Shown here: in pieces, positions 1 through 64,000 of the stretch
Position numbering within the stretch: the stretch's first letter is position 1
Layout of the letters: the number at the start of each line of letters is the position of its first letter
From: Natrialba aegyptia DSM 13077
GTDB taxonomy: Archaea > Halobacteriota > Halobacteria > Halobacteriales > Natrialbaceae
DNA length: 64,000 nucleotides
Assembly (NCBI RefSeq): GCF_000337535.1
Contig: NZ_AOIP01000031.1
Span: forward strand, 382,704 to 446,703
Direction of reading: 5' to 3'
The notes under the pieces: model-generated
Seen by the model: the letters and a program-made list of their open reading frames with translations, nothing else
What the model was told of the DNA's origin: nothing
The model's database searches: none
Program-made: the position numbers and the translations under genes

Positions 1-104
1 CACTCGATCGCGTCTCACGGATCGTCGCTTGTGGCGACGACCGTTCGAATGCGACCGACGTGTGAATAGTTTTGTCCGGCAGTATGATCGTCGTCAATCC
101 CCCG

Positions 105-362
105 TCACCGCCCGCGGTCGTCATCGGGGCGGACGACGATTTGGTCGCTCACTCGCTTGATCCGGCTGACGGGGATTCGCAGCCGGTCGTCGTCGGTGCG
201 AGGCGTGATCGACGAGGGGGAGTGGTCGCCGGGATCGACGACGAGATCGCGGAGCGCGCCGGACTTGGGTTCGATCGTAATGGTGTGGAGCGTGCCGAAC
301 GCGGTGCCGTCGGTTCCGACGATGGTCTTTCCGCCGAGATCCTGTGCGAATAGTTCGTCCAT
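105..362 (-). CDS. PRC-barrel domain protein
   Basis: Small (85 aa) single-domain protein with the haloarchaeal PRC-barrel pattern: an N-terminal MDELFAQDLGGKTIVG strand, a GTDGTAFGTLHTITIEPKSGAL core and a hydrophobic LRDLVVDP strand, ending in a basic/acidic tail. PRC-barrel proteins of this size are common in haloarchaea and are thought to bind RNA or partner proteins; the exact role is unknown. The reading frame stays open further upstream, but the start at 362 is chosen because a TATA-like TTTACTAT lies 22 nt before it, the spacing of a leaderless transcript. An alternative ATG is at 380. Confidence 0.8.
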   Translation of the reverse strand: MDELFAQDLGGKTIVGTDGTAFGTLHTITIEPKSGALRDLVVDPGDHSPSSITPRTDDDRLRIPVSRIKRVSDQIVVRPDDDRGR

Positions 363-384
363 ACCTTCTCGGGCCCACATCCCG

Positions 385-392
385 ATAGTAAA
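385..392 (-). promoter_or_regulatory. TATA box of PRC-barrel gene (leaderless)
   Basis: TTTACTAT on the minus strand, with its centre 26 nt before the ATG at 362. This is the haloarchaeal leaderless arrangement and it decides the start codon of the PRC-barrel gene. Confidence 0.5.
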
Positions 393-595
393 CGATTGCG
401 GTCGTGGGCCGGCACTCGCGGCGGTCCGACGGTCGAAGCCGTCCGGCAAGCTATCGAACCAGTGCGGGCGACTCTGTGTGAGAATCGCCGATCGACACGT
501 TTTGGGCCGATCCGGAACCGGACTGCACCGTATAAACGACCCCGGATACGCGGAACAATACTGAGGCGCGGTACCGTCGAACACGATAGCAGGGT

Positions 596-1252
596 ATGGC
601 AGATGGAGACACCAGTGCCGGTCACGACGCCGGATCGAGTTCTAACGCCGATACGACCGCCCCGACCGCCTCGACCGACGCTGTGGAGCCGCCGTATCGC
701 ATCGTCCTGAACTCGATCGACGAGTGGCTCGCGTCCCTCGAGTTCAGCGTACGGGAGATCGAGGCCGCCGTCGCGGGCGGTCTCGCGGGTGGATTTCAGG
801 CGGCGCTGGTGCTCCAGCTGTACGATACTGACGCGATCAGACGGGTCGGCGGGGGCTTCGGCTCGCCGACGTTAGACGGCGGTTGGATCGCGATGTTCGC
901 GCTGGGCGTGCTGTTCGCGCTTCCGTTTAGCCTGGTCGTCTCGCGGTCGATCGATTCGTTCGTCGGGACGGTGATGGCGCTCTCGAGCCGTAACGAGCCC
1001 CTGCGGCGGCTCCTCACGCCGCTTCTCAAGCGATCCGCACTCGCGACGACGACGTTCGCGCTCGGGAACGGATACGGGATCGTCGTGGGTGCGGTCGGTG
1101 TCCTGTTTCTCGTCCCGGGCTGGCTCCCGGTCGCGATGGGCGTCTCGACGCCGTTTTCGAACGCCACGGTCGCCGGCGTCGTCGGCGTCCTCGCGTGGGC
1201 GATTTACGGGGGGACGATCGGGCTGGTGTACGGGCTGATTCTCGAGTCCTAA
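596..1252 (+). CDS. conserved haloarchaeal membrane protein, unknown function
   Basis: A 218-aa protein with a 30-residue Ser/Thr/Asp-rich soluble N-terminus and four hydrophobic segments (about residues 57-76, 96-116, 148-173 and 192-214). Gly-rich helices such as VAGGLAGGFQAA suggest close helix packing. No catalytic or transport motif is visible. It stands alone: the preceding gene is divergent and the next gene is convergent. The start at 596 is the first ATG of the frame. I do not recognise the family beyond an integral membrane protein. Confidence 0.75.
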   Translation: MADGDTSAGHDAGSSSNADTTAPTASTDAVEPPYRIVLNSIDEWLASLEFSVREIEAAVAGGLAGGFQAALVLQLYDTDAIRRVGGGFGSPTLDGGWIAMFALGVLFALPFSLVVSRSIDSFVGTVMALSSRNEPLRRLLTPLLKRSALATTTFALGNGYGIVVGAVGVLFLVPGWLPVAMGVSTPFSNATVAGVVGVLAWAIYGGTIGLVYGLILES

Positions 1253-1274
1253 ACGCACGAGGCGCGTCTCCGGC

Positions 1275-2048
1275 TCAGAAGATGAATCGCGTGTCGACGT
1301 CGGCGGCAATCTCCGCGAGATCGACCGCCGCGTCGGAGTACTGCAGGATCTTCTGCATGTCGCCGTCGATCTCGAACTCGCCGGACATCAGCATGTTGAT
1401 GACGTCGCCCTCGCCGCGGACGAGGTCAGTCCAGGTGTCGTAGTCGCCGATGAGCCGAAAGCCGTGCTCTCGGTCGTCGAGGTCGAGCATCGTGTCCACC
1501 GATTCGCACTCGCCGTCGTAGAGTTCGAGATACGCGTAGATCGTGCCGTCGTCGGCCACGTTCTCCTCGAGTTGGGTTATCAGTTCGTCGAGGATGGTCG
1601 GCAGTTCCGTCCGGAGCGCCGGCCAGGTACGGTCGGGAAGCCCCGCCATCGTCGTTTCCCGAACCTCGGCGGTAACGCGCTCCTCGATCGAACCGTTGCG
1701 GGACTCGATACGCTCGCGATCAGCTGCCGGCGCTTTCTCGAGAATCGCTTCGAATCGGTCGTCGGAGAGCGCGGAGAGGTCGTTCTCGACCGCCTCGACG
1801 AGTTCGGACGGGAGGTCGGCGACCGTCGTGGAGTCGAGCGGAACGGCCTCGATCTGGAAGACGAACGAGCCGTCGAAGTCGACGCCCCAGCCGGCCGAGT
1901 GGTCGGCGTAGGCGTCGTTTTCGTCGATCGCCGCGCGGTACTGCTCGAGCCACGGCTCCGTCGGGAAGTACTGTTCGATCGGTCGGCGTTGTTGCGTGCT
2001 CATCTGGGTTTCCGGGCCACGGTGGACCCGATCTAGAACTGTGCTCAT
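1275..2048 (-). CDS. SCP2 sterol-transfer-like domain protein (paralogue 1)
   Basis: A 257-aa acidic protein whose C-terminal third resembles the haloarchaeal SCP2-like domain (YDTWTDLVRGEGDVINMLMSG, then a DMQKILQYSDAAVDLAEIA helix). The first 100 residues begin with a PTEPWLEQYRAAIDENDAYA helix. SCP2-like domains bind hydrophobic ligands in a hydrophobic tunnel; the ligand here is unknown. The start at 2048 is preferred because a TATA-like GATAAAC about 40 nt upstream would give a short leader; an alternative ATG is at 2003. It is divergently arranged with a clear paralogue at 2217-2951. Confidence 0.75.
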   Translation of the reverse strand: MSTVLDRVHRGPETQMSTQQRRPIEQYFPTEPWLEQYRAAIDENDAYADHSAGWGVDFDGSFVFQIEAVPLDSTTVADLPSELVEAVENDLSALSDDRFEAILEKAPAADRERIESRNGSIEERVTAEVRETTMAGLPDRTWPALRTELPTILDELITQLEENVADDGTIYAYLELYDGECESVDTMLDLDDREHGFRLIGDYDTWTDLVRGEGDVINMLMSGEFEIDGDMQKILQYSDAAVDLAEIAADVDTRFIF

Positions 2049-2216
2049 TGTGAACTCTTGTTGTGATTTCTCCGGGGATGCGAGGGGGTTTATCACGGAC
2101 GGTTTCCGGAGCTGTCGTTCGCTGCTTTCATTGCGAGTCTCGCACCTGGGAGACCATATATACCCCCTCGGATCCCCGGACGAACGCTGAAGCGATCGTC
2201 TGCAGTGCGTACACGC
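2049..2216. promoter_or_regulatory. divergent promoter region between SCP2-like paralogues
   Basis: This 168-bp spacer holds a TATA-like CATATATACC at about 2153-2162 for the plus-strand gene and a minus-strand GATAAAC near 2088-2095 for the minus-strand gene. No obvious palindromic operator is seen. Confidence 0.4.
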
Positions 2217-2951
2217 ATGGTTGACTGGTTTCCGTCCGAAGAATGGCTCGAGAGCTACCGCAGGAACCTCGCCGAAGACGACGCGTACGCGGCGGCGAGC
2301 GAGGGCTGGGGCGTCGAGTTCGACGGCGACTTTTGCTTCGTCCTGACGCACCTTCCCCTCGAAGAGACGACGCTCGGCGACCTTCCCGACGCGTTGACAG
2401 CCGAGCTATTCGACCGGATCGACGCGCTCTCCGCCGACGAGTTCGATCGGTTACGGGAGACGGCGACGCCGGCGTTCGACGAGCGATTCGCCGCCGTCGA
2501 CGGAACGGGCGAGAGCGAGGGTGCGGATGAAGAGGAAAACGAACGAGTTCGATTCCGACGGGCGCTCTCGACCGTCGCGCTCGCCGACGTGCCGACCGTC
2601 GTCTGGCCGGCGCTCGAGACGCATATCCGGGGCGACCTCGAGTCGCTGCTCGCACAACTGGAGGCGTACGTCGTCGACGGATCGACGGTGTACGCCCATC
2701 TCTCGCTCGAAGACGGCGACTGCGAGCGAGCGGAACTCGTCGCCGACCCGTCGGCCCGGGACCCGGGATTCGAACTCGAAGCGCCCTACGAGACCTGGAC
2801 CGAACTCGTCGCGGGTGCCGACGTGATCGAGTCGGTGATGTCGAACGAGATGGAACTCGACGGGGACGTGACGCGAGTGCTTCACTACGGGGATGCGGCG
2901 GCGGCGATGGGCGATGTCGCCGGCGAGACCGACGCGCGATACCTGTTCTGA
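2217..2951 (+). CDS. SCP2 sterol-transfer-like domain protein (paralogue 2)
   Basis: A 244-aa paralogue of the divergent neighbour at 1275-2048. The two share the WFPSEEWLESYRRNLAEDDAYA opening, the EGWGVEFDG strand, a WPALETHIRGDLESLLAQLE helix region and the C-terminal YETWTELVAGADVIESVMSN...VLHYGDAAAAMGDVA SCP2-like part. Both end in a hydrophobic -YLF/-FIF. The ligand is unknown. The start at the ATG 2217 aligns with the paralogue; an in-frame GTG lies at 2205. The divergent paralogue pair points to a local duplication followed by inversion. Confidence 0.75.
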   Translation: MVDWFPSEEWLESYRRNLAEDDAYAAASEGWGVEFDGDFCFVLTHLPLEETTLGDLPDALTAELFDRIDALSADEFDRLRETATPAFDERFAAVDGTGESEGADEEENERVRFRRALSTVALADVPTVVWPALETHIRGDLESLLAQLEAYVVDGSTVYAHLSLEDGDCERAELVADPSARDPGFELEAPYETWTELVAGADVIESVMSNEMELDGDVTRVLHYGDAAAAMGDVAGETDARYLF

Positions 2952-3144
2952 GGTGCTCTAAGCGGTGGGCCGTGGCGTATCACGCTGTCGTGTGTCCCGT
3001 CCGGGCTCTTCGTCCGCACAGCCCTCACCGCACGAGTGACAGCCCTCGCCCAGTCGAGCGAGGCGGAAGAGCCGCAGACGGGCGACTTCAACTCCCGCGT
3101 ATTCGAGCGGGTACGCTCATTGACAACTGCGGCGAAGCGTTCCT

Positions 3145-4203
3145 GTGCCACAAGATACCACACAATCAGGATTCCAGGCCGAACGGATCGATACCTCGAG
3201 TAAGTGGTACGACCTCTTCCAGAAAGGGGTCGAACTCGGGACGTGGAACGTCGAAAAACTGTTCGACGAGGTCGGCTTCGAGGAGGACCGAGAGATCTGG
3301 TCGTCGCTCGAACCCGGCGAGCAAAAGCAGATCCGATACCTGTTGTCGGGCTTTCTCGACGGCGAGTTCGCCGTCGGCGAAGACGCGAGTCACCACCTCC
3401 AGCGCATCGCGGGCGCGCCGTGTTTCGACGACAACGAGGAGATGGAGATGTACATGACGATGTTCACCCTGACCGAGCACAAGCACACGCAGTTCCTCGA
3501 CGTGTACATGCACGAGGTGATGGGCGAGCAGGACGTGTTCGCCGACCTCAACCCGAAGCGCGGCGGCGCTCGGATTCCGATCGTCCAGGCGACCGGCCTC
3601 GGCGAAATCTTCGATCGGCAGGGCCAACTCACGGCCAGGGCCGCCCACTCGAGGGATCCGGTGGACATCGCGAAGGCGCTGACGGTCTACCACATGATCG
3701 TCGAGGGGCTGCTCGCCCGCGGCGGCTTCTACTCGATCAACAAACTCTCACAGAACGCGCCGCTGCCGCTTTTGAACCACGGGTTCAAGTTCATCAGCAC
3801 CGACGAGGGCCGACACATGACCCACGGCGTCGAAGCGCTCTCCGAACTGATCGCGAAGGAACGCGCCGGAGAACCCGAGTTCCAGGGTGTCAGCCAGGCG
3901 ATCGTCGACGTGCTGTACGAGAACGTCCCGGCGGTCGCGGACTTCGGCTACATGTTCACGGACGCCGTCGACGATCCCCTCGAAATCAACTTTAACGACC
4001 TCCTGTTGCGGGTCGGCCACCTCATCGACGGCCAGTTCAACGAAGCGCTCGATCTCGACATGGACCACCGGACCGTCGTCGGCCGCGTCGCCGACCGCCA
4101 CCAGGAGTGTCTCGAGAAAGACATCGACGACGCGGTTCGGACGTATCGCGACCTGTACCAGCGAAAGCGCGGCGTCGAAGCCGCGGCTGACGGAGGACGA
4201 TAA
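3145..4203 (+). CDS. R2lox-like / ribonucleotide reductase beta-like diiron oxidase
   Basis: A 352-aa ferritin-like protein with the full set of dinuclear-metal ligands: E79, the first ExxH at E111-H114 (TLTEHKHTQF), E187 in HMIVEGLLARGG, and the second ExxH at E221-H224 (TDEGRHMTHG). The spacing, and a Tyr182 five residues before E187, resemble R2-like ligand-binding oxidases (R2lox) more than a class I RNR subunit, and no R1 gene is nearby. In R2lox the residue three after the first Glu is the Val that forms the Tyr-Val ether crosslink; here it is Ser82. The start is GTG 3145. The gene is followed within 1 nt by a small partner and then a ferredoxin. Substrate unknown. Automatic annotation would call it RNR beta. 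Confidence 0.8.
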   Translation: MPQDTTQSGFQAERIDTSSKWYDLFQKGVELGTWNVEKLFDEVGFEEDREIWSSLEPGEQKQIRYLLSGFLDGEFAVGEDASHHLQRIAGAPCFDDNEEMEMYMTMFTLTEHKHTQFLDVYMHEVMGEQDVFADLNPKRGGARIPIVQATGLGEIFDRQGQLTARAAHSRDPVDIAKALTVYHMIVEGLLARGGFYSINKLSQNAPLPLLNHGFKFISTDEGRHMTHGVEALSELIAKERAGEPEFQGVSQAIVDVLYENVPAVADFGYMFTDAVDDPLEINFNDLLLRVGHLIDGQFNEALDLDMDHRTVVGRVADRHQECLEKDIDDAVRTYRDLYQRKRGVEAAADGGR

Positions 4204-4204
4204 C

Positions 4205-4561
4205 ATGACGGACGACACGAACCCGACGAACGCGACTGAAACGCCAGCCGACACCGCCACCGCGACCGACGCGGACACCGAACTCACCGAACTAACTGAA
4301 CTCGCGCGCGGAGCCGAGTTCACCGCTACGGAGGAGGAGGTTGCTGAGGCGATCGAGGACGCCGCCGCCGAACTCGGTCAGAGCGCCGACGAGGTCCGCG
4401 AAAACGTCGCCTACATCATGGATTCGACGTTCGAGGACGAGGGCGTCAGCACCTCGTTCAACGAGAGTATCAGCGGCACCAGTCTCGAACACGACGAGGT
4501 GGGGACCGGCGATCCGCGCCTGGAGGCGCTGGAACTGTACAAGCTCCGCCAGCGGATCTAA
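4205..4561 (+). CDS. small acidic partner protein of the diiron oxidase operon
   Basis: A 118-aa acidic protein starting one base after the stop of the R2lox-like gene and ending 6 bp before the ferredoxin, so translation is probably coupled. The first 35 residues are Thr/Ala/Asp-rich and look disordered. The rest is mostly helical (EEEVAEAIEDAAAELGQSADEVRENVAYIMD) with a conserved-looking tail ending LYKLRQRI. I do not recognise the family. By position it could be a coupling or chaperone protein for the oxidase, which is inference only. Confidence 0.75.
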   Translation: MTDDTNPTNATETPADTATATDADTELTELTELARGAEFTATEEEVAEAIEDAAAELGQSADEVRENVAYIMDSTFEDEGVSTSFNESISGTSLEHDEVGTGDPRLEALELYKLRQRI

Positions 4562-4567
4562 CCGGAG

Positions 4568-4873
4568 ATGTACGAGATCACGTTTCGCTTCGAGGACGGG
4601 ACGGAGACGATCCAGGTCGCCCCCGACGAGTTCGTCCTCGACGCGGCCGAGCGGGCCGGCCTCGAACTGCCCCACTCCTGTCGGAACGGCATGTGCACCT
4701 CGTGTGCCGGCGAACTGCTCGCGGGGGACCTCGACGGTAACGGGACGGCGCTCACGCCGGACCAGGAGGCCGACGGCTACGTGCTGCTGTGTTGTTCGTC
4801 CCCGCGAGCGGACTGCGAGATCCGGGTTGGTGAGCGCGTCCAGAACGAACTACTCGGTCTCGACGCGCTCTAA
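4568..4873 (+). CDS. 2Fe-2S plant-type ferredoxin
   Basis: A 101-aa ferredoxin with the plant-type cluster motif C38-x4-C43-x2-C46 and a closing Cys at C75 or C76 (LLCCSSPRADC). The beta-grasp fold precedes it (YEITFRFEDGTETIQV). It is the third gene of the unit with the diiron oxidase (3145) and the 118-aa protein (4205), so it probably passes electrons to the diiron site. No ferredoxin reductase gene is adjacent. It lacks the long haloarchaeal-specific insertion of the abundant Halobacterium ferredoxin, so it is a specialised paralogue rather than the main one. Confidence 0.9.
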   Translation: MYEITFRFEDGTETIQVAPDEFVLDAAERAGLELPHSCRNGMCTSCAGELLAGDLDGNGTALTPDQEADGYVLLCCSSPRADCEIRVGERVQNELLGLDAL

Positions 4874-5107
4874 CCCGTCTTTTGCTTTTCGAGAGATCGG
4901 ATCGATGTGGTGCAGTGACACGGTCGACCGCCGTTTAAAGGTACCCGCGTTTCCGAGGGATCACGCTGACGAGCAGGAGCGACGATGGCTCGTCTATAGA
5001 TGCATGTGATTCCCACACAGCCACCACGAACCGAACGCTGGGCGATCACCGCGCTCGAACCGGCACCGATCCGCGGCCGCCGCGCGCCGGAGGGCCGGTG
5101 ATCGCCG

Positions 5108-6661
5108 ATGCAGGAGCAGTTTTACGACCGGGCGCGCTACGAGGTGAGCGACGCCGTCCGCGAGCGCCACCGGGCCGCGGCCGAGACGGTCGTCTCGCGC
5201 GAGCGGTACGGGCACCTGATCGACGGCGAGTGGATCGACGCCGCGGCGGGCGAGGACGGCGTCGCCATCGACGCGACCACGGGCGCTGAACTCGCGACCG
5301 TACAGAGCGGCACCCCCGAGGACGTAGACCGGGCCGTCGAGGCCGCACGGGCAGCCGTCGAAGGAAGCTGGGGACAGCTCACGCCCCGACAACGGGCCGA
5401 CCGCCTCGGGGAGATCGCGGACCGGCTTGCAGACCGGACGACGGACATCGCGAAACTCGACAGTCTCGAGACCGGGAAGCCGAACCTCCACGCGCTGTTC
5501 GTCGACTGCGAGGTGCTGGTCGAACAGTTCCGTCACTTCGCGGCGCTCGCGCGCTCGACCGACGACGGGCGCGTCGTGCCGACCGGCGACGAAAAACGCG
5601 TCTTCACGCACCGGGAGCCATACGGCGTCGTCGGCGCAATCTCCGCGTGGAACTTCCCAGCGATGTTCGTCGCGTGGAAGCTCGGTCCGGCGCTTGCGGC
5701 CGGCAACGCGGTCGTCTTCAAGCCCTCCGAGCGAGCCACGCTTTCCTCGCTCGCGGTCGCGCGAATCTGCGACCGGGTGCTGCCGCCGGGGACGGTCAAC
5801 GTCGTCACCGGCACCGGCGAGGCGGTCGGGGAAGCGATGACCTCCCACGGGGGCATCGACAAACTGAGTCTGACCGGCTCGCGCGCGGCGGGCGTCGCAA
5901 CCCTCGAGAACGCCGCACAGACGATCACGCCGACCTCGCTCGAACTCGGCGGCAAGAGTCCCAACATCGTCTTCCCCGACGCCGATCTCGAACAGGCGAT
6001 CGAGGGGACGCTCGTGAGCATCTTCTTCAACTCCGGTCAGCAGTGTACCGCCGGCTCGCGGCTGTACCTCCACGAAGACATCGCCGCCGAGTTCATCGAA
6101 CGCCTTCGCGATGCCGTCGACGGCCTCACCGTCGGCGATCCGCTCGCCCCCGCGACGGACGTCGGACCGATGATCGACCACGCCCACCGGGAGCGCGTTC
6201 GCGATTTCGTCGAGACGGCCGTCGCCGAGGGCGCAACGCTGGCCGCCGGCGGGACCGACGGGATCGAGGGTGAACTCGAGGGAGCGCCCTTCGTCCGGCC
6301 GACGGTGCTGACCGACGTCGGCGACGACGACCGCATCGGCTGCGAGGAGGTGTTCGGCCCCGTACTCTCCGTTTTCGAGTGGCGCGACCGCGAGGACGTC
6401 CTTCGCCGGGCGAACGACACGTCCTACGGCCTCGCCGCGGGCGTCTGGACCGAAGACCTCCGAACCGCCCACGAGTTCGCCGCCGAACTCGAGGCGGGGA
6501 CGGTCTGGATCAACACCTACAACGACCTCTTCGATCCGGCACCCCACGGCGGCTACAAGGAAAGCGGGACGGGACGTGAACTCGCCGAAGAGGCGCTCGC
6601 GGAGTACTCGCAGGTGAAGACGGTGAAAGTGAATCTGGGCGGCGTTCCGAAGATGGGTTGA
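5108..6661 (+). CDS. NAD(P)-dependent aldehyde dehydrogenase
   Basis: A 517-aa ALDH-superfamily enzyme that oxidises an aldehyde to the acid. Key residues: N182 in ISAWNFPAMF, K205 in VVFKPSE (cofactor), E279 in LELGGKSPN (general base) and the nucleophile C313 in NSGQQCTAGSR. The C-terminal oligomerisation part (GGYKESGTGRELAEEALAEYSQVKTVKVNL) resembles betaine- or semialdehyde-type ALDHs, but the substrate cannot be read from sequence. It is 234 bp downstream of the ferredoxin with its own TATA-like TTTAAAG near 4935, and upstream of an alcohol dehydrogenase; together they could take an alcohol to an acid. Confidence 0.9.
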   Translation: MQEQFYDRARYEVSDAVRERHRAAAETVVSRERYGHLIDGEWIDAAAGEDGVAIDATTGAELATVQSGTPEDVDRAVEAARAAVEGSWGQLTPRQRADRLGEIADRLADRTTDIAKLDSLETGKPNLHALFVDCEVLVEQFRHFAALARSTDDGRVVPTGDEKRVFTHREPYGVVGAISAWNFPAMFVAWKLGPALAAGNAVVFKPSERATLSSLAVARICDRVLPPGTVNVVTGTGEAVGEAMTSHGGIDKLSLTGSRAAGVATLENAAQTITPTSLELGGKSPNIVFPDADLEQAIEGTLVSIFFNSGQQCTAGSRLYLHEDIAAEFIERLRDAVDGLTVGDPLAPATDVGPMIDHAHRERVRDFVETAVAEGATLAAGGTDGIEGELEGAPFVRPTVLTDVGDDDRIGCEEVFGPVLSVFEWRDREDVLRRANDTSYGLAAGVWTEDLRTAHEFAAELEAGTVWINTYNDLFDPAPHGGYKESGTGRELAEEALAEYSQVKTVKVNLGGVPKMG

Positions 6662-6724
6662 CCGAGCGTAGCGGTCGGCGACCTGCCTCGGATGATGCGG
6701 TTACGATGCGTCGATAGCCCCGGC

Positions 6725-6755
6725 CATTACATAATTATAAATAATTAATTTTATG
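6725..6755 (+). promoter_or_regulatory. AT-rich promoter of the alcohol dehydrogenase
   Basis: A run of almost pure A/T (with TTATAAATAATTAATTTTAT inside 6735-6754) stands out in GC-rich surroundings, 25-55 bp before the ATG at 6780. It supplies a strong TATA element and separates the ADH from the ALDH operon. Confidence 0.5.
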
Positions 6756-6779
6756 GGTGCGGGCCTCGTGTGACCGGCT

Positions 6780-7847
6780 ATGAAAGCAGTCGTGTTCCAG
6801 GGCGTGGACGAACCGCTCGCGGTTGAGAACGTCGATCGGCCGGAGTGCGAGGCGGACGGCGTCGTCGTCGAGACCGAAGCCTGCGGCATCTGTCGCAGCG
6901 ACTGGCACGCCTGGCAGGGCGACTGGGACTGGATCGGACTGGTTCCGACGCCGGGATTGATATTCGGCCACGAACCCGTCGGTCGCGTCGTCGAGGTCGG
7001 CGAGAACGTCGACCGCGTCAGCGAGGGCGACCGCGTGACGAATCCGTTCAACCTGAGCGACGGGACGTGTCCCCACTGTCGAGCGGGACGGGCGAACATC
7101 TGCGAGCGGTCCGTGCCGATGGGATTCGTCCCGTTCCAGCAGGGTGCCTTCGCCGAGGAGTACCCGGTTCGAAACGCCGACCAGAACCTCGTTCAGGTAC
7201 CCGACGCGGTCGACCCCGCGGAGGTCGCGGGACTCGGCTGCCGGTTCGCCACCGCCTTCCACGGCGTCGTTCACCGCGTGGACGTCACCGCCGGCGACTG
7301 GGTTGCGGTCCACGGCTGCGGCGGCGTCGGACTCTCCGCGATCCACGTCGCGAGCGCGCTCGGCGCGAACGTGATCGCCGTCGACATCGCCGCCGACAAA
7401 CTCGCCATGGCCGAGGAAGTCGGTGCCGTCGAGACCGTCGATGCGACGGCCGTCGACGACGTTCCGCAGGCCGTGAAAGCCTACACCGAGCGAAGTCGCG
7501 GCGTCGCCGTCTCGGTCGACGCGCTCGGCGTCGCGGAGACGGTTCAGAACTCGGTGAACTCGCTCGGGAAGGGCGGCCAGCACCTCCAGATCGGGATGAC
7601 GACGTCTGACGAGGCCGGCGAAATCGCTGTGCCGATCGATACGATGGTCACCGACGAACGCGAGTTCTACGGCTCGTACGGTATGCCGCCGAACGAGTAC
7701 GACGAAATCTTCCGGATGATGACGGCCGGGACGATCGATCCGGGAACGATCGTCACGGAAACCTGTTCGCTCGAGGACGTGCCCGACGTGATGGACCGCC
7801 TCGGCGAGTACGACACCCTGGGCATCCCGGTCTGTACCGAGTTCTAG
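6780..7847 (+). CDS. zinc-dependent alcohol dehydrogenase (MDR family)
   Basis: A 355-aa medium-chain dehydrogenase/reductase. Catalytic-zinc residues are C38 (ACGICRSDWHAW), H64-E65 (GHEPVG) and C154; the Rossmann motif is HGCGGVGLS near 178-186. The structural-zinc lobe (DGTCPHCRAGRANIC) has only three Cys (C97, C100, C108): the first position is Asp94. It would interconvert an alcohol and an aldehyde or ketone with NAD(P). The upstream ALDH is the likely next step, but each has its own promoter. The start at 6780 sits just after the AT-rich promoter. Confidence 0.9.
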   Translation: MKAVVFQGVDEPLAVENVDRPECEADGVVVETEACGICRSDWHAWQGDWDWIGLVPTPGLIFGHEPVGRVVEVGENVDRVSEGDRVTNPFNLSDGTCPHCRAGRANICERSVPMGFVPFQQGAFAEEYPVRNADQNLVQVPDAVDPAEVAGLGCRFATAFHGVVHRVDVTAGDWVAVHGCGGVGLSAIHVASALGANVIAVDIAADKLAMAEEVGAVETVDATAVDDVPQAVKAYTERSRGVAVSVDALGVAETVQNSVNSLGKGGQHLQIGMTTSDEAGEIAVPIDTMVTDEREFYGSYGMPPNEYDEIFRMMTAGTIDPGTIVTETCSLEDVPDVMDRLGEYDTLGIPVCTEF

Positions 7848-7937
7848 ATCGCGGACCGCCGGCGTACCGACGGACGAACGGCCGTCGAAGCGAGGCGATG
7901 GTGCGACCGAACCGCGAACCAACGCTGGTTGACCTGC

Positions 7938-7974
7938 TCCCGCGCCTAAAGACGCGGGAATCCCACCACGGGAA
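7938..7974. repeat. hairpin resembling an IS200/IS605-type element end (remnant or solo)
   Basis: TCCCGCG (7938-7944) pairs perfectly with CGCGGGA (7953-7959) around the loop CCTAAAGA, and a second TCCC-ACCAC-GGGA hairpin follows. From memory, similar CCCGCGCCTAAAG-type hairpins lie at the 3' ends of haloarchaeal tnpB elements. No tnpA or tnpB reading frame is present, so this is at best a relic; otherwise it may serve as a terminator for the ADH gene. The rest of the 380-bp gap (7848-8228) shows no gene. Confidence 0.35.
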
Positions 7975-8228
7975 TCAGACGGCGCGATATCTCCTACCGC
8001 CGTCCGTGTGTGGCGATTCGAATCGGGAATATAATCACAGCCACAGTCCCAGTCACGAACCTTCCCGCGTTCACGCTGCAGTGAACCGGCCGGCGATTAC
8101 TGTCGGCAGACGGTCGGTTTCAGAACGTCATACAGAGAGACGTTCGGTCGCCGGTCCGGAGAATTGTAACGGTTTCTGGTTACGATCTCCCCATAGCTAT
8201 TTGCACACCGGATGATAACGATATATCG

Positions 8229-9161
8229 ATGTCGATACAACGCCGAGCGTTCATCGCGACAGTCGGGGGTGGCCTCGCCGTCGGCAGTGCGGGCTGTCTC
8301 GGGAACGGTGGATCGGACGAAGGCGACGGTATGCCGGACGTGAGCGGCACGTCGCTCACACTTACCACGACAACCAGCACCGAAGATTCTGGACTGCTCA
8401 CCGAACTCAACCCGCCGTTCGAGGAGCACTACGGGGTTACGGTCGAGGCGGTTCCACAGGGGACCGGAAACGCCATCGAGACGGCGCGCCGCGGCGATTC
8501 CGACGTGGTGATGGTCCATGCCCGCTCGCTCGAGGACGAGTTCATGGAGGACGGTTACGGCGTGAACCGGCGCGATCTGATGTTCAACGATTTCGTCGTC
8601 GTCGGGCCGTCCGACGATCCGGCCGAAATCAACGGCAGCGAGTCGGTCGTCGAGGCGTTCGAAGCGATCGCCGACACCGATTCGACGTTCGTGTCCCGCG
8701 GCGATAATTCGGGGACGTACACGAAAGAACAGGAACTCTGGGGCGAAACGTCGCTCGGGGAGCCCTCGGGCGAGTGGTATCGCAGTATCGGATCCGGCAT
8801 GGGTGATGCGTTGAACCAGGCGAACCTGGATGGGACCTATACGCTGTCGGACAGAGGGACCTTCCTCTCGATGCGCAGTGATCTCGATCTCGAGATTCAC
8901 GTGCAGGGGCCGATCGAGGGCGGGCCGGAACTGCTCTCGAACCCGTACGGGATCGTCGCGGTCAATCCCGAGATCCACGACAACGTCGAGTACACGCTGG
9001 CGATGGCGTACATCGGCTACGTGACGAGCCCCGAGGCGCAGTCGATCATCGAGGAGTATACGGCAAACGGCGAGCAGTTGTTCTACCCCGATGCGTTAAG
9101 CGAGGACCCGAACTTCCAGCAATACGTCCCCGAGGGGTGGCAAAGCGACGACGAGACGTAA
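8229..9161 (+). CDS. tupA: tungstate-type ABC transporter substrate-binding lipoprotein (TupA-like)
   Basis: A 310-aa exported binding protein. The leader has an [19 protein letters not shown] Tat/lipobox sequence, so the mature protein is anchored at Cys25. The body has the TupA pattern: [11 protein letters not shown] at the start of the domain, [13 protein letters not shown], and [14 protein letters not shown] near the hinge, all expected around the oxyanion site. The Ser/Asp-rich linker after the lipobox is typical of haloarchaeal lipoproteins. It heads an operon with a permease (9229), an ATPase (10005) and a ModE-like regulator (10903). Molybdate or vanadate specificity cannot be excluded. 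Confidence 0.85.
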
Positions 9162-9228
9162 TCGACGTGGTGATAACGCGTGACCGAACAATGAGACGAC
9201 AACCGAGGACGAATTCGGTGATCCGACC

Positions 9229-10008
9229 GTGAGTATTACCCGGACGAGCGCCGCATCGATGGCCGGCTGTAGCGACTGCCTCGTTCGACTGTCTCACTTC
9301 CACTTGGGGACGATCGCCCCGCTCCAGTCCGAGTTCCCCTTCGAGTGGATCTACATCAGGAGCATCATCGAGGTCTCGCTCTACGTCAGTCTCGTCGCCG
9401 TCGCCCTGAGTACCCTCCTGAGCATCCCCGTCGCGCTCGTGCTCGGCTTTACCGAGTTCCGCGGCAAGGGCTTTCTGCGGTCGGTCATCACGACCGGAAT
9501 GGGCTTTCCGAGCGTCGTCGTGGGGCTTTCCGTCCTGTTTCTCGTCTCCAATCAGGGGCCGCTCGGCCCGCTCGATCTGATCTTCACGACCGAGGCGATG
9601 ATCCTGTCCCAGCTGGTCCTCGCGACGCCGGTCATCATGGGCGTGAGCCTCGCCGCCGTCTCGAGCGTCGACCAGCAGGTCCGTGATGCGGCCTTCGCGA
9701 TGGGCGGGACGCGCCTCGATGTCGCGCTCGTCACGATCAAAGAGGCCCGGTACGGTCTCGTCACCGCCGTCCTCGCCGGATTCGGCCGGGCGATCAGCGA
9801 GATCGGCAGCGTCCTCATCGTGGGCGGCAACATCGTCGGATCGGACGGCGAGTCCTACACGCGGACGCTCACGACGGCGATCCGCGTCGAGGCCCGGAAC
9901 GGCCAGTTCGATACGGCATTTCTCCTCGGCGCGATTCTCGTGGTCCTCGTCTTGCTCGTCAACGCGCTCGTGATCCGCCTCGGGGGCACCAACGGAGGGT
10001 ACCGATGA
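9229..10008 (+). CDS. tupB: tungstate ABC transporter permease (TupB-like)
   Basis: A membrane permease of about 250 aa with a BPD-type transmembrane domain. Hydrophobic segments are [19 protein letters not shown], a central [13 protein letters not shown] helix, [16 protein letters not shown] and a C-terminal [17 protein letters not shown]. The cytoplasmic EAA loop is [21 protein letters not shown] followed by the Gly-rich [17 protein letters not shown]. The frame opens at GTG 9229 but ATG 9259 may be the real start. It overlaps the ATPase gene by 4 nt (ATGA), indicating translational coupling. Confidence 0.85.
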
Positions 10009-10850
10009 CGATGGACGACCCTGCAACGGCCACAAAAGACGCGAGTTCAACTCGGCCGACGGATGCGCCACCGTCCACAACGCCGACGCTCCGGGCCGTC
10101 GACATCCAGCACGGCTACGGCTCCGAAACCGTCCTCGAGAGTGTCTCGCTGTCGATCGACGCCGGCGAGGTCGTCGCGATCATCGGCCCGTCCGGCGTCG
10201 GCAAGACGACGCTCTTGCGTCTCCTTGCGCTGTTCGAGCAGCCCCGCGACGGGACACTGGAGTACGACGGGACCGACGTCTGGGAAATCACGACCCAACA
10301 GCGCCTCGCCTTCCGCCGGCGGATCGGCATGGTGTTCCAGGACGCCAGCCTCTTCGACGCGAGCGTGCGACGCAACGCCGAGTACGGCCTGCACGTCCGC
10401 CAGTCCTGGATCGACCGCCTTCGCCGCGAGTTCGCCGACCTCGTCGGGCTGCGCGACGGCACCGGCGAGGCGATCGAGGCGCTCGACGTGGTCGGCCTCT
10501 CGGACGAACTCGACCGGCACGCGAGTTCGCTCTCGGGTGGAGAGGCCCAGCGCGTCGCGTTTGCACGGGCGCTGGCGTTCGATCCCGACGTGCTCTTGCT
10601 CGACGAACCCACGTCGGATCTCGACCCGCGGAATACGGCGGTCATCGAGGATGCGGTCCGCGAGGCGAGCGAGCGCGGGATCGGCGTGGCGATCGCGACG
10701 CACGACATGAACCAGGCTCGGCGCGTCGCCGACCGGGTTGCGGTGTTGCTCGGCGACGGGATCATCGAGGTCGGCGAGACGAAGACGATGTTCGAAGACC
10801 CGGAGGACCCGCGGACGCGAAAGTTCATCGACGGGGAGTTGATTTACTGA
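10005..10850 (+). CDS. tupC: tungstate ABC transporter ATP-binding protein (TupC-like)
   Basis: A 281-aa ABC ATPase that powers uptake with TupA and TupB. Walker A is GPSGVGKT (61-68), the ABC signature is [15 protein letters not shown], Walker B is [12 protein letters not shown], and the H-loop is ATHD. The first 28 residues are a Thr/Pro/Ala-rich extension before the domain proper ([11 protein letters not shown]), a common haloarchaeal feature. The start overlaps the permease stop codon. No TOBE domain is fused to the C-terminus; TOBE-like domains instead occur in the next gene. Confidence 0.88.
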
Positions 10851-10902
10851 TGGCTCCGTATTGTCTTCGTATGCCACTTACTCCCGTGCGACGGGGGTCA
10901 CC

Positions 10903-11745
10903 GTGACCGTCGAAAAGCGGTACCGAACCGAACTCGCCATCGACGGCGTGACGATCGACCGCCGGGACGTCGAGATGCTCGAAGCCATCGACCGTCACGG
11001 CTCGATGCACGCCGCCGCCGACGCGCTCGGGCGCTCGTACGCCCGCCTCCAGCGTCGCATCGTCGAACTCGAGGACGCGGTCGGCGCGGTCACAGAGCGC
11101 CGCCGCGGCGGTGCGGACGGCGGCGGAACCGAACTCACGCCCGCGGCGGTCGACCTCCTCCAGCAGTTCGAACGCCACCAGACCGAACTCGACGGCGTCG
11201 CCCGCGTCACCGAATCCGTGTTTCCGGGGGCCCTGGTCGACCGAACTGGTGAACTCGGGACGGTCGAGACGCCGATCGGTCGGATCGTCGCCCTCGTTCC
11301 CGACGACGCGACGACGGTCGAGGTCGGCGTCCGCTCGGACGCGGTCGTGCTGTCCGATCCATCGACAGTCGACGCGACAGCGACCGACGATCCGTTGGCG
11401 TCCGACGCGTCGACAGCCGATAGCGATGCCACAGACGGCAGCGACCCACGGCGGACGAGCCTTCGAAATCAGTTTACGGGAACCGTCACGGCGATCGACG
11501 CCGCCGACGCCATCGCCAGAGTCACGCTCGACCTCGGCGACGAGGGCGACAAGGGCAACGAGGGCAACGAAGATGACGAGGGCGACGACAGCGGTGATGG
11601 CGACAGCGGTGACGAGTTCACCCTCCAAACGGTCATCACGCGGACGAGCCTGCAGCGACTCGAACTCGAACCCGGCGTGGCGGTGCGTGCGTCGTTCAAG
11701 GCGACGGCGGCGCGGGCGATACCGGCGGCACAGAACCGGGAGTAA
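10903..11745 (+). CDS. ModE-like regulator with HTH and TOBE domains
   Basis: A 280-aa regulator. The N-terminal winged HTH (RRDVEMLEAIDRHGSMHAAADALGRSYARLQRRI) matches the ModE/LysR-like type, followed by two TOBE-like oxyanion-binding segments (about 100-145 and the C-terminal part) separated by an acidic Gly/Asp/Asn linker with 6-bp repeat character at the DNA level (about 11540-11612). By position after tupABC it probably senses tungstate or molybdate and controls the operon. The frame begins at TTG 10861; GTG 10903 (VTVEKRYRTELAIDG) is preferred because it follows a G-rich stretch and removes an unusual N-terminus. Confidence 0.8.
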   Translation: MTVEKRYRTELAIDGVTIDRRDVEMLEAIDRHGSMHAAADALGRSYARLQRRIVELEDAVGAVTERRRGGADGGGTELTPAAVDLLQQFERHQTELDGVARVTESVFPGALVDRTGELGTVETPIGRIVALVPDDATTVEVGVRSDAVVLSDPSTVDATATDDPLASDASTADSDATDGSDPRRTSLRNQFTGTVTAIDAADAIARVTLDLGDEGDKGNEGNEDDEGDDSGDGDSGDEFTLQTVITRTSLQRLELEPGVAVRASFKATAARAIPAAQNRE

Positions 11746-11765
11746 CGGAACGCAGTTGCCCGTTG

Positions 11766-12446
11766 TCAGACGACGTCGCCGCGAACCGTTACGCCGTCCT
11801 GTTGCTCGCGCCAGGCGTGGAGGTCGTGGGCGGCCTCGGTCGCCTCCTCCTCGTCCAGTCCGAGCATCCCCAGGGCCGCCGAAAGCGTCGGCAACGCGAG
11901 TTCGCTCTCGCGGAGTTTTCGGAAGGCCTCGTCGCTTTTCGTGCCCTCGGCCCAGAGGCAGACGCCGCGGGGGTCGAGCAGTTGCGTGTAGTCGCCACGG
12001 CGTTTCGCGCCGCGGAGGCGCTGGGTGACGTTGTCCTCGAAGGAGGCGTTGCAGACTTCGAGGTGGATCGGTTCGTCCTCGTCGCCGAGCAGGTGGGCGG
12101 CGAGACACCGTTCGGGAGCGGCGTGGCCGTTCGCGTTCGCTCGCAGGAGGTCGGGATGGTCGTCGGCCCAGTCGGCGCGGACGGATTTGCCGACGCCGGC
12201 GATGCCGTGGGAGTCGCGAAATCGGGCGTCCGGGTCGGCTCCGGCGTCGCTGGCGGCCGCGCTGCCGTCGCGCAACAAGATGTCCTTCGTCAGGTAGACA
12301 TCGAGGCGCTCGACCGGATCGAGGCCGAGCGCGACGTCGCCGAAGGCCCAGACTTCGCGGACGGGCACCGGCAACTGCTCGCGTTCGACGGTGTCGACGA
12401 GTTCTTCGAGCCGGGCGACCGCGTCGGCGCGGTCAAATCCACTCAT
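11766..12446 (-). CDS. conserved haloarchaeal hypothetical protein
   Basis: A 226-aa soluble acidic protein that looks universally haloarchaeal in composition: VREVWAFGDVALGLDPVERLDVYLTKDILLRDG near the N-terminus, HLEVCNASFEDNVTQRLRGAKRRGDY in the middle and a helical C-terminus (LPTLSAALGMLGLDEEEATEAAHDLHAW). The GDVALGLDPVERLDVYL segment is reminiscent of nucleotidyltransferase-like folds, but the diagnostic GSxxxG...DxD pattern is not complete, so I assign no function. It converges on the ModE-like gene, with stops about 20 bp apart. Confidence 0.75.
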   Translation of the reverse strand: MSGFDRADAVARLEELVDTVEREQLPVPVREVWAFGDVALGLDPVERLDVYLTKDILLRDGSAAASDAGADPDARFRDSHGIAGVGKSVRADWADDHPDLLRANANGHAAPERCLAAHLLGDEDEPIHLEVCNASFEDNVTQRLRGAKRRGDYTQLLDPRGVCLWAEGTKSDEAFRKLRESELALPTLSAALGMLGLDEEEATEAAHDLHAWREQQDGVTVRGDVV

Positions 12447-12493
12447 TGTGGGTGAGTGGGGTCTCGAGTCGCAAAACGGTTTCTCGTTTTCAG

Positions 12494-12559
12494 TGTCGGT
12501 TTCGGTGTCGGTTTCGATTTCGGGTTCAGTTTCGATGTCGTTCCCATTCCCGCTCCCGC
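12494..12559. repeat. imperfect hexanucleotide repeat tract
   Basis: Intergenic tract of GTCGGTTTC/GATTTC/GGTTCA-type units running into TTCCCATTCCCGCTCCCGCT. It lies between the convergent or tandem genes at 11766 and 12579 and has the same 6-bp periodicity as tracts at 28491-28556 and within coding linkers elsewhere in the window. Confidence 0.6.
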
Positions 12560-12578
12560 TCTTACCCCCAGCGGCGCT

Positions 12579-13052
12579 TCAAACCCGCTTCGACCGATCG
12601 GTCGTCACGTACACCGTCTTCCGAACCGTCGCGTGCACCGTCCCGTCCGCGTCGACGAGGTCGACGGTGTAGTGGCGATCGATCGAGTCCGTCTCCGAAT
12701 CCGCGAGTTCGGCGCGGACCGCGGCCAGTTCCTCGTCGCTGATCGTAAACCGCGCGTACAGCGTCTCCTGTCCCGGCTTCTTGAATCGAATGTCGGCCTC
12801 CTTGTCCCAGACGGTGAACTCGTCGCCGAGATTCTTGAGGAGCATCATCATGTAGAACGGGTCGGTCGCGGCGTATATGCTGCCGCCGAAGGTCGTCCCG
12901 ACGTAGTTTCGCGTCCGCCAGGTGTGCGGGAGTTTGATCCGAACCTCCTGCCAGTCAGGCGCGACGTACGTGACGCGGCCGCCGGTGCGGCGGTAGGCCG
13001 GAAAGAGATTGAATCCGATCCGGTAGAGTCGTGCGCGAAGCGAGTCGAACAT
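12579..13052 (-). CDS. DUF4442-type hotdog-fold protein (putative acyl-CoA thioesterase)
   Basis: A 157-aa protein with a hotdog-fold pattern: WRTRNYVGTTFGGSIYAATDPFYMMML is the long central helix region with the GG turn seen in PaaI/DUF4442 relatives, followed by alternating beta strands (EADIRFKKPGQETLYARFTI, HYTVDLVDADGTVHATVRKTVYV). Such proteins usually hydrolyse or bind acyl-CoA thioesters; the substrate is unknown. The start at 13052 (MFDSLRARLYRIGFNLFPAY) is chosen over an upstream in-frame codon because this is where the family-like sequence begins. Confidence 0.8.
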   Translation of the reverse strand: MFDSLRARLYRIGFNLFPAYRRTGGRVTYVAPDWQEVRIKLPHTWRTRNYVGTTFGGSIYAATDPFYMMMLLKNLGDEFTVWDKEADIRFKKPGQETLYARFTISDEELAAVRAELADSETDSIDRHYTVDLVDADGTVHATVRKTVYVTTDRSKRV

Positions 13053-13205
13053 ACGCTCCCTCGGTCGAGTACCCTCAAAGCCGTTGGTAAACCCCGTGTT
13101 CGTGTCCGCGCGTTGTCGCTGCCTCCACCCGTCGACACCGTTGGACACCGGCGCGAATCGTGTCATGAGAGCAGGTTTTTATCCGATCATATCGAATGCC
13201 AAGAT

Positions 13206-13925
13206 ATGCGACACCGCGTCTTCAACGACGACGGCGACACTGAACTCGTGTTCGTCATGGGCTGGGGCAACCGCTGGACCCACGAGAACGTCAGTTGGCT
13301 CATCGGGAAGCTGACCGACGCCGGCTATCGAGTTCACGCGTTCGAACTCCCGACGAACATCGAGGACTTCAAAGCGGACTGGCTCGAGCCGATCGCGGAG
13401 TACGTCCTCGAGTTCGAGGAGTACCAGCTGTTGGCCCACAGTTCGGGTGCGCTCGTCGCCCAGGCGTTAGACGGCGCGGACGACCACGTCTACCTGAGTC
13501 CGTGGTGGGGCTACGGCGCGGACTATCCCGACGCCCTTCTCGATCTGGTCTCGAAAGTCCCGACGACGCTCCCCTGTCTGCCCGTCGGCGACATGGACCG
13601 CGATGCCCTCGGCGAGCGGGCAACCGACCACCAGCTCGCGACGACCCCGCAGTGGGTCTCGCCCGCGTTCGTCCGCGAGACGCGCCACGCCCAGCAGGAC
13701 CTGCTCACGATCGACCACGACGCGGTCGTCTTCTGCTCGCTTCGAGACCCGGTTATCAGCCTCCGCCCGATCGGCGAGCGCGTCCCCGCGGAACACGTCG
13801 TCCTCTACGACGGCGGCCACGAACTCTTTTCCTCGGCGACGCGGGAGCGCTACATTGACCTCCTGCTCGACGCCCTCGAAGACGGGGCTGCAGCTATCGA
13901 AGCGCGGTCGATCGTGCCGGCCTGA
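13206..13925 (+). CDS. alpha/beta-hydrolase fold protein
   Basis: A 239-aa hydrolase-fold protein. The nucleophile elbow is LLAHSSGALVAQ (Ser in AHSSG), the acid is probably the Asp of CSLRDPVISL, and the His is in YDGGHELFSS, giving a complete triad. A short cap is rich in Trp and Tyr (LSPWWGYGADYPDA). The oxyanion loop is VFVMGWGNRW. The start at 13206 is supported by a GTTTTTAT box about 26 nt upstream (leaderless). The substrate is unknown; an esterase or lipase-like role is likely. Confidence 0.85.
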   Translation: MRHRVFNDDGDTELVFVMGWGNRWTHENVSWLIGKLTDAGYRVHAFELPTNIEDFKADWLEPIAEYVLEFEEYQLLAHSSGALVAQALDGADDHVYLSPWWGYGADYPDALLDLVSKVPTTLPCLPVGDMDRDALGERATDHQLATTPQWVSPAFVRETRHAQQDLLTIDHDAVVFCSLRDPVISLRPIGERVPAEHVVLYDGGHELFSSATRERYIDLLLDALEDGAAAIEARSIVPA

Positions 13926-14071
13926 GGGGGTTTCCGCACTGTTCGCTGCTCGAAGACGGTTTCCCGACGAGCGCGACCGAGGCGACGAAAGGCCGAAATT
14001 GTGGAGACGAAAGACCGGCCACAACCACGGAGACGAAACCGACATACGCGTTCGACCGCAACCTCTCCGCG

Positions 14072-15031
14072 ATGGACTGCAATCGGTGTGACCAGGAGGC
14101 GGTCATGCACGCCGCCTACTCCGGCTCTCACCTCTGTGCCGATCACTTCCGCGAATCCGTCGCCAAACGAGTTCGCCGTCGCATCCGACGCGACGATCTC
14201 GTCCCCCAGGACGCAACCCCCGAAAACCCCCAAACCTGGGTTATCGGCCTCTCCGGCGGCAAAGACAGCGTCGTCCTCACACAGCTCCTCCACGACACGT
14301 TCGACGACGACCCGCGCATCGAACTCGTCGGCCTGACGATTCACGAAGGCATCGAGGGCTACCGCGACAAGAGCGTCGACGCCTGCGTCGAACTCACCGA
14401 CGACCTCGGCATTCGCCACGAACTCGTCTCCTACGCGGAGGAGTTCGGCGTCCGGATGGACGATGTCGTCGAGGACGACCCCGAGAACATGGCCGCCTGC
14501 GCCTACTGCGGCGTCTTCCGCCGGGACCTCCTCTCGACGTACGCCGATGAACTCGAGGCCGACCTGCTGTTGACGGGGCACAACTTGGACGACGAGGCCC
14601 AGACGGCGTTAATGAATTTCCTCGAAGGCGACGTCGAACAGATCGCCAAACACTTCGATGCGAGTCTCGGCCCGCTCTCGAAACGCGAGGACCAGAGCGA
14701 GTTCGTTCCGCGAGCCAAACCGCTTCGCGACGTTCCCGAGAAGGAGGTCGCCCTCTACGCCCATCTCGAGGATCTCCCGGCACACATCACGGAGTGTCCG
14801 CACGCGAGCGAAGCCTACCGCGGCGAGATCCAGCAGTTACTATACGAGCTAGAGGAGAACCATCCCGGGACGCGACATTCGATCATCTCGGGCTACGAGG
14901 AGGTCGCGGAGATTGCGGCGGACGAGTTCAGCGGCGACGATGGTGCGGACCTTCAGGAGTGTGTCGAGTGTGGGTCGACGACGACGCGTGAGGTCTGTCG
15001 GAAGTGTTCGTTGCTCGACGCGCTCGTCTGA
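14072..15031 (+). CDS. ncsA: tRNA 2-thiolation enzyme NcsA/Ncs6 (TtuA family)
   Basis: A 319-aa adenylating sulfurtransferase for 2-thiouridine at tRNA position 34. It has an N-terminal zinc finger (C3, C6 and His/Cys near 20-25), the PP-loop SGGKDS at 61-66, the catalytic C143-x2-C146 pair in ACAYCGVFRR, GHNLDDEAQT, and a C-terminal zinc ribbon (CVEC...CRKC). In Haloferax the ortholog works with SAMP2. It is convergent with ftsZ2, as in other haloarchaea, which supports the assignment. The start at 14072 (MDCNRCDQEA) places the first zinc Cys at residue 3. Confidence 0.93.
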   Translation: MDCNRCDQEAVMHAAYSGSHLCADHFRESVAKRVRRRIRRDDLVPQDATPENPQTWVIGLSGGKDSVVLTQLLHDTFDDDPRIELVGLTIHEGIEGYRDKSVDACVELTDDLGIRHELVSYAEEFGVRMDDVVEDDPENMAACAYCGVFRRDLLSTYADELEADLLLTGHNLDDEAQTALMNFLEGDVEQIAKHFDASLGPLSKREDQSEFVPRAKPLRDVPEKEVALYAHLEDLPAHITECPHASEAYRGEIQQLLYELEENHPGTRHSIISGYEEVAEIAADEFSGDDGADLQECVECGSTTTREVCRKCSLLDALV

Positions 15032-15272
15032 GACGGTCTACTGTACCGATTTCCCGGCGCACTCGGCGTACACGGAGGACGGTCGTAGGTGCGCCGGGGC
15101 TGACGGCAGTCCGTGTGAGCGAATCGGCGTACCGGTGTCGTCGCTGCGTGTACGTTTCACCCGCGTCGCTGTATGCAATGTGTACGACAGTTGCTGCTGT
15201 GTCATACATGGCCGACGCTCACTGATGTATTTAAAACCGAAACTGCACTCGATCGCCTGAAAAGCGACGAGT

Positions 15273-16463
15273 TTACCGGATAACGTCGACGCCGTTCTGT
15301 TTCTCGAGTTCGCTTCGGCCGCCGTCGCTCTGCGCGCCGAATCCCTGTTTGCGTCCGGATTCGACGTTGTTGCTCGCGTCGAAGTCGGCATCGTTGAGCC
15401 CTTCGATGCTGGCGCGGGACTTGTCGGCCTGCTTTTGCGTCGTCGGACCGAGGACCTGGGCGCTCTGGACGCCGGTCATGATCGCCATGACGCGGACCTT
15501 ACCCTTGTAGTTCTCCTGAATGCGGGCACCCCAGATGACGTTCGCGGAGGCCTCGAGGCGCTCCGTGATGTTGTCTGCGATCCCTTCTGCCTCTTTGAGT
15601 GTGAGGTCCGGACCACCCGTGATGTGGACGAGTCCACCGGATGCACCGCGGTAGTCGACGTCCAGCAGCGGGTGGTTCATCGCGTCCTTGACGACCTCGT
15701 CGGTCTTGTTCTTGTCCTGGGTTTCGCCGACGAGCATGACGGCGACGCCGCCCTGGTTCATGATCGTGGACATGTCCGCGTAGTCCAGGTTGATCAGGGA
15801 CGGCTGTGTGATCGTCTCCGAGATACCCTTGACGGTCTCGGCGATGATCTGGTCCATCACGGAGAACGCCTTGCCGATCGGCAGGTTCGGGACGTAATCG
15901 AGCAGCCGGTTGTTGTCCAGCACGATAATGGAGTCGGCCTGCTCGCGGAGTTTCTCGAGACCTTCCTCGGCTTTGACCGTGCGGGCGCGCTCGACGTTAA
16001 ATGGCGTCGAGACCATCCCGACGACGATCGCACCCTGCTCTTTGGCGATCTTCGAGACGACGGGGGCGGCACCCGTGCCGGTGCCACCGCCCATCCCCGC
16101 GGTCACGAAGACGAGGTCTGCGTCACCGAGGACTTCCTTGATCGTACTCTGGGCCATCTCGGTCGCCCGTTCGCCCATCGACGGATCGCCACCGGCACCG
16201 AGCCCGTTCGTGAGCGACTTGCCGACGAGGATCTTCGTGTCGGCCTCGATCATCTTCAGGTGCTGTTTGTCCGTGTTGATCGCGACCGTGTCGGCACCGT
16301 CGACACCGATGTTATACAGCCGATTGATGGTGTTGTTCCCCGCACCACCGCAGCCGACGATGACGATCCGGGGCTCGCCGAACTCGTCTTCGTCCATCGA
16401 TGCGTCCATCTCACGGGCTTCCTGTTCCGCGTTGTCGAGGGCGTCCTGAACAATATCCTGCAT
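15273..16463 (-). CDS. ftsZ2: cell division protein FtsZ2
   Basis: A 396-aa tubulin-superfamily GTPase of the haloarchaeal FtsZ2 type. The tubulin signature GGGTGTG is at 125-131, the N-terminal GCGGAGNNT loop at 37-45, and the T7 loop NLDYAD at 225-230. The N-terminus [20 protein letters not shown] and the body closely match Haloferax FtsZ2 (as opposed to FtsZ1) from memory. FtsZ2 is needed for midcell constriction. The gene starts 2 bp after the cdrS stop, so the two form a bicistronic operon. The C-terminus after about 345 is a polar disordered tail. Confidence 0.95.
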
Positions 16464-16465
16464 CG

Positions 16466-16645
16466 TTACACCTTGGCCCAGTTGTGTTTACCGGCCTGTT
16501 CGCCGTGGCCGTCGTACTGTTCGTTGATCATTTCCCGGACCGCCGACCGGATCGCCTCGCTCCGGTTTGGGAACTCGCCCGAGTCGACCAACTGCTCTAC
16601 TTCGTCGATCTGCTGTTTCGGGATACGCAGTGTCACACGCTCCAT
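16466..16645 (-). CDS. cdrS: ribbon-helix-helix cell division regulator CdrS
   Basis: A 59-aa single-domain RHH DNA-binding protein: beta strand RVTLRIP at 3-9, then two helices ([15 protein letters not shown] and [18 protein letters not shown]). RHH proteins bind as dimers to palindromic or repeated sites. In Halobacterium CdrS was shown to control ftsZ2 and cell division. It lies 2 bp before ftsZ2. An upstream in-frame extension exists but the ATG at 16645 gives the known protein size. The region just upstream carries the GTAAGAC box array, a likely autoregulatory operator. Confidence 0.95.
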
Positions 16646-16663
16646 TGTTGTATTCCCCGTTGG

Positions 16664-16841
16664 GTAAGACGGTGGCGCGCCCCTGTCAGACACGACGTGT
16701 CTTACACCGGAGACGCCCGACATCGGGCAGTTTCCGCCGTTTTGCATCCGGTGTAAGACGGCCGTCTTACGCGAATAAACGGAATACTGTCTTGCATAAT
16801 AAAACTACCGACGAGCCGGACGATCACTGTCTTACGACAGT
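16664..16841. promoter_or_regulatory. GTAAGAC/GTCTTAC operator array upstream of cdrS-ftsZ2
   Basis: Six copies of a heptamer lie in 172 bp: GTAAGAC at 16664-16670 and 16753-16759; GTCTTAC at 16699-16705, 16764-16770 and 16829-16835; a variant GTCTTGC at 16789-16795. Two copies form the perfect 18-bp palindrome GTAAGACGGCCGTCTTAC (16753-16770). Further symmetric elements are a 12-bp inverted repeat (GTCTTACACCGG at 16699-16710 with its complement at 16748-16759), GACAC-GAC-GTGTC (16689-16701) and ACTGTC-TTAC-GACAGT (16826-16841). Minus-strand TATA candidates are at about 16773-16779 and 16797-16804, so the perfect palindrome lies where it could block initiation. Confidence 0.8.
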
Positions 16842-16861
16842 CACTGATCTGGCGTCTACGG

Positions 16862-17617
16862 CTACCTCGACTCCAGTACGTCCGCTGCTGGCGTCCGTCG
16901 TCCACAGCCCGGACAGAACGACCAATCGGATCTGAACTCATCGCCGCACTCACAGAACAATCGCCGTGAGGACTTCTCACCGCAGTTCGGGCAGTAAACG
17001 TGCTCGTCGTCAACGGGCTCGCCACACTGTCCACACGTCGTTTGCATCGATTCCGATCGCGCCTGTTCCTGGTCGGCCTGTTGTGGTGCGGGCTGCCCGC
17101 CGCCGTTTCGACTCGAGTTCGCTCGTGAACCCTGTACCGAATCGGCCGGTTGATTATTTGGTCGTCTGACATGGTCTTCAGATGACGCCCGTTCGGACTC
17201 GCGCGTCTCCGACTGCTCGTCAGCCGACTGGAACGCCTGCCCTGCAAGCGAGACGGTGACATTGATGTCCTGTGTCTCACGGTCGCGGACATGTCTATCG
17301 CGTCGTCCGTCGCCGGCGTATGACGGCTCCTGTGGACCCGTCTGGCCGACAGGGTGCTGTCCGACGAGCGACGCAACCTGCTTGGCTACGAGTTCATCGA
17401 CGCGTTCGCGGACGAGTTCGTCGAGCGTCTGATCGAGTGCTGAACTCGCCGGTGCGGCATCAGTTGTCGCGTTCCGCTCCGCGCGGGTATCGGAGACTGG
17501 TCCCTCGTGACCGAGATACGAACGGAGTGCCTGGCGCATTGCCTCGCTCTTCGAAAGATCGAGGGCCTCGAGTTCGTCGACGAGGGCGTCATCGGCGCGG
17601 AACGTGATCTTACTCAT
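16862..17617 (-). CDS. cdrL: CdrL, RHH regulator with zinc ribbons
   Basis: A 251-aa protein with an N-terminal RHH domain (MSKITFRADDALVDELEALDL, then KSEAMRQALRSYLG to about residue 36), a long polar disordered middle rich in Gln, Ser and Arg, and two C-terminal zinc ribbons (C195/C198 with C209/C212, and C222/C224 with C235/C238). It occupies the conserved position behind cdrS-ftsZ2 and is the long partner of CdrS. It probably binds DNA, possibly the box array downstream of its stop codon, and may oligomerise or recruit partners through the zinc ribbons. The upstream region at 17618-17742 lacks the GTAAGAC heptamer. Confidence 0.9.
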   Translation of the reverse strand: MSKITFRADDALVDELEALDLSKSEAMRQALRSYLGHEGPVSDTRAERNATTDAAPASSALDQTLDELVRERVDELVAKQVASLVGQHPVGQTGPQEPSYAGDGRRDRHVRDRETQDINVTVSLAGQAFQSADEQSETRESERASSEDHVRRPNNQPADSVQGSRANSSRNGGGQPAPQQADQEQARSESMQTTCGQCGEPVDDEHVYCPNCGEKSSRRLFCECGDEFRSDWSFCPGCGRRTPAADVLESR

Positions 17618-17742
17618 AGCCCGATATACAGGACTATTGATGAGCTACCTATATCAATCATGCTGTTACGTGCTACCAAACTCATTCCAGCAGCTGAAAT
17701 AATAACCCTTATGTTCCGTTCGGCGACTACGTGTGAGTGTAC

Positions 17743-17816
17743 CCGCCCTTAGCTCAGACTGGTAGAGCAGTCGACTGTAGATCGACTTGTCCCCCGTTCA
17801 AATCGGGGAGGGCGGA
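17743..17816 (+). tRNA. tRNA-Tyr (GTA)
   Basis: A 74-nt cloverleaf with a 7-bp acceptor stem (CCGCCCT with AGGGCGG), GCTC/GAGC D stem, anticodon stem GTCGA/TCGAC, anticodon GTA at 17777-17779 and T arm CCCCG-TTCAAAT-CGGGG. The discriminator is A and the CCA end is not encoded. No intron is present. Confidence 0.96.
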
Positions 17817-18390
17817 CTCGGATTCTCGCTGAACTGAATTCGAAACCGGTAGTGGTGTTTACGCCGGTTTTCGGGCATCTACTCCCGTTTCTTGTTCGTA
17901 GAAGCGACCGGCAAATCTGGAGTGGAGTTCGTTTCCAGTCGGGGCCACCGCCTGCTGTCGAATTTTGTAGTGGAGATTTGGAGTGATCTGTGTGACGATC
18001 GTCCGGCGGGCGGTAGACAACACACAGCGATCCCGTTTCAGAACTCGCAGCAGAACGGGGCTGTATCGCGTTTTCGGTATCGATGAGATCATGCGTCGAT
18101 GGAGCGGTGGGAGAAGTTGGGAGATCGGCGTCCAGCCGATCCGGCTTGCGTTGGCCGAGCGTATCGGAGAGGGGCCAGCAACCGGCGAAGCCGTGCGGTA
18201 GTGGTAGGTGTGGTGTTGGGGCTACCGCAGGCAGTTAGACAACACGCAGTGCGAGGATAAATGGCCGTGTCGATGGCAACCTACGTCGATCGTCCTTCGA
18301 GATCGAAGGGGGGCCACGCCCGCCGTCCAGTGACGGCAAGCACGCAAACGCCGGCCGTCGGCTTTTGCGTCGTGTGGTGATACCGCGCGT
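17817..18390. other. 574-bp gene-free stretch after tRNA-Tyr
   Basis: No convincing reading frame or known RNA is seen. An AACCGG...CCGGTT inverted repeat (about 17841-17866) just after the tRNA may be a processing or termination structure. A 10-bp direct repeat TAGACAACAC occurs at 18014-18023 and 18236-18245 with similar flanks. The stretch may hold a small RNA or a decayed gene. Confidence 0.4.
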
Positions 18391-18783
18391 ATGAGCGAGG
18401 ATCGTTCAGAGCCGGATCGTGATCGCGCCCAGGATCGTGCCGAACAGCGAAAGTCCCAGCGAGCGGACACCACCGAGTCGATTCTCGAAGATGTCAACCG
18501 CCATCTCGGCGAGATGGAGTACCCGATTACGGGCGAAGAAATCGCGTCGGAGTACGGCAGCGAACCGATCGATATGCCGAACGAGACGGAGTCGCTCGGG
18601 AGCGTCTTCGACCGACTGGCCAACGAAGAGTTCGACAGCCAGGAGGAAGCGCGGGAGGCGATTTACGGAGAGATTACAGGCGAGGCGGGGAGCCCGAACG
18701 AAGCGAATCCGGAGCGTGATCTCTCGCGCCTAGACGAGGAAAAACAGGGGTCGCTCGGCGAAAGCGGGAGCGATTCGCTTTAA
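18391..18783 (+). CDS. DUF5789-like small acidic haloarchaeal protein
   Basis: A 130-aa protein. After a charged N-terminus (about 28 residues), the core VNRHLGEMEYPITGEEIASEYGSEPIDMPNETESLGSVFDRLANEEFDSQEEAREAIYGEI matches the haloarchaeal DUF5789/DUF2795-like pattern, in which a LExxxYPATxxEL helix-turn is followed by a short strand and a helix. Function is unknown; such proteins are abundant and may be stress-related or nucleic-acid associated. It precedes the aIF2-beta gene by 75 bp. The C-terminal tail is polar and disordered. Confidence 0.75.
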   Translation: MSEDRSEPDRDRAQDRAEQRKSQRADTTESILEDVNRHLGEMEYPITGEEIASEYGSEPIDMPNETESLGSVFDRLANEEFDSQEEAREAIYGEITGEAGSPNEANPERDLSRLDEEKQGSLGESGSDSL

Positions 18784-18858
18784 GGGCTGACCAGCCCGAT
18801 TCGGGTCCCGGAGCGTGATAGCAGAACCGATTTACGTCAGCGTCGTCTGGTTTCGCGT

Positions 18859-19470
18859 ATGGATTACGAGTCGAGTCTCGACCGAGCAATGGACGATGTC
18901 CCCGACATCGGGGGCGACGAGCAGCGGTTACAGATTCCGGATGCGAAAACGCAGAAAGACGGCGCGTTTACGCGGTTTACGAACCTGGGCGAGATCGCCG
19001 ATGTGCTCTCGCGCGAGGACGAACACCTGCACCGATTCATCCAGCGCGAGATGGGGACAAGCGGCAAACTCGAGGACGGCCGTGGTCGGTACAACGGGAC
19101 GTTCTCGGAGCAGGACTTTAACGCCGCCGTCGAGGCCTACGTCGACGAATACGTTCTCTGTTCGGAGTGTGGCCTGCCGGACACTCGTCTCGTGCGCGAG
19201 GATCGGACGCCGATGTTGCGCTGTGACGCCTGCGGGGCGTTCCGCCCCGTCACCAAGCGCTCGGCGAGCACCCAACAGCAACAACAGCAGGAAGCTGTCG
19301 AAGAGGGCAAGACCTACACCGTCGAGATCACTGGCACCGGGCGCAAGGGCGACGGCGTCGCAGAAAAAGGCGAGTACACGATTTTCGTCCCCGGCGCACA
19401 GGAAGGCGACGTGGTCGACATCTACATCAAGAACATTTCGGGTAACCTCGCGTTCGCTCGACTCGACTGA
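18859..19470 (+). CDS. eif2b: translation initiation factor aIF2 subunit beta with TRAM domain
   Basis: A 203-aa subunit of the heterotrimeric aIF2 that brings Met-tRNAi to the ribosome. The N-terminal helix and central alpha-beta domain (FIQREMGTSGKLEDGRGRYNGTFSEQDFNAAVEAYVDEYVLC) are followed by the zinc ribbon C101-x2-C104...C122-x2-C125. A run of six Gln (139-144) links to a C-terminal TRAM domain (about 150-203; YTVEITGTGRKGDGVAEKGEYTIFVPGA). The TRAM fusion is characteristic of haloarchaeal aIF2-beta. The start is ATG 18859. Confidence 0.95.
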   Translation: MDYESSLDRAMDDVPDIGGDEQRLQIPDAKTQKDGAFTRFTNLGEIADVLSREDEHLHRFIQREMGTSGKLEDGRGRYNGTFSEQDFNAAVEAYVDEYVLCSECGLPDTRLVREDRTPMLRCDACGAFRPVTKRSASTQQQQQQEAVEEGKTYTVEITGTGRKGDGVAEKGEYTIFVPGAQEGDVVDIYIKNISGNLAFARLD

Positions 19471-19598
19471 CGCCCGTCCCTGCTTCCGTTCGATTACCGC
19501 CTCGTTCCGTTCAGTTCGTTTTCACCAGTGCTGACTGCCACCAGGACGGCCTCGCCGAAACCGCGACCATAAAGTCAACTTGGGCTAGTCACACGAGC

Positions 19599-20273
19599 GT
19601 GGGAGTCTCGTTCGATCTCTTCGACACGCTCGTCACCGCCGACTATCCGACCGATCCAGCCGCCGCCATCGCAACCGAACTCGAGAGCCGCGGCGTCTCG
19701 GTTCCCGACGATTGGGCCGACGCCTATACCGAAGCGCACGTCGATGCACCTGCGGGCGCAGAGATTCCCCTCCCGGCGCACGTTTCTCGCGCGCTCGCGA
19801 GCCGCGGCGTCGAGTTCAGCGGCAACGTTCCCAGACGGGCGGTCGTTTCGGCGTTCGATCCCGCTGTCGAGACCAGACCGGGCGCGCGAGAGGCGATCGA
19901 GGCCGCTCGCTCCCGGGGCCGGGGTCAGGGCCACGCCGTCGCCCTCTGTTCGAACTGTAGCGTCCCCGAACTCGTCGGGCGGACGCTCGTTCGATCGGAG
20001 TTCACACGCGAGGACTTCGACGCGATCGTCACGAGCGTCGGCTGTGGCTGGCGCAAGCCGGCACCCGAAATATTCGAGGTGACGGCGGACGAACTCGGCG
20101 TCGAGCCGTCCGAGCTCGTCCACGTCGGCGACGACCCGCGAACGGACGGCGGCGTCGAAGCCGTCGGCGGAACGGCGCTGCTTCTCGACGCCGATGCGGA
20201 ACCGACCGCCCGAACGCGTCTCCCGAACCTCGGCGCGCTCGCGGATCGGCTCGACGCGCTGGAGGTGAGCTGA
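19599..20273 (+). CDS. HAD-superfamily phosphatase heading the cobalamin gene group
   Basis: A 224-aa HAD hydrolase. Motif I is SFDLFDTLVTAD (nucleophile Asp, acid/base Asp), motif II is CSNCS, motif III is the Lys of WRKPAPEIFE and motif IV is VHVGDDPRTD. The cap is of the helical (C1) type. It starts with GTG 19599, with a TATA-like CCATAAAG about 28 nt upstream (nearly leaderless). It lies 63 bp upstream of cbiB on the same strand as seven cobalamin genes. By context it may dephosphorylate a cobalamin intermediate, such as alpha-ribazole phosphate or cobalamin 5'-phosphate; this is inference. Confidence 0.88.
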   Translation: MGVSFDLFDTLVTADYPTDPAAAIATELESRGVSVPDDWADAYTEAHVDAPAGAEIPLPAHVSRALASRGVEFSGNVPRRAVVSAFDPAVETRPGAREAIEAARSRGRGQGHAVALCSNCSVPELVGRTLVRSEFTREDFDAIVTSVGCGWRKPAPEIFEVTADELGVEPSELVHVGDDPRTDGGVEAVGGTALLLDADAEPTARTRLPNLGALADRLDALEVS

Positions 20274-20336
20274 ACTCGTGTCACGGGTGTCGGCGTGGTC
20301 AGCGTGGTGTCCCGTCACGAACACGGAGGACGGCCC

Positions 20337-21362
20337 ATGGAACTGCTGACGGTCGTCGTCCTCGTCGTCGCAGTCGGACTCGACTGGCTCATCGGCGAGC
20401 CACCGAACTCGATGCATCCCGTCGCCTGGCTCGGCCGTCTCGTCGGTGCACTCGATCGCGAGTGGAGCGAGAACGAGCGGCGACAGCGTCTCGTCGGGGT
20501 CGCAATCGCACTCCTTGTTCCGCTCGTCCCCGCGGGCGTCGCCGGTGGTTTTGTCTTCGGTTCCGCGACGATCTCCCCGTTACTCGGGGTCGCAATCGCC
20601 GCACTCGTCCTCTTTATGACGATGAGCCTGCGATCGCTGCTCGCGCTGACCGACGAGGTCGTGGACGCGACCGCAGGGGACGCGACGGATCTCGAGACGG
20701 CTCGTAATCGAGTTCGGGGACTCGTCGGACGGGACGTGTCGTCGTTATCGCCGGCCGAGATTCGTAGTGCGGCGGTCGAGAGCGCAGCCGAAAACCTCGC
20801 CGACGGCGTCGTGGCGACGGTACTCCCGTTCGCGGTGCTCGCTCCCGTCTCGCTCCCGGGAGCCGCGGCGGTTGCCGCCTGGGTCAAGGGCGTCAACACG
20901 CTGGATTCGATGCTCGGGTATCCGTCGAAACCGATCGGCACCGCGAGTGCGCGCCTCGACGACATCGTGATGTGGGTTCCCGCCCGCGTGACGGCGGCGG
21001 CGCTCGCACTCGCTACCGCGGACCCGCTCGCGCTCCGCCGCGCCACCGCGTGGGCTCGCGCTCCGCCGTCGCCGAACTCGGGCTGGCCGATGGCGACGCT
21101 CGCCTGCGCGCTCTCCGTACGGCTCACGAAACCGGGCGTGTACGACCTCAATCCGCCGGCAGCGCTGCCGACTCCCGAGGACGGTGCGCGAGCGACGACA
21201 GTCGTCGGGGCGGCAGCAGCCGTCGCGATCCTGTTCGCGATCGTCGCGTCGGTCGGAGTCGCTTCGCTCGCTGCTGCGTCCGGCGTCGCGGATGGACCGA
21301 TGGACGGCGCGTTGAACTCGTCACTCGAATTCCTTGCCGTGGGGGTGGGTCAATGGTCGTAA
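20337..21362 (+). CDS. cbiB: adenosylcobinamide-phosphate synthase CbiB
   Basis: A 341-aa membrane protein that attaches aminopropanol (or its phosphate) to adenosylcobyrate. Hallmarks: LDWLIGEPPNSMHPVAWLGRLV at the N-terminus, VVDATAGDATDLETARNRVRGLVGRDVSSLSPAEIRSAAVESAAENLADGVVATVLPF, and WVKGVNTLDSMLGYPSKPIGTASARLDDI in the core. The ATG at 20337 is preceded by GGAGGAC (good Shine-Dalgarno). The 3' end overlaps cobS by 10 bp. First membrane step of the nucleotide-loop assembly part of the operon. Confidence 0.93.
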   Translation: MELLTVVVLVVAVGLDWLIGEPPNSMHPVAWLGRLVGALDREWSENERRQRLVGVAIALLVPLVPAGVAGGFVFGSATISPLLGVAIAALVLFMTMSLRSLLALTDEVVDATAGDATDLETARNRVRGLVGRDVSSLSPAEIRSAAVESAAENLADGVVATVLPFAVLAPVSLPGAAAVAAWVKGVNTLDSMLGYPSKPIGTASARLDDIVMWVPARVTAAALALATADPLALRRATAWARAPPSPNSGWPMATLACALSVRLTKPGVYDLNPPAALPTPEDGARATTVVGAAAAVAILFAIVASVGVASLAAASGVADGPMDGALNSSLEFLAVGVGQWS

Positions 21363-22120
21363 GCGTCAAACGCTGGGGCCGCGCGATTCGCGGCGCGCTC
21401 GGCTTCCTGACGCGGCTCCCGGTCGGCCACCACGACGGCGACTGGGACGCGTTCCGCTCGACGCCGGCCGCCTTTCCGCTCGTCGGACTCGCCGCGGGAG
21501 CGGTCGCTGCGCTCCCGTTACTCGCGGCCGATGTATTGGCTCCGCCGACCGTCGCGTTCGGCTATCTCCTCGCCGTATACGCGGTGATGGGGATCAACCA
21601 CCTCGATGGTGTTGCCGATCTCGGCGACGCGCTCGTAGTCCACGGTGATTCCGACCGCCGCCGCGAGGTCCTGAAGGATACGACGACGGGTGTTGGTGCG
21701 ATTCTCGCGGTGGCGATCACCGTCGCCGGGCTCGCACTCGCGGGGCTCGGTCTCGCCTCACTGCCGGTCCTGACGGCGGTGACGGTCGCAATCGGAGCCG
21801 AAGTCGGCGCGAAGTTCGGCATGGCGTCGATGGCCTGCTTCGGCCGCGCACCCTACGAGGGAATGGGCCGGCAGTTCACCGAGGCCGCGAGTTCAGGATC
21901 GTGGCTCGTCCCGGCGGCGGTCGTCCTTTCGGCGGCGACGATCGGCTGGCCGCATCCGGCGACGGTCGCCGTCTGCGGCGGAATCGGGGGCGTCAGCCTC
22001 CCCTGGTACTGGGCGAACCGTCACCTCGGCGGGATCAACGGCGATATCTTCGGTGCGGCGAACGAGCTGGGGCGCGTCGCCGGCGTGCACGCGGGGGTGA
22101 TCGCGTGGACGCTCTTGTGA
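21353..22120 (+). CDS. cobS: cobalamin synthase CobS (adenosylcobinamide-GDP ribazoletransferase)
   Basis: A 255-aa polytopic membrane enzyme that joins AdoCbi-GDP to alpha-ribazole (phosphate). The family signature is clear: GALGFLTRLPVG at the N-terminus, INHLDGVADLGDALVVHGD with the catalytic Asp residues, and RREVLKDTTTGVGAI. The start at 21353 overlaps the end of cbiB by 10 bp and follows GGGGGTGG; its own end overlaps cobY by 16 bp. It acts at the membrane with CbiB. Confidence 0.93.
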   Translation: MVVSVKRWGRAIRGALGFLTRLPVGHHDGDWDAFRSTPAAFPLVGLAAGAVAALPLLAADVLAPPTVAFGYLLAVYAVMGINHLDGVADLGDALVVHGDSDRRREVLKDTTTGVGAILAVAITVAGLALAGLGLASLPVLTAVTVAIGAEVGAKFGMASMACFGRAPYEGMGRQFTEAASSGSWLVPAAVVLSAATIGWPHPATVAVCGGIGGVSLPWYWANRHLGGINGDIFGAANELGRVAGVHAGVIAWTLL

Positions 22121-22728
22121 TGTGCGGCGGGAAGGGAACGCGCCTCGAGAGCGACCGCGAAAAGCCGCTGTACCCGATCGACGGCGTTGCGATGGTCGAC
22201 CGCGTCGTGACCGCGCTCGCGCGGAGCCGCATCGACGCGATTTACGCGGCGGTGTCGCCGAACGCGCCGGAGACTCGCGACCATCTCCGTGCTTGCGACG
22301 GGCCCGTTACGACGATTAACACCGCCGGCGACGGCTACGTCGCCGACCTCCTGGCGATTCTCGACCGACCGGCCGTAACGACGCCGATACTCACCGTCGC
22401 CGCCGACCTCCCGCTTCTGGACGCTGCGGTCGTCGAGCAGGTACTTACGGTCTACGACGACCGCGGCCACGCGGGCTCGCTGACCGTCTGCGTCCCCGAG
22501 ACCTGTAAACGACGACTCGGCACCAGCATCGATTCCCGGCTCGACACGGCCACCTCGCCCGACGAACTCGTGCCGACCGGTGTCAACGTCGTCGACGCCA
22601 CAGCGAACGACTCCACCACCGAATCCATGACCTACGTAACCGACGATCCACGACTCGCGATCAACGTGAACCGCCGCGAAGACGCTCGCATTGCGACCGA
22701 ACGCATCCGTCGTTCGACCGATCGATAA
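22105..22728 (+). CDS. cobY: adenosylcobinamide-phosphate guanylyltransferase CobY
   Basis: A 207-aa archaeal GTP:AdoCbi-P guanylyltransferase (non-orthologous to bacterial CobU). The nucleotide-binding start is VDALVMCGGKGTRLESDREKPL; the later TVAADLPLLD segment provides the metal-binding Asp. It starts at GTG 22105 inside the end of cobS (16-bp overlap), so translation is probably coupled. It activates AdoCbi-P to AdoCbi-GDP for CobS. A lone kinase activity, as in CobU, is not expected from this family. Confidence 0.9.
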   Translation: MDALVMCGGKGTRLESDREKPLYPIDGVAMVDRVVTALARSRIDAIYAAVSPNAPETRDHLRACDGPVTTINTAGDGYVADLLAILDRPAVTTPILTVAADLPLLDAAVVEQVLTVYDDRGHAGSLTVCVPETCKRRLGTSIDSRLDTATSPDELVPTGVNVVDATANDSTTESMTYVTDDPRLAINVNRREDARIATERIRRSTDR

Positions 22729-22740
22729 CAACCAGTACCA

Positions 22741-23799
22741 ATGACACGCATCATCCTCCCCGCCGGAACGACCGAAACGGCGCTCGTCGACGGCATCAGC
22801 GCCGCCGGGGCAGCGCCGGAGCTCATGGCGCACACGCCGTCCGCAGACGTTGAGATCCTCGAGTTCGGCGCGCCTGCGCGCTCGCCCGTAACACCAGTTA
22901 GCCCGAGCGGCTGTCCGACGCCCGCCGCCGTCACGCGGGCCGTCCGCGAGGTCGTCGGCTTCGACGTCACGGTTGTCGACGCCGGCCTCGCGAAGCCGAC
23001 GAGTTCGCCGACGGTGGACCTCGGCGTCGCGCCGGGGACGGACATCCGCGAATCGGCGGCCGTCCCCGACGCGGCCGCGATTTTCGACCGCGCGCACGGC
23101 TACGGCGCGAGCCTGCCGGCCGGCGAGAGCGAACTCGTGATCGGCGAGACGATTCCCGGCGGGACGACGACGGCCCTCGGCGTACTCACCGCGCTGGGCG
23201 AGCCGACGACCGTCTCGTCGTCGCTACCCGAGAACCCGGTCGAGCGCAAGCGCCGCGTCGTCTCCGAGAGTCTCGCAGCGAGCGACATCGAACCCGGCGA
23301 CTGCGCGTCGGACCCGTTCGCGGCGATTCGAGCCGTCGGCGACCCGGTCCAGCCGACCGTCGCGGGCGTCGCGGCCGGCGCGCTCGAGTCGGGAGCCGAC
23401 GTGACGCTCGCGGGCGGCACCCAGATGGTCGCCGTCGCCGCCGTCCTCCGCCACGCCGGCGTCGACGCCGCGCTCGAAATCGCGACGACCTCGTTCGTCG
23501 CGGCCGAACAGGGTCCGCGCCTTCGGGAGGCGTGTGCTGAACTCGACTGCGACCTCACGGTCACCGATCCGGGCTTCGACGACCACGAGCGCGCACACGT
23601 CGCGATGGAGCGCTACTGCGCCGGCGAAGCGAAGGAAGGCGTCGCAATGGGTGGTGCGCTCTCGCTCGTTCCGCCCGGCGAGATGGCAACGGTCAGAGAG
23701 CAGTTTGAACTCGTCTGTGCACGGCTCGGAATCGACGCCGACGGCGACGGGGTCGGAGACCCGAGCCAGATGGAAACGGGGGACGAGGATGGATCCTGA
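22741..23799 (+). CDS. cobT: CobT-like nicotinate-nucleotide phosphoribosyltransferase (UPF0284 type)
   Basis: A 352-aa protein of the archaeal CobT-like (TIGR00303/UPF0284) type. It has TPVSPSGCPTPAAVTRAVREVVGF, LVIGETIPGGTTTALGVLTALGEP and DVTLAGGTQMVAVAAVLRHAG segments typical of the CobT fold, with Glu and Gly-rich loops for the nucleotide and base. It would make alpha-ribotides for the lower ligand. It follows cobY by 12 bp and overlaps cobD by 11 bp. Base specificity cannot be read. Confidence 0.88.
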   Translation: MTRIILPAGTTETALVDGISAAGAAPELMAHTPSADVEILEFGAPARSPVTPVSPSGCPTPAAVTRAVREVVGFDVTVVDAGLAKPTSSPTVDLGVAPGTDIRESAAVPDAAAIFDRAHGYGASLPAGESELVIGETIPGGTTTALGVLTALGEPTTVSSSLPENPVERKRRVVSESLAASDIEPGDCASDPFAAIRAVGDPVQPTVAGVAAGALESGADVTLAGGTQMVAVAAVLRHAGVDAALEIATTSFVAAEQGPRLREACAELDCDLTVTDPGFDDHERAHVAMERYCAGEAKEGVAMGGALSLVPPGEMATVREQFELVCARLGIDADGDGVGDPSQMETGDEDGS

Positions 23800-24853
23800 G
23801 TCGATCCGCGGTGGGAGCCGTGTCCACCACGGCGGCGACCCCGATCCGGACATTCTCGATTTCTCGGCGAACACCAATCCGTCGACACCCGCAGGGGTCG
23901 ACGACGTGTACGCCGACGCACTCGAGGCCTCCCGCCGATACCCCGACGACGACTACGCTGACTTCCGGGCTGCCGCAGCCGCGTTCGTCGGCTGCGATCC
24001 CGACCGAGTAATCCCGACGCCGGGCGGCCTGGCCGCGATTCGACTGGCGATGGAACTCGAACTCGAGCCCGGCGACGAGGCGCTGGTCCCCTACCCCAGT
24101 TTCGGCGAGTACGCCCGCGAGGTCCGATTACAGGGTGCGACGCCGCGGTTCGTCCGGTACGACGACTGCTGTGATCTGCGCCAGGTGGCGCTTGAAAATT
24201 GTTCGCTCGCGGTCGTCTGCACGCCGAACAACCCGACCGGCGACGTGGTCGATCCGGACGATCTGGCCGCCTTCGCCGCTCGCTGTGCGGAAGCCGGGAC
24301 GACCCTCCTCGTCGACGAGGCGTTCCTCGGATTCACCGAGCGTCCGTCGGCGGCCACGCTCGATCGGGAACACGTCATCGTTGCGCGCTCGCTCACCAAA
24401 CTGTTTGGGCTGCCCGGACTCCGCGCCGGCTTCGCCGTCGCCACCGGCGAGCGCCGTCGCGCACTCGAGACGGCCCGTCGCGCGTGGTCGCTCGGCACGC
24501 CGGCCGCACGCGTCGGCGCATACTGCCTGCGTCAGGACGAGTTCATCCGCGCGACTCGTGCGCGCGTCGCCAGCGAGCGCGAGCGGGTTCGCGAGACGCT
24601 CGACGCTGAACTCGGATTCGACGTGCGCGATTCCGATGCGCCGTACCTGCTGTGTGACGTCGGTGACCGCGACGTTGGGGACGTGCTCGCGTCGGCGCGA
24701 GAGCGCGGCGTCGCCGTCCGCGACGCGCGGACCTTTCGGACCCTCGAGTCGCACGTACGGGTTGCGATCAAGGACCGGGACTCGAACGATCGGTTGCTCG
24801 CTGTGCTCGGTGCCAGTGTCGGTGACGCCGACGACGGTGGTGACCCTAGCTGA
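23789..24853 (+). CDS. cobD: threonine-phosphate decarboxylase CobD (class I PLP fold)
   Basis: A 354-aa aminotransferase-fold protein with the PLP Lys204 in SLTKLFGLPGLRAGF, Asp176 in LLVDEAFLGF and the N-terminal VHHGGDPDPDILDFSANTNP that marks CobD rather than HisC. It makes aminopropanol phosphate from threonine phosphate for CbiB. The ATG at 23789 lies within the end of cobT, and its TGA overlaps the ATG of cbiZ (ATGA type), so the genes are translationally coupled. Confidence 0.9.
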   Translation: MDPESIRGGSRVHHGGDPDPDILDFSANTNPSTPAGVDDVYADALEASRRYPDDDYADFRAAAAAFVGCDPDRVIPTPGGLAAIRLAMELELEPGDEALVPYPSFGEYAREVRLQGATPRFVRYDDCCDLRQVALENCSLAVVCTPNNPTGDVVDPDDLAAFAARCAEAGTTLLVDEAFLGFTERPSAATLDREHVIVARSLTKLFGLPGLRAGFAVATGERRRALETARRAWSLGTPAARVGAYCLRQDEFIRATRARVASERERVRETLDAELGFDVRDSDAPYLLCDVGDRDVGDVLASARERGVAVRDARTFRTLESHVRVAIKDRDSNDRLLAVLGASVGDADDGGDPS

Positions 24854-25797
24854 TGTCGGGGCGGGAGTGCGCGTACGAGGCCGTTCGGCGCGACGGGGTA
24901 CTCAGGGTTCGCCGACCCGGGACGGAGTGGCTTTCGAGCGGCTGGAACGGCGGTCGCTGGACGAGCGACTGCGCGTACAACCTCTCGGTTCCCGACGGGT
25001 GGGGGCAACGGGATCTCGGGACGTACATCGTCGGCCGACTCGACCGGGCGGGAGTCGGCGTTCGTGAACGCGATTGCGGCGATGGCCGGTTCGGGGAGAG
25101 CGAGGAGAAAGCGAACAGCGACGGCGGGGATGCACGACGACGACGGCTACCCGGACCGGCCCTGCTCACCGGCGTCGACATCGACGACGCCCGCGGCGCG
25201 CGCTGTGGTTCCGTCACCGCGTACGCGACCGCCGGCATCTCGAACCCCGCAGCCCTCCCGATGGACCCGAGCGGCGGGTCGCTTCCCGCTCGCGAATCCG
25301 CGGCTGAACTCGACTCGACCGTCACCACCGAGGAGAATCCCGATGCTGACGCCAGCACCGACGCCGACAGTTCGGAACCGGGGACCGGTACCGTAAACGT
25401 CATCGTCGGGACGACTCGTGAACTCGCACCCGGCGCGTTGACGAACCTCCTCGCGGTTGCGGCGGAAGCCAAAACCGCGACGCTGCTCGCCGAAACCGGG
25501 TTTCCGGGGACGACAACCGATGCGGTCGTCGTCGGTCACGATCCGGCCGGCCGTCGCGCCGAGTTCAGCGGCAGCGCGACTGCGGTCGGTGCAGCGACGC
25601 GGGCCTGCGTTCGCGAGGCGGTTCGCGCCTCGTTGCGAGCGCACTACCGAGACGCCGAGTTCGGGCTCCCGTCATCGGTCGAGGCGGCGGCCTACGGGGT
25701 CTCGACGGAGGTCGAGGCGACGGTTTTTCGACCGGCGACTGGTGCCGGCGTCGATGCCGATCCAGAACGGCCCGCATCGCCGGACGACGGTGCTTAA
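24853..25797 (+). CDS. cbiZ: adenosylcobinamide amidohydrolase CbiZ
   Basis: A 314-aa CbiZ-family amidohydrolase that cleaves the aminopropanol side chain of adenosylcobinamide, giving adenosylcobyric acid for re-entry through CbiB. Recognisable parts are RPGTEWLSSGWNGGRW near residue 22, LLTGVDIDDARGARCGSVTAYATAGISNPAALP and the C-terminal GTTTDAVVVGH block. A polar linker (about 135-178) looks disordered. CbiZ is the archaeal cobinamide salvage route, shown in Halobacterium. Its presence means that this operon rescues imported corrinoids. Confidence 0.92.
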   Translation: MSGRECAYEAVRRDGVLRVRRPGTEWLSSGWNGGRWTSDCAYNLSVPDGWGQRDLGTYIVGRLDRAGVGVRERDCGDGRFGESEEKANSDGGDARRRRLPGPALLTGVDIDDARGARCGSVTAYATAGISNPAALPMDPSGGSLPARESAAELDSTVTTEENPDADASTDADSSEPGTGTVNVIVGTTRELAPGALTNLLAVAAEAKTATLLAETGFPGTTTDAVVVGHDPAGRRAEFSGSATAVGAATRACVREAVRASLRAHYRDAEFGLPSSVEAAAYGVSTEVEATVFRPATGAGVDADPERPASPDDGA

Positions 25798-25823
25798 CCG
25801 ATTGGAGGTCAAAGCACCCGATA

Positions 25824-26258
25824 ATGGGTGCAGAGGACGACCCGACGGCGATCCGATCGATTGCCGTCTCGCCGGCGGACGTTGTCGACGCCTACGCCTA
25901 TACCCGGGAGAATCCCGGCGAGGCCGTCCTGCGAATCACGCCGCCGTTTCACGGCCGCATGCGGGCCCGGATTCACGTCTACCGGCGCGATGACGCCGAA
26001 CTGACCGGGGCGGTTCACGTCGATCCCGCTGCCGTTCTCGACAGCGAGGCGCGTGCGGCGTACCCGCAGTTCCGGCCGAAAGACGGCGAACAGCCCGCCG
26101 ATTCGGGCGATTCGTCACTCACACCGGACCAGCGGCGCAAACGCCACGCTGCGGCCGTCGAGACGTGGCGAGAGCGCGCACGCGAGTCGCTGACCGAGAC
26201 AGTTTCGATCGAAACCGAACACGGCCGTCGGCAGGTCGATCTCAAGTCGCTCGGCTGA
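25824..26258 (+). CDS. conserved haloarchaeal hypothetical protein
   Basis: A 144-aa protein beginning MGAEDDPTAIRSIAVSPADVVDAYAYTRENPGEAVLRITPPFHGRMRARIHVYR and ending in a helical EHGRRQVDLKSLG. The central part has a mix of beta strands and basic residues, suggesting nucleic-acid or polyanion binding, but no known motif. It follows cbiZ by 26 bp on the same strand and may be the tail of the cobalamin group. Start ATG 25824. Function unknown. Confidence 0.72.
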   Translation: MGAEDDPTAIRSIAVSPADVVDAYAYTRENPGEAVLRITPPFHGRMRARIHVYRRDDAELTGAVHVDPAAVLDSEARAAYPQFRPKDGEQPADSGDSSLTPDQRRKRHAAAVETWRERARESLTETVSIETEHGRRQVDLKSLG

Positions 26259-26412
26259 CGGCGTCGATACCGCTGTCCGCAGTCGGTTTTGGTTTCAACT
26301 GATATCCGGTCCCATCTCCGGCTGAATCTCCCGTAGTGAGGGGCTCCACCGACCACTTTCACTTTCACCCCGGACGGGTCGGATTGACGTACTGTCAGTC
26401 TAACTGAGTGGT

Positions 26413-26619
26413 ATGACACTGATCGTCGACCGAAGTGGTGGCTCCATCGGAACCGGAAGCGAGAGCGAAACGGCGACGGCTCCACAGCGTGAACGGATCG
26501 AGGTTACTGAACTCGATGCAGCGAGCATCGGCGAGTTCGTCCAGGCCCGGGTGGATGTCGACACGGATCAGGTGTCGCTCGAGCACCGCGGCGCGCGGAC
26601 GTACCTCGTGCTGGAGTAG
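26413..26619 (+). CDS. small hypothetical protein
   Basis: A 68-aa reading frame with a Ser/Gly/Thr-rich first half and a beta-like second half (ARVDVDTDQVSLEHRGARTYLVLE). The composition is acidic and haloarchaeal-like, which supports coding, but I do not recognise a family and the gene is short. The next gene converges on it from 26718. Confidence 0.5.
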   Translation: MTLIVDRSGGSIGTGSESETATAPQRERIEVTELDAASIGEFVQARVDVDTDQVSLEHRGARTYLVLE

Positions 26620-26717
26620 CGCCTCGTGTGGTGGCAACTGCGGAATGGCGAACTGTTGTAATGGCGAACTGGCGCGGCGTGGTGACGTGGCGACACGGCG
26701 TCGGTAGCCGGTGCCAA

Positions 26718-27608
26718 TCAGTCGCCCTCACCCTTCTCGATCGGCGCGCGGATGAGGTTCCCCCATTCAGTCCAGGACCCGTCGTAGTTGTGCACGTCCT
26801 CGTAATCGAGGAGTTCGTGGAGGGTAAACCACGCGATCGCGGAGCGCTCGCCGACGCGACAGTACGTGACGACGGATTCGTCCCCGTCGATTCCCGAGTC
26901 GGCGTACATCGCTTCGAGTTCATCCGGCTCCTTGAATCGGCCGTCGTCGCGCAGGTTCGTCTTCACGGGAACGTTCGAGGCCCCGGGGATGTGCCCGCCG
27001 CGTTGGGCGGTCTCCTGGAGTCCTTCGGGGGCGATGGTCTCGCCGGAGAACTCCGCGGGTGAGCGAACGTCGACCATCGGGATGCCGGCCTCGCGGGCCT
27101 TGTCGACGTCGTCTTTGTAGGCGCGGATACTTTCGAATGGGCCCTTCGCAGCGTACTCGACGGCATCGAAATCGGGTACCTCGTCGGTCAGCGGATAGTC
27201 TTCGTTCACCCAGTAGTCCTTCCCGCCGTCGAGGACGCGCGCGTCGTCGTGGCCGTAGTATTTGAACTCCCAGTAGGCGAAGAGGGCGAACCAGTTCGGA
27301 ATGTGGCCGTCGCCGTAGAAGACGACCGTCGAGTCCTCGCCGATGCCGCGTTCGCCGACCGTCTCCTCGAAGTCCGCCTTTTTCAGAATGTCTCGCTGAT
27401 CCGGATCGGAGAGGTCGTCGTCCCACTGGAGGCCGATCGCACCGGGAATGTGACCCTCGTCGTACCGCGAGGGAAAGTCACCCTCTTCCGGAGATTCGGG
27501 ACTGTTGACTTCCACGAGGCGATAGTCCGGATCGTCAGCCTGGAACTCGTCTAAGTGGTCTTCGACCCAGTCCGCCGAAACCAGCACGTCGGTGTCGTAT
27601 TCGGACAT
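26718..27608 (-). CDS. two-domain rhodanese (thiosulfate/3-mercaptopyruvate sulfurtransferase)
   Basis: A 296-aa tandem rhodanese. The first domain (about 8-140) lacks the active Cys (its loop reads VVFYGDGHIPNW), as usual for this class. The second carries C250 in the loop CRVGER (250-255), a six-residue loop. The start at 27608 (MSEYDTDVLVSADWVEDHL) is the family-typical beginning. The enzyme moves sulfane sulfur to cyanide or another acceptor; the loop alone does not settle thiosulfate versus mercaptopyruvate. It is divergent from the FAH-family gene at 27715. Confidence 0.9.
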   Translation of the reverse strand: MSEYDTDVLVSADWVEDHLDEFQADDPDYRLVEVNSPESPEEGDFPSRYDEGHIPGAIGLQWDDDLSDPDQRDILKKADFEETVGERGIGEDSTVVFYGDGHIPNWFALFAYWEFKYYGHDDARVLDGGKDYWVNEDYPLTDEVPDFDAVEYAAKGPFESIRAYKDDVDKAREAGIPMVDVRSPAEFSGETIAPEGLQETAQRGGHIPGASNVPVKTNLRDDGRFKEPDELEAMYADSGIDGDESVVTYCRVGERSAIAWFTLHELLDYEDVHNYDGSWTEWGNLIRAPIEKGEGD

Positions 27609-27714
27609 GCACCCGCGACTCCGACGAGCAACGGCAAAAGCGTAACACGGATCGGGCCGACACGTTCGAAATCGAACCGGTAAGGCTACCAAACTCGAGT
27701 CACGACCACCTTGT

Positions 27715-28443
27715 ATGCGACTCGCACGGATCGACACTGCATCCGGGCCCGTGACAGGCCGATACGAGAACGGCGTCGTCCACGCCGACGACGACACCCA
27801 CGAGGTCGGTGTCGACGGCGAACTGCTCCCTCCCTGTGAACCGACGGCGCTGTACTGCGTCGGCCGCAACTACGCCGAGACGCTCGACCAGATGGAATAC
27901 GAGCGCCCCGAGGAACCCGACTTCTTTATCAAACCGCCGGCGTCGCTGCTGGCCCACGAGGCGCCGATTCCCTACCCCGAGTTCACCGGCGAGTTGACCT
28001 ACGCCGGCGAACTCGCGGCCGTCATCGACGAGCACTGTCACGACATCGGCGAAGACGAGGTCGCCGACGTCGTCCGTGGCTACACGATCATGAACGACGT
28101 GGACGCCCTCGACCAGCAGGGTCGCACCGCGCGGAAGGCCTTCGACGGCTCCGGCCCGCTCGGCCCGTGGCTCGAAACTGAACTCGACGCGACGGCGACG
28201 GAGATCGAGATGTACACAGACGTTGCGGGCGAGCGCCGCCAGGAGGCGACGACTGATCTGATGCTGTTTGGAGTCGCCGAGATCGTCTCCTATCTCTCGA
28301 ACCGGTTCACCCTTCGCCCCGGCGACGTGATCGCGTTCGGCAGTCCGGCCAATCCCGGCCTGGTCGAGCCCGGAGACACCGTTGAAATCACCTACGAGGG
28401 CGTCGGGACGCTGCGGAATACGGTCGTCGAACCGACGGAGTGA
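27715..28443 (+). CDS. fumarylacetoacetate hydrolase family protein
   Basis: A 242-aa FAH-superfamily enzyme (C-C bond hydrolase or decarboxylase of beta-keto acids). Signature parts: YCVGRNYAETLDQM, PDFFIKPPASLLAHEAPIPYP, the metal-binding Glu in ELAAVIDEH, GYTIMNDVDA, and the Lys and Gly of the FDGSGPLGPW segment. The C-terminal GDVIAFGSPANPG is conserved. A single-domain protein of this size usually uses Mg for substrates such as acylpyruvates; which one is not clear. It stands alone on the plus strand. Confidence 0.88.
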   Translation: MRLARIDTASGPVTGRYENGVVHADDDTHEVGVDGELLPPCEPTALYCVGRNYAETLDQMEYERPEEPDFFIKPPASLLAHEAPIPYPEFTGELTYAGELAAVIDEHCHDIGEDEVADVVRGYTIMNDVDALDQQGRTARKAFDGSGPLGPWLETELDATATEIEMYTDVAGERRQEATTDLMLFGVAEIVSYLSNRFTLRPGDVIAFGSPANPGLVEPGDTVEITYEGVGTLRNTVVEPTE

Positions 28444-28490
28444 GTAGAGCGCGACCGACGAGAGATCAGCGAGAGATCGGCGAAAGAGCG

Positions 28491-28556
28491 GCGGGTGCGG
28501 GTGCGGATACGGGTACGATGCGGATACGGGTACCAGTACGAATACGAATGCGGGCG
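28491..28556. repeat. hexanucleotide repeat tract (GCGGGT/GCGGAT/ACGGGT)
   Basis: About 11 imperfect 6-bp units (GCGGGT, GCGGAT, ACGGGT, ACGAAT, ACCAGT) fill the spacer between the FAH-family gene and the YkgJ-like gene. They resemble the other 6-bp tracts of the window and could change length by slippage. Confidence 0.65.
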
Positions 28557-28615
28557 TGGCGCAGGTATGGGTACGGGTAGAAAGGCACTTCAGGCCGAAC
28601 ACCTTCCGCCGACAC

Positions 28616-29125
28616 GTGAGCGCTGACTCCCGCCGCGTCGAGGTTCACCCCGGCCGCGAGGCCGTCGTCGAGTTCGATCCGGAACTCACGTTCGAGTGCG
28701 TCGACGACTGCACCTGGTGCTGTCACCACGGCGTCTTGCTGTACGACCGGGACTTACTCGAACTCGCTCAGCGGGCGAACCTCGCGGAGACGACCACCGA
28801 TTTTCGGGGCGAGAAGTTCGTCACGCGCGAGGAGAAAGCGCGGGACGAACACGTCGCTGAAGACGGTCACGCCTGCGCGTTTCTTCGGGAAGACGGACTC
28901 TGCTCGCTGCACTTAGAGGAAGACTGGAAACCGACGCGGTGTTCGGTCTTTCCGCTCGGCGTCTGGCTCGAAGGGGGCGACCTTCACGTCGATATTCGGG
29001 AGTCGGCACACGACCACTGTGAAGGGCTGAACGTCAGCGAACGCCGCGTGATCGACAATCTTGAGGCGTTCCTGCCGGAGTTGTTGTGGGATCTCGACGA
29101 TCCGGACTCGGATCGAGAACTCTAA
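28616..29125 (+). CDS. YkgJ-family cysteine cluster protein
   Basis: A 169-aa protein beginning at GTG 28616. The Cys cluster near residues 28-36 (CVDDCTWCCHHG) together with downstream Cys (HACAFLREDGLCSLHL...TRCSVFPLG) matches the YkgJ/zinc- or iron-binding cluster family, whose function is unknown. The upstream repeat tract would give an unlikely N-terminus if an earlier codon in the frame were used, so the GTG just before SADSRRVEVHPG is chosen. The Cys pattern is complete. Confidence 0.8.
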   Translation: MSADSRRVEVHPGREAVVEFDPELTFECVDDCTWCCHHGVLLYDRDLLELAQRANLAETTTDFRGEKFVTREEKARDEHVAEDGHACAFLREDGLCSLHLEEDWKPTRCSVFPLGVWLEGGDLHVDIRESAHDHCEGLNVSERRVIDNLEAFLPELLWDLDDPDSDREL

Positions 29126-29233
29126 CGCACCTGACTAATAATCCGCGAATGGCCCACTTTTTGCCACCCGCCGAGTGACACGTGATACCACGTCTTTCCG
29201 ATAGTTTAAACGGCTGCCCCACGTAGGGAAGGT

Positions 29234-29518
29234 GTGACAGAAGACTCCGGGCGACGGAATCTCCGTATGCCCAACAACGATGAAGTATTCGCCGTCGTCA
29301 CCGAACACCTCGGCGGTAACCACGTCCAACTCCGCTGTGAAGACGGCGAGGAACGTCTCGGCCGTATTCCCGGTCGGATGAAATACCGGACCTGGATCGA
29401 ACAGGACGACATCGTCGTCGCCGAACCCTGGGACTGGCAGGACGAGAAGGCCACGATCGAGTGGCGCTACACCAGCCAGGACGCCGACCAGCTCCGCCGC
29501 GAAGGCCACATCGACTGA
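29234..29518 (+). CDS. eif1A: translation initiation factor aIF1A
   Basis: A 94-aa OB-fold protein. The sequence [73 protein letters not shown] is typical of archaeal aIF1A. It promotes initiator tRNA binding and start-site selection on the 30S subunit. The start GTG 29234 lies about 30 nt after a GTTTAAAC box, so the transcript is nearly leaderless. Confidence 0.95.
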
Positions 29519-29566
29519 TTTTACTCTCGCTCGCGTGCTGACGCCCGCGTAACCGAGCCGCGCTTC

Positions 29567-30136
29567 TCACGCCGACCCGCCTGCGAACGCCTCGACGATT
29601 CCCTCACAGAATGCGTCGAGATCGTCCGGGTTTCGGCTCGTCACGAGCCCCTGGTCAGTGACGAGTTCGGCGTCGATCCACTCGCCGCCCGCGTTACGGA
29701 TATCCGTCTGCAGACTCGGATAGGAGGTGAGCGTCCGGCCGTCGACGACACCCGCCTCGACGAGCAACCAGGGGCCGTGACAGATTACGCCGGCCCGTTT
29801 TCCGGCTTCGACGTGCTCGCGGAGAAGGGATACCGCATCCTCGTCGAGCCGGAGCGTATCCGCGCCGACGGTGCCGCCGGGGACGATGAGTGCATCGTAG
29901 TCGTCGGCGCTGACTTCGTCGAACCGTTTGTCGACCTCGTAGGTCTCGCTCTCCTCGAGATCGTTGTTGACGCTCTGGGCCTCGCCGGTCTCGCTCCCGA
30001 GCACGTCGACGGTCGCGCCGGCGTCGGCGACCGTCTGCTTCGGCTCGGTGAACTCGATTTCCTCGGTCCCTGCTGGCGCGATGAAGATTCCGACCGTCGT
30101 GCCGTCGAGTGACTGCTCGTCGGTACTCATACTCAT
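29567..30136 (-). CDS. DJ-1/PfpI family protein
   Basis: A 189-aa glutamine-amidotransferase-like protein of the DJ-1/PfpI group. The nucleophile C119 is in GVICHGPWLLVEAG with H120 next to it, and E24 or E25 near TEEIEF provides the Glu that activates it. It may act as protease, glyoxalase or deglycase; the family does not settle which. The start is one of two nearby ATGs (30136 or 30130). It converges on aIF1A (stops about 50 bp apart). A haloarchaeal Asp/Glu-rich surface is evident. Confidence 0.88.
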   Translation of the reverse strand: MSMSTDEQSLDGTTVGIFIAPAGTEEIEFTEPKQTVADAGATVDVLGSETGEAQSVNNDLEESETYEVDKRFDEVSADDYDALIVPGGTVGADTLRLDEDAVSLLREHVEAGKRAGVICHGPWLLVEAGVVDGRTLTSYPSLQTDIRNAGGEWIDAELVTDQGLVTSRNPDDLDAFCEGIVEAFAGGSA

Positions 30137-30235
30137 GCGCTGAACTCGTGGGAGCACGTGGAAAACGATTGCACCTACGCTTGCAACCGGAGCGTTCACG
30201 ACGGATACTGAGACACGGTTGTGGGACCGTTGCCG

Positions 30236-32164
30236 TTACTTCCAGCCGAAGAGTCGCTTGAGGAGTGAGCGGCCGCTCGGTCGTTCTGCGAGAACCACCG
30301 AGCAGTCGACTTCGTTGACGACATCGAAGTGGAGCGATCCCGTGAGCAGCCGCGAGAGGAGTCCACGCTCCGTTGCGCCGATGAGGAGCATCGAATGCTC
30401 TTTCGATTGGCGACAGATCGCGCGTTCGACGTCGCCCGAATCGTCAACCACGAGTTCGGCGTCCTGCAAGTTGTGGTCGACCGCCCAGTCCGAGAGGAAC
30501 TGTTCCCCGGTCTGGCGCTCGTCGGGGGTATCGACGACGTGCAGGAGCGTCACCTCGGCGTCCGCCGTTTCGCGGAACGTTTGGGCGACTTCGGCACTCA
30601 GGTCCGAGTCCGGCCCGCCGGCGGTCGGCAGGAGGATTCTGGACGGGTCCAGTCCGCGGTCTTTCAGGACGAGGAAGTCGCAGGGGAGCTGTCTCGTCAG
30701 TTCGCTGAGCGGCCGTTCTGCGCGCGCCGCGCCCCAGAGTTCGTTGACGCCCCAGCCGATCACGACGAGGTCGCTGCGTTTGCTGTCGGCCAGGTTGAAG
30801 ATTTCCTCGAACGAGCGGTGCGTGACGATCGTCGAGTACTCGAACTCGACGTCGTAGTCGTCGATCTCATCGCCGACATCTCGCAGTAACGCTTCGGATT
30901 CGGACACGATCTGATCGCGCTGTCGTCCGCCGCTGGACTGATCCGGGATTTGCACGATGTGGACCACGTGTACGATCGCGGATTCGCGTTGTGCTGCGAG
31001 CGTTGCGGCGAGGTCGATGAGCCGCGATTCGGTGCGCGGGTTCGCGATCGGAACGAGGACCCGGTAGCCCTCTTCGTCGTCTTCTGTTCGCTCGGCTGTG
31101 TCGATCAGGGGAACGTACGACCGACCGACGAAGCCACCGAACACCCACTCTTTGAACGAGAGCCGGCGTTTGATACCCTCGAAACGGGCCGATTTGAGGC
31201 GCTCCTCGCTCGTCTGGAAGTAATTGACGACGGTGACGAGGAGAATCCCGCCGATGGTGTTGCCGAGCAGGACTGGCAGGACGAAGTGGATCAGCCCGAC
31301 GAAAAAGGAGAGCTCGCCGGCGAAGACCGCGTAGGACATCTCGGTGAACGAGGTGACGACGTGAAACAGGTTCCCGATCGGGATCGCCAGGAACGCCATG
31401 TAGACGACGACGAGCCGAGAGATCGTATCGCGGGAGGCGAACGTGACCCAGACGACGCCGGCGACGATCAGCCCCGCGAAGGCTGCCTTGAAGAACAGAT
31501 CGAACCAGGGCGTTTCGACGCCGTGCGTGCCGAGGTACATCGCGGCGTCGGCCGCGTCGTCCTCGAAGACGCCGCCCCACGCGAGCGCCGCCGCGCCGAT
31601 GGTGGCCCCGATGAAGTTCCCGATGAGGACGATCGTCCAGTGCCGAAAGAGCGCCGGAATGCTCGCGAGGCGCTCGAGCGTGAGCGCCACCGGCGGAAGC
31701 GTGTTTTCGGTGTAGAGCTGGTAGCCGCCGATGATGATGTAGATGAACCCGAGCGGGTACAACAGCGCGCTCAGTATCGGATGGCCGTCCGTCGAGCCGT
31801 ACAGCGAGGCGTACAACAGGAACGTGATCGTGATCGCGAATCCCGCGGCGATCCCGCTGAAGAGCAGTTCGCGGTTTCCGGACGTGACCTCCTCGTCCGC
31901 GGCGGCGACGATTCGCTGGAAGACCTCGTCCGCAGAGAAGCGATCGCGAACGACCGACCCGACTGCAGGCGCGCCGCTTCGAGAGCGTTCGACGGCGTCC
32001 CGCACCGCATCCTGACGTTCCGCAGTGGTCACCTCGGGCACCGTGTGATCCGTTTCGCGGTCCGCGTCCGACTCAGTCGACTCGCGGTCGCGCCGGATGT
32101 CCTCGTCTCGCGTCCCGTCCTCGTTACCAGGGGGTGGCGTGTGTTCGTGTTCAGAGGTATCCAT
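30236..32164 (-). CDS. formate/nitrite-type channel fused to two universal stress domains
   Basis: A 642-aa fusion protein. After a polar N-terminus (about 70 residues), residues about 75-335 form an FNT-type channel domain (ELLFSGIAAGFAITITFLLYAS, FRHWTIVLIGNFIGATIGAAAL, AIPIGNLFHVVTSFTEMSYAVF, HFVLPVLLGNTIGGILLVTVVNYF). The C-terminal cytoplasmic part holds two Usp-like domains (about 360-500 and 500-640), each with the typical alternating pattern (RVLVPIANPR..., RILLPTAGGPDSDLS... and IGATERGLLSRLLTGS). The channel may carry a small anion under control of a nucleotide-sensing Usp pair, which is inference. Confidence 0.85.
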   Translation of the reverse strand: MDTSEHEHTPPPGNEDGTRDEDIRRDRESTESDADRETDHTVPEVTTAERQDAVRDAVERSRSGAPAVGSVVRDRFSADEVFQRIVAAADEEVTSGNRELLFSGIAAGFAITITFLLYASLYGSTDGHPILSALLYPLGFIYIIIGGYQLYTENTLPPVALTLERLASIPALFRHWTIVLIGNFIGATIGAAALAWGGVFEDDAADAAMYLGTHGVETPWFDLFFKAAFAGLIVAGVVWVTFASRDTISRLVVVYMAFLAIPIGNLFHVVTSFTEMSYAVFAGELSFFVGLIHFVLPVLLGNTIGGILLVTVVNYFQTSEERLKSARFEGIKRRLSFKEWVFGGFVGRSYVPLIDTAERTEDDEEGYRVLVPIANPRTESRLIDLAATLAAQRESAIVHVVHIVQIPDQSSGGRQRDQIVSESEALLRDVGDEIDDYDVEFEYSTIVTHRSFEEIFNLADSKRSDLVVIGWGVNELWGAARAERPLSELTRQLPCDFLVLKDRGLDPSRILLPTAGGPDSDLSAEVAQTFRETADAEVTLLHVVDTPDERQTGEQFLSDWAVDHNLQDAELVVDDSGDVERAICRQSKEHSMLLIGATERGLLSRLLTGSLHFDVVNEVDCSVVLAERPSGRSLLKRLFGWK

Positions 32165-32259
32165 TACTAGACCGAGTCTCCCAGACGAACTAAGGCATTG
32201 GTATTTCGCTCAACGGAACCGGGATGCACATTCTTCACGCTACTTCCGGTACCCATCGT

Positions 32260-33768
32260 ATGCGCTCCCCGGCCGGGTCCACAGCCATCGTCGTCGGAGC
32301 CGGTGTGGGCGGTCTCTCGACCGCCTGTTACCTCGCCGATGCCGGCGTGTCAGTTCACGTTGTCGAGCAAAACGACCAACTCGGCGGCCGTGCGAGTCGG
32401 CTCGAACGCGACGGGTTCCGATTCGATATGGGGCCGTCCTGGTACCTGATGCCCGACGTCTTCGAACGGTTCTTCGCCGCCTTCGACCGAACGCCCTCCG
32501 AGTACTACGACCTCACCCACCTCGATCCGCACTATCGGATCTTCTTCAAAGACGGGGACCAGGTAGACGTGACGCCCGACAGAGAGCGAACGAAACAACT
32601 CTTCGAGTCCTACGAAACGGGTGCCGGCGACGCGCTCGAACGCTATCTCGAGACCGCTCGCCACCACTACGAGATCGGCATGGAACACTTCGTCTACGAG
32701 GATCGGCCGCGACTTCGGGATTACATCGATCCCGATGTTGCCCAGCACGCGCGTGGTCTCTCACTTCTCGGATCGATGCAGGGCCACGTCGAGGACTATT
32801 TCGACCATCCAAAACTGCAGCAACTCATGCAGTACACGCTCGTCTTTCTCGGCGGGTCACCATCGAACACGCCCGCGATCTACAACCTGATGAGCCACGT
32901 CGATTTCAACCTCGGCGTCTGGTATCCCGACGGCGGCATCGGTACCGTCATCGACGCACTCGTCGACCTCGCTCGCGAACTCGGCGTCGAGTTCAGTACG
33001 GGCCGTCCGGTGACACGGATCAAGGGTCGGGAAGGTGCCTTCCTCGTCGAGACGCCCGACGGGCCGTTGCGGTCGGACCTGGTCGTCAGCAACGCCGATT
33101 ACGCCCATACCGAGCAGGAGCTGCTCGCACCCGAACAGCGACAGTACGAGTCCGAGTACTGGGAGTCGCGAACCTACGCCCCGTCCGCGTTTCTCCTCTA
33201 TCTGGGCGTCGAAGGGGACGTTCCCGAACTCGCACATCACTCGCTCGTTCTGCCGCTAGGGTGGGAAGAGCACTTCGAGCAGATTTTTGAGGAGCCGCAG
33301 TGGCCCGACGACCCCGCGTATTACGTCTGCGTCCCGTCGCAGACGGACGAGGCGGTCGCACCAGCGGGCCACAGCGCGCTGTTCGTCCTCGTCCCGATCG
33401 CACCCGGACTCGAGGACACGCCGGAACTCCGCGAGCAGTATCGCGAGGCGATTCTCGCCGATCTCGCCGCACACACCGGGCTGGACGTTCGCGAACGGAT
33501 CGTCTTCGAGAAACGCTTTTGCGTTTCCGACTTTGCCGCCCGCTACAACAGCTACGATGGGACTGCCCTCGGACTGGCGCACACGCTCCGACAGACCGCC
33601 CTCCTGCGCCCGCCACACCGTTCGAAGGCCGTCGACGGACTCTACTTCACGGGCGCGGACACGACGCCCGGTATCGGCGTCCCGATGTGTCTCATCAGCG
33701 GCGAACTAACGGCAGACGCACTGCTCGCGGACTACGGTGACGGCCCTCATCCGCACTGTGACCGATGA
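32260..33768 (+). CDS. crtD: carotenoid desaturase CrtD (phytoene-desaturase family)
   Basis: A 502-aa FAD-dependent amine-oxidase-fold desaturase. The dinucleotide motif is VVGAGVGGLSTACYLADAG (11-29), followed by the family block GGRASRLERDGFRFDMGPSWYL and a C-terminal GLYFTGADTTPGIGVPMCLISG. The start at ATG 32260 gives the normal N-terminus; a frame extension begins at 32224. Its position before lyeJ and cruF, as in Haloarcula japonica, indicates the carotenoid 3,4-desaturase CrtD of bacterioruberin synthesis rather than a phytoene desaturase (CrtI), though the family alone cannot separate the two. It overlaps lyeJ by 4 nt. Confidence 0.85.
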   Translation: MRSPAGSTAIVVGAGVGGLSTACYLADAGVSVHVVEQNDQLGGRASRLERDGFRFDMGPSWYLMPDVFERFFAAFDRTPSEYYDLTHLDPHYRIFFKDGDQVDVTPDRERTKQLFESYETGAGDALERYLETARHHYEIGMEHFVYEDRPRLRDYIDPDVAQHARGLSLLGSMQGHVEDYFDHPKLQQLMQYTLVFLGGSPSNTPAIYNLMSHVDFNLGVWYPDGGIGTVIDALVDLARELGVEFSTGRPVTRIKGREGAFLVETPDGPLRSDLVVSNADYAHTEQELLAPEQRQYESEYWESRTYAPSAFLLYLGVEGDVPELAHHSLVLPLGWEEHFEQIFEEPQWPDDPAYYVCVPSQTDEAVAPAGHSALFVLVPIAPGLEDTPELREQYREAILADLAAHTGLDVRERIVFEKRFCVSDFAARYNSYDGTALGLAHTLRQTALLRPPHRSKAVDGLYFTGADTTPGIGVPMCLISGELTADALLADYGDGPHPHCDR

Positions 33769-34739
33769 CCGACTCGAGTTCACCTGGGTGCGGTGATGGC
33801 GGGGAGCAAAGCGACGACGGCAGCGATAGCGACGCTGCCGGACCCGCCGTCCGCACCCCTCGGGACGAACGGCCACGCACCGGTGGCAAATCTGAACTCG
33901 TCGATTGCCTGTCTCACGTGCTCGTGCTGTCCCGGCCCCGGTTTTGGCTCTACCTCGCGGGGCCGGTTCTGGTGGGCGTCGCCTACGCCGCCGACGCCGT
34001 CGGCGAACTGTTCACGCCCGCCGCCGTCGTCCTCTTCGCGTACTTCCTCGTCCCGGCGAACGTCTTTCTCTACGGGATCAACGATATCTACGACCGCGAG
34101 ATCGACGCTGAAAACCCGAAGAAAGACGCGGACGAGCGCGAGGCCCGCTATCGGGGTCAGCGGTACGTTCCCGTCGTCGTCGGACTCTGTGCAGCACTCC
34201 CGCTGCTTTTCGTTCCACTACTCCCGACCGCGGCGTGGCCCTGGCTCGTCGCATTTCTCGTCCTCGGGGCAGCCTACAGTGCCCCACCGATCCGATTCAA
34301 GACGACGCCGCCGCTCGATTCGGTTTCGAACGGCCTCTACGTCGCGCCGGGAGCCGCGGCCTACGCCGCCGTCGCCGGAACGCAACCGCCCTTGACCGCC
34401 GTCGCCGGCGGCTGGCTGTGGGCGATGGGAATGCACACCTTCTCGGCGATGCCCGATATCGCCCCCGACCGCGAGGCGGGCGTTCGGACGACCGCGACGG
34501 TCCTCGGCGAGACGTGGACAGCCGTCTACTGCGGCGCGTGCTGGCTGGCGAGCGCCGCCGCGTTCGGCTCGCTCGACGCTCGTCTCGGTCTCGTCCTGCT
34601 CGTCTATCCCGCCCTCATCTCGGTGCTCGCCGCGACCCGAATCGACGTTCGCCGGGCCTACTGGTGGTTCCCCCTGATCAACACGGCCGTCGGTACGGTA
34701 CTGACGATGGGTGGCCTCTGGAGGCTCCTCCATGGATAG
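33765..34739 (+). CDS. lyeJ: lycopene elongase/hydratase LyeJ (UbiA prenyltransferase)
   Basis: A 324-aa polytopic UbiA-family enzyme with the two Asp-rich motifs NDIYDREIDAENPKK and DIAPDREAGVRTT that bind Mg-dimethylallyl pyrophosphate. It adds C5 units to lycopene and hydrates C1/C2 on the way to the C50 carotenoid bacterioruberin. The first 45 residues are a polar Ser/Asp/Gly-rich extension. ATGA overlap with crtD and overlap of 8 bp with cruF indicate an operon. Membrane-bound. Confidence 0.9.
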   Translation: MTDSSSPGCGDGGEQSDDGSDSDAAGPAVRTPRDERPRTGGKSELVDCLSHVLVLSRPRFWLYLAGPVLVGVAYAADAVGELFTPAAVVLFAYFLVPANVFLYGINDIYDREIDAENPKKDADEREARYRGQRYVPVVVGLCAALPLLFVPLLPTAAWPWLVAFLVLGAAYSAPPIRFKTTPPLDSVSNGLYVAPGAAAYAAVAGTQPPLTAVAGGWLWAMGMHTFSAMPDIAPDREAGVRTTATVLGETWTAVYCGACWLASAAAFGSLDARLGLVLLVYPALISVLAATRIDVRRAYWWFPLINTAVGTVLTMGGLWRLLHG

Positions 34740-35790
34740 CTCGGAATCCGATCCGAGCGCCGGGAGCGATCGAGACCGGGACCAGGACCGGAATCGAGAG
34801 CAAAACCGGGATCGAGATCAGGACCGAAATCGAGGGCAAAACCGGGGTCAAGGGCAAAATCGGGACCGAGGGGATCAGGATGCGAATCGAACCGCACTCG
34901 GCCACCGGGGACGACACCGAACGACCGACGACGCCGACGGCACCCGGGCCGCCGTCCAGCGGTGGCTCGAAACCCGCGTCCGCGAGAACCGTTTCACCAT
35001 CGCGGTCGTCTTCCCCGTCGTCGGCGCGATAACGCTCGTCGCGAGCGATCTCGGGCACCTCCCCGCACCGCTCGCGTACAACCCCCTGCTCTTGCTCGTC
35101 GGCACCGCCGTCATGCGCTCGCCGCTGCTCGTCGGCGTGCTCCCGACGCTCGGCCGGCGAGCGCTCGGCTGTCTCGGCGCGCTCACCGCCTTCACCTACG
35201 CGATCGAACTCGTCGGCCTGCGGACCGGCTGGCCCTACGGGACGTTCGAGTACGCAATTGAACTCGGGCCGACGCTCGCCGGCGAGGTGCCACTCGCACT
35301 GCCGCTGTTCTTCGTTCCGCTGGTGCTCGACGCCTACCTGCTAACGGTGCTGGTACTCGATTCCCGCTCCGAGAATCGGTTCGAGACGCCGCTCGCCAGG
35401 CTAGCGGGGGCGATTGCCACGGTACTCGCAATCGATCTCGTCCTCGATCCCGCGGCCGTTGCCATCGGCTTCTGGGAGTTCATCCCGGCGGGTGCGTACT
35501 ACGGGGTCCCGGTCTCGAATTACGCCGGCTGGCTGCTTTCGGGAGCCGTCGCCGTCGCGCTCGTCGAGTTCGGATTCGATCGCGAGGCCCTCCGCGAGAG
35601 GATCCGGTCGTGCGAGTTCATCCTGGACGATCTGGTGAGCTTCGTGCTGTTGTGGGGGTCGATCAACGTGCTCTACGGGAACTGGATCGCCGCGGCCGTC
35701 GCCGGCCTCATCTGTCTCGGGTTGGTCGGGACGGATCGGTACGGCGGCGACCTGTTTCGAACGGCGATTCCGCCGACCGATAAGAACTAG
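34732..35790 (+). CDS. cruF: C50 carotenoid hydratase CruF with repeat-rich N-terminus
   Basis: A 352-aa membrane protein of the CruF (DUF422) family; the conserved hydrophobic helices start near residue 85 (TIAVVFPVVGAITLVASDLG) and include VGLRTGWPYGTFEYAIELGPTLAGEVPLALPLFFVP. It hydrates the terminal C5 groups to make bacterioruberin. The start at 34732 follows GGAGGCTCC and lies inside the end of lyeJ. The first 60 residues are an unusual Asp-Arg-Asn-Gln rich repeat (RDQDRNREQNRDRDQDRN), encoded by a 6-bp periodic tract (about 34765-34885). Confidence 0.88.
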   Translation: MDSSESDPSAGSDRDRDQDRNREQNRDRDQDRNRGQNRGQGQNRDRGDQDANRTALGHRGRHRTTDDADGTRAAVQRWLETRVRENRFTIAVVFPVVGAITLVASDLGHLPAPLAYNPLLLLVGTAVMRSPLLVGVLPTLGRRALGCLGALTAFTYAIELVGLRTGWPYGTFEYAIELGPTLAGEVPLALPLFFVPLVLDAYLLTVLVLDSRSENRFETPLARLAGAIATVLAIDLVLDPAAVAIGFWEFIPAGAYYGVPVSNYAGWLLSGAVAVALVEFGFDREALRERIRSCEFILDDLVSFVLLWGSINVLYGNWIAAAVAGLICLGLVGTDRYGGDLFRTAIPPTDKN

Positions 35791-35952
35791 CGGTTTCGGG
35801 GTTCGCAGCGGCGGGATTCGAAGCGATGGGACGATAGCTGGCACGGGAAGCGGACCTCTTCTACGGGTCGTCTGCTTCGTACCCACCCCAGGGTCCCGCG
35901 CGACCGAGCCGAAGCGCGAGCGGCCGCGTCAAACTCGGTGGCGGCAGTCGGC

Positions 35953-36903
35953 TCAGCGCATCGGCGTTCCTTCGCCGCGACTCGATCCGTGCGAGTCGGT
36001 CCCGATCGCAGGGACGGCCGAGACGCGCCGAAAGACCGCTTCCGGATCGCGGTTCCACTGCCAGTGCCACCGCGTCCGCACGAGACACCGGAGCTTACGG
36101 GCCGTCGAGAGCGACGGCTCCCTCGAGAGCACGTCGTACCCCTGCGCACGGATACGCGCGTGGTATTCGGCGTAGAGCACCGCCGCCAGCAACACGGGAA
36201 ACTGGCAATCCGCCGGGAGGTATCGGATACCGGCGACACCCTCCCGATACAACGCCTCCGTTCGCTGGAGTTCGTCCGCAATCACCGCGGCGAACGACTC
36301 GTTGAACTCGAGGGCTTCGAGCTGGTCGTTCGAAACGCCGTGTTTCCGGAGGGTCTCCTGCGGGAGATAGATCCGATTGCGTTCGACGATGTCCTCGCGA
36401 ACGTCTCGCAGAAAGTTGGTTATCTGGAAAGCCTCGCCGAGTTTGACGGCGTGTGGCCGCGCCATCGCTTCCAGTTCCGGTTCCATAATTGCAGTCATCA
36501 TCACGCCAACCGCTGCCGCCGAACCGCGCATGTACGAGTGGAGTGCGGCGGCGGTCTCGTACCGGGCAGTCGCGACGTCGGTCGCCATCGCGTCGATGAA
36601 CAGGTCGATTTCCGATTTGGGGATGTCGTACCGTTCCCGAATGTCCTGGAAGGCGGCGAGTACGGGGCCTTCCGGCTCGGTTTCCCCGAGCGCCTGCGCA
36701 CGGAGCGATTCGAGTTCAGCGCGTTGGGTGGCCGGCGGCACGTCGTCAGCGTCGTCGACGATTTCGTCTCCGAGCCGAAAAAAGGCGTAGAGGACGTAGG
36801 TCGCGCGACGAACTCGTCGCGGAAGGAACTTAGTTGCGAGATAGAACGTTTTCCCGGTTCGTCGGTGGAGTTCCTTGCTGGCGGCGATGTGTTTTCGGTG
36901 CAT
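35953..36903 (-). CDS. crtB: phytoene synthase CrtB
   Basis: A 316-aa squalene/phytoene synthase family enzyme that condenses two GGPP molecules to phytoene. The Asp-rich motifs are DEIVDDADD (46-54) and NFLRDVRED, and the region TGKTFYLATKFLP is typical of the family. It is convergent with crtD-lyeJ-cruF and so completes a carotenoid locus. The tail after about residue 285 is polar and may be disordered. The start is ATG 36903. Confidence 0.92.
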   Translation of the reverse strand: MHRKHIAASKELHRRTGKTFYLATKFLPRRVRRATYVLYAFFRLGDEIVDDADDVPPATQRAELESLRAQALGETEPEGPVLAAFQDIRERYDIPKSEIDLFIDAMATDVATARYETAAALHSYMRGSAAAVGVMMTAIMEPELEAMARPHAVKLGEAFQITNFLRDVREDIVERNRIYLPQETLRKHGVSNDQLEALEFNESFAAVIADELQRTEALYREGVAGIRYLPADCQFPVLLAAVLYAEYHARIRAQGYDVLSREPSLSTARKLRCLVRTRWHWQWNRDPEAVFRRVSAVPAIGTDSHGSSRGEGTPMR

Positions 36904-37070
36904 TCTTACTCGTGTCGGGTCGGCTGCTCGCCGAAAGGTAGCTGTCGTACTACAGATTCGTATAAAATACCACGCCCTGACTGCGGTCGAGACGAGCGGT
37001 GCTTCGGCGGAGAGCTGCTCTGCTTCGAATATTTGGCCGTGCTGACGGTGTGATCGTCCCGGCTAGATGG

Positions 37071-38369
37071 TCATGCCGAGTGTTGCTGTGATGGGCCGCA
37101 GAGTTCGTCCGCGAGCATCGGGATGAACGCGCCGATGTCGGTGACCATGCCGATCGCCTGGGCGCTGCCGCGGTCGAGCAGTTGCGTGACGGTCGCGGGG
37201 TTGATGTCGACGCAGACGGTCTTCGTCGTCGAGGGTAGACAGTTGCCGACGGCGACGGAGTGGAGGAGGGTTGCGAGCATGAGCACGATGTCGGCGTCTT
37301 GGGCCTGTTCACGGATCGCGTTCTGAGCCTCGATCGAGTCCGTGATCGTATCCGGCAGCGGGCCGTCGTCGCGGATCGACCCGGCGAGCACGTAGGGAAC
37401 GTCGTTGCTGACGCACTCGTACATCACGCCCTCGTCGACGACGCCGGCGTCGACGGCCTCCGGAATGCTGCCGTGGCGGACGATTTCGCTGATCGTGTAG
37501 ATGTGGTGCTTGTGCCCCTTTCGCGGGTGTTCGAGGCTCTCGGTGTCGACGCCCAGCGAGGTGCCGTAGAGGTCCCGTTCTAGGTCGTGGACGGCGAACC
37601 CGTTGCCGGCGCTGATCGCGTCGACGTACCCCTCTCGAACGAGTTCGGCGAGGGCGTCCCGACCGCCGGAGTGGACGATTGCGGGGCCGCAGACGGCGAG
37701 GACAGTGCCGTCGTTCTCGCGGACGTCGCGCATCTCGTCGGCGATCTCCTCGATCAGCGACTCGGAGGGGCGCTCGCTGGAGACGCCGCCTTGCATGAAG
37801 CCGAACGAGCCGCCGCCGTTGCGGGGTCGTTCGGGGGGCTCGACCCTGATTCCGGTTTCGCCGGTGACGACGAGGTCGCCTTCTTCGACGGCGTTCAGTA
37901 CTTTCGTGGTGACGCGAGGGTCGCTCTCGTCGCTCTCGTTCGCGCCGTTTGCGTCGTTTGCGTCGGCTACGCTATCGCCGTCCCGTTCGACGATCAACGC
38001 GCAGTCCATCTCGATATCCTCGACCGCCACCCAGTCGCCGTCGACGCGGACGTACGTCGGGTGGTTCGTCGTCGAGTAGAAATCGACCGGGACGACCTGA
38101 TCGTCCGGCGCGGGTTCTATCGTCGCATCCCGCGGATCGGCGACGGTCGCTCCCTGTTGGTTGAGTTCGTGCAGGATCGCCCGGAGGTCCTCGTGGCTCC
38201 CGGCGGTAACCTCCATCCGGCAGTACGTCTCGTCGTGTTTGTGGCGGCCGACCTCGAACTCCTCGACTTCGAACTCGCCGCCCATCTCCATGACGGCACC
38301 GAAACAATGGCCCATCGACCCCGAGTCGATAATGTGACCCTCGAGTTCGACGGTCTGGGAAACTGTCAT
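37071..38369 (-). CDS. archaeal ornithine cyclodeaminase-type protein (LOR/SDH, TIGR00300)
   Basis: A 432-aa protein of the archaeal LOR/SDH-like family. The N-terminal half has SQTVELEGHIIDSGSMGHCFGAVMEMGGEFEVEEF and an HELNQQGA block; the C-terminal half binds a dinucleotide (AVCGPAIVHSGG, DAISAGNGFAVHDLERDLYGTSLG, CVDINPATVTQLLDRGSAQAIGMVTDIGAF). Its methanogen relative was reported as ornithine cyclodeaminase, producing proline from ornithine; the same role is likely here. A 20-residue Asp/Asn/Ser-rich insertion (about 133-153) breaks the alignment. The start is ATG 38369. Confidence 0.8.
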   Translation of the reverse strand: MTVSQTVELEGHIIDSGSMGHCFGAVMEMGGEFEVEEFEVGRHKHDETYCRMEVTAGSHEDLRAILHELNQQGATVADPRDATIEPAPDDQVVPVDFYSTTNHPTYVRVDGDWVAVEDIEMDCALIVERDGDSVADANDANGANESDESDPRVTTKVLNAVEEGDLVVTGETGIRVEPPERPRNGGGSFGFMQGGVSSERPSESLIEEIADEMRDVRENDGTVLAVCGPAIVHSGGRDALAELVREGYVDAISAGNGFAVHDLERDLYGTSLGVDTESLEHPRKGHKHHIYTISEIVRHGSIPEAVDAGVVDEGVMYECVSNDVPYVLAGSIRDDGPLPDTITDSIEAQNAIREQAQDADIVLMLATLLHSVAVGNCLPSTTKTVCVDINPATVTQLLDRGSAQAIGMVTDIGAFIPMLADELCGPSQQHSA

Positions 38370-38494
38370 TGGTGTGGGTTGGCGACCGAAGACCGTCAAG
38401 GTGTGTGTCTTCGGTCGCCGCTCGCACACCGGGACGGTGCGTCGTCACCGCCTGAAAGCGGGGCGACGGGCGATGGGCGACGGGTCTCGGTTCG

Positions 38495-39841
38495 TCAGCG
38501 TATCCGGTCGGTGAGCCACTCCCGCGGCGGATCCTCGAACGGCCACCGTCCGCATTCCGCCTGCGTGAGCGAGCCGCCCGTCCGCTGTGCGTACTCTCGT
38601 TGTTTCTGTCCCAGCCGATAGTGGCAGCTCTCGGGCTGTCGCTTCTCCCAGTAGATCGTCTGCATCGACTCGATTTCGTCCGGCTTCTCCGGAAGCGTTT
38701 CGTAATTCGAAACCGACACCGCCTCGTGGGTTTCTTCGACTTCGGTCTTAATCGGCGTCACCGGGCCACCGACCCAGTAGAGGCTCGCGACCGCGAGCAA
38801 CGCGACGGTGCCGGCGACGATCGATCGTCGTCTCGGGGTCCGTGCCGTTGCGATCACCAGACCAACGCCGATGGAGAGAAAGAGCAACGGGAAGACCAGT
38901 TCGATAGCGCCCTGCATCTCGAGGAAGATCTGCAGCGAGTACAGCGAGCCCCCCGCGCCGACCCACCAGTATCGTCGCCAATCGAGAGCGATCCCCCGAA
39001 CCCACCCGTAAACGCCAATCGGGATCAACAGTGCTCCGTATCCGAGGGATAGTACGAGGTCGAGAAGCCGCCCCGAAACCGTGTACCGTTCGACGCCGTA
39101 AATCGGCGCGAGGACCGTTTCTAGGAAGAGCGGGACGGTCGCGTTCGCGGCGACGAACGGGGCGACGACGCCGACCGTCACGAGCGCTCCGCCGGCTATC
39201 GTTCGCGCCAGGCCGCGGCTTCTCCCGCGCTGGAACCCGATGGCGAGAACGAGCGCGGCAATCGGCCCGCCGAGCTGCCAGAATCCGGCGCTCGTCGCCG
39301 CGGCGGCACCGCTCAGCGCCGGTCGATCCGTCACTGCAAGCAAGAGGCCCGCACCCCCGAACAGCAAGGCGAGGTATTTCGGTCTGAGTCCCGCCGCCGG
39401 AAAGCCGTAGAGCGACGGGACGACGAACATCGTCGCACCGGCGACGAAGCTCGCGAACTCGTGCGCCGTTAGCCGGTAGGTGAGCAGGCCGACGAGCGTC
39501 ACGCCGACGACGACCGAGGCGACGGCGACGCCGATGCTCAACAGGTGTAACACCATCATATTCCCGCCCGACAGGAACGCCAAGACGGTCGTGACGGCGT
39601 AGATGAGCGGCGGTTTCAGATCCCAGAAATCGACGTACGGGGTTGCCCCTTGCAGGATGTACCACCCGGCGTGCTGAAACAGCGCCGAGTCGTCGTGTAT
39701 GCGAAACGGTTCGTGAACGACCTGGACTATCGTAGCAACCGTCACGAGGACGGCCGACCCCGCGAAAAGCAACCCAAGCCAGTGCTGCTCGAACCGATCG
39801 GTCCAGCGAGACGGTATACTCGCACGCGATCCGGATCCCAT
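38495..39841 (-). CDS. GT39/ArnT-like membrane glycosyltransferase
   Basis: A 448-aa polytopic membrane protein. The first extracytoplasmic loop after TM1 has PFRIHDDSALFQHAGWYILQGATPYVDFWDLKPPLIY, the typical D/E-rich motif of protein-mannosyltransferase and ArnT-type enzymes that use lipid-linked sugars. At least nine hydrophobic segments follow. The C-terminal polar part ends in a Glu-rich tail. It probably transfers a sugar from dolichyl phosphate to glycans or proteins. A GT2 gene for a dolichyl-phosphate sugar lies upstream at 40426-41154. The start is ATG 39841. Confidence 0.8.
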   Translation of the reverse strand: MGSGSRASIPSRWTDRFEQHWLGLLFAGSAVLVTVATIVQVVHEPFRIHDDSALFQHAGWYILQGATPYVDFWDLKPPLIYAVTTVLAFLSGGNMMVLHLLSIGVAVASVVVGVTLVGLLTYRLTAHEFASFVAGATMFVVPSLYGFPAAGLRPKYLALLFGGAGLLLAVTDRPALSGAAAATSAGFWQLGGPIAALVLAIGFQRGRSRGLARTIAGGALVTVGVVAPFVAANATVPLFLETVLAPIYGVERYTVSGRLLDLVLSLGYGALLIPIGVYGWVRGIALDWRRYWWVGAGGSLYSLQIFLEMQGAIELVFPLLFLSIGVGLVIATARTPRRRSIVAGTVALLAVASLYWVGGPVTPIKTEVEETHEAVSVSNYETLPEKPDEIESMQTIYWEKRQPESCHYRLGQKQREYAQRTGGSLTQAECGRWPFEDPPREWLTDRIR

Positions 39842-40425
39842 ACTCGGTCGGGCTAGTACTATCCGCCTTATCGAATAAGATCGGTGCCGGCACTCTGAGA
39901 GCGCCGACGGACGTTTGCGGGCCCGGTGGGAACTCGCGCACTCAGGCGTCACCTCGACACGCGCCAGGAGAGCGCGCTTTCTGCGACGTAGTTACCGGTC
40001 ATCCAGACGCAGATATCGATCCCGTTTGCGTCCGTTTGCCGGAGATCGATGCCTGCGATCGGGAATTTCACCGAGAGAAGCGGACCAAACCGGACGGAGC
40101 GAAAGCCGATCGAAATCCCCGCGACTCTGACGGGTTCGATTGCAGCCACCGGTTCAAGAGCGCGATTCCGCCGACGGTTCCGTTCTCGGCGAAGTCTAGC
40201 GGTCGTTGATGACGACCATCGCAGTGATCGAGACTTCCGCTTCGACCGCCTTTGCGGCGAGCGATCCGACGCCCGCGGCGGCTGTCGCTATCGCGACGAT
40301 GATCGTCTCGCGTACCGCTCCAACGACCCCGACGGAAGCGAACCGGCCGCTTCGCGCTCGATGAGCGAGTTCACCGAACGCGGACGCACATACTCGACCA
40401 CACTCGGTGCGAAACACAGAACTCG
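39842..40425 (-). other. 584-bp stretch with possible gene remnants
   Basis: Two short minus-strand frames look protein-like but do not join: 40196-40417 (73 codons, including the hydrophobic VRETIIVAIATAAAGVGSLA then VEAEVSITAMVVINDR), and 39949-40149 (GISIGFRSVRFGPLLSVKFP with a C-terminal SALSWRVSR). The second frame stays open upstream. They could be pieces of one decayed small membrane or LEA-like gene, or chance. No other gene is seen here. Confidence 0.3.
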
Positions 40426-41154
40426 TCAGTGACTCGTCGTTCGGACGGCGCGGTTCGTTGCAATCGCGTCCGTCCGCCGTTTTACGGTGATCAGTGCAGC
40501 GAGTAGCTCGAACGATGTCGAGAGCGGGTCAACCGTCGAATCGGACCGATCCGCCCAGACGACGGGCACTTCGACGATGTCGTATCCGAGCACGTCGGCG
40601 ACCGAAACGAACTCTAAATCCCACGCGAAGCCGCGTTCGTAGCAGTGCCGGCCGATCGATTCCCAGGCGTCCGCACGAACGGCTTTCGCCCCGCACTGGT
40701 AATCGCGACACCGCGTCGGGAGGATCCGTCTGGCGACGACCGCGAACAGCGATCCCAGAAACCGGCGACCGACGGCCTGGGGGGCGAGTATCTCCGACGA
40801 GGGGTGCCGGCGCGAGCCGATACAGACCTCGGAGTCTCCCGCTCGTATTTCTCGGACGATTTCGTCGAGCGACGAAACGGGGATGGAGCCGTCTGCGTCG
40901 GCGAAGACGTAAATGTCGGTGTCGAGAGCGTCGAACCCCGCCGCGATCGCAGCGCCCTTGCCGCGTCGATCCCGCGACGTATTGAGGTCGATCGACGACT
41001 CCGAGAGGAGTTCGACGTGCGATTCGGTCGGCTGATCGAGTTCGACCCGAACGGTTTCGGGATTGAGCGCGGTTCGAACGGCCGTGAGATACCGACTCAG
41101 CGCGAGCGGATCGGGATCGTATGCCGGGATGACGACGCCGAGAGAGTCAGTCAT
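40426..41154 (-). CDS. dolichyl-phosphate glycosyltransferase (GT2)
   Basis: A 242-aa GT-A fold family 2 transferase. The nucleotide-sugar binding start is SLGVVIPAYDPDPLAL, the DxD is in YVFADADGSIPVSS, and the acceptor-side block is LPTRCRDYQCGAKAVRADAWE. It resembles Alg5/DPM1-type enzymes that charge dolichyl phosphate with glucose or mannose, without the C-terminal membrane helices found in some. The upstream GT39-like transferase (38495) could use the product. Start ATG 41154. Confidence 0.85.
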   Translation of the reverse strand: MTDSLGVVIPAYDPDPLALSRYLTAVRTALNPETVRVELDQPTESHVELLSESSIDLNTSRDRRGKGAAIAAGFDALDTDIYVFADADGSIPVSSLDEIVREIRAGDSEVCIGSRRHPSSEILAPQAVGRRFLGSLFAVVARRILPTRCRDYQCGAKAVRADAWESIGRHCYERGFAWDLEFVSVADVLGYDIVEVPVVWADRSDSTVDPLSTSFELLAALITVKRRTDAIATNRAVRTTSH

Positions 41155-41338
41155 TTCCTCGAACCCCCTCGCGCCGCCGCTTGCGGGACGCTTCGATCGA
41201 TCTCGACGCCGAGTTCGCGTGCAGCCACGTCGTACTCTCCTCTCTTTGTCTCTGTTCTCGCTTTCCCTTCGTCAGCCCGTTTCTCGGCGCTCTTACCGTC
41301 GAAAATGGATCTGACCTTCGCGGTTGTATCGTTCGCGT

Positions 41339-41767
41339 CTACTCGATCTCGATTTCGCCGCGCATCGTGTTCGGATGCACTCGGCAGACGTACTCGACGA
41401 TTTCGTCGGTCGCGTCGAACTCGATGAACTGGTCCTCGCCTCCTTCGGTCGCCTCTTCGGTCTCGTAGTCGTCGACCACTTCGTCGTTCTCGTCGACGAG
41501 TTCGATATTGTGGGACGCGCCGTCGCCTTCTTCCCAGCCGATCTCGTACGTTTCGCCGTCCTGGAGGGTGAGCGTCGGATTGTCTTCGTCTGCGATCGCT
41601 TCGGGTTCGATTCCGACCCACCCTGAGGTCTGTGCATCGAACTCGATTCGCGTTTCGGGTTCGATGGCTTCGTCGTCTTGTGCGCTTGCAGACGCGGCTC
41701 CAAACCCGAGTAGAAGTGCCCCGCCGGTCAGTTGAAGGACTCGCCGCCGTGTCGTGTCTCGTACCAT
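41339..41767 (-). CDS. halocyanin-type blue copper protein
   Basis: A 142-aa exported plastocyanin-fold protein. The Tat leader is TRRRVLQLTGGALLLGFGAASASAQ. Type 1 copper ligands are the His of GASHNIELV and the Cys, His and Met of YVCRVHPNTM at the C-terminus. It would carry electrons at the outer membrane surface. A TTTAAGT box about 27 nt before the start indicates leaderless transcription from ATG 41767 or GTG 41770. No Cys for a lipid anchor is present, so it is probably released or bound by the leader. Confidence 0.9.
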   Translation of the reverse strand: MVRDTTRRRVLQLTGGALLLGFGAASASAQDDEAIEPETRIEFDAQTSGWVGIEPEAIADEDNPTLTLQDGETYEIGWEEGDGASHNIELVDENDEVVDDYETEEATEGGEDQFIEFDATDEIVEYVCRVHPNTMRGEIEIE

Positions 41768-42072
41768 CACCCTCGTCTGGCTACGACGACGTACTTAAAC
41801 CATTCATCACAATTACTGGACTGAGTCCGTCGTTAGTACTATCGATGAGACGAGACGAAACGCGGCCCGCTACAGCGTGACCGGCGTCCATCGCGAAAGA
41901 AAGCACCGACGATGAAACCAACGAAACGGATCGTAGCGTAGCCGCTGCGGGCCGTTCGATAGCCCTACGCGGACGGTAGTAGCCCAGCGCTCCAGTTCGG
42001 TCGCGTCTCCGGCACATATCAAATTCCGTTCTGGTACTAACTTATATGGTCGCTTTCATCATAGTCTCTCAT

Positions 42073-42234
42073 ATGGCCGGTACATCAACCACTCGCGGAC
42101 AATCTCGGTGTCGCAACTGCGGCTTCGAAGCGCCCGGTGGTGACGAACAGTGGCTTCGAATCGAGGTTCCGAAGCTCGGTCGAATGACACAGTGCCCGGT
42201 CTGTGAGAGCACGGACGTGATCACGAGTCGATAG
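42073..42234 (+). CDS. small zinc-finger protein (CxxC pairs)
   Basis: A 53-aa haloarchaeal zinc micro-protein. Two pairs, CRNC near the N-terminus and CPVC near the C-terminus, are joined by a conserved middle (GFEAPGGDEQWLRIEVPKLGRMTQ). The TATA-like CTTATATGG about 32 nt upstream supports the start at 42073, giving a nearly leaderless transcript. Such proteins are numerous in haloarchaea, and for several a regulatory role has been shown, but the target here is unknown. Confidence 0.8.
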   Translation: MAGTSTTRGQSRCRNCGFEAPGGDEQWLRIEVPKLGRMTQCPVCESTDVITSR

Positions 42235-42365
42235 CGCAAGTCAACGCTTTCTTGCACTCGACGTGGCACGCAACCGGACTGGGGTACTAACCAACGCACT
42301 TTTCGGCACGATACAACAGCCGGCATCACAACAGACTCTTTGTCCTCTCTCCCCTTTCTAGATCC

Positions 42366-42818
42366 ATGAGTAACGATTCCAGCCAGGAACAGACATCCGG
42401 CTCCGAAACCCGGGCTGACGTCCCCGAAACCGATGCGGAGTGGCGCGCCGAACTCGACGACGAAGAATACCGCGTTCTTCGCGAAGCCGGCACTGAAGCC
42501 CCCTTCAGCGGTGAGTACGTTGATCACAAGGCAGACGGCAGCTACGAATGTGCCGGCTGTGGCGCTGCACTCTTCGATGGAGACACGAAGTTTGACTCCG
42601 GCTGTGGCTGGCCCAGTTTCTACGATGTTGACGACGATCGAATCGAGACGCGACCGGACAACAGTCACGGAATGCGCCGTACAGAAGTCCTGTGTGCCAA
42701 CTGCGGGGGCCATCTCGGTCACGTCTTCGAAGACGGACCGGAACCGACCGGCAAGCGATACTGTATCAACTCCGTCGCACTCGACTTCGAAGACGACGAT
42801 ACTGTCGATCACGACTGA
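42366..42818 (+). CDS. msrB: peptide-methionine (R)-S-oxide reductase MsrB
   Basis: A 150-aa repair enzyme for the R epimer of methionine sulfoxide. The catalytic Cys133 is in [11 protein letters not shown]; the structural zinc site is C62/C65 and C110/C113. A resolving Cys candidate is C80 in DSGCGWPSF. The first 22 residues are an acidic disordered extension. It has the complete haloarchaeal MsrB set. No msrA lies in the window. Confidence 0.95.
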
Positions 42819-42962
42819 GAACGGCGACCACGATCGAAACCGCAACTGAAGGCTGTTCGTAGAACTGATGGAGAGACGGACACAATTCGTCTGCAGACGG
42901 TCAGCGCGCACGACGCGAGTGCAGGCAGCATCCTTTTCGAAATTCCTGTCGCACTATCGCCC

Positions 42963-43169
42963 ATGTCCAATGAGCGACCAACCGCGGAAGAACTGCGCCA
43001 AGGGCTCACCGTTGAGATCATTCAGGGTGACCAGGATGTCGAATCGGAAGATCGAGAACCGATCATCGGTGAAGTCGGAACCGTCTACGAGGACGATCCC
43101 GCCGGTCCGACCGTCGAATTGAAAAGCGGTGTCGTCGGTCACGTGCAGTCGATCGTCCACGACAGGTGA
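42963..43169 (+). CDS. YwbE-like DUF2196 protein
   Basis: A 68-aa protein with the DUF2196/YwbE pattern: RPTAEELRQGLTVEIIQGDQ, then IGEVGTVYEDDPAGPTVELKSGVVGHVQSIV. The fold is a small beta barrel of unknown function. It starts at ATG 42963 and ends before a response-regulator gene 73 bp downstream. Confidence 0.85.
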   Translation: MSNERPTAEELRQGLTVEIIQGDQDVESEDREPIIGEVGTVYEDDPAGPTVELKSGVVGHVQSIVHDR

Positions 43170-43241
43170 AACGGATAGACGAGAAGAGTAATCAGAACTG
43201 GTGACCTCGCTGTTTTAACCTTCCGCTCAGAATACTCCGTA

Positions 43242-43700
43242 ATGACTCCAGACGGCGAGGAGGTCGGCGATCAGATTACCATTTTACTGATCGAACCGAA
43301 TCCCGGTGATACGCGTCTCTTCACCGAATCCTTCAAAGACGCGAAACTCAAGAACAAACTGTACACCATCAGCGATGGTGACGCTGCCCTTGATTTCATT
43401 AATCAACGCGGCGAGTACGCGGCTGAACCACGCCCGGATCTGATCCTCCTCGAGCCGAAGTTACCCGGCAAAAGCGGTATGGACGTGTTGTCTGAACTGA
43501 ATAACGAGCCTGCGCTCCGGGAGATTCCCGTTGTCGCGCTAATGAGTTCGGAGATCGGCGAAGACATTATCAAGTCACACGGTTTTGATGCGGATCAGTA
43601 CGTCCAAAAGCCAGTTGAAGCGGAAGACTTCGTCAACTTCGTGCAGGAAATCGAGGACCTGTGGTTTGCAATCGTTCAAGAGCCATCAACGGAGGAGTGA
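43242..43700 (+). CDS. response regulator receiver protein with degenerate phosphosite
   Basis: A 152-aa single receiver domain with no output domain. The usual LLVEDNPGD of the family reads LLIEPNPGD (E18-P19), so one of the two Mg-binding acids is Pro, and the phosphoacceptor Asp of LLDLNLPG is replaced by Glu71 (ILLEPKLPG). The switch Ser (MSSE, 102-103) and Lys123 (VQKP) are kept. It may be a permanently 'on' or unphosphorylated adaptor. A GTTTTAAC box about 26 nt before ATG 43242 gives leaderless expression. The complete counterpart is at 55965. Confidence 0.85.
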   Translation: MTPDGEEVGDQITILLIEPNPGDTRLFTESFKDAKLKNKLYTISDGDAALDFINQRGEYAAEPRPDLILLEPKLPGKSGMDVLSELNNEPALREIPVVALMSSEIGEDIIKSHGFDADQYVQKPVEAEDFVNFVQEIEDLWFAIVQEPSTEE

Positions 43701-43982
43701 GTCTGCTACTGAAACGCGTTATACGGGTCTCTGAGAGCGATCTGTGATGGTCGAGATCGTTTTACGTGCAGTTAGGGCGGTTCCTGCATCCGGTTCTGTA
43801 TCCCCTAGGCGGTTTCTACCGATTCCGTTTGATGAGCGCTAGAATCCATCGATTCGTTTGCGAATGACCGCACAGACGACTCCGACAGGAACCGGAATCG
43901 AGCACAAGTACAACACGCATCGAACCGCCGAACCCAAACCAGCGTCACGACGTTTTTACGTGCACGGCGGGTATCCCGGTCC

Positions 43983-44885
43983 ATGGTGCGGAACGTCGCC
44001 GAATTACTGCCGGAGCTCGAAGAGCAGGATTTCTATCTCCTTTCGGGGGTCGAACAGGGAATGCGCTTCTCCGAGTGGGTACAGCGGGAGAAACTCCCGA
44101 AATTCGCCAGCCTGACCGACGAGGAAGTAACGTACCGACTCGAACGGTGTCTCAAACGCGGCCTCGTCGAGAAAAAGACCATCCAGTACGAGGGATATAC
44201 TCTCCAGTTCGAGGGGTACGACGCCCTCGCACTCCGAGCGCTCGTCGAGCGCGATACGATCTCGGAGTTCGGCTCACCGCTCGGCGTCGGCAAGGAAAGC
44301 GACGTGTACGAGGTTCGGTCGTACAAGCCGCTCGCGCTGAAATATCACCGCGAGGGGTATACGAACTTCCGAGAGGTCCACAAGGAACGCGATTACACAT
44401 CGGACAACGAACACGTCTCCTGGATGTACACCGCTCGAAAGGCCGCCGAACGCGAGCACGACATCCTCGAAGAACTATATCCGGACGTTGCGGTCCCCCA
44501 ACCAATCGACCAGAATCGCCACGCCATCGTCATGGAAAAGATGGACGGCGTCGAACTCTCGCGAACGAAACTCGAAGCCGACCAGGTTCTGGGCGTCCTC
44601 GATCTGCTCATCTCCGAAATCGCTCGCGCGTACGAAACCGGCTACGTCCACGCGGACATGAGCGAGTACAACGTCTTCCTCGACGAGGATGGCGTCACCA
44701 TCTTCGACTGGCCACAGGCCGTCCCGACCGACCACGAAAACGCCGACGAGTTCCTCCGGCGAGATCTCCGGAACGCCGTGGGGTACTTCCGGCGAAAGTA
44801 CCCACAGCAGGTTTCGGATGAACTCGACAGCGACGAGGTGGCGGCAGAGATCGCTGCGGGGTCGTTCGAGACGATTCGCGAGTAG
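43983..44885 (+). CDS. rio2: Rio2-type atypical serine protein kinase
   Basis: A 300-aa RIO kinase of the Rio2 class: N-terminal winged helix (about 1-90) and RIO kinase domain (about 91-285). The P-loop is SPLGVGKESDVYEV, the ATP Lys is K120 (LALKYHREG), the catalytic loop is VHADMSEYNVFL with D225, and the metal-binding motif is IFDWPQA with D242. Rio2 helps mature the small ribosomal subunit. The box GTTTTTACG about 26 nt upstream supports leaderless translation from 43983. Confidence 0.93.
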   Translation: MVRNVAELLPELEEQDFYLLSGVEQGMRFSEWVQREKLPKFASLTDEEVTYRLERCLKRGLVEKKTIQYEGYTLQFEGYDALALRALVERDTISEFGSPLGVGKESDVYEVRSYKPLALKYHREGYTNFREVHKERDYTSDNEHVSWMYTARKAAEREHDILEELYPDVAVPQPIDQNRHAIVMEKMDGVELSRTKLEADQVLGVLDLLISEIARAYETGYVHADMSEYNVFLDEDGVTIFDWPQAVPTDHENADEFLRRDLRNAVGYFRRKYPQQVSDELDSDEVAAEIAAGSFETIRE

Positions 44886-45201
44886 TGTCGGCCCTCTCGG
44901 CGTTCGGTTCCGGTAGCTGAGACTCGCTTTACTCGATTTGGATAGTGACAGTAGTCACCTGAGTACGGCAATCGGGTCGAAGAGACTGTCGTACGAGTAC
45001 CGTGTTCGGTCGTTGAAGGGTATGTAGCATCCCGCGCGACGGGATAGCGGGAAGCCGCGTTGAGTTGCATCGCTCGACAGAATACCTGTTGGTGGTCTAG
45101 AGGGATGAATGGGATACCGATATGCGAAATCCAGAAACGGGTGAAGGACGGGATGAACGCTGCAGGACAATGCATGTGACTTCCTGGAAACGAAATCGGT
45201 G
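44886..45201. other. 316-bp intergenic stretch
   Basis: Between the Rio2 stop and the 3' end of the broken subtilase. It holds an ATCCCG-CGCGA-CGGGAT inverted repeat near 45030 but no supported gene. Confidence 0.4.
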
Positions 45202-46752
45202 CTACTCGCGACTACCGGGGGCGAGATCGACCTCGTCGAATCCTGCGAGTTCACCCGACTCGGCGCGCTGAACCGCTGTCAATGCGTCGACGTAGCCGGC
45301 ACCGACGGATTCGGCGGTGTAGGTGTCGTGAACGGTTTCGACCGCCGTCGCTTCGAGCGTCGTAAGCACGTCGATGGGATCGGGCGCTTCCCCGTGAGCC
45401 TCGAGAGACGCGTCGACGACGAGCGTCGCACAGCCGGCAGTGACCGGACAGGACATGCTGGTCCCGGACATCGGCCCGTAGTAGCGTTTATCGTCGGGAT
45501 CGGCGACGTTTAACGGATCCGCGGGGTTGAGCGTGCCCATCACGTCGCCACCCTTGGCGGCGACGCCGGTGCGGTAGATTCCGAGCGGTCCTTCGATCTC
45601 GTTTTCGGGGGTGCCATCGTGCAGCGCAGCGAGATTTTCGTAGGCCGCGTGCCGGTCGTAGTTGTCCTGCTCCCAGGAAGCGTCTTGCGGGCGGCCACGT
45701 GAGGAAAAGTCCGTCACCGTCTGGTCGGCGTGCGTTGCTCCGACGCCGAGGACGTGCGGGGCCGTGGCGTACTGGTTCAACGTCCCTCGTTCCGGGCCGC
45801 TGTTACCGGCTGAGAACACCGGGAGAATGCCGGCCTCGTGGGCGGCCCAGGTAGCGACGTTCGTCGGATCGTCGGGAACGAACGGACGGTCGTCGTCGGC
45901 CGGGCCGTACGAGTTCGAGACGACCTGTACGTCGTGTTCCCCCTCGCGCTGACGACGGAGCATGTCGTCGTAGGCGGCGACGATGTAGACGATCAACAGC
46001 CCGCCGACGCCACAGGAGTAGACGGTGAGGTCGGCGTCCGGAGCCATGCCGGTGAACTCGCCGTCGCTGGCCGATCCGTCGACGGCGATACTGCCGGCGC
46101 AGTGGGTGCCGTGACCGCTGGCTCGCTGTCGAGGAAGCCGACGTCCTACCACCACAGCGGGTCGTCGGTCACGGCGGGGATACCGACGTACTGCAGGTTC
46201 GCTCGCAGGGTGTCCTCGAGATCTGGATGCGCACCGTCGATGCCCGAGTCGATGACGACGGTGTGAGCGTTCGACCCGGTGTACGCCGTATCGAGCCCGG
46301 TTCCGGCCTGGACCGTTCCGGCCCGCGTATCCGCCCGTGCATCGTCGTTGTGGTACTCGAGTTCGTAGTTCGCGGAAACGTAGCGCACCTCGGACCAACC
46401 GGCGACCGTCTCGATTAGCGGTCCGGTGAGTTCGGCGTACGCCATCGGAAGCACGTCGAACTGGCCGACGAGGGCGTCGAGTGAAAGCAACCGGTCTGCG
46501 TCGGCGTTGGTTTCGAAGACGACGATCGTCTCCTGTTCGAGGCTACTCTCGAGGTCGAGAGTATCATCGACGAGCGTATCTCCGACGCTAACGAGTCCTC
46601 GACGATATTTCCGAGAAACGCGCTTGCGCTCCCGGTGAGTCCGATTTCGCCGACAAAACCGTTGCTCCTACGCCGGTGAGGAATCGCCGTCTCGTTGCGA
46701 CACTGTCCGTCGATTCGTCCGCGGTCGAGCCTGTCGAGTCTTCTCGTTCCAT
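45202..46752 (-). pseudogene. frameshifted Tat-exported subtilase (S8 family)
   Basis: A broken halolysin-like serine protease. The N-terminus from ATG 46752 shows a Tat leader (TRRRFLTGVGATVL) and then a stop near 46590. A second frame continues as LVSVGDTLVDDTLDLESS and includes the Asp of VVIDSGIDGAHPDLE, then reaches TAG at 46146-46148. A third frame starts about 46130 and carries SGHGTHCAG (His), FSAGNSGP (Asn) and GTSMSCPVTAG (Ser), ending at 45202. So all catalytic parts are present but separated by at least two frame changes and one stop codon, unless they are sequencing errors. Confidence 0.85.
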
Positions 46753-47109
46753 AAGATACTTCCACTGGAAACAATGACAAATGATATCATGTCTTTTCGG
46801 CTAGCTGTTTGGGTTTCATCACGATCACGAGAGCCGACGCGTGCCGGATGGAAAACAGCCAGCAGCGACGACTCTGGCGGCCGATCCTCGACCCGTTTCG
46901 TGTATACAACTGTTCGTCTCACACAAACTGCGGTCACACAGTGCTAAAGACGGTCCCAAGAGTGGGAGCGTACGCGTAAGTAACCACAGGATGCAGGTCC
47001 TGGTTGATCAGTCGAGTGTGACGTATCTTCCGGCGTTCGTCCCGATTAGCTGGCCGTTATCCAGCGAGCAACGATCCTAGTGCAGTCTATAGCTATCAGG
47101 ACAAATCTC
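46753..47109. other. 357-bp stretch upstream of the broken subtilase
   Basis: Contains the perfect palindrome ATGATATCAT at 46781-46790 with near-symmetric flanks, in the promoter side of the subtilase pseudogene, and otherwise nothing I can assign. Confidence 0.4.
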
Positions 47110-47124
47110 ATGGCAGTAATCAGG

Positions 47125-47319
47125 ATGTCCGAGACAGCACTCGAGTATCAGAAAGATGTGCTCGAAACGATCATCGACGAGGCGGTGTACGTGGGAACGG
47201 CCTCCGAAGAAGAGGCCGAACAGCTCCACGATCGGCTGGACGAACTCGAATCGATGCAGTCGATCAACCAACTGTGGTACGATCTCTCTCAAGAGTACGA
47301 CGTAATCGAGCAAACCTGA
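47125..47319 (+). CDS. small helical haloarchaeal protein
   Basis: A 64-aa acidic, almost wholly helical protein (MSETALEYQKDVLETIIDEAVYVGTASEEEAEQLHDRLDELESMQSI). It looks like a coiled-coil adaptor but has no known motif. ATG codons at 47110 and 47125 are both possible; the second gives the natural start. It precedes the leader of rpl15e, on the same strand. Confidence 0.65.
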   Translation: MSETALEYQKDVLETIIDEAVYVGTASEEEAEQLHDRLDELESMQSINQLWYDLSQEYDVIEQT

Positions 47320-47359
47320 CGAGGCAACGGGCCTGTTATACTCGAAACGCTTCGAAGCC

Positions 47360-47510
47360 CTTATACTCGGGAGTTGGATAGAGTATCGTAACTCGCTGGG
47401 CCGCGGGCACCAGCGGGCACCTGTCCGGCACGACGCCGCCACAGGACGGAATGTGATCCGCGAGGCAGCGCCCTCGCCGGGTTGAACCATCACCGCCCGC
47501 GGTGAATACA
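47360..47510 (+). promoter_or_regulatory. promoter and structured leader of rpl15e
   Basis: TATA-like CTTATACT (47360-47367) predicts a start near 47389 and hence a leader of about 120 nt, long for haloarchaea. CCGCGGGC (47401-47408) is complementary to GCCCGCGG (47495-47502), 8 bp before the ATG, while CACCG-CCCG-CGGTG (47491-47504) can form a competing local hairpin from the same bases. A further hairpin CCTGT...ACAGG with inner GGC/GCC lies between (about 47420-47445). The alternatives could act as a translational switch. Confidence 0.5.
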
Positions 47511-48101
47511 ATGGCAAAGAGCTTCTATTCCCACATCAAGGACGCGTGGAAGGACCCCGACGACGGTAAACTCGGAGAACTGCAGTGGCAGCGAAAGCAA
47601 GAGTGGCGCGACCAGGGCGCAATCGAGCGCATCGAGCGACCGACGCGACTCGACAAGGCTCGTGAACTCGGCTACAAGGCAAAGCAGGGCATCATCATGA
47701 CCCGCGTGTCGGTTCGCAAAGGGACCGCCCGCAAGCAGCGCTTTACGGCCGGTCGTCGCTCCAAGCGCCAGGGTGTCAACCGCATCGGACGGCGCAAGAA
47801 CATCCAGCGCATCGGCGAAGAGCGCGTCTCCCGAAAGTATCCCAACATGCGCGTGCTCAACAGCTACTGGGTCGGTGAAGACGGGAGCCAGAAGTGGTTC
47901 GAAGTGATCCTCGTCGATCCGAACCACCCCGCGATCGAGAACGACGACGATCTCAACTGGATCTGTGACGACGCTCACACGAACCGTGCTTTCCGCGGCC
48001 TCACCAACGCGGGCAAGGACAACCGCGGTCTCAACAACCGCGGCAAGGGTGCCGAGAAGGTCCGTCCGTCGAACACCGGCGGGCAGGGCCGCGCAAAGTA
48101 A
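47511..48101 (+). CDS. rpl15e: ribosomal protein L15e
   Basis: A 196-aa 50S ribosomal protein. The sequence AKSFYSHIKDAWKDPDDGKLGELQWQRKQEWRDQGAIERIERPTRLDKARELGYKAKQG and the C-terminal HTNRAFRGLTNAGKDNRGLNNRGKGAEKVRPSNTGGQGRAK are typical of L15e, which binds 23S rRNA. The ATG at 47511 is preferred over an upstream in-frame ATG at 47502 by conservation of the N-terminus. It has an unusually long leader with complementary segments. Confidence 0.96.
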   Translation: MAKSFYSHIKDAWKDPDDGKLGELQWQRKQEWRDQGAIERIERPTRLDKARELGYKAKQGIIMTRVSVRKGTARKQRFTAGRRSKRQGVNRIGRRKNIQRIGEERVSRKYPNMRVLNSYWVGEDGSQKWFEVILVDPNHPAIENDDDLNWICDDAHTNRAFRGLTNAGKDNRGLNNRGKGAEKVRPSNTGGQGRAK

Positions 48102-48281
48102 CCGGCACGCACAGACCGCCGCATTCGGCGGCTTCGATTCAGTGCCTGTTGTACCGGTTCTCGATCAGCTCACGCTCTCTCGATCTATTCGGCTACCGGA
48201 CACAGCCAGACGGAAAGATCGACGCGACGGCCCCAGTATGACGGGCTGAAACTTAACTCGATGCTCGTCGTAGCGGGAAGC

Positions 48282-48716
48282 ATGCCACGCCACGTCCTCG
48301 TTCCGGTCGACGACTCGGACCGTTCGACTGACGCGCTCGAGTTCACCTGTCGGGAGTATCCGGATGCGACGATCACGGCGTTACACGTCATCGATCCCGG
48401 CGACTTCTACGCGGCGACGGGAATCGAGGGCGGCGCGGTGGCCAATTACGAGGAGATTCAGACCCAGCACGAACAGCGAGCCGATGCGCTCCTCGAGCAG
48501 ACGCGCGAGGAGGCGGCCGAGTTCGGCTGCGAGATCGAGACGGACCGCGTTGTCGGCGGCATCTCGCGATCGATCGTCACCTACGCGGACGAACACGATG
48601 TCGATCACATCACGATCGGGAGCCACGGCCGCACGGGTGCGAGTCGAATCCTGCTGGGAAGCGTCGCGGAGAACGTCGCCCGGCGGTCTTCGGTTCCGGT
48701 GACGATCGTTCGATAG
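48282..48716 (+). CDS. universal stress protein (UspA-like)
   Basis: A 144-aa single Usp domain with the ATP-binding pattern: HVLVPVDDSDRS at the start and the G2xG9xGS-type loop IGSHGRTGASRILLGSVAENVARRSSVPVTIVR at the end. The start at 48282 (MPRHVLVPVDD) is supported by a TTAAC-type box about 30 nt upstream. It probably binds ATP and acts in stress survival. It stands alone. Confidence 0.9.
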   Translation: MPRHVLVPVDDSDRSTDALEFTCREYPDATITALHVIDPGDFYAATGIEGGAVANYEEIQTQHEQRADALLEQTREEAAEFGCEIETDRVVGGISRSIVTYADEHDVDHITIGSHGRTGASRILLGSVAENVARRSSVPVTIVR

Positions 48717-48852
48717 CGATCCGGATCACCGATGCACCATGCTGGCTGCACTATCGCCGCTGGTAGCGGCTTCGTCGGGAATACAGGATCGGTGACACGG
48801 ACGAACGGAGAGACAGATCAACGACAGCACCGCGATCGGAGTCCCGGAGCAC

Positions 48853-49563
48853 CTAGACCGAGGTTAGCGAGCCAACCGGTGCATCCGTCCGACTGCGAGC
48901 GCGGCGAATTCCATCCTCGCCGGCGGCAATGAGCGCGAAAACGCCGGCGACCTCCGCTTCGGATGTCTCGACGATATCGAGCAGGAGTTCCTGCGTCTCA
49001 CCCGAGCGGATGAGGTCGTCGACGACCAGCACCGACTCGCCGGCGTCGATAGCCGCGGCGGGCAGGTAGTAGGTGAGTTCGATGCCCGACTGCAGGCGCT
49101 GGCGCGCCTCGATGAACTCCTCGACTGCGGTCTCTTTGCTCTTTTTCGCGTAGGCACACCGCGTGCCGTAGTAACTCGCGAGCGACGCCGCGAGCGTGAT
49201 TCCGTCCGTCGCAGCGGTCAGGACGACATCCGGCCGATCGAACTCGAAGGCGTTCGCGACGACGGGCGCGACGAGGTCCAGAAACGACTGATCGAAGACG
49301 GTGCCGGAGTTGTCGACGTATCCCTCGTCATCGACGCGGATGCGCGCATCGAGTTCGGCGGCGAGGGCCTCGCGGCCGATATCTTCGACGACTTCGCGAG
49401 CGCGTTCGGTGCCGGGGAGGACGTGGCCGTTGACGTAGCGATTGAGGTCGCCGGCCGGAAGCCCGGTCGTCTCGGCGAGTTCGTCGTAGGTCCGCGTTTC
49501 CTTCAGCATCCGCAGTACGTCGACGGCCCGCAACTGGAGGGCAGCCTTTTCTGCTCTGTTCAT
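48853..49563 (-). CDS. HTH-phosphoribosyltransferase fusion regulator
   Basis: A 236-aa protein. The N-terminal HTH (about 1-58: VDVLRMLKETRTYDELAETTGLPAGDLNRYVNGHVLP) is fused to a type I phosphoribosyltransferase domain with the PRPP loop SVLVVDDLIRSGETQELLLD. The architecture is like PurR/PyrE-type regulators and the sugar regulator GfcR of Haloferax, in which the domain senses a phosphorylated ligand instead of catalysing. Either a nucleotide-salvage enzyme or a regulator is possible; a regulator is favoured by the HTH. ATG 49563; a GTG at 49575 is an alternative. Confidence 0.8.
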   Translation of the reverse strand: MNRAEKAALQLRAVDVLRMLKETRTYDELAETTGLPAGDLNRYVNGHVLPGTERAREVVEDIGREALAAELDARIRVDDEGYVDNSGTVFDQSFLDLVAPVVANAFEFDRPDVVLTAATDGITLAASLASYYGTRCAYAKKSKETAVEEFIEARQRLQSGIELTYYLPAAAIDAGESVLVVDDLIRSGETQELLLDIVETSEAEVAGVFALIAAGEDGIRRARSRTDAPVGSLTSV

Positions 49564-49964
49564 ACTGGTATGCACGATTCCGTAAGTATGACTATTTCGA
49601 TAGCAGGCTTGATTCTGATAACCACAAACGTGAATGAGGGGTCACCAGTGACTAAATGGCTACAAGACTCGCTCAGTCGACGGCGATACAACTTCTTGAA
49701 GATGTCCGTGCTGGCCGAGTGGGATTGGCGATACCGGTAGGTGTCATAGTGGTCGCTGAATTGTACCTGCTAGAGTTGCTCAAGGGGGCCTGTGTTAAGA
49801 CGCTATATTTATGTCCCGGTGATAAAACACTATGGAGGCCCAATAATTGTAGAGATTTTAGAGTAAAATAGACTATTGTCAGTAGATAACGCTTAAAAAA
49901 TATTTTCTTAAGTATTATATTTACATATATTGGGTACCAGAACTATTATTATTGTTGAAACCAC
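49564..49964. other. AT-rich boundary stretch with doubtful 71-codon frame
   Basis: A weakly coding-like frame at 49656-49871 (MATRLAQSTAIQLLEDVRAG, then a hydrophobic VVAELYLLELLKG) may be a truncated gene. From about 49800 the base composition drops to strongly AT-rich, with TTATATTTACATATATT at about 49913-49930 as the probable promoter of the next gene. Confidence 0.35.
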
Positions 49965-51005
49965 ATGTTAGCATGGATGAGAAAGAATACGAGTAGACGA
50001 GCGATACTTCGGACAACTGGTGTAACACTTACTGCCCTCTCAGCCACGGGACAGGTAGTCGCGAGTGATGATGAGAACCCGCGGAAACAATTTGTGCGAA
50101 AAATGGACGAAGCAAGACGAATCGGGAAAGAGGAAGGATTAGATGCGCGGGACAAATATCTCGATAGCTTCGGATTTCCACATACTGAAGGCAAGGTAGA
50201 ACTACCAAATGACGGCGAGATAGAGGGGATACAGAGTGAAACAACCCGAAGTGACTCGGAAGGAATAGCACAGAATATCGAGGCAAGCAATCAAGAAAAA
50301 CAACCAGGTTACTGTGTTGATCCGCGTGACTGTGGCGAGGACGCCAATATCGACGTTGAATTCCAGTTGACGTATAATCCAATGGGGGAAGTATTTGATT
50401 TTACGTTTTATATGAAATATAGATATGGATGGGAGAGTTCAACTACTAACCACCCAGATGACCCAGATGATTATCCTTTATTGTGGGTGTCCTCGCCCGG
50501 ATTCGATCAGTACATTGGACCCAGACGGCCGACAGATGTCCTCTCGTTAGCCTGGAACGATCCAGACCGACTGGAACCGTACATGCCACCATGGAAAGGA
50601 TGCGAATCGATCCCATGTGCGATCGTCGAAGAGGAACCGTACACCAAGTTCGTTAGTGGTAGTTACTCAGGCGAAGGTGTAGGTATCGAGATCGATGGGT
50701 ACCACATGGCCTACGATAATGGTCCAACTGGTAGTGAGGAAACAGATTGGACACCACCAGCGACGACTGGGATTATGCTTGAAAAAGGACCCGAGTTCGT
50801 TGACCATACCCGACTTTCCGCCATATTCACATACGCATGGAAAGGGACACACACAAGTCCAGATATCTCTATCGGATTCCCGCCATCGTTCAACATCTCA
50901 GATGATTCGGAGCGCTTCGAATCGTATAACCGCTTCCAGCATACTCGAGGTGAAGATGACACCGAACGGGATACGTTCGAGGTTCGTGTCGACGAAGTAC
51001 TCTAA
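49965..51005 (+). CDS. Tat-exported orphan protein in AT-rich island
   Basis: A 346-aa exported protein with an SRRAILRTTGVTLTALSATG Tat leader. The mature part has an initial helix (RKQFVRKMDEARRIGKEEGLDARDKYLDSFGFPHTEGKVE), a Cys-containing segment YCVDPRDCGEDA, and a beta-rich region with many Trp and Tyr (YMKYRYGWESS, WNDPDRLEPYMPPWKGCESIPC). It looks like a secreted single-domain protein of unknown role. Codon use (AGA, ATA, TTA, ACT) differs clearly from the flanking genes, a sign of horizontal transfer. Promoter as described for the boundary stretch. Confidence 0.75.
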   Translation: MLAWMRKNTSRRAILRTTGVTLTALSATGQVVASDDENPRKQFVRKMDEARRIGKEEGLDARDKYLDSFGFPHTEGKVELPNDGEIEGIQSETTRSDSEGIAQNIEASNQEKQPGYCVDPRDCGEDANIDVEFQLTYNPMGEVFDFTFYMKYRYGWESSTTNHPDDPDDYPLLWVSSPGFDQYIGPRRPTDVLSLAWNDPDRLEPYMPPWKGCESIPCAIVEEEPYTKFVSGSYSGEGVGIEIDGYHMAYDNGPTGSEETDWTPPATTGIMLEKGPEFVDHTRLSAIFTYAWKGTHTSPDISIGFPPSFNISDDSERFESYNRFQHTRGEDDTERDTFEVRVDEVL

Positions 51006-51127
51006 TTGATCACCGCCACCAGAAGACATATATTTAACAGCCATTTCACCACGCTTATCTATTGTTGCAAAACAACACTAGCAATGAAACGTTCTGTATG
51101 CTGTGTAAGACAATCAACTGACCAGCC

Positions 51128-51565
51128 ATGACTGACGATCAAACCTTCTGCCGACGGAAATTTCTCGGGACAGCAATGGCGGCTACGGTTACTGTGACCG
51201 CTGGTTGTCTAGACTGGCTCAGCGACGAGGAGTATAAATACGAGAATAAAGCGCGAATCACGATCATCAACTCCCACTACGATACCGAGACGACCACGTT
51301 CGAATTCGCGGCTAAAGCGGAGAACGGGACTACAATATACGAAGATACGTGGGAAGTGACGAAGAGCCATTCGTTCACCTCAGATCCCATTCCGGATGAG
51401 GTACGCACAATCAACTACTGGACCGATAACGGAGCAGACGGGAACGTGTCGATTCCGGCCGAACCGGAGTGTCCGCCACATCCGAGTGTGTCACGCAAGA
51501 TCAATCTCTATTATGGAGATCGAAAAAAGATGACTTATCGAGAAGACGTCCCTAGCTGCGACTGA
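51128..51565 (+). CDS. Tat lipoprotein orphan in AT-rich island
   Basis: A 145-aa protein with a Tat leader and lipobox (RRKFLGTAMAATVTVTAGC, anchored at the Cys near residue 27) and a beta-rich mature domain (ARITIINSHYDTETTTFEFAAKAENGTTIYEDTWEV). It resembles haloarchaeal surface lipoproteins of unknown function. It follows the 49965 gene on the same strand in the same AT-rich island and shares the atypical base composition in its upstream region, including TATATATTTAA near 51027. Confidence 0.75.
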   Translation: MTDDQTFCRRKFLGTAMAATVTVTAGCLDWLSDEEYKYENKARITIINSHYDTETTTFEFAAKAENGTTIYEDTWEVTKSHSFTSDPIPDEVRTINYWTDNGADGNVSIPAEPECPPHPSVSRKINLYYGDRKKMTYREDVPSCD

Positions 51566-51682
51566 TCACTTGAAAACGGACTGCGGACACTGAGACGGAT
51601 CGGTGACTCTGTCTTTACGCCGTCAAACATCAACTGCAGATTCGGGCCAACAACCCACGGCTCAATCCGAATGATTGGGTTG

Positions 51683-53650
51683 CTACTCGTCTTGCAGGAA
51701 GTCCGGCTCCGTCCGCTTTTCGTCGCGTTCGGCGTCCAGGTGCTCGCGGAACGCGTCGATCTCGACGTTGTACTCCTGATCCTCGAAGCGGTCCCGAACC
51801 GAGATGGTCCCGTCTTCCTCCTCGTTGTCGCCGACGATGATCTGGTAGGGGACCCGGTCGTCGTGGGCCGCACGGATCTTCCGCTCGAGCGTCGAATCCC
51901 GGTCGTCGACCTCGACGCGGAACTCGTCGAACTCGTTTGCGACCCGGTGGGCGTAGCCGAGGTTGTCGTCCGAGATCGGCAGCACGCGAACCTGCTCGGG
52001 CGCGAGCCAGAGCGGGAACTTGCCCTCGTAGTGCTCGATGAGCACCATGAAGAACCGTTCGTAGCTGCCGTAGATACCGCGGTGGATCATCACCGGGCGA
52101 TGCTCCTCGTTGTCCTCGCCGACGTAGGAGAGATCGAACCGCTCTGGCATGTTGAAGTCCAACTGGACCGTCGGGCCGTCCCAGACGCGCCCGATCGCGT
52201 CCTCGAACCCGAAGTCGATCTTCGGCCCGTAGAACGCGCCGTCGCCCGCCTCGATCTCGTAGTCCATCTTCGACTCCTCGAGAACGGACTCGAGCGTCGA
52301 TTCGGCTCGCTCCCAGATCTCGTCGCTCCCGACGCTCTTCTCGGGCCGCGTCGCCAGCGATACCTCGTAGTCGAGATCGAACGTCTCGAGGACGGTAAAT
52401 ATCATCTCGATGATCCGCTCGACCTCCTCCTCGATCTGATCCGGTCGGACGAACAGGTGGCCGTCGTCGATCGTGAACGCCCAGACCCGCGAAAGCCCCG
52501 AGAGTTCACCGCGCTGTTCCTTGCGGTAGACCTTCCCGTTTTCGGCGTACCGGATCGGCAGGTCGCGGTAGCTCCAGGACTGGTCCTGGAAGATGGCGGC
52601 GTGGCCGGGACAGTTCATCGGCTTGAGGCCGAACTCGTCGTCGCCGACGTCGAAGACGAACATGTCGTCCTGGTAGTTCTCGTAGTGGCCCGAGCGGTGC
52701 CAGAGATCGGTCTTGAAGACGTGTGGCGTCTCGACGTAGTCGTAGCCGGCGTCCTGATTGAGGGTTTCGACGAAGTCCTCGAGTTCTTTCAGGATCGTCT
52801 TCCCCGGCGGGTGATACAGGGGGAGGCCGGGACCGGTCACGTCCTGGATCGAGAACAGGTTCATTTCGTTGCCGATCTTGCGGTGGTCCCGCTCTTCGGC
52901 TTCTTCCTTTCGCTCGAGGAACGCTTCGAGGTCGCTCTCGTCCTCGAAGGCCGTGCCGTAGATGCGCGTTTGCATCGTGTTTTCCTCGTCGCCGCGCCAG
53001 TAGGCACCCGCGATTTCGAGCAGTTTCACCGCACCGATCTCGCCCGTCGAGTCGACGTGCGGGCCGGCACAGAGGTCCTCCCACTCGCCCTGACTGTAGA
53101 ACGTCACGGTGTCTGCCTCCTCGGCCAACTCCTCGAGCAGTTCGAGTTTGTACGGTTCGTCGGCGAGTCGCTCTTCGGCGTCTTCGATCGAAACCTCCTC
53201 GCGTTCGATCTCGTAGTCGTCGTCGATGATGGCCTCCATCTCCGCCTCGAGTTCGGGGAGGTCGTCCTCGTCGATATCGAGGTTGTCGAAGTCGTAGTAA
53301 AAGCCCTCGTCCGTCGGTGGGCCGATGGCGAGGTCCACGTCGTCGTAGTGGCGTTCGACCGCCTGGGCGAGACAGTGGGCCGCGGAGTGGCGCATGACGC
53401 GGATGAACTCGTCGGACTGGTCCGTGATGATCTCGAGTTCAGCGCCGTCGTAGGCGGGTTCTTCCTTGGCGACGAGGTCGCCGTCGAGTTTGCCGGCGAC
53501 GGTGTCGCGGCCGAGGCCGGGGCCGATTTCGTAGGCGCAGTCTTCGACGGTTGCGTCGGCGTCGACTGCGAGTTCTGAGCCGTCGGGGAGGACGACTACG
53601 ATACCTTCTGCGTCGGAGTCTGCTTCTGATTCTGGTTCTGATTCTGACAT
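51683..53650 (-). CDS. thrS: threonyl-tRNA synthetase
   Basis: A 655-aa bacterial-type class II ThrRS. Order: acidic N-terminal extension, TGS domain (about 15-75), N2 editing domain with the HxxxH pair H88/H92 and the [10 protein letters not shown] motif, catalytic domain with PMNCPGH zinc Cys, IDDGHLF and [13 protein letters not shown], and the anticodon-binding domain to the C-terminus. It charges tRNA-Thr and clears Ser-tRNA. Its mRNA starts about 176 nt upstream with a conspicuous structure. The long plus-strand reading frame opposite it is a shadow of this gene. Confidence 0.97.
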
Positions 53651-53857
53651 GGGTGTCGGTGTGGCTACTGTTGGTGCGAGCGCTGTGAAAACGCCGGTGG
53701 CGTGTCCGTCGCCGGGTGAACTATCGTCACCGTTTGCTGGCCGAACGACGCCGACACAGCGAACGGTAGGTGAGAGTTAGAAGCGGGCGCGAGCCCGGCG
53801 TGTAAAGCGGACACCTACCATCGTGGCTACGGATAGCCCGTACCTGAATAAAAGAAT
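53651..53857 (-). promoter_or_regulatory. promoter and structured 5' leader of thrS
   Basis: The minus-strand box CTTTTATT (53847-53854) places the start near 53826. In the next 60 nt GGTAGGTG pairs perfectly with CACCTACC (plus 53765-53772 with 53812-53819), enclosing a hairpin CGGGC-GCGA-GCCCG (53784-53797, plus reading) and a GTGT...ACAC hairpin: a branched RNA at the beginning of the leader. A 5-bp hairpin with a 7-nt loop (53715-53731) follows. Such leaders are unusual in haloarchaea. Confidence 0.5.
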
Positions 53858-53935
53858 TGTGATGGGGCGTGCACCGATACCAAACGAACTCGTGGTGTGG
53901 ATGCTCGCTTTCAGGTCAGCCCGGATAGCGGAAGA

Positions 53936-54505
53936 TCAGGCGTCGTCGGGCTGATCCGCGAGTAGCTCGCTCGCGGTCACGAGCGACTCCATTTCGACGT
54001 TTGCATCTTCGACGGTCTCCCGACCGCCTTCCTCGCGGTCGACCACGACCAGCGCGCGGTCGACCGTCGCCCCGGCGTCCCGAAGCGCCTCGATAGCGTC
54101 GACCAGGCTGGTCCCCGTCGTCACGATATCCTCGAGCACGACGACCTCCTCGCCCTCGTCGAGTTCACCCTCGATCAGGTTCGCCGTACCGTACTCCTTG
54201 CGCTGCTTGCGGGCGATGACGTAGGGGACGGAGGCGGCGACGCTCGTCGCGGCCGCGAGCGGGACGGCCCCGAGCGCGACGCCGGCGAGTTTGTCGTCCG
54301 GCGTGATCCGGTCGGCGAAGGCGTCGGCGACGGCCGAGAGACAGTCGGGGTCGGTCTCGAAGCGATACTTGTCGACGTAATATTCGCTGGTACCGCCGTG
54401 GGCGAGCTCGAACTCGCCGAACTGGACGGCATCGGCCGCGCGGAGTGCATTGATAAGGTCCTGCGTCCCCTGTGCATCCTGCGTGTCCTCCCGCTCGGTA
54501 GTCAT
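53936..54505 (-). CDS. pyrE: orotate phosphoribosyltransferase
   Basis: A 189-aa type I phosphoribosyltransferase of the archaeal PyrE group. The PRPP loop is [21 protein letters not shown]; the N-terminal part has [31 protein letters not shown], with SEYYVDKYR at the orotate site. It makes OMP from orotate and PRPP. The start at 54505 is 3 nt after the transcript start predicted from TTATT near 54531-54537 (leaderless). No other pyrimidine gene is adjacent. Confidence 0.93.
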
Positions 54506-54588
54506 TGCTCGTAGTGGCGAGACGAACCGAAATAAGCGGTGTGGAACGCGACGGCTCTGTCCCGACCTGGCCGATCCTGCTCTTCCGA

Positions 54589-54628
54589 CTAAATTCCGTT
54601 CTGTCCGGCTAAATCCCGTTCTACCCGC
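54589..54628. repeat. 20-bp tandem repeat, two units
   Basis: CTAAATTCCGTTCTGTCCGG is followed directly by CTAAATCCCGTTCTACCCGC (3 to 4 differences). It lies in the pyrE upstream region. Confidence 0.7.
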
Positions 54629-54693
54629 TATTTTTGCTCTTTGCATCTTCTCATCCCGTCTACCCGAGCCTCTCCTGTGCGCGCAAACACCGA

Positions 54694-54765
54694 CGGTGCT
54701 ACAGTAGCCACTGCGAGTCACTGCACAGCCGGTGCTACAGTAGCCGCTGCACGTTACTGCACAGC
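54694..54765. repeat. 36-bp tandem repeat, two units, each with GCTACAGTAGC palindrome
   Basis: Two head-to-tail 36-bp units (54694-54729, 54730-54765) with only a few differences. Each contains the perfect palindrome GCTACAGTAGC (54698-54708 and 54734-54744). It lies between divergent pyrE and the hydrolase, so may be a pair of operator sites. It is not a CRISPR because no spacer separates the units. Confidence 0.75.
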
Positions 54766-54850
54766 CGATCGCACGACGGCTATGGATCGGTATGGAACTC
54801 GGTGCAGTTGTCACTATACCTTTTTCGTGCCGCGGAGAATATGTCAATCG

Positions 54851-55879
54851 ATGACAGCAGATAGGGCTGCCGAGCCCCACCCCGACGTACAGCGGTTCCT
54901 CGAACTGTACGACTCCCTCGAGACACCCTCGTTCGACGAGGTACCGGTCGAACGGGCCCGCGCGATGCTCGAAGAGCTCCAAGCGGGCGAGCCGGCTATC
55001 GAACTCGAATCGGTGACCGATCGAACGATCGACGGACCGAACGGAGAAATCCCGATCCGGATCTACGAGCCGGGGGCGGGTGAGGACAACCAGCGAGGGC
55101 GGGAACGGGACGAAGAACAAGAGCAAGAGCACGAGCACGAGCACCAACGACCCCTCATCCTCTACTTCCACGGCGGCGGCTGGGTCGTCGGCAGCATCGA
55201 CAGCCACGACAACACCTGCCGCAAACTCGCGGCCGACTCCGGCTACCCCGTCGTCAGCGTCGACTACCGGCTCGCACCCGAACACCCGTTTCCCGCCGGG
55301 CTACAGGACTGCTACGCTGCACTCGAGTGGGCCGCCGAGAGCGCACCTGAACTCGGCGCGGACCCGGATCAGATCGTTCTCGCGGGCGACAGCGCCGGCG
55401 GCAACCTGGCGGCGGGGACGGCCCTACTCGCGCGCGACCAGGATGGACCGGCCGTCGCGTACCAACTCCTGATCTACCCGGCGACGGGCGATGCCACTGA
55501 GACCGATTCGTACGAGGAAAACGGCGAGGGATACTTCCTGACCGCCGACGAGATGGCCTGGTTCCGCGGTCACTACTTCGATCGACCCCTCGACCAGGGC
55601 AACGTCTACGCCATGCCGCGGCGAGCGACCGACCTCTCCGGGCTCCCGCCCGCGACGATTATCACCGCCGGGTTCGACCCCCTTCGTGACGACGGCGAAG
55701 CGTATGCAACCCGGCTCGAGGATGCTGGCGTCCCCGTCACCCGCTACAACTACGACGATCTGATCCACGGCTTCTTCGGCATGATCACCGAACCAGTGGC
55801 TATCGAACGCGCTCACGAAGCCTACGACGACGCCGTGGGCGATCTTCAATCAGCACTGGACACGGACGGCACCGTGTGA
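54851..55879 (+). CDS. alpha/beta hydrolase of the hormone-sensitive-lipase family
   Basis: A 342-aa esterase. The oxyanion HGGG is at 107-110 ([11 protein letters not shown]), the nucleophile Ser181 in [15 protein letters not shown], the acid Asp in [11 protein letters not shown] and the His in LIHGFF. A polar acidic insertion with 6-bp DNA repeat character (about 82-99, [12 protein letters not shown]) lies in front of the HGGG, at the entrance of the active site. The box CTATACCTTTT, centred 32 nt before ATG 54851, gives a nearly leaderless transcript. Ester substrates unknown. Confidence 0.92.
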
Positions 55880-55964
55880 GAAGAGGTGTGAACAAGACGC
55901 ATACCAAGTATATTGGTACGCAAATTTATCCGGCTACCGCACGTCACTTCCGCTGTCTACTACT

Positions 55965-56429
55965 GTGTCCCACCAAACCTCCCGTGAACCGATCGATATC
56001 CTGCTCGTCGAGGATAATCCCGGCGACGTGCGGCTCGCACAGGAGGCGTTCCGGACGGTCGATATCGAGACAACGTTCCACACAGTCACCGACGGTGAAG
56101 AAGCCTTGACCGTCCTCCAAGAGCGGTTCGCGTCGGAAGCGTCAGTCCACGTCGACCTCGTTCTCCTCGATTTGAACCTCCCGCGGGTGAGCGGCTTCGA
56201 AGTGCTCGAGACCATACAGAACGATCCTGAACTCGCGTCACTGCCGATCCTCGTCCTGACGAGTTCAAAGGCGAGCGAGGACGTGGCACGAAGCTACGAT
56301 CTGTGTGCCAATGCGTACCTTACCAAGCCGAGCGGACCGGACGAGTTCGCCTCGTTGGGGGCGGCCGTCGAGGCGTTCTGGATGGACGAGGCGATGTTAC
56401 CGCCTGCCCCATCGGGAGCATCATCGTAA
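55965..56429 (+). CDS. response regulator receiver protein (complete phosphosite)
   Basis: A 154-aa stand-alone receiver domain with no output domain. The acidic pair E16-D17 (LLVEDNPGD), the phosphoacceptor D69 (LVLLDLNLPR), the switch Thr99/Ser100 (LTSSKASED) and Lys121 (LTKPS) are all intact. It starts with GTG 55965. In contrast to 43242 it can be phosphorylated by a histidine kinase, which is not encoded nearby. Partners unknown. Confidence 0.88.
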   Translation: MSHQTSREPIDILLVEDNPGDVRLAQEAFRTVDIETTFHTVTDGEEALTVLQERFASEASVHVDLVLLDLNLPRVSGFEVLETIQNDPELASLPILVLTSSKASEDVARSYDLCANAYLTKPSGPDEFASLGAAVEAFWMDEAMLPPAPSGASS

Positions 56430-56520
56430 ACTGGCGAAAAGCGGAGCGAGCAACAACGGGCAGTGCGGCGGGTTTCGCGAGGAGTTCCGGCACGCGACGA
56501 GAGTTCAGGGTCGTTCGGAA

Positions 56521-57066
56521 CTACCAGGGTTCGTTTTTCAGGCCGAGTTTGTACGCGATCATATTCGTCGTGACGTGGAGGACCGGGGTCAGAACGACGA
56601 TGACGAGGATGACCGCCGGGGAGAACCACTCGCGGAACCAGTCGGGGGCGAGGAGTGCCGTCAGCGGGAGCGAGACGACGACGAAGTCGAGTTGGTCGAG
56701 TCCGGGGAACATCGCACCGCGCTGGCGGCCGGTTCGACGCTTGAGGAAGGAGGCGAGGATGTCACCGAGCATTGCTCCGGCAGCGAGTCCGACCGCAGCG
56801 AGAGGAGCGAATTCCGGGACCGCAAAGCCGAGGATATCGCTTACGTCTCCAGCCAGAACCGTCAGAACGCCGGCGAGAACGAGTCCGGCGGCGATTCCGG
56901 CGGCCGTTCCACGCCAGGTCTTTCCGTCGCCGAGCAGGCGGGAGTCACCCATCGTTCGCCCTCCATCGATCGGCCGACCGCCACCGCCGAGCACCGCTGC
57001 ATTGTTCGGCACGTACGCCGGTATCATCGCCCAGAACGCGATTATGACTGTCTCGAGTACTGCCAT
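56521..57066 (-). CDS. carS: CDP-archaeol synthase CarS
   Basis: A 181-aa polytopic membrane enzyme that transfers CTP onto unsaturated archaetidic acid. Conserved blocks: PAYVPNNAAVLGGGGRPIDGG, LLGDGKTWRGTAAGI, and GAMLGDILASFLKRRTGRQRGAMFPGLDQLDFVVVSLPL. It is needed for all archaeal phospholipids. The last residues (LGLKNEPW) form a typical cytoplasmic tail. The start is ATG 57066. Confidence 0.93.
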   Translation of the reverse strand: MAVLETVIIAFWAMIPAYVPNNAAVLGGGGRPIDGGRTMGDSRLLGDGKTWRGTAAGIAAGLVLAGVLTVLAGDVSDILGFAVPEFAPLAAVGLAAGAMLGDILASFLKRRTGRQRGAMFPGLDQLDFVVVSLPLTALLAPDWFREWFSPAVILVIVVLTPVLHVTTNMIAYKLGLKNEPW

Positions 57067-57298
57067 ATTCGCCGAGAAGTGTCCGGACGCCTTAACCGGC
57101 AGTGATTCGGGTCGCTACTCCCTGTGAAGCAATCTCACAGAAGTTGCTCTCTCGTCTGAGCACCTACGAATGGGCGTTAACTGGCGAGACTGGCCGTCTC
57201 TACCGTCTATGCGGTGACCGACCGAAACCACGATCGACGCGAAGTCATATCGGATTTCGAACAGTAACGTCTTATGACAGGCTATCGACTGCTACCGT

Positions 57299-58174
57299 AT
57301 GATCCCGCCAATTGCACGCCGGTTCGTCGCGGGGGAGTCTCCTGCCGAGGCGCTCGATCACGTCCGCAAGGCCAATCGACGAAACGTCAAGGTCATCGTC
57401 AATCTTCTCGGCGAACACTACGACGACCGTGGCCCGGTACGCGACGACGCCGCAGCGTACCGCTCGCTCGTCACCGATATCGCCGACTCGGACCTCGAAG
57501 CCTGTATCTCGGTCAAACCCTCACAGCTCGGTCTCGACCTCGGCGAGGATGTCTTCCGCGAAGAACTCGAGACCATCGTCGGAACCGCAGCCGACCGCGG
57601 CGTCTTCGTCTGGATCGACATGGAAGACCACACGACGACCGACGCCACCCTGGATGCATACGAGGAGTTCGCACGGAAATACGGCGGCGAGCGATCCGCA
57701 TCGGATCGCGACGCCGGCGGCACCGGTGGCGTCGGCGTCTGCGTCCAGGCCAATCTCAAGCGAACACGGGACGATATCGAGCGGCTTGCGGACGTACCCG
57801 GCAAAGTCCGCTTCGTCAAGGGAGCCTACGACGAACCCACCGATATCGCCTACACCGACAGCGACCGAGTCAACACGGAGTACGAGGCCCTCCTCGAGTT
57901 CGCCTTCGAGCACTTCGACGGCGGCATCGCGGTCGGGAGCCACGATCCGGCGATGATCGAGCGCGCGATCGACCTCCACGAGGAGTACGGCACCGACTTC
58001 GAGTTCCAGATGCTCATGGGCGTTCGCGAGGACGCGCAGTACGAACTCGCACGGGAGTACGACATGTGGCAGTACGCTCCCTACGGCAACCGCTGGAAGT
58101 CCTACTTCTATCGACGCGTGATGGAACGAAAGGAAAACCTCTGGTTCGCGCTCCGGGCGATCGCCGGCCGATAA
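57299..58174 (+). CDS. proline dehydrogenase
   Basis: A 291-aa FAD-dependent TIM-barrel proline dehydrogenase (PRODH), shorter than PutA. Motifs are LEACISVKPSQLGLDLG, the barrel end FEFQMLMGVREDAQYEL, and the FAD/proline-binding YAPYGNRWKSYFYRRVMER. It oxidises proline to pyrroline-5-carboxylate; electron acceptors are membrane quinones. An upstream CTTATGA box about 26 nt before ATG 57299 suggests leaderless expression. A GGGCT-CATT-AGCCC hairpin just after the stop may end the transcript. Confidence 0.92.
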   Translation: MIPPIARRFVAGESPAEALDHVRKANRRNVKVIVNLLGEHYDDRGPVRDDAAAYRSLVTDIADSDLEACISVKPSQLGLDLGEDVFREELETIVGTAADRGVFVWIDMEDHTTTDATLDAYEEFARKYGGERSASDRDAGGTGGVGVCVQANLKRTRDDIERLADVPGKVRFVKGAYDEPTDIAYTDSDRVNTEYEALLEFAFEHFDGGIAVGSHDPAMIERAIDLHEEYGTDFEFQMLMGVREDAQYELAREYDMWQYAPYGNRWKSYFYRRVMERKENLWFALRAIAGR

Positions 58175-58213
58175 AGGGAAGGGCTCATTAGCCCCTAGTG
58201 AGACTGTCACGAT

Positions 58214-58912
58214 ATGGCTTCGTGGAAGCGGGACTTTGCGAGCGGGCTGATCGTCCTCGGCCCCATCCTCATTACGCTCTACGTCATCTACTGGCTCTAC
58301 GGCCTCGTCGCCGGGGTCACGCCGACGATCATCCTCGGAGAAGAGGCCCTCATACCGCTGATCCCGGGTGGCGGCAATCAGGCCGCTCGCGAACAGCTCG
58401 CACAGTTCCTTCGCGTCGTCGTCACGCTGACCGTCTTCATCGTTCTCACCTTCTCGGTCGGCTACCTCATGCGGACGACAATCGGCGGCCTCGTCGAACG
58501 CCTCGTCGACAACGTCGCCAATCGCGTCCCCGTCATGCGCGTCGTCTACAACGCCTCGAAGATGGCCGCCGAAACCGCCTTCGGCGAACAGGAATCGCTG
58601 CAAAAACCGGTCAAAATCGAGGTCTGGGAAGGGCTCCGCATGACCGCCTTCAAAACCGGCAAGGTAACCGAAGACGGCAGAGAGATCCTCTTTCTCCCGA
58701 CATCACCGAACATCACGACCGGCTACGTCGTCGAAGTCCATCCCGAACGCATCACCGAACTCAACGAAGACGTCGAAGACGCACTCACCCGCGTGCTGAG
58801 CGCCGGATTTGGCGACGCAGACCGAACCCACGGGATGGACGCCGGCGTCCCGATCGATGTCGTCGACGAGAGCGACGCGAATCCGACGCGACCGAGTGAC
58901 GACGACGATTGA
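58214..58912 (+). CDS. DUF502 family membrane protein
   Basis: A 232-aa membrane protein of the DUF502 family, with two N-terminal transmembrane helices (GLIVLGPILITLYVIYWLYGLVAGV and VVVTLTVFIVLTFSVGYL) followed by a soluble beta-rich domain with the signature VPVMRVVYNASKMAAETAF and VKIEVWEGLRMTAFKTGK. The function is unknown; related plant proteins act in endomembranes. It lies 39 bp after proline dehydrogenase. The C-terminus is a polar tail. Confidence 0.88.
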   Translation: MASWKRDFASGLIVLGPILITLYVIYWLYGLVAGVTPTIILGEEALIPLIPGGGNQAAREQLAQFLRVVVTLTVFIVLTFSVGYLMRTTIGGLVERLVDNVANRVPVMRVVYNASKMAAETAFGEQESLQKPVKIEVWEGLRMTAFKTGKVTEDGREILFLPTSPNITTGYVVEVHPERITELNEDVEDALTRVLSAGFGDADRTHGMDAGVPIDVVDESDANPTRPSDDDD

Positions 58913-59088
58913 TCGACTGGTTCCCTCGTCCCCTGACCACCAGATCACCACTGACCTGCATACTCACTCTCCGGCACCGACTCGATTCGGTCCGAACTCG
59001 GTTTCTCGGCAGCGAAACCGTCCCCTGAACTCGTTCTAATGGCGAGAAGAAGACCTCGTTTCGAGACTGCAACGACGACCGGACGGCC

Positions 59089-60018
59089 TCAGACGTACTC
59101 GAACCAGTCGTCGTACTCGTCCGTCCGTCGTTCGACGACCTCGAAGAATCGGGACTGAATGTCTTCGGTGACGGGGCCGCGGGAGCCGTCGCCGATCGTG
59201 ACGTTATCGACCTTCCGGATCGGCGTGACCTCGGCCGCAGAGCCGGTGAAGAAGAGTTCATCCGCCGTGTTGAGTTCACCGCGCGAGATCGAGACGTTGT
59301 CGTGGACCGTATAGCCCAGATCTTCGGCGAGCGTAATGACCGTATCGCGGGTGATGCCGTCGAGGATCGACTCCGAGAGGCCGGGCGTGTAGAGTTCGCC
59401 GTCGCGCACGAGGAAGACGTTCTCGCCGGGGCCTTCGGCGACGTTGCCCTCCTTGTTCAGGACGAGCGCCTCCGCGTAGCCGTTCCGCCGGGCTTCCTCG
59501 CCGGCGAGGAGGCTGTTGACGTACAGGCCTGTCGTCTTGGCGTTCGTCGGCACCTGACTCGAGGCGTGTTTGCGCCACGAGGAGATCATCACGTCGATGC
59601 CGTTCTGCAGGGCGTCCTCGCCGAGGTACGCGCCCCACGGCCAGGCGGCGATCGCCGTTCGCGTCGGGCAGTCCTCGGGACTCACGCCGAGGGAGTTGTA
59701 GCCGTAGAAGGCGACCGGCCGGATGTAACACGAGGAGAGATCCTGGCGCTGGATGAGTTCGAGCGTGGCCTCGGTGAGTTCAGCGGCCGAGTAGTCGATC
59801 TCCATCTCGTAGGGCTGTGCCGAGTTGTAAAACCGCTCCAGGTGTTCCTCCCAGCGAAAGAGCGCGGGGCCCTGTTCGGTCTCGTAACAGCGTGCGCCCT
59901 CGAAGATCCCGCTCCCGTAGTGGAGGCCGTGCGTGAGTACGTGGACCTGCGCGTCGTCCCAGTCGACGAACTCGCCGTCCATCCATATCGTGTCGACGTC
60001 CATCTCGTCGAATGCCAT
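59089..60018 (-). CDS. ilvE: branched-chain amino acid aminotransferase
   Basis: A 309-aa fold-type IV PLP enzyme. The PLP Lys is K161 (TNAKTTGLYVNSLLA); the substrate region is THGLHYGSGIFEGARCYE. It interconverts Leu, Ile and Val with their keto acids, and D-amino-acid or aminodeoxychorismate relatives are less likely because of length and the EGARCY block. A TTAGTAC box about 29 nt before ATG 60018 predicts a leaderless transcript. Confidence 0.92.
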   Translation of the reverse strand: MAFDEMDVDTIWMDGEFVDWDDAQVHVLTHGLHYGSGIFEGARCYETEQGPALFRWEEHLERFYNSAQPYEMEIDYSAAELTEATLELIQRQDLSSCYIRPVAFYGYNSLGVSPEDCPTRTAIAAWPWGAYLGEDALQNGIDVMISSWRKHASSQVPTNAKTTGLYVNSLLAGEEARRNGYAEALVLNKEGNVAEGPGENVFLVRDGELYTPGLSESILDGITRDTVITLAEDLGYTVHDNVSISRGELNTADELFFTGSAAEVTPIRKVDNVTIGDGSRGPVTEDIQSRFFEVVERRTDEYDDWFEYV

Positions 60019-60126
60019 AGTGGTGTGTGTTGCAAGCCACCGTACTAAGTGTTCGCGATTTTCGGAGCGGGATCAGTGACGCGAGACGATGCCGGCGAGC
60101 CGAATCCGCGGTGCTCCGCGGAGCAG

Positions 60127-62157
60127 TTAGGTTCGCTCCCGGAACCGAGTCGCTTCGACGGCGACGGCAACGGAGCCGACGACCGCAATCGCCACAGCAC
60201 CGAACTGGAGGAGCAACGACAACGGCGAACCGGCGGCTCCGCCGTCGTGGTCGGCGTGCGCGTCGCCCGTCTCGGCAGTCTCGACGCGCGCGTCGTACGT
60301 CTCGCTGACGAACTCGTCGTTCGGACTTCCCGTGATACGAACCTCCCAATCGCCCTCGACCGGAAGCGTCTGCACCGTCGCGTAGGTCCCGTCCGCGGTT
60401 TCCTCGAGTTCAACGTTGACCGTCCGGTCCCCCTCCGTCGCAGTCGCGAGCAGGCGCACCGGGCCGTCCGAGTCGATCCGTGTGTCGTCAGCCGCCGCTG
60501 AACTCGCGAAGGCAACGTCGAAGACGATGGGGTCGCCGGGCCGGACGAGCAGTTGCTGTGAACTGCCCGAATTACCGGTTTCGTTGGCGGTCGCAGTAGC
60601 GCCGTCAGCCGTCGGCCCTGCCTGCAGTTCGAGAGCGACACCGTCCGTCACCTCGCGTTCGATCGTCACCAGTTCCGAGCCGCCGGCCCCGTCACTGACG
60701 ACCGCAGCAGTCGGGGCCGATGTCAACAGCCCGGAGATGAGGAGGACCGCCACGAGAACGGCAACCTCGAAGCGAACGGCGTGGACGAACGTGGCGACGG
60801 TAGCGGTATCAGTATCAGTATCAGTATCGGTATCGGCGTCAGTAGCTGCTGCACTGAACTCTCGGCCCGAGTTCTCCGCGAGCCGGGAGAGGAGGACGAA
60901 TCGGGTGAGACCGCCGAGTCCGAGCGCGAGCAGGATCAGGAGGGACTTCGCGGAGAGCGAGAGTCCGTAGAGGGAATCCGTGAGTGCGGCGAGCGACGGG
61001 ACGTGCCAACTCGCCAGGACGAGTCCGGTCGCGCCGGCGAGGGTCACGCCGGCGAGTGCGAGCAGGGAGTAACGCCGGATCGCCCCGGCGGCGAGGTCGT
61101 TTCTGTCGACCGGCTTCGCCTCGCGAAGCGCGGCCGGGACGACGAGTGCAAGGACGACGAGTCCGCCGACCCAGAGGCCGGCACCGCCGAGGTGGGCGAT
61201 ATCGATGGCGGCGCCCTGTAACCGGTCGATGGCGGTGGCCGAGTGGCTCGTCCAGCCGACGGTCGCACCGACGAAGGCGGCCCCGACTGCGGTGCCGGCG
61301 AGCCACCCTCGACGGGGGAGCCGTCCGGTTAGTCCACCGACAAGAACCAGCCCGAGAAGTGCGGTCAATCCGACCTGAACGAGCCACTCACGGCCGAGCG
61401 GTGTGGCCAGGAACTGGACCATCGTCTCGAAAGAGAGCGACCCGATCGAAGTCGCCCGTACCAGTCCAAGCGCGAGTACAGAACCGAACAGAACAGCGCC
61501 CGCTGTGGCGAGAATTCGGCCGAGTCTGCGGTCGACTGTTCGGAACGACCGAGACGACGACTGGACTCGTGAAACGGCTGGATAGACGGCGACGACGGCC
61601 GTAATCGGGGCACCGATGAGACCGACGAGTGCGATCAGCAACAGCCCTTTCGCGCCGGCAGCGATCGGCGAAACATCCTCATCCGGTCCCTCGTCCTCGT
61701 GGGCCTCGAGTACCGTATCCCGGTCGAGCGGTTCGTCGCCGACGCTGAAGACGAACGAGCCGCTGACCGTGTGGCCGTCGTCAGCGAGGATCTCCCACTC
61801 GACGCTGTACAGCCCCTCGGCGTCGTTCTCGTCGGCCGAACGCTCGATCGGAACGCGGACGAGTTGGGAGTCGTCGGCGTCGATTTCGGCCGCGCCGCTT
61901 ACGTCCGCGCCGTCGGGGCCGGTGACGGTCGCGTCGGCGACTTGCACGCCGTCGCCCGAGAAGGAGAGGGTTATCTCGTCGGGAACGGCATCGATCCGTT
62001 CACCGTTGGCCGGATCGGAATCGCTCAAGTACGCGTGCGCCGCAACTGGCGTCGCAAGGCTCGTGAGTACGAGGGCTGCAACGGCGAGCGCGACGAGTCC
62101 CCGCGCCGGTCGCAAACGGGACCACCGGTTGTACTCGAACGATCCGTCGGCGCTCAT
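60127..62157 (-). CDS. CopC-CopD copper-handling fusion protein
   Basis: A 676-aa fusion. A signal segment ends at VAA, so the mature protein may begin with His41 (HAYLSDSDPANGERID), the N-terminal Cu site of CopC (about 41-140). Then a CopD-like membrane domain with at least eight helices (about 165-500, TSHSATAIDRLQGAAIDIAHLGGAGLWVGGLVV contains the typical His residues). A hydrophilic region with an encoded 6-bp repeat (TDTDTDTDTDTA) precedes an outer YtkA-like domain (about 510-640), and a last TM helix. It probably binds and imports copper. It overlaps the beta-propeller gene by 4 nt. Confidence 0.85.
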   Translation of the reverse strand: MSADGSFEYNRWSRLRPARGLVALAVAALVLTSLATPVAAHAYLSDSDPANGERIDAVPDEITLSFSGDGVQVADATVTGPDGADVSGAAEIDADDSQLVRVPIERSADENDAEGLYSVEWEILADDGHTVSGSFVFSVGDEPLDRDTVLEAHEDEGPDEDVSPIAAGAKGLLLIALVGLIGAPITAVVAVYPAVSRVQSSSRSFRTVDRRLGRILATAGAVLFGSVLALGLVRATSIGSLSFETMVQFLATPLGREWLVQVGLTALLGLVLVGGLTGRLPRRGWLAGTAVGAAFVGATVGWTSHSATAIDRLQGAAIDIAHLGGAGLWVGGLVVLALVVPAALREAKPVDRNDLAAGAIRRYSLLALAGVTLAGATGLVLASWHVPSLAALTDSLYGLSLSAKSLLILLALGLGGLTRFVLLSRLAENSGREFSAAATDADTDTDTDTDTATVATFVHAVRFEVAVLVAVLLISGLLTSAPTAAVVSDGAGGSELVTIEREVTDGVALELQAGPTADGATATANETGNSGSSQQLLVRPGDPIVFDVAFASSAAADDTRIDSDGPVRLLATATEGDRTVNVELEETADGTYATVQTLPVEGDWEVRITGSPNDEFVSETYDARVETAETGDAHADHDGGAAGSPLSLLLQFGAVAIAVVGSVAVAVEATRFRERT

Positions 62158-63362
62158 TCTGACTCGGGAACGTACTGGACGGTGTCGACACCCTCCTCAA
62201 CGGGGACGTGTTCGATCAGTTCGCGGTTCGCCATATCGATCACCGCAACGGTTCCGTCGGCATCCGCGGGCGTAAAGAAGTAGCCGTCGCCCGAGACGGC
62301 CGATCGGTGGAGATGGTGGGCGTCCTCGGGTCGTTCGATGCTCCCGGCGTCAATATGGTCGACGACTGAGAGGTCGTCAAGATCGATGACGGCCGCCTCG
62401 GGCGTCATCGTGTTCGCGGTAAAGCCGTACAGCGTGTCGTCGGCCTCGTAGTACTCCAGGGCGTCCGGGCCGCCCTCGACCGTGACGGATCCGATTTCGT
62501 CGGTAGTCTCGCTCGTCGCATCGAGAAGGCGAATCTCGTTTTCGCCGATGTTGCCCAGTCGCTCCTCGTCCGGCGTGAGATACAGGCCGCCGCTGAACTC
62601 GAGTTCGTCGACGACCTCGTTCGTCTCGGTGTCGACCACGGCGGTCGTCCCGACGCCGCCGGAGCGTTCGAAGTAGGCAAGCCCGGTTTGCGGACTGTAC
62701 GCCTTGTAGTGGGTGCCGCCCTCGTCGCCGAGTTCGATGGAGTCGACGCGCTCGTAGGCGTCCATGTCGATGACGTGTGCCGCCGCGTCGTTGACGTTCG
62801 TCGCGTAGCCCGTCGAACCGAAGTCCTCGTGATAGAGGAGTTTCCCGTGGCCTTCACCGTCGAGGCCGGCCTCGACGGTTTCGACGACCTCGTGGGACGA
62901 CGTATCGATGACGTAGAACGTTCCCTCGTCGTCGGAGTGGGCCCACATCTCCTCGTCGTTCGGGTGGTACATGTGGGTGCCGCCGGGACCCATCGCGACC
63001 TCGGCGACTATTTCGCGGGATGCGGTGTCGATAACCAGGACCTGCGAGAGGGAGTCTTCGATAACGTAGAGGTAGCTCCCGTCGTTCGTCAGCACGGCAT
63101 CGCCGTAGGTGTAGCCGTCGACCCCGTCCGTAATCTCGTCGACGACCTCGCCCTCGGACGGGTCGATGAGTGCGATCGTTTCCGAGCCGAAGGCGTACGC
63201 GAGTCCGGCGCTGCCGTCCTCGGCCGAACCGTTCTCGTCAGTGTCGCCGTTTTCCGCCGGATCGTCCTCGTCCTCGTCACCGCCGAGACAGCCGGCGAGT
63301 CCGACGACGAAACTCCCACTTAGTCCCTGTACGAGTCGCCGTCGATCGATGGATGCGTCCAT
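62154..63362 (-). CDS. Tat lipoprotein with YVTN-type beta-propeller
   Basis: A 402-aa exported lipoprotein. The leader RRRLVQGLSGSFVVGLAGC gives a Tat signal and lipobox (Cys25). After a Glu/Asp-rich linker there are seven-bladed propeller units with the typical pattern VIDTASREIVAEVAMGPGGTH, FYVIDTSSHEVVETVEAG and VIDLDDLSVVDHI. The closing blade is near the C-terminus. It is the first gene of an operon with CopCD (4-bp overlap). The box CTATATTA (63383-63390) about 26 nt upstream predicts leaderless expression. It may hold or present copper, inferred from context. Confidence 0.85.
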   Translation of the reverse strand: MDASIDRRRLVQGLSGSFVVGLAGCLGGDEDEDDPAENGDTDENGSAEDGSAGLAYAFGSETIALIDPSEGEVVDEITDGVDGYTYGDAVLTNDGSYLYVIEDSLSQVLVIDTASREIVAEVAMGPGGTHMYHPNDEEMWAHSDDEGTFYVIDTSSHEVVETVEAGLDGEGHGKLLYHEDFGSTGYATNVNDAAAHVIDMDAYERVDSIELGDEGGTHYKAYSPQTGLAYFERSGGVGTTAVVDTETNEVVDELEFSGGLYLTPDEERLGNIGENEIRLLDATSETTDEIGSVTVEGGPDALEYYEADDTLYGFTANTMTPEAAVIDLDDLSVVDHIDAGSIERPEDAHHLHRSAVSGDGYFFTPADADGTVAVIDMANRELIEHVPVEEGVDTVQYVPESE

Positions 63363-63481
63363 ATACTCTCACCTGGGACACGCTATATTATTCGTAGTTA
63401 TGGTACGTATATCGAAATTGTGGTACATTCCTCGAAAACGAGCGACAGTGCGACCCGGACTGCGCGACGACGCGAACGCAG

Positions 63482-64000
63482 TTAGCGCGATTCGGGAGAC
63501 TCCTCGAGCAACCCGTCGACGAGCCGCGTGAACCGATCGACGAAGCGGTCCGGAACCGACGGTTCGACCGCCGACAGGAGTCTGCCCGTCGACTCCGGGT
63601 TCGCAAGCACGAGCGTCACGCGATTGCGTTCGTCGTAGGATTTCTCGACGATTGCGTGTTCGACGAGGCGGTCGAGATGGTACTCGAGCGTGCTTCTGGC
63701 GATACCGAGCGAGTCGGCAACGGCAACTGGGGAAGCCGGTTCGTGTTCGATCAGATAGACGACGATTTCGCGAGCCGTTTCCCGACGGAACAGCGCCAGC
63801 ATCGCCCGCTCACGCTCGTCGTACTCCGGCGGATAGTAGTGGGTCCGACCGTAGAACTCGCACCGAACGAGTTCATCTTGGTCCAGGAGTCGCCGGACGT
63901 GGTACTGGATCTGTCCCGGCGCGAAGTCGGACGTTCTGACGAGTTCGTTGAAGTGGATACCGGCGTTGTCCTGCACGTGCGTTCTGATTCGGCGTCGCGT
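63482..64000 (-). CDS. winged-helix transcriptional regulator, truncated by window edge
   Basis: The visible part (about 172 codons) contains two winged HTH domains. The first starts as RRRIRTHVQDNAGIHFNELV...GQIQYHVRRLLDQDELV, and the second as ARSTLEYHLDRLVEHAIVE. The frame stays open to the window end, and the sequence before the first ATG/GTG is family-like, so the 5' end lies outside. It reads away from the copper operon's promoter and may regulate it, which is inference. No ligand-binding cysteines or histidines are clear. Confidence 0.8.
   Translation of the reverse strand, partial: TRRRIRTHVQDNAGIHFNELVRTSDFAPGQIQYHVRRLLDQDELVRCEFYGRTHYYPPEYDERERAMLALFRRETAREIVVYLIEHEPASPVAVADSLGIARSTLEYHLDRLVEHAIVEKSYDERNRVTLVLANPESTGRLLSAVEPSVPDRFVDRFTRLVDGLLEESPESR

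Follow-up and report, generated by a model that had tools for sequence, protein, structure and literature searches.

A GTAAGAC box array conserved across Halobacteria as the probable operator of the cdrS-ftsZ2 cell-division operon

Here we describe an array of 7-bp boxes (GTAAGAC, read as GTCTTAC on the opposite strand) that includes one inverted pair and lies in the promoter region of the cdrS-ftsZ2 cell-division operon across the Halobacteria. The conservation of the boxes and their position in the promoter make it almost certain that the array is a functional DNA operator of this promoter throughout the class. As the best explanation of the data as a whole, we consider it probable that this operator is read by RHH proteins and descends from an older array of GTC-N-GAC boxes; phased repeats that differ by one letter in related methanogens suggest that archaeal division has an ancient control site in DNA. 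For the control of division tubulin levels in archaea, the array offers a precise cis-element, open to mutation one base at a time in Haloferax or Halobacterium. New here are the GTC-N-GAC box in 29 loci outside the Halobacteria, its change to GTAAGAC within the Halobacteria at a locus whose regulator, CdrS, has GTC-type boxes at the published target promoters examined, the boxes of the cdrL promoter and the retention of the inverted pair in lineages that lack CdrL.

The window (the whole 64-kb stretch of DNA that was analysed) carries the three genes of the locus on its reverse strand. cdrS (16466–16645) encodes a 59-aa RHH regulator (Pfam RHH_1) with strand residues R3, T5 and R7; ftsZ2 (15273–16463) encodes a Tubulin/FtsZ_C protein (Pfam); and cdrL (16862–17617) encodes an RHH protein with a double zinc ribbon, a sub-threshold CdrL_M match and strand residues K3, T5 and R7. 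These identities agree with those given in the initial annotation. The array fills the intergenic region between the cdrS start (16645) and the cdrL end (16862). Box D (16664–16670, GTAAGAC on the forward strand and GTCTTAC on the operon strand) lies 18 bp upstream of the cdrS start codon, and is followed by box C (16699–16705, GTAAGAC on the operon strand), by boxes A and B, which together form the palindrome GTAAGAC-GGCC-GTCTTAC (16753–16770, GTAAGACGGCCGTCTTAC, not assigned to either strand), and by box E (16829–16835), which likewise reads GTAAGAC on the operon strand and precedes the core promoter. Between the palindrome and box E is a degenerate box (16789–16795, reverse strand; GCAAGAC, one mismatch), at a position that is uncommon in relatives. 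The perfect 18-bp palindrome and the start-to-start spacings of 35, 54, 11, 25 and 40 bp were thus annotated correctly, but of the six heptamers counted there in 172 bp five are exact (starting at 16664, 16699, 16753, 16764 and 16829); the sixth, at 16789, reads GTCTTGC and has one mismatch. One other exact copy is found in the window, at 51105. The resulting total of six is not unusual (shuffle mean 4.6); the clustering is exceptional, with a maximum of two per 172 bp in 300 simulated 64-kb sequences (first-order Markov), and GTAAGACGGCCGTCTTAC occurs once in the 4.6-Mb genome. A literature search for the heptamer returned no relevant archaeal paper.

GTAAGAC-N4/5-GTCTTAC is present in 275 of 292 Halobacteria genomes and in 72 of 77 genera, counts that, like the shuffle-based ones below, describe breadth and not probabilities, since related genomes are not independent and the shuffles were simple ones of dinucleotide blocks; a reversed control pattern has no match in the 292 genomes. 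The palindrome is a single-copy element in 274 of the 275 positive genomes. Two copies are found in one genome alone, G240 of family f4. All 196 cdrS loci that were read keep the palindrome, either exactly or with up to two mismatches and with a spacer of 2–5 bp, and where the exact N4/N5 form is missing from a genome the loci read show a spacer of 2–3 bp or one or two mismatches. One genome without the exact form, G230, yielded no CdrS at E ≤ 1e-12, for which an assembly gap is a possible reason. The comparison across Halobacteria that the initial annotation had proposed therefore finds very strong conservation of the upstream region.

In a non-redundant set of 106 loci (72% identity), the two boxes of the palindrome (14 columns) are near-invariant and the flanks are variable. 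GTAAGAC is the top 7-mer before cdrS and occurs in all 106 loci, which together hold 454 exact boxes against 3.4 in simple dinucleotide-block shuffles; GTCAGAC is seen before cdrS in only 16 of them. Further boxes recur around the palindrome: an ATG-proximal box (≤42 nt from the ATG) in 97 of the 106 loci, an equivalent of box C, frequent at 62–68 bp downstream of the palindrome start, and a box before the TATA element, 35–75 bp ahead of the palindrome, in 88 of 100 loci with CdrL versus 2 of 6 without it. In every one of the 80 named loci that were retrieved by similarity of CdrS, 3–6 exact boxes lie no more than 400 bp from cdrS, and their positions are alike. Box distances in the haloarchaeal loci are only partly regular, with spacers of 2–5 bp and a phasing that is not strict. 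Viral contigs contain, by raw count, 56 matches to the palindrome; a reading of these as viral decoy sites was considered and not adopted.

Anchoring the 106 loci on the palindrome reveals TATA-like columns at −32 to −26 of its start, conserved columns before them that fit a BRE, and a conserved pyrimidine-purine step at −3/−2. On the operon strand of the window, the conserved T/A-rich columns correspond to a predicted TATA element at 16796–16804 (TTTTATTAT), and the pyrimidine-purine initiator places the predicted transcription start at 16772, two bases ahead of box A. The predicted leader would be 127 nt long (16646–16772) and would contain the palindrome and boxes C and D, with the palindrome predicted at about +3 to +20 of the transcript. 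Boxes A–D, oriented > < > < in this predicted leader, can pair, and a published suggestion is that ftsZ2 is regulated post-transcriptionally (PMC8303175); the boxes might then act in RNA, with leader hairpins A:B and C:D controlling translation or decay. We regard this as extremely improbable. Six of the seven palindrome deviations break inverted-repeat pairing, and none of the seven is a compensatory change or a two-sided Watson–Crick exchange; moreover, box E is placed before the promoter, the orientation of the ATG-proximal box is flipped in four loci, and there is no match in Rfam. What is kept is the sequence of the boxes, not their pairing, which favours a protein that reads DNA, and, given the pair-breaking changes and the lack of an Rfam match, we reject an RNA hairpin as the main function.

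Among other Halobacteriota, 54 genomes were searched for CdrS, and the positive ones provided 29 cdrS-ftsZ2 loci. The commonest 7-mer before cdrS in these loci is GTCAGAC (47 copies, in 25 of the 29 loci; shuffle mean 0.5), one base different from the haloarchaeal box. Pair distances are mainly 11, 22, 33, 44 and 55 bp. The 11-bp register that fits best contains six units in the median locus and usually spans about −77 to −15 relative to the start codon; only one or two units are seen in a few divergent loci. The GTA palindrome is at control level outside the Halobacteria (1 of about 280 genomes, versus 3 for the reversed pattern). From this comparison of sequences, the change from GTC to GTA maps to the base of the Halobacteria, where CdrL also originated according to PMC7439475. 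The coincidence of the two is a correlation on one branch, and a causal connection is a hypothesis. It would give a testable account, in which a one-base change, coinciding with the appearance of a second RHH regulator, may have divided an ancestral array with a single regulator into two near-orthogonal channels.

The CdrS strand, MERVTLRIP, shows no variation among 199 haloarchaeal sequences, and the window, N. taiwanensis and N. asiatica encode identical CdrS proteins. R3, T5 and R7 are common to CdrS outside the Halobacteria, where K3 is found in a few divergent sequences; the two proteins of the pair differ at strand residue 3, with K in CdrL and R in CdrS. A structure model of CdrS, with RHH-type helices in a single chain without an assigned strand, adds little, and its comparison with known structures gave weak RHH matches only, none at Foldseek E ≤ 0.001. 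Four loci of other Halobacteriota (L351 and L353–L355) encode divergent CdrS-like proteins in which strand position 3 is K. The weakest CdrS matches come from L353–L355, of which L354 and L355 have a single GTCCGAC box. In two deep-branching Halobacteria, cdrL has beside it a gene for a second RHH protein that is similar to the N terminus of CdrL (G021:C81:15720-15968 and G218:C11:130953-131243).

Published binding data exist for both proteins. ChIP-seq of CdrL in Halobacterium salinarum gave a sole reproducible site, located at region level upstream of cdrS-ftsZ2 (PMC7439475); the genes and the intergenic region are those of the array, and the main text of that study names no motif or boxes, which are described here. 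ChIP of CdrS in Haloferax volcanii gave 18 sites, including ftsZ1, dacZ and hisB, at 41–110 nt upstream of the TSS, and neither the cdrS promoter nor cdrL is among those in Table 1 (PMC8406309). We derived a CdrS motif from the promoters of three of these 18 targets (ftsZ1, hisB and dacZ), using genomes presumed to be Haloferax from their 61-codon CdrS. In these genomes ftsZ1 is preceded by GTCRGAC-N4-GTCTGAC 58 nt before its ATG (reported ChIP–TSS distance −50) and hisB by GTCAGAC-N4-GTCTGAC 78–79 nt before its ATG (reported distance −76). Upstream of dacZ, the window genome and presumed Halobacterium have GGCAGAC-N4-GTCTGAC, presumed Haloferax has one good GTCAGAC box, and the CdrL-less genomes tested have nothing close to the derived motif. 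The CdrS motif thus probably consists of GTC-N-GAC boxes in the same inverted arrangement as the cdrS operator, which differs at the third base. Like the cdrS palindrome, the motif as derived here (for the Haloferax volcanii sites of PMC8406309) is symmetric, with two 7-bp boxes separated by N4, but its half-sites are GTC and not GTA; the motif also lies upstream of the TSS, whereas the cdrS array has several boxes and its palindrome lies downstream of the predicted TSS. A search for GTNAGAC-N4-GTCTNAC with up to one mismatch found 7–11 sites per genome versus 1–2 for the reversed control, some of them inside open frames and many without an assigned gene, and sites away from cdrS are rarely of the GTA form. 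One CdrS-like site (L289; G000:C32, site 57720) lies about 60–80 bp before a gene that, by eye, is a putative methenyltetrahydromethanopterin cyclohydrolase gene.

The initial annotation had reported the heptamers to be absent before cdrL (17618–17742). This holds for the window strain, which also has no GTC-N-GAC there, but not for the class: 67 of 100 haloarchaeal loci have GTC-N-GAC at −80 to −40 of cdrL (shuffle mean 2.4, largest 9; control words 0–6), typically at about −50 to −65 (for example L041, L042 and L157). An N4 partner is usual; when the better of two partners is taken, 41 of the 67 loci agree with the half-sites at no fewer than 11 of their 12 bases. One of two presumed Haloferax loci has one single box upstream of cdrL and the other has none, in agreement with the lack of cdrL in the Haloferax CdrS ChIP table. 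From these sequences we infer a reciprocal wiring, in which CdrS would act on cdrL in many species and CdrL on cdrS; such an account predicts CdrS sites at the cdrL promoter. Directly upstream of cdrL, and divergent from it, the window has a tRNA-Tyr gene (17743–17817), an arrangement shared by most relatives, and a tRNA-like motif was found upstream of cdrL in 73 of 100 loci.

CdrL is described as specific to Halobacteria and encoded by all sequenced ones (PMC7439475), but several genomes studied here lack it. In these genomes (G183, G026, G002, G136/G261, G007/G001 and G093) no CdrL is encoded in the roughly 2 kb preceding cdrS, as far as the DNA extends (1.5 kb for G183), and genome-wide searches with a single sequence and with a 31-sequence profile gave no credible match. 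The best profile E-value was 9e-5, for zinc-ribbon-like matches, versus 1e-50 to 3e-75 in controls. Judged by family and genus labels alone, CdrL was lost at least four and perhaps six times (in f4, in f10 and once or twice in each of f2 and f3). All of these genomes keep the palindrome, mostly exact, and CdrL therefore cannot be its only reader. Among the RHH proteins inspected in them, CdrS alone has an R/K-x-T-x-R strand.

RHH dimers, for example those of Arc and ParR, bind short boxes and pair on one face of the DNA. Two such dimers could occupy the palindrome, whose box centres are 11 bp apart, or one helical turn. Occupancy over the first transcribed bases would hinder initiation, and we favour repression as the net effect; further contacts would be made at box E, upstream of the TATA element, and at C and D, which lie in the leader. 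The boxes are very probably read by CdrS, CdrL or both. In the scheme that we prefer, the haloarchaeal array would have descended from a CdrS-read GTC-N-GAC array with 11-bp phasing. In species that have it, CdrL, alone or together with CdrS, is somewhat more likely than not to be the main reader of the GTA boxes. CdrS would read GTC boxes elsewhere, including those of the cdrL promoter of most species, and would be the likeliest reader of the array in CdrL-less lineages; the retention of the palindrome there and the GTC-N-GAC arrays outside the Halobacteria point to it. CdrS may also help activation, perhaps by opposing CdrL, as suggested by the 1.3–2.2-fold drop of ftsZ2 transcripts in a cdrS deletion in Halobacterium, which is contrary to pure autorepression by CdrS. 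The feedback loop through CdrS and CdrL proposed in the initial annotation thus gains from the CdrL ChIP site at the locus, but simple autoregulation by CdrS has become less certain, with no ChIP peak at its own promoter and with the examined targets being of the GTC type.

Two simpler assignments are each possible but unlikely. The array could be a private operator of CdrL, with CdrS reading only GTC-N-GAC. The single reproducible CdrL ChIP site (PMC7439475) matches a single-copy palindrome that CdrS ChIP did not recover, CdrL is confined to the Halobacteria according to that study, as is the GTA box but for 1 of about 280 other genomes, box E is far more frequent in loci with CdrL, and the two proteins differ at strand residue 3. 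Against this, the genomes without CdrL that keep the palindrome weaken the case for CdrL as sole reader (both the one-sequence and the 31-sequence profile checks bear on this), and the loss of box E may merely reflect a deletion beside cdrL. Conversely, CdrS could read GTC and GTA boxes alike, with GTA as a lower-affinity form that tunes simple autoregulation: CdrS is encoded in every locus read, its strand is identical across haloarchaeal sequences and is the sole one of its kind among the inspected RHH proteins of genomes that lack CdrL, and related arrays precede cdrS outside the Halobacteria. Yet its own promoter is missing from the CdrS ChIP sites, and the GTA form is rare at motif sites elsewhere. 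A third, dedicated regulator would explain both the CdrL-less retention and the missing ChIP peak, but is improbable: the locus encodes no candidate besides CdrS and CdrL, the RHH proteins inspected in CdrL-less genomes include no shared one with a similar strand, and the ancestral boxes, one base different, fit CdrS. A heterodimer that reads the asymmetric GTA-A-GAC box was also considered.

Two known RHH systems resemble the one proposed here. The NikR operator, GTATGA-N16-TCATAC (PMC7055735), has a half-site similar to GTA-T-GA, the commonest variant box in our set, and the NikR homotetramer also uses an asymmetric half-site, as the GTA-A-GAC box is asymmetric; however, NikR is a nickel-responsive tetramer with an N16 spacing, and in a Pfam scan CdrS and CdrL have no NikR metal domain. 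In ParR–parC (PMC5016525), as in cdrS-ftsZ2, a small RHH gene stands beside the gene of a filament-forming GTPase or ATPase, and tandem repeats lie upstream of the operon; the parC iterons of R1 are split around the promoter and each binds one RHH dimer (PMC5016525). The division operon differs in being chromosomal, in encoding a tubulin-type FtsZ with a role in division and in the dispersed boxes of its haloarchaeal form. The likeness might conceivably be mechanistic, with CdrS (and CdrL in Halobacteria) coating the boxes, regulating the operon and forming a scaffold sensed by FtsZ2, although we consider this analogy with plasmid partition iterons very unlikely to hold; if true, an iteron-like complex would couple division-ring assembly to the chromosome. 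Tandem boxes of constant phase, the arrangement of parC iterons, are found in most of the cdrS loci outside the Halobacteria but not in the array of the window.
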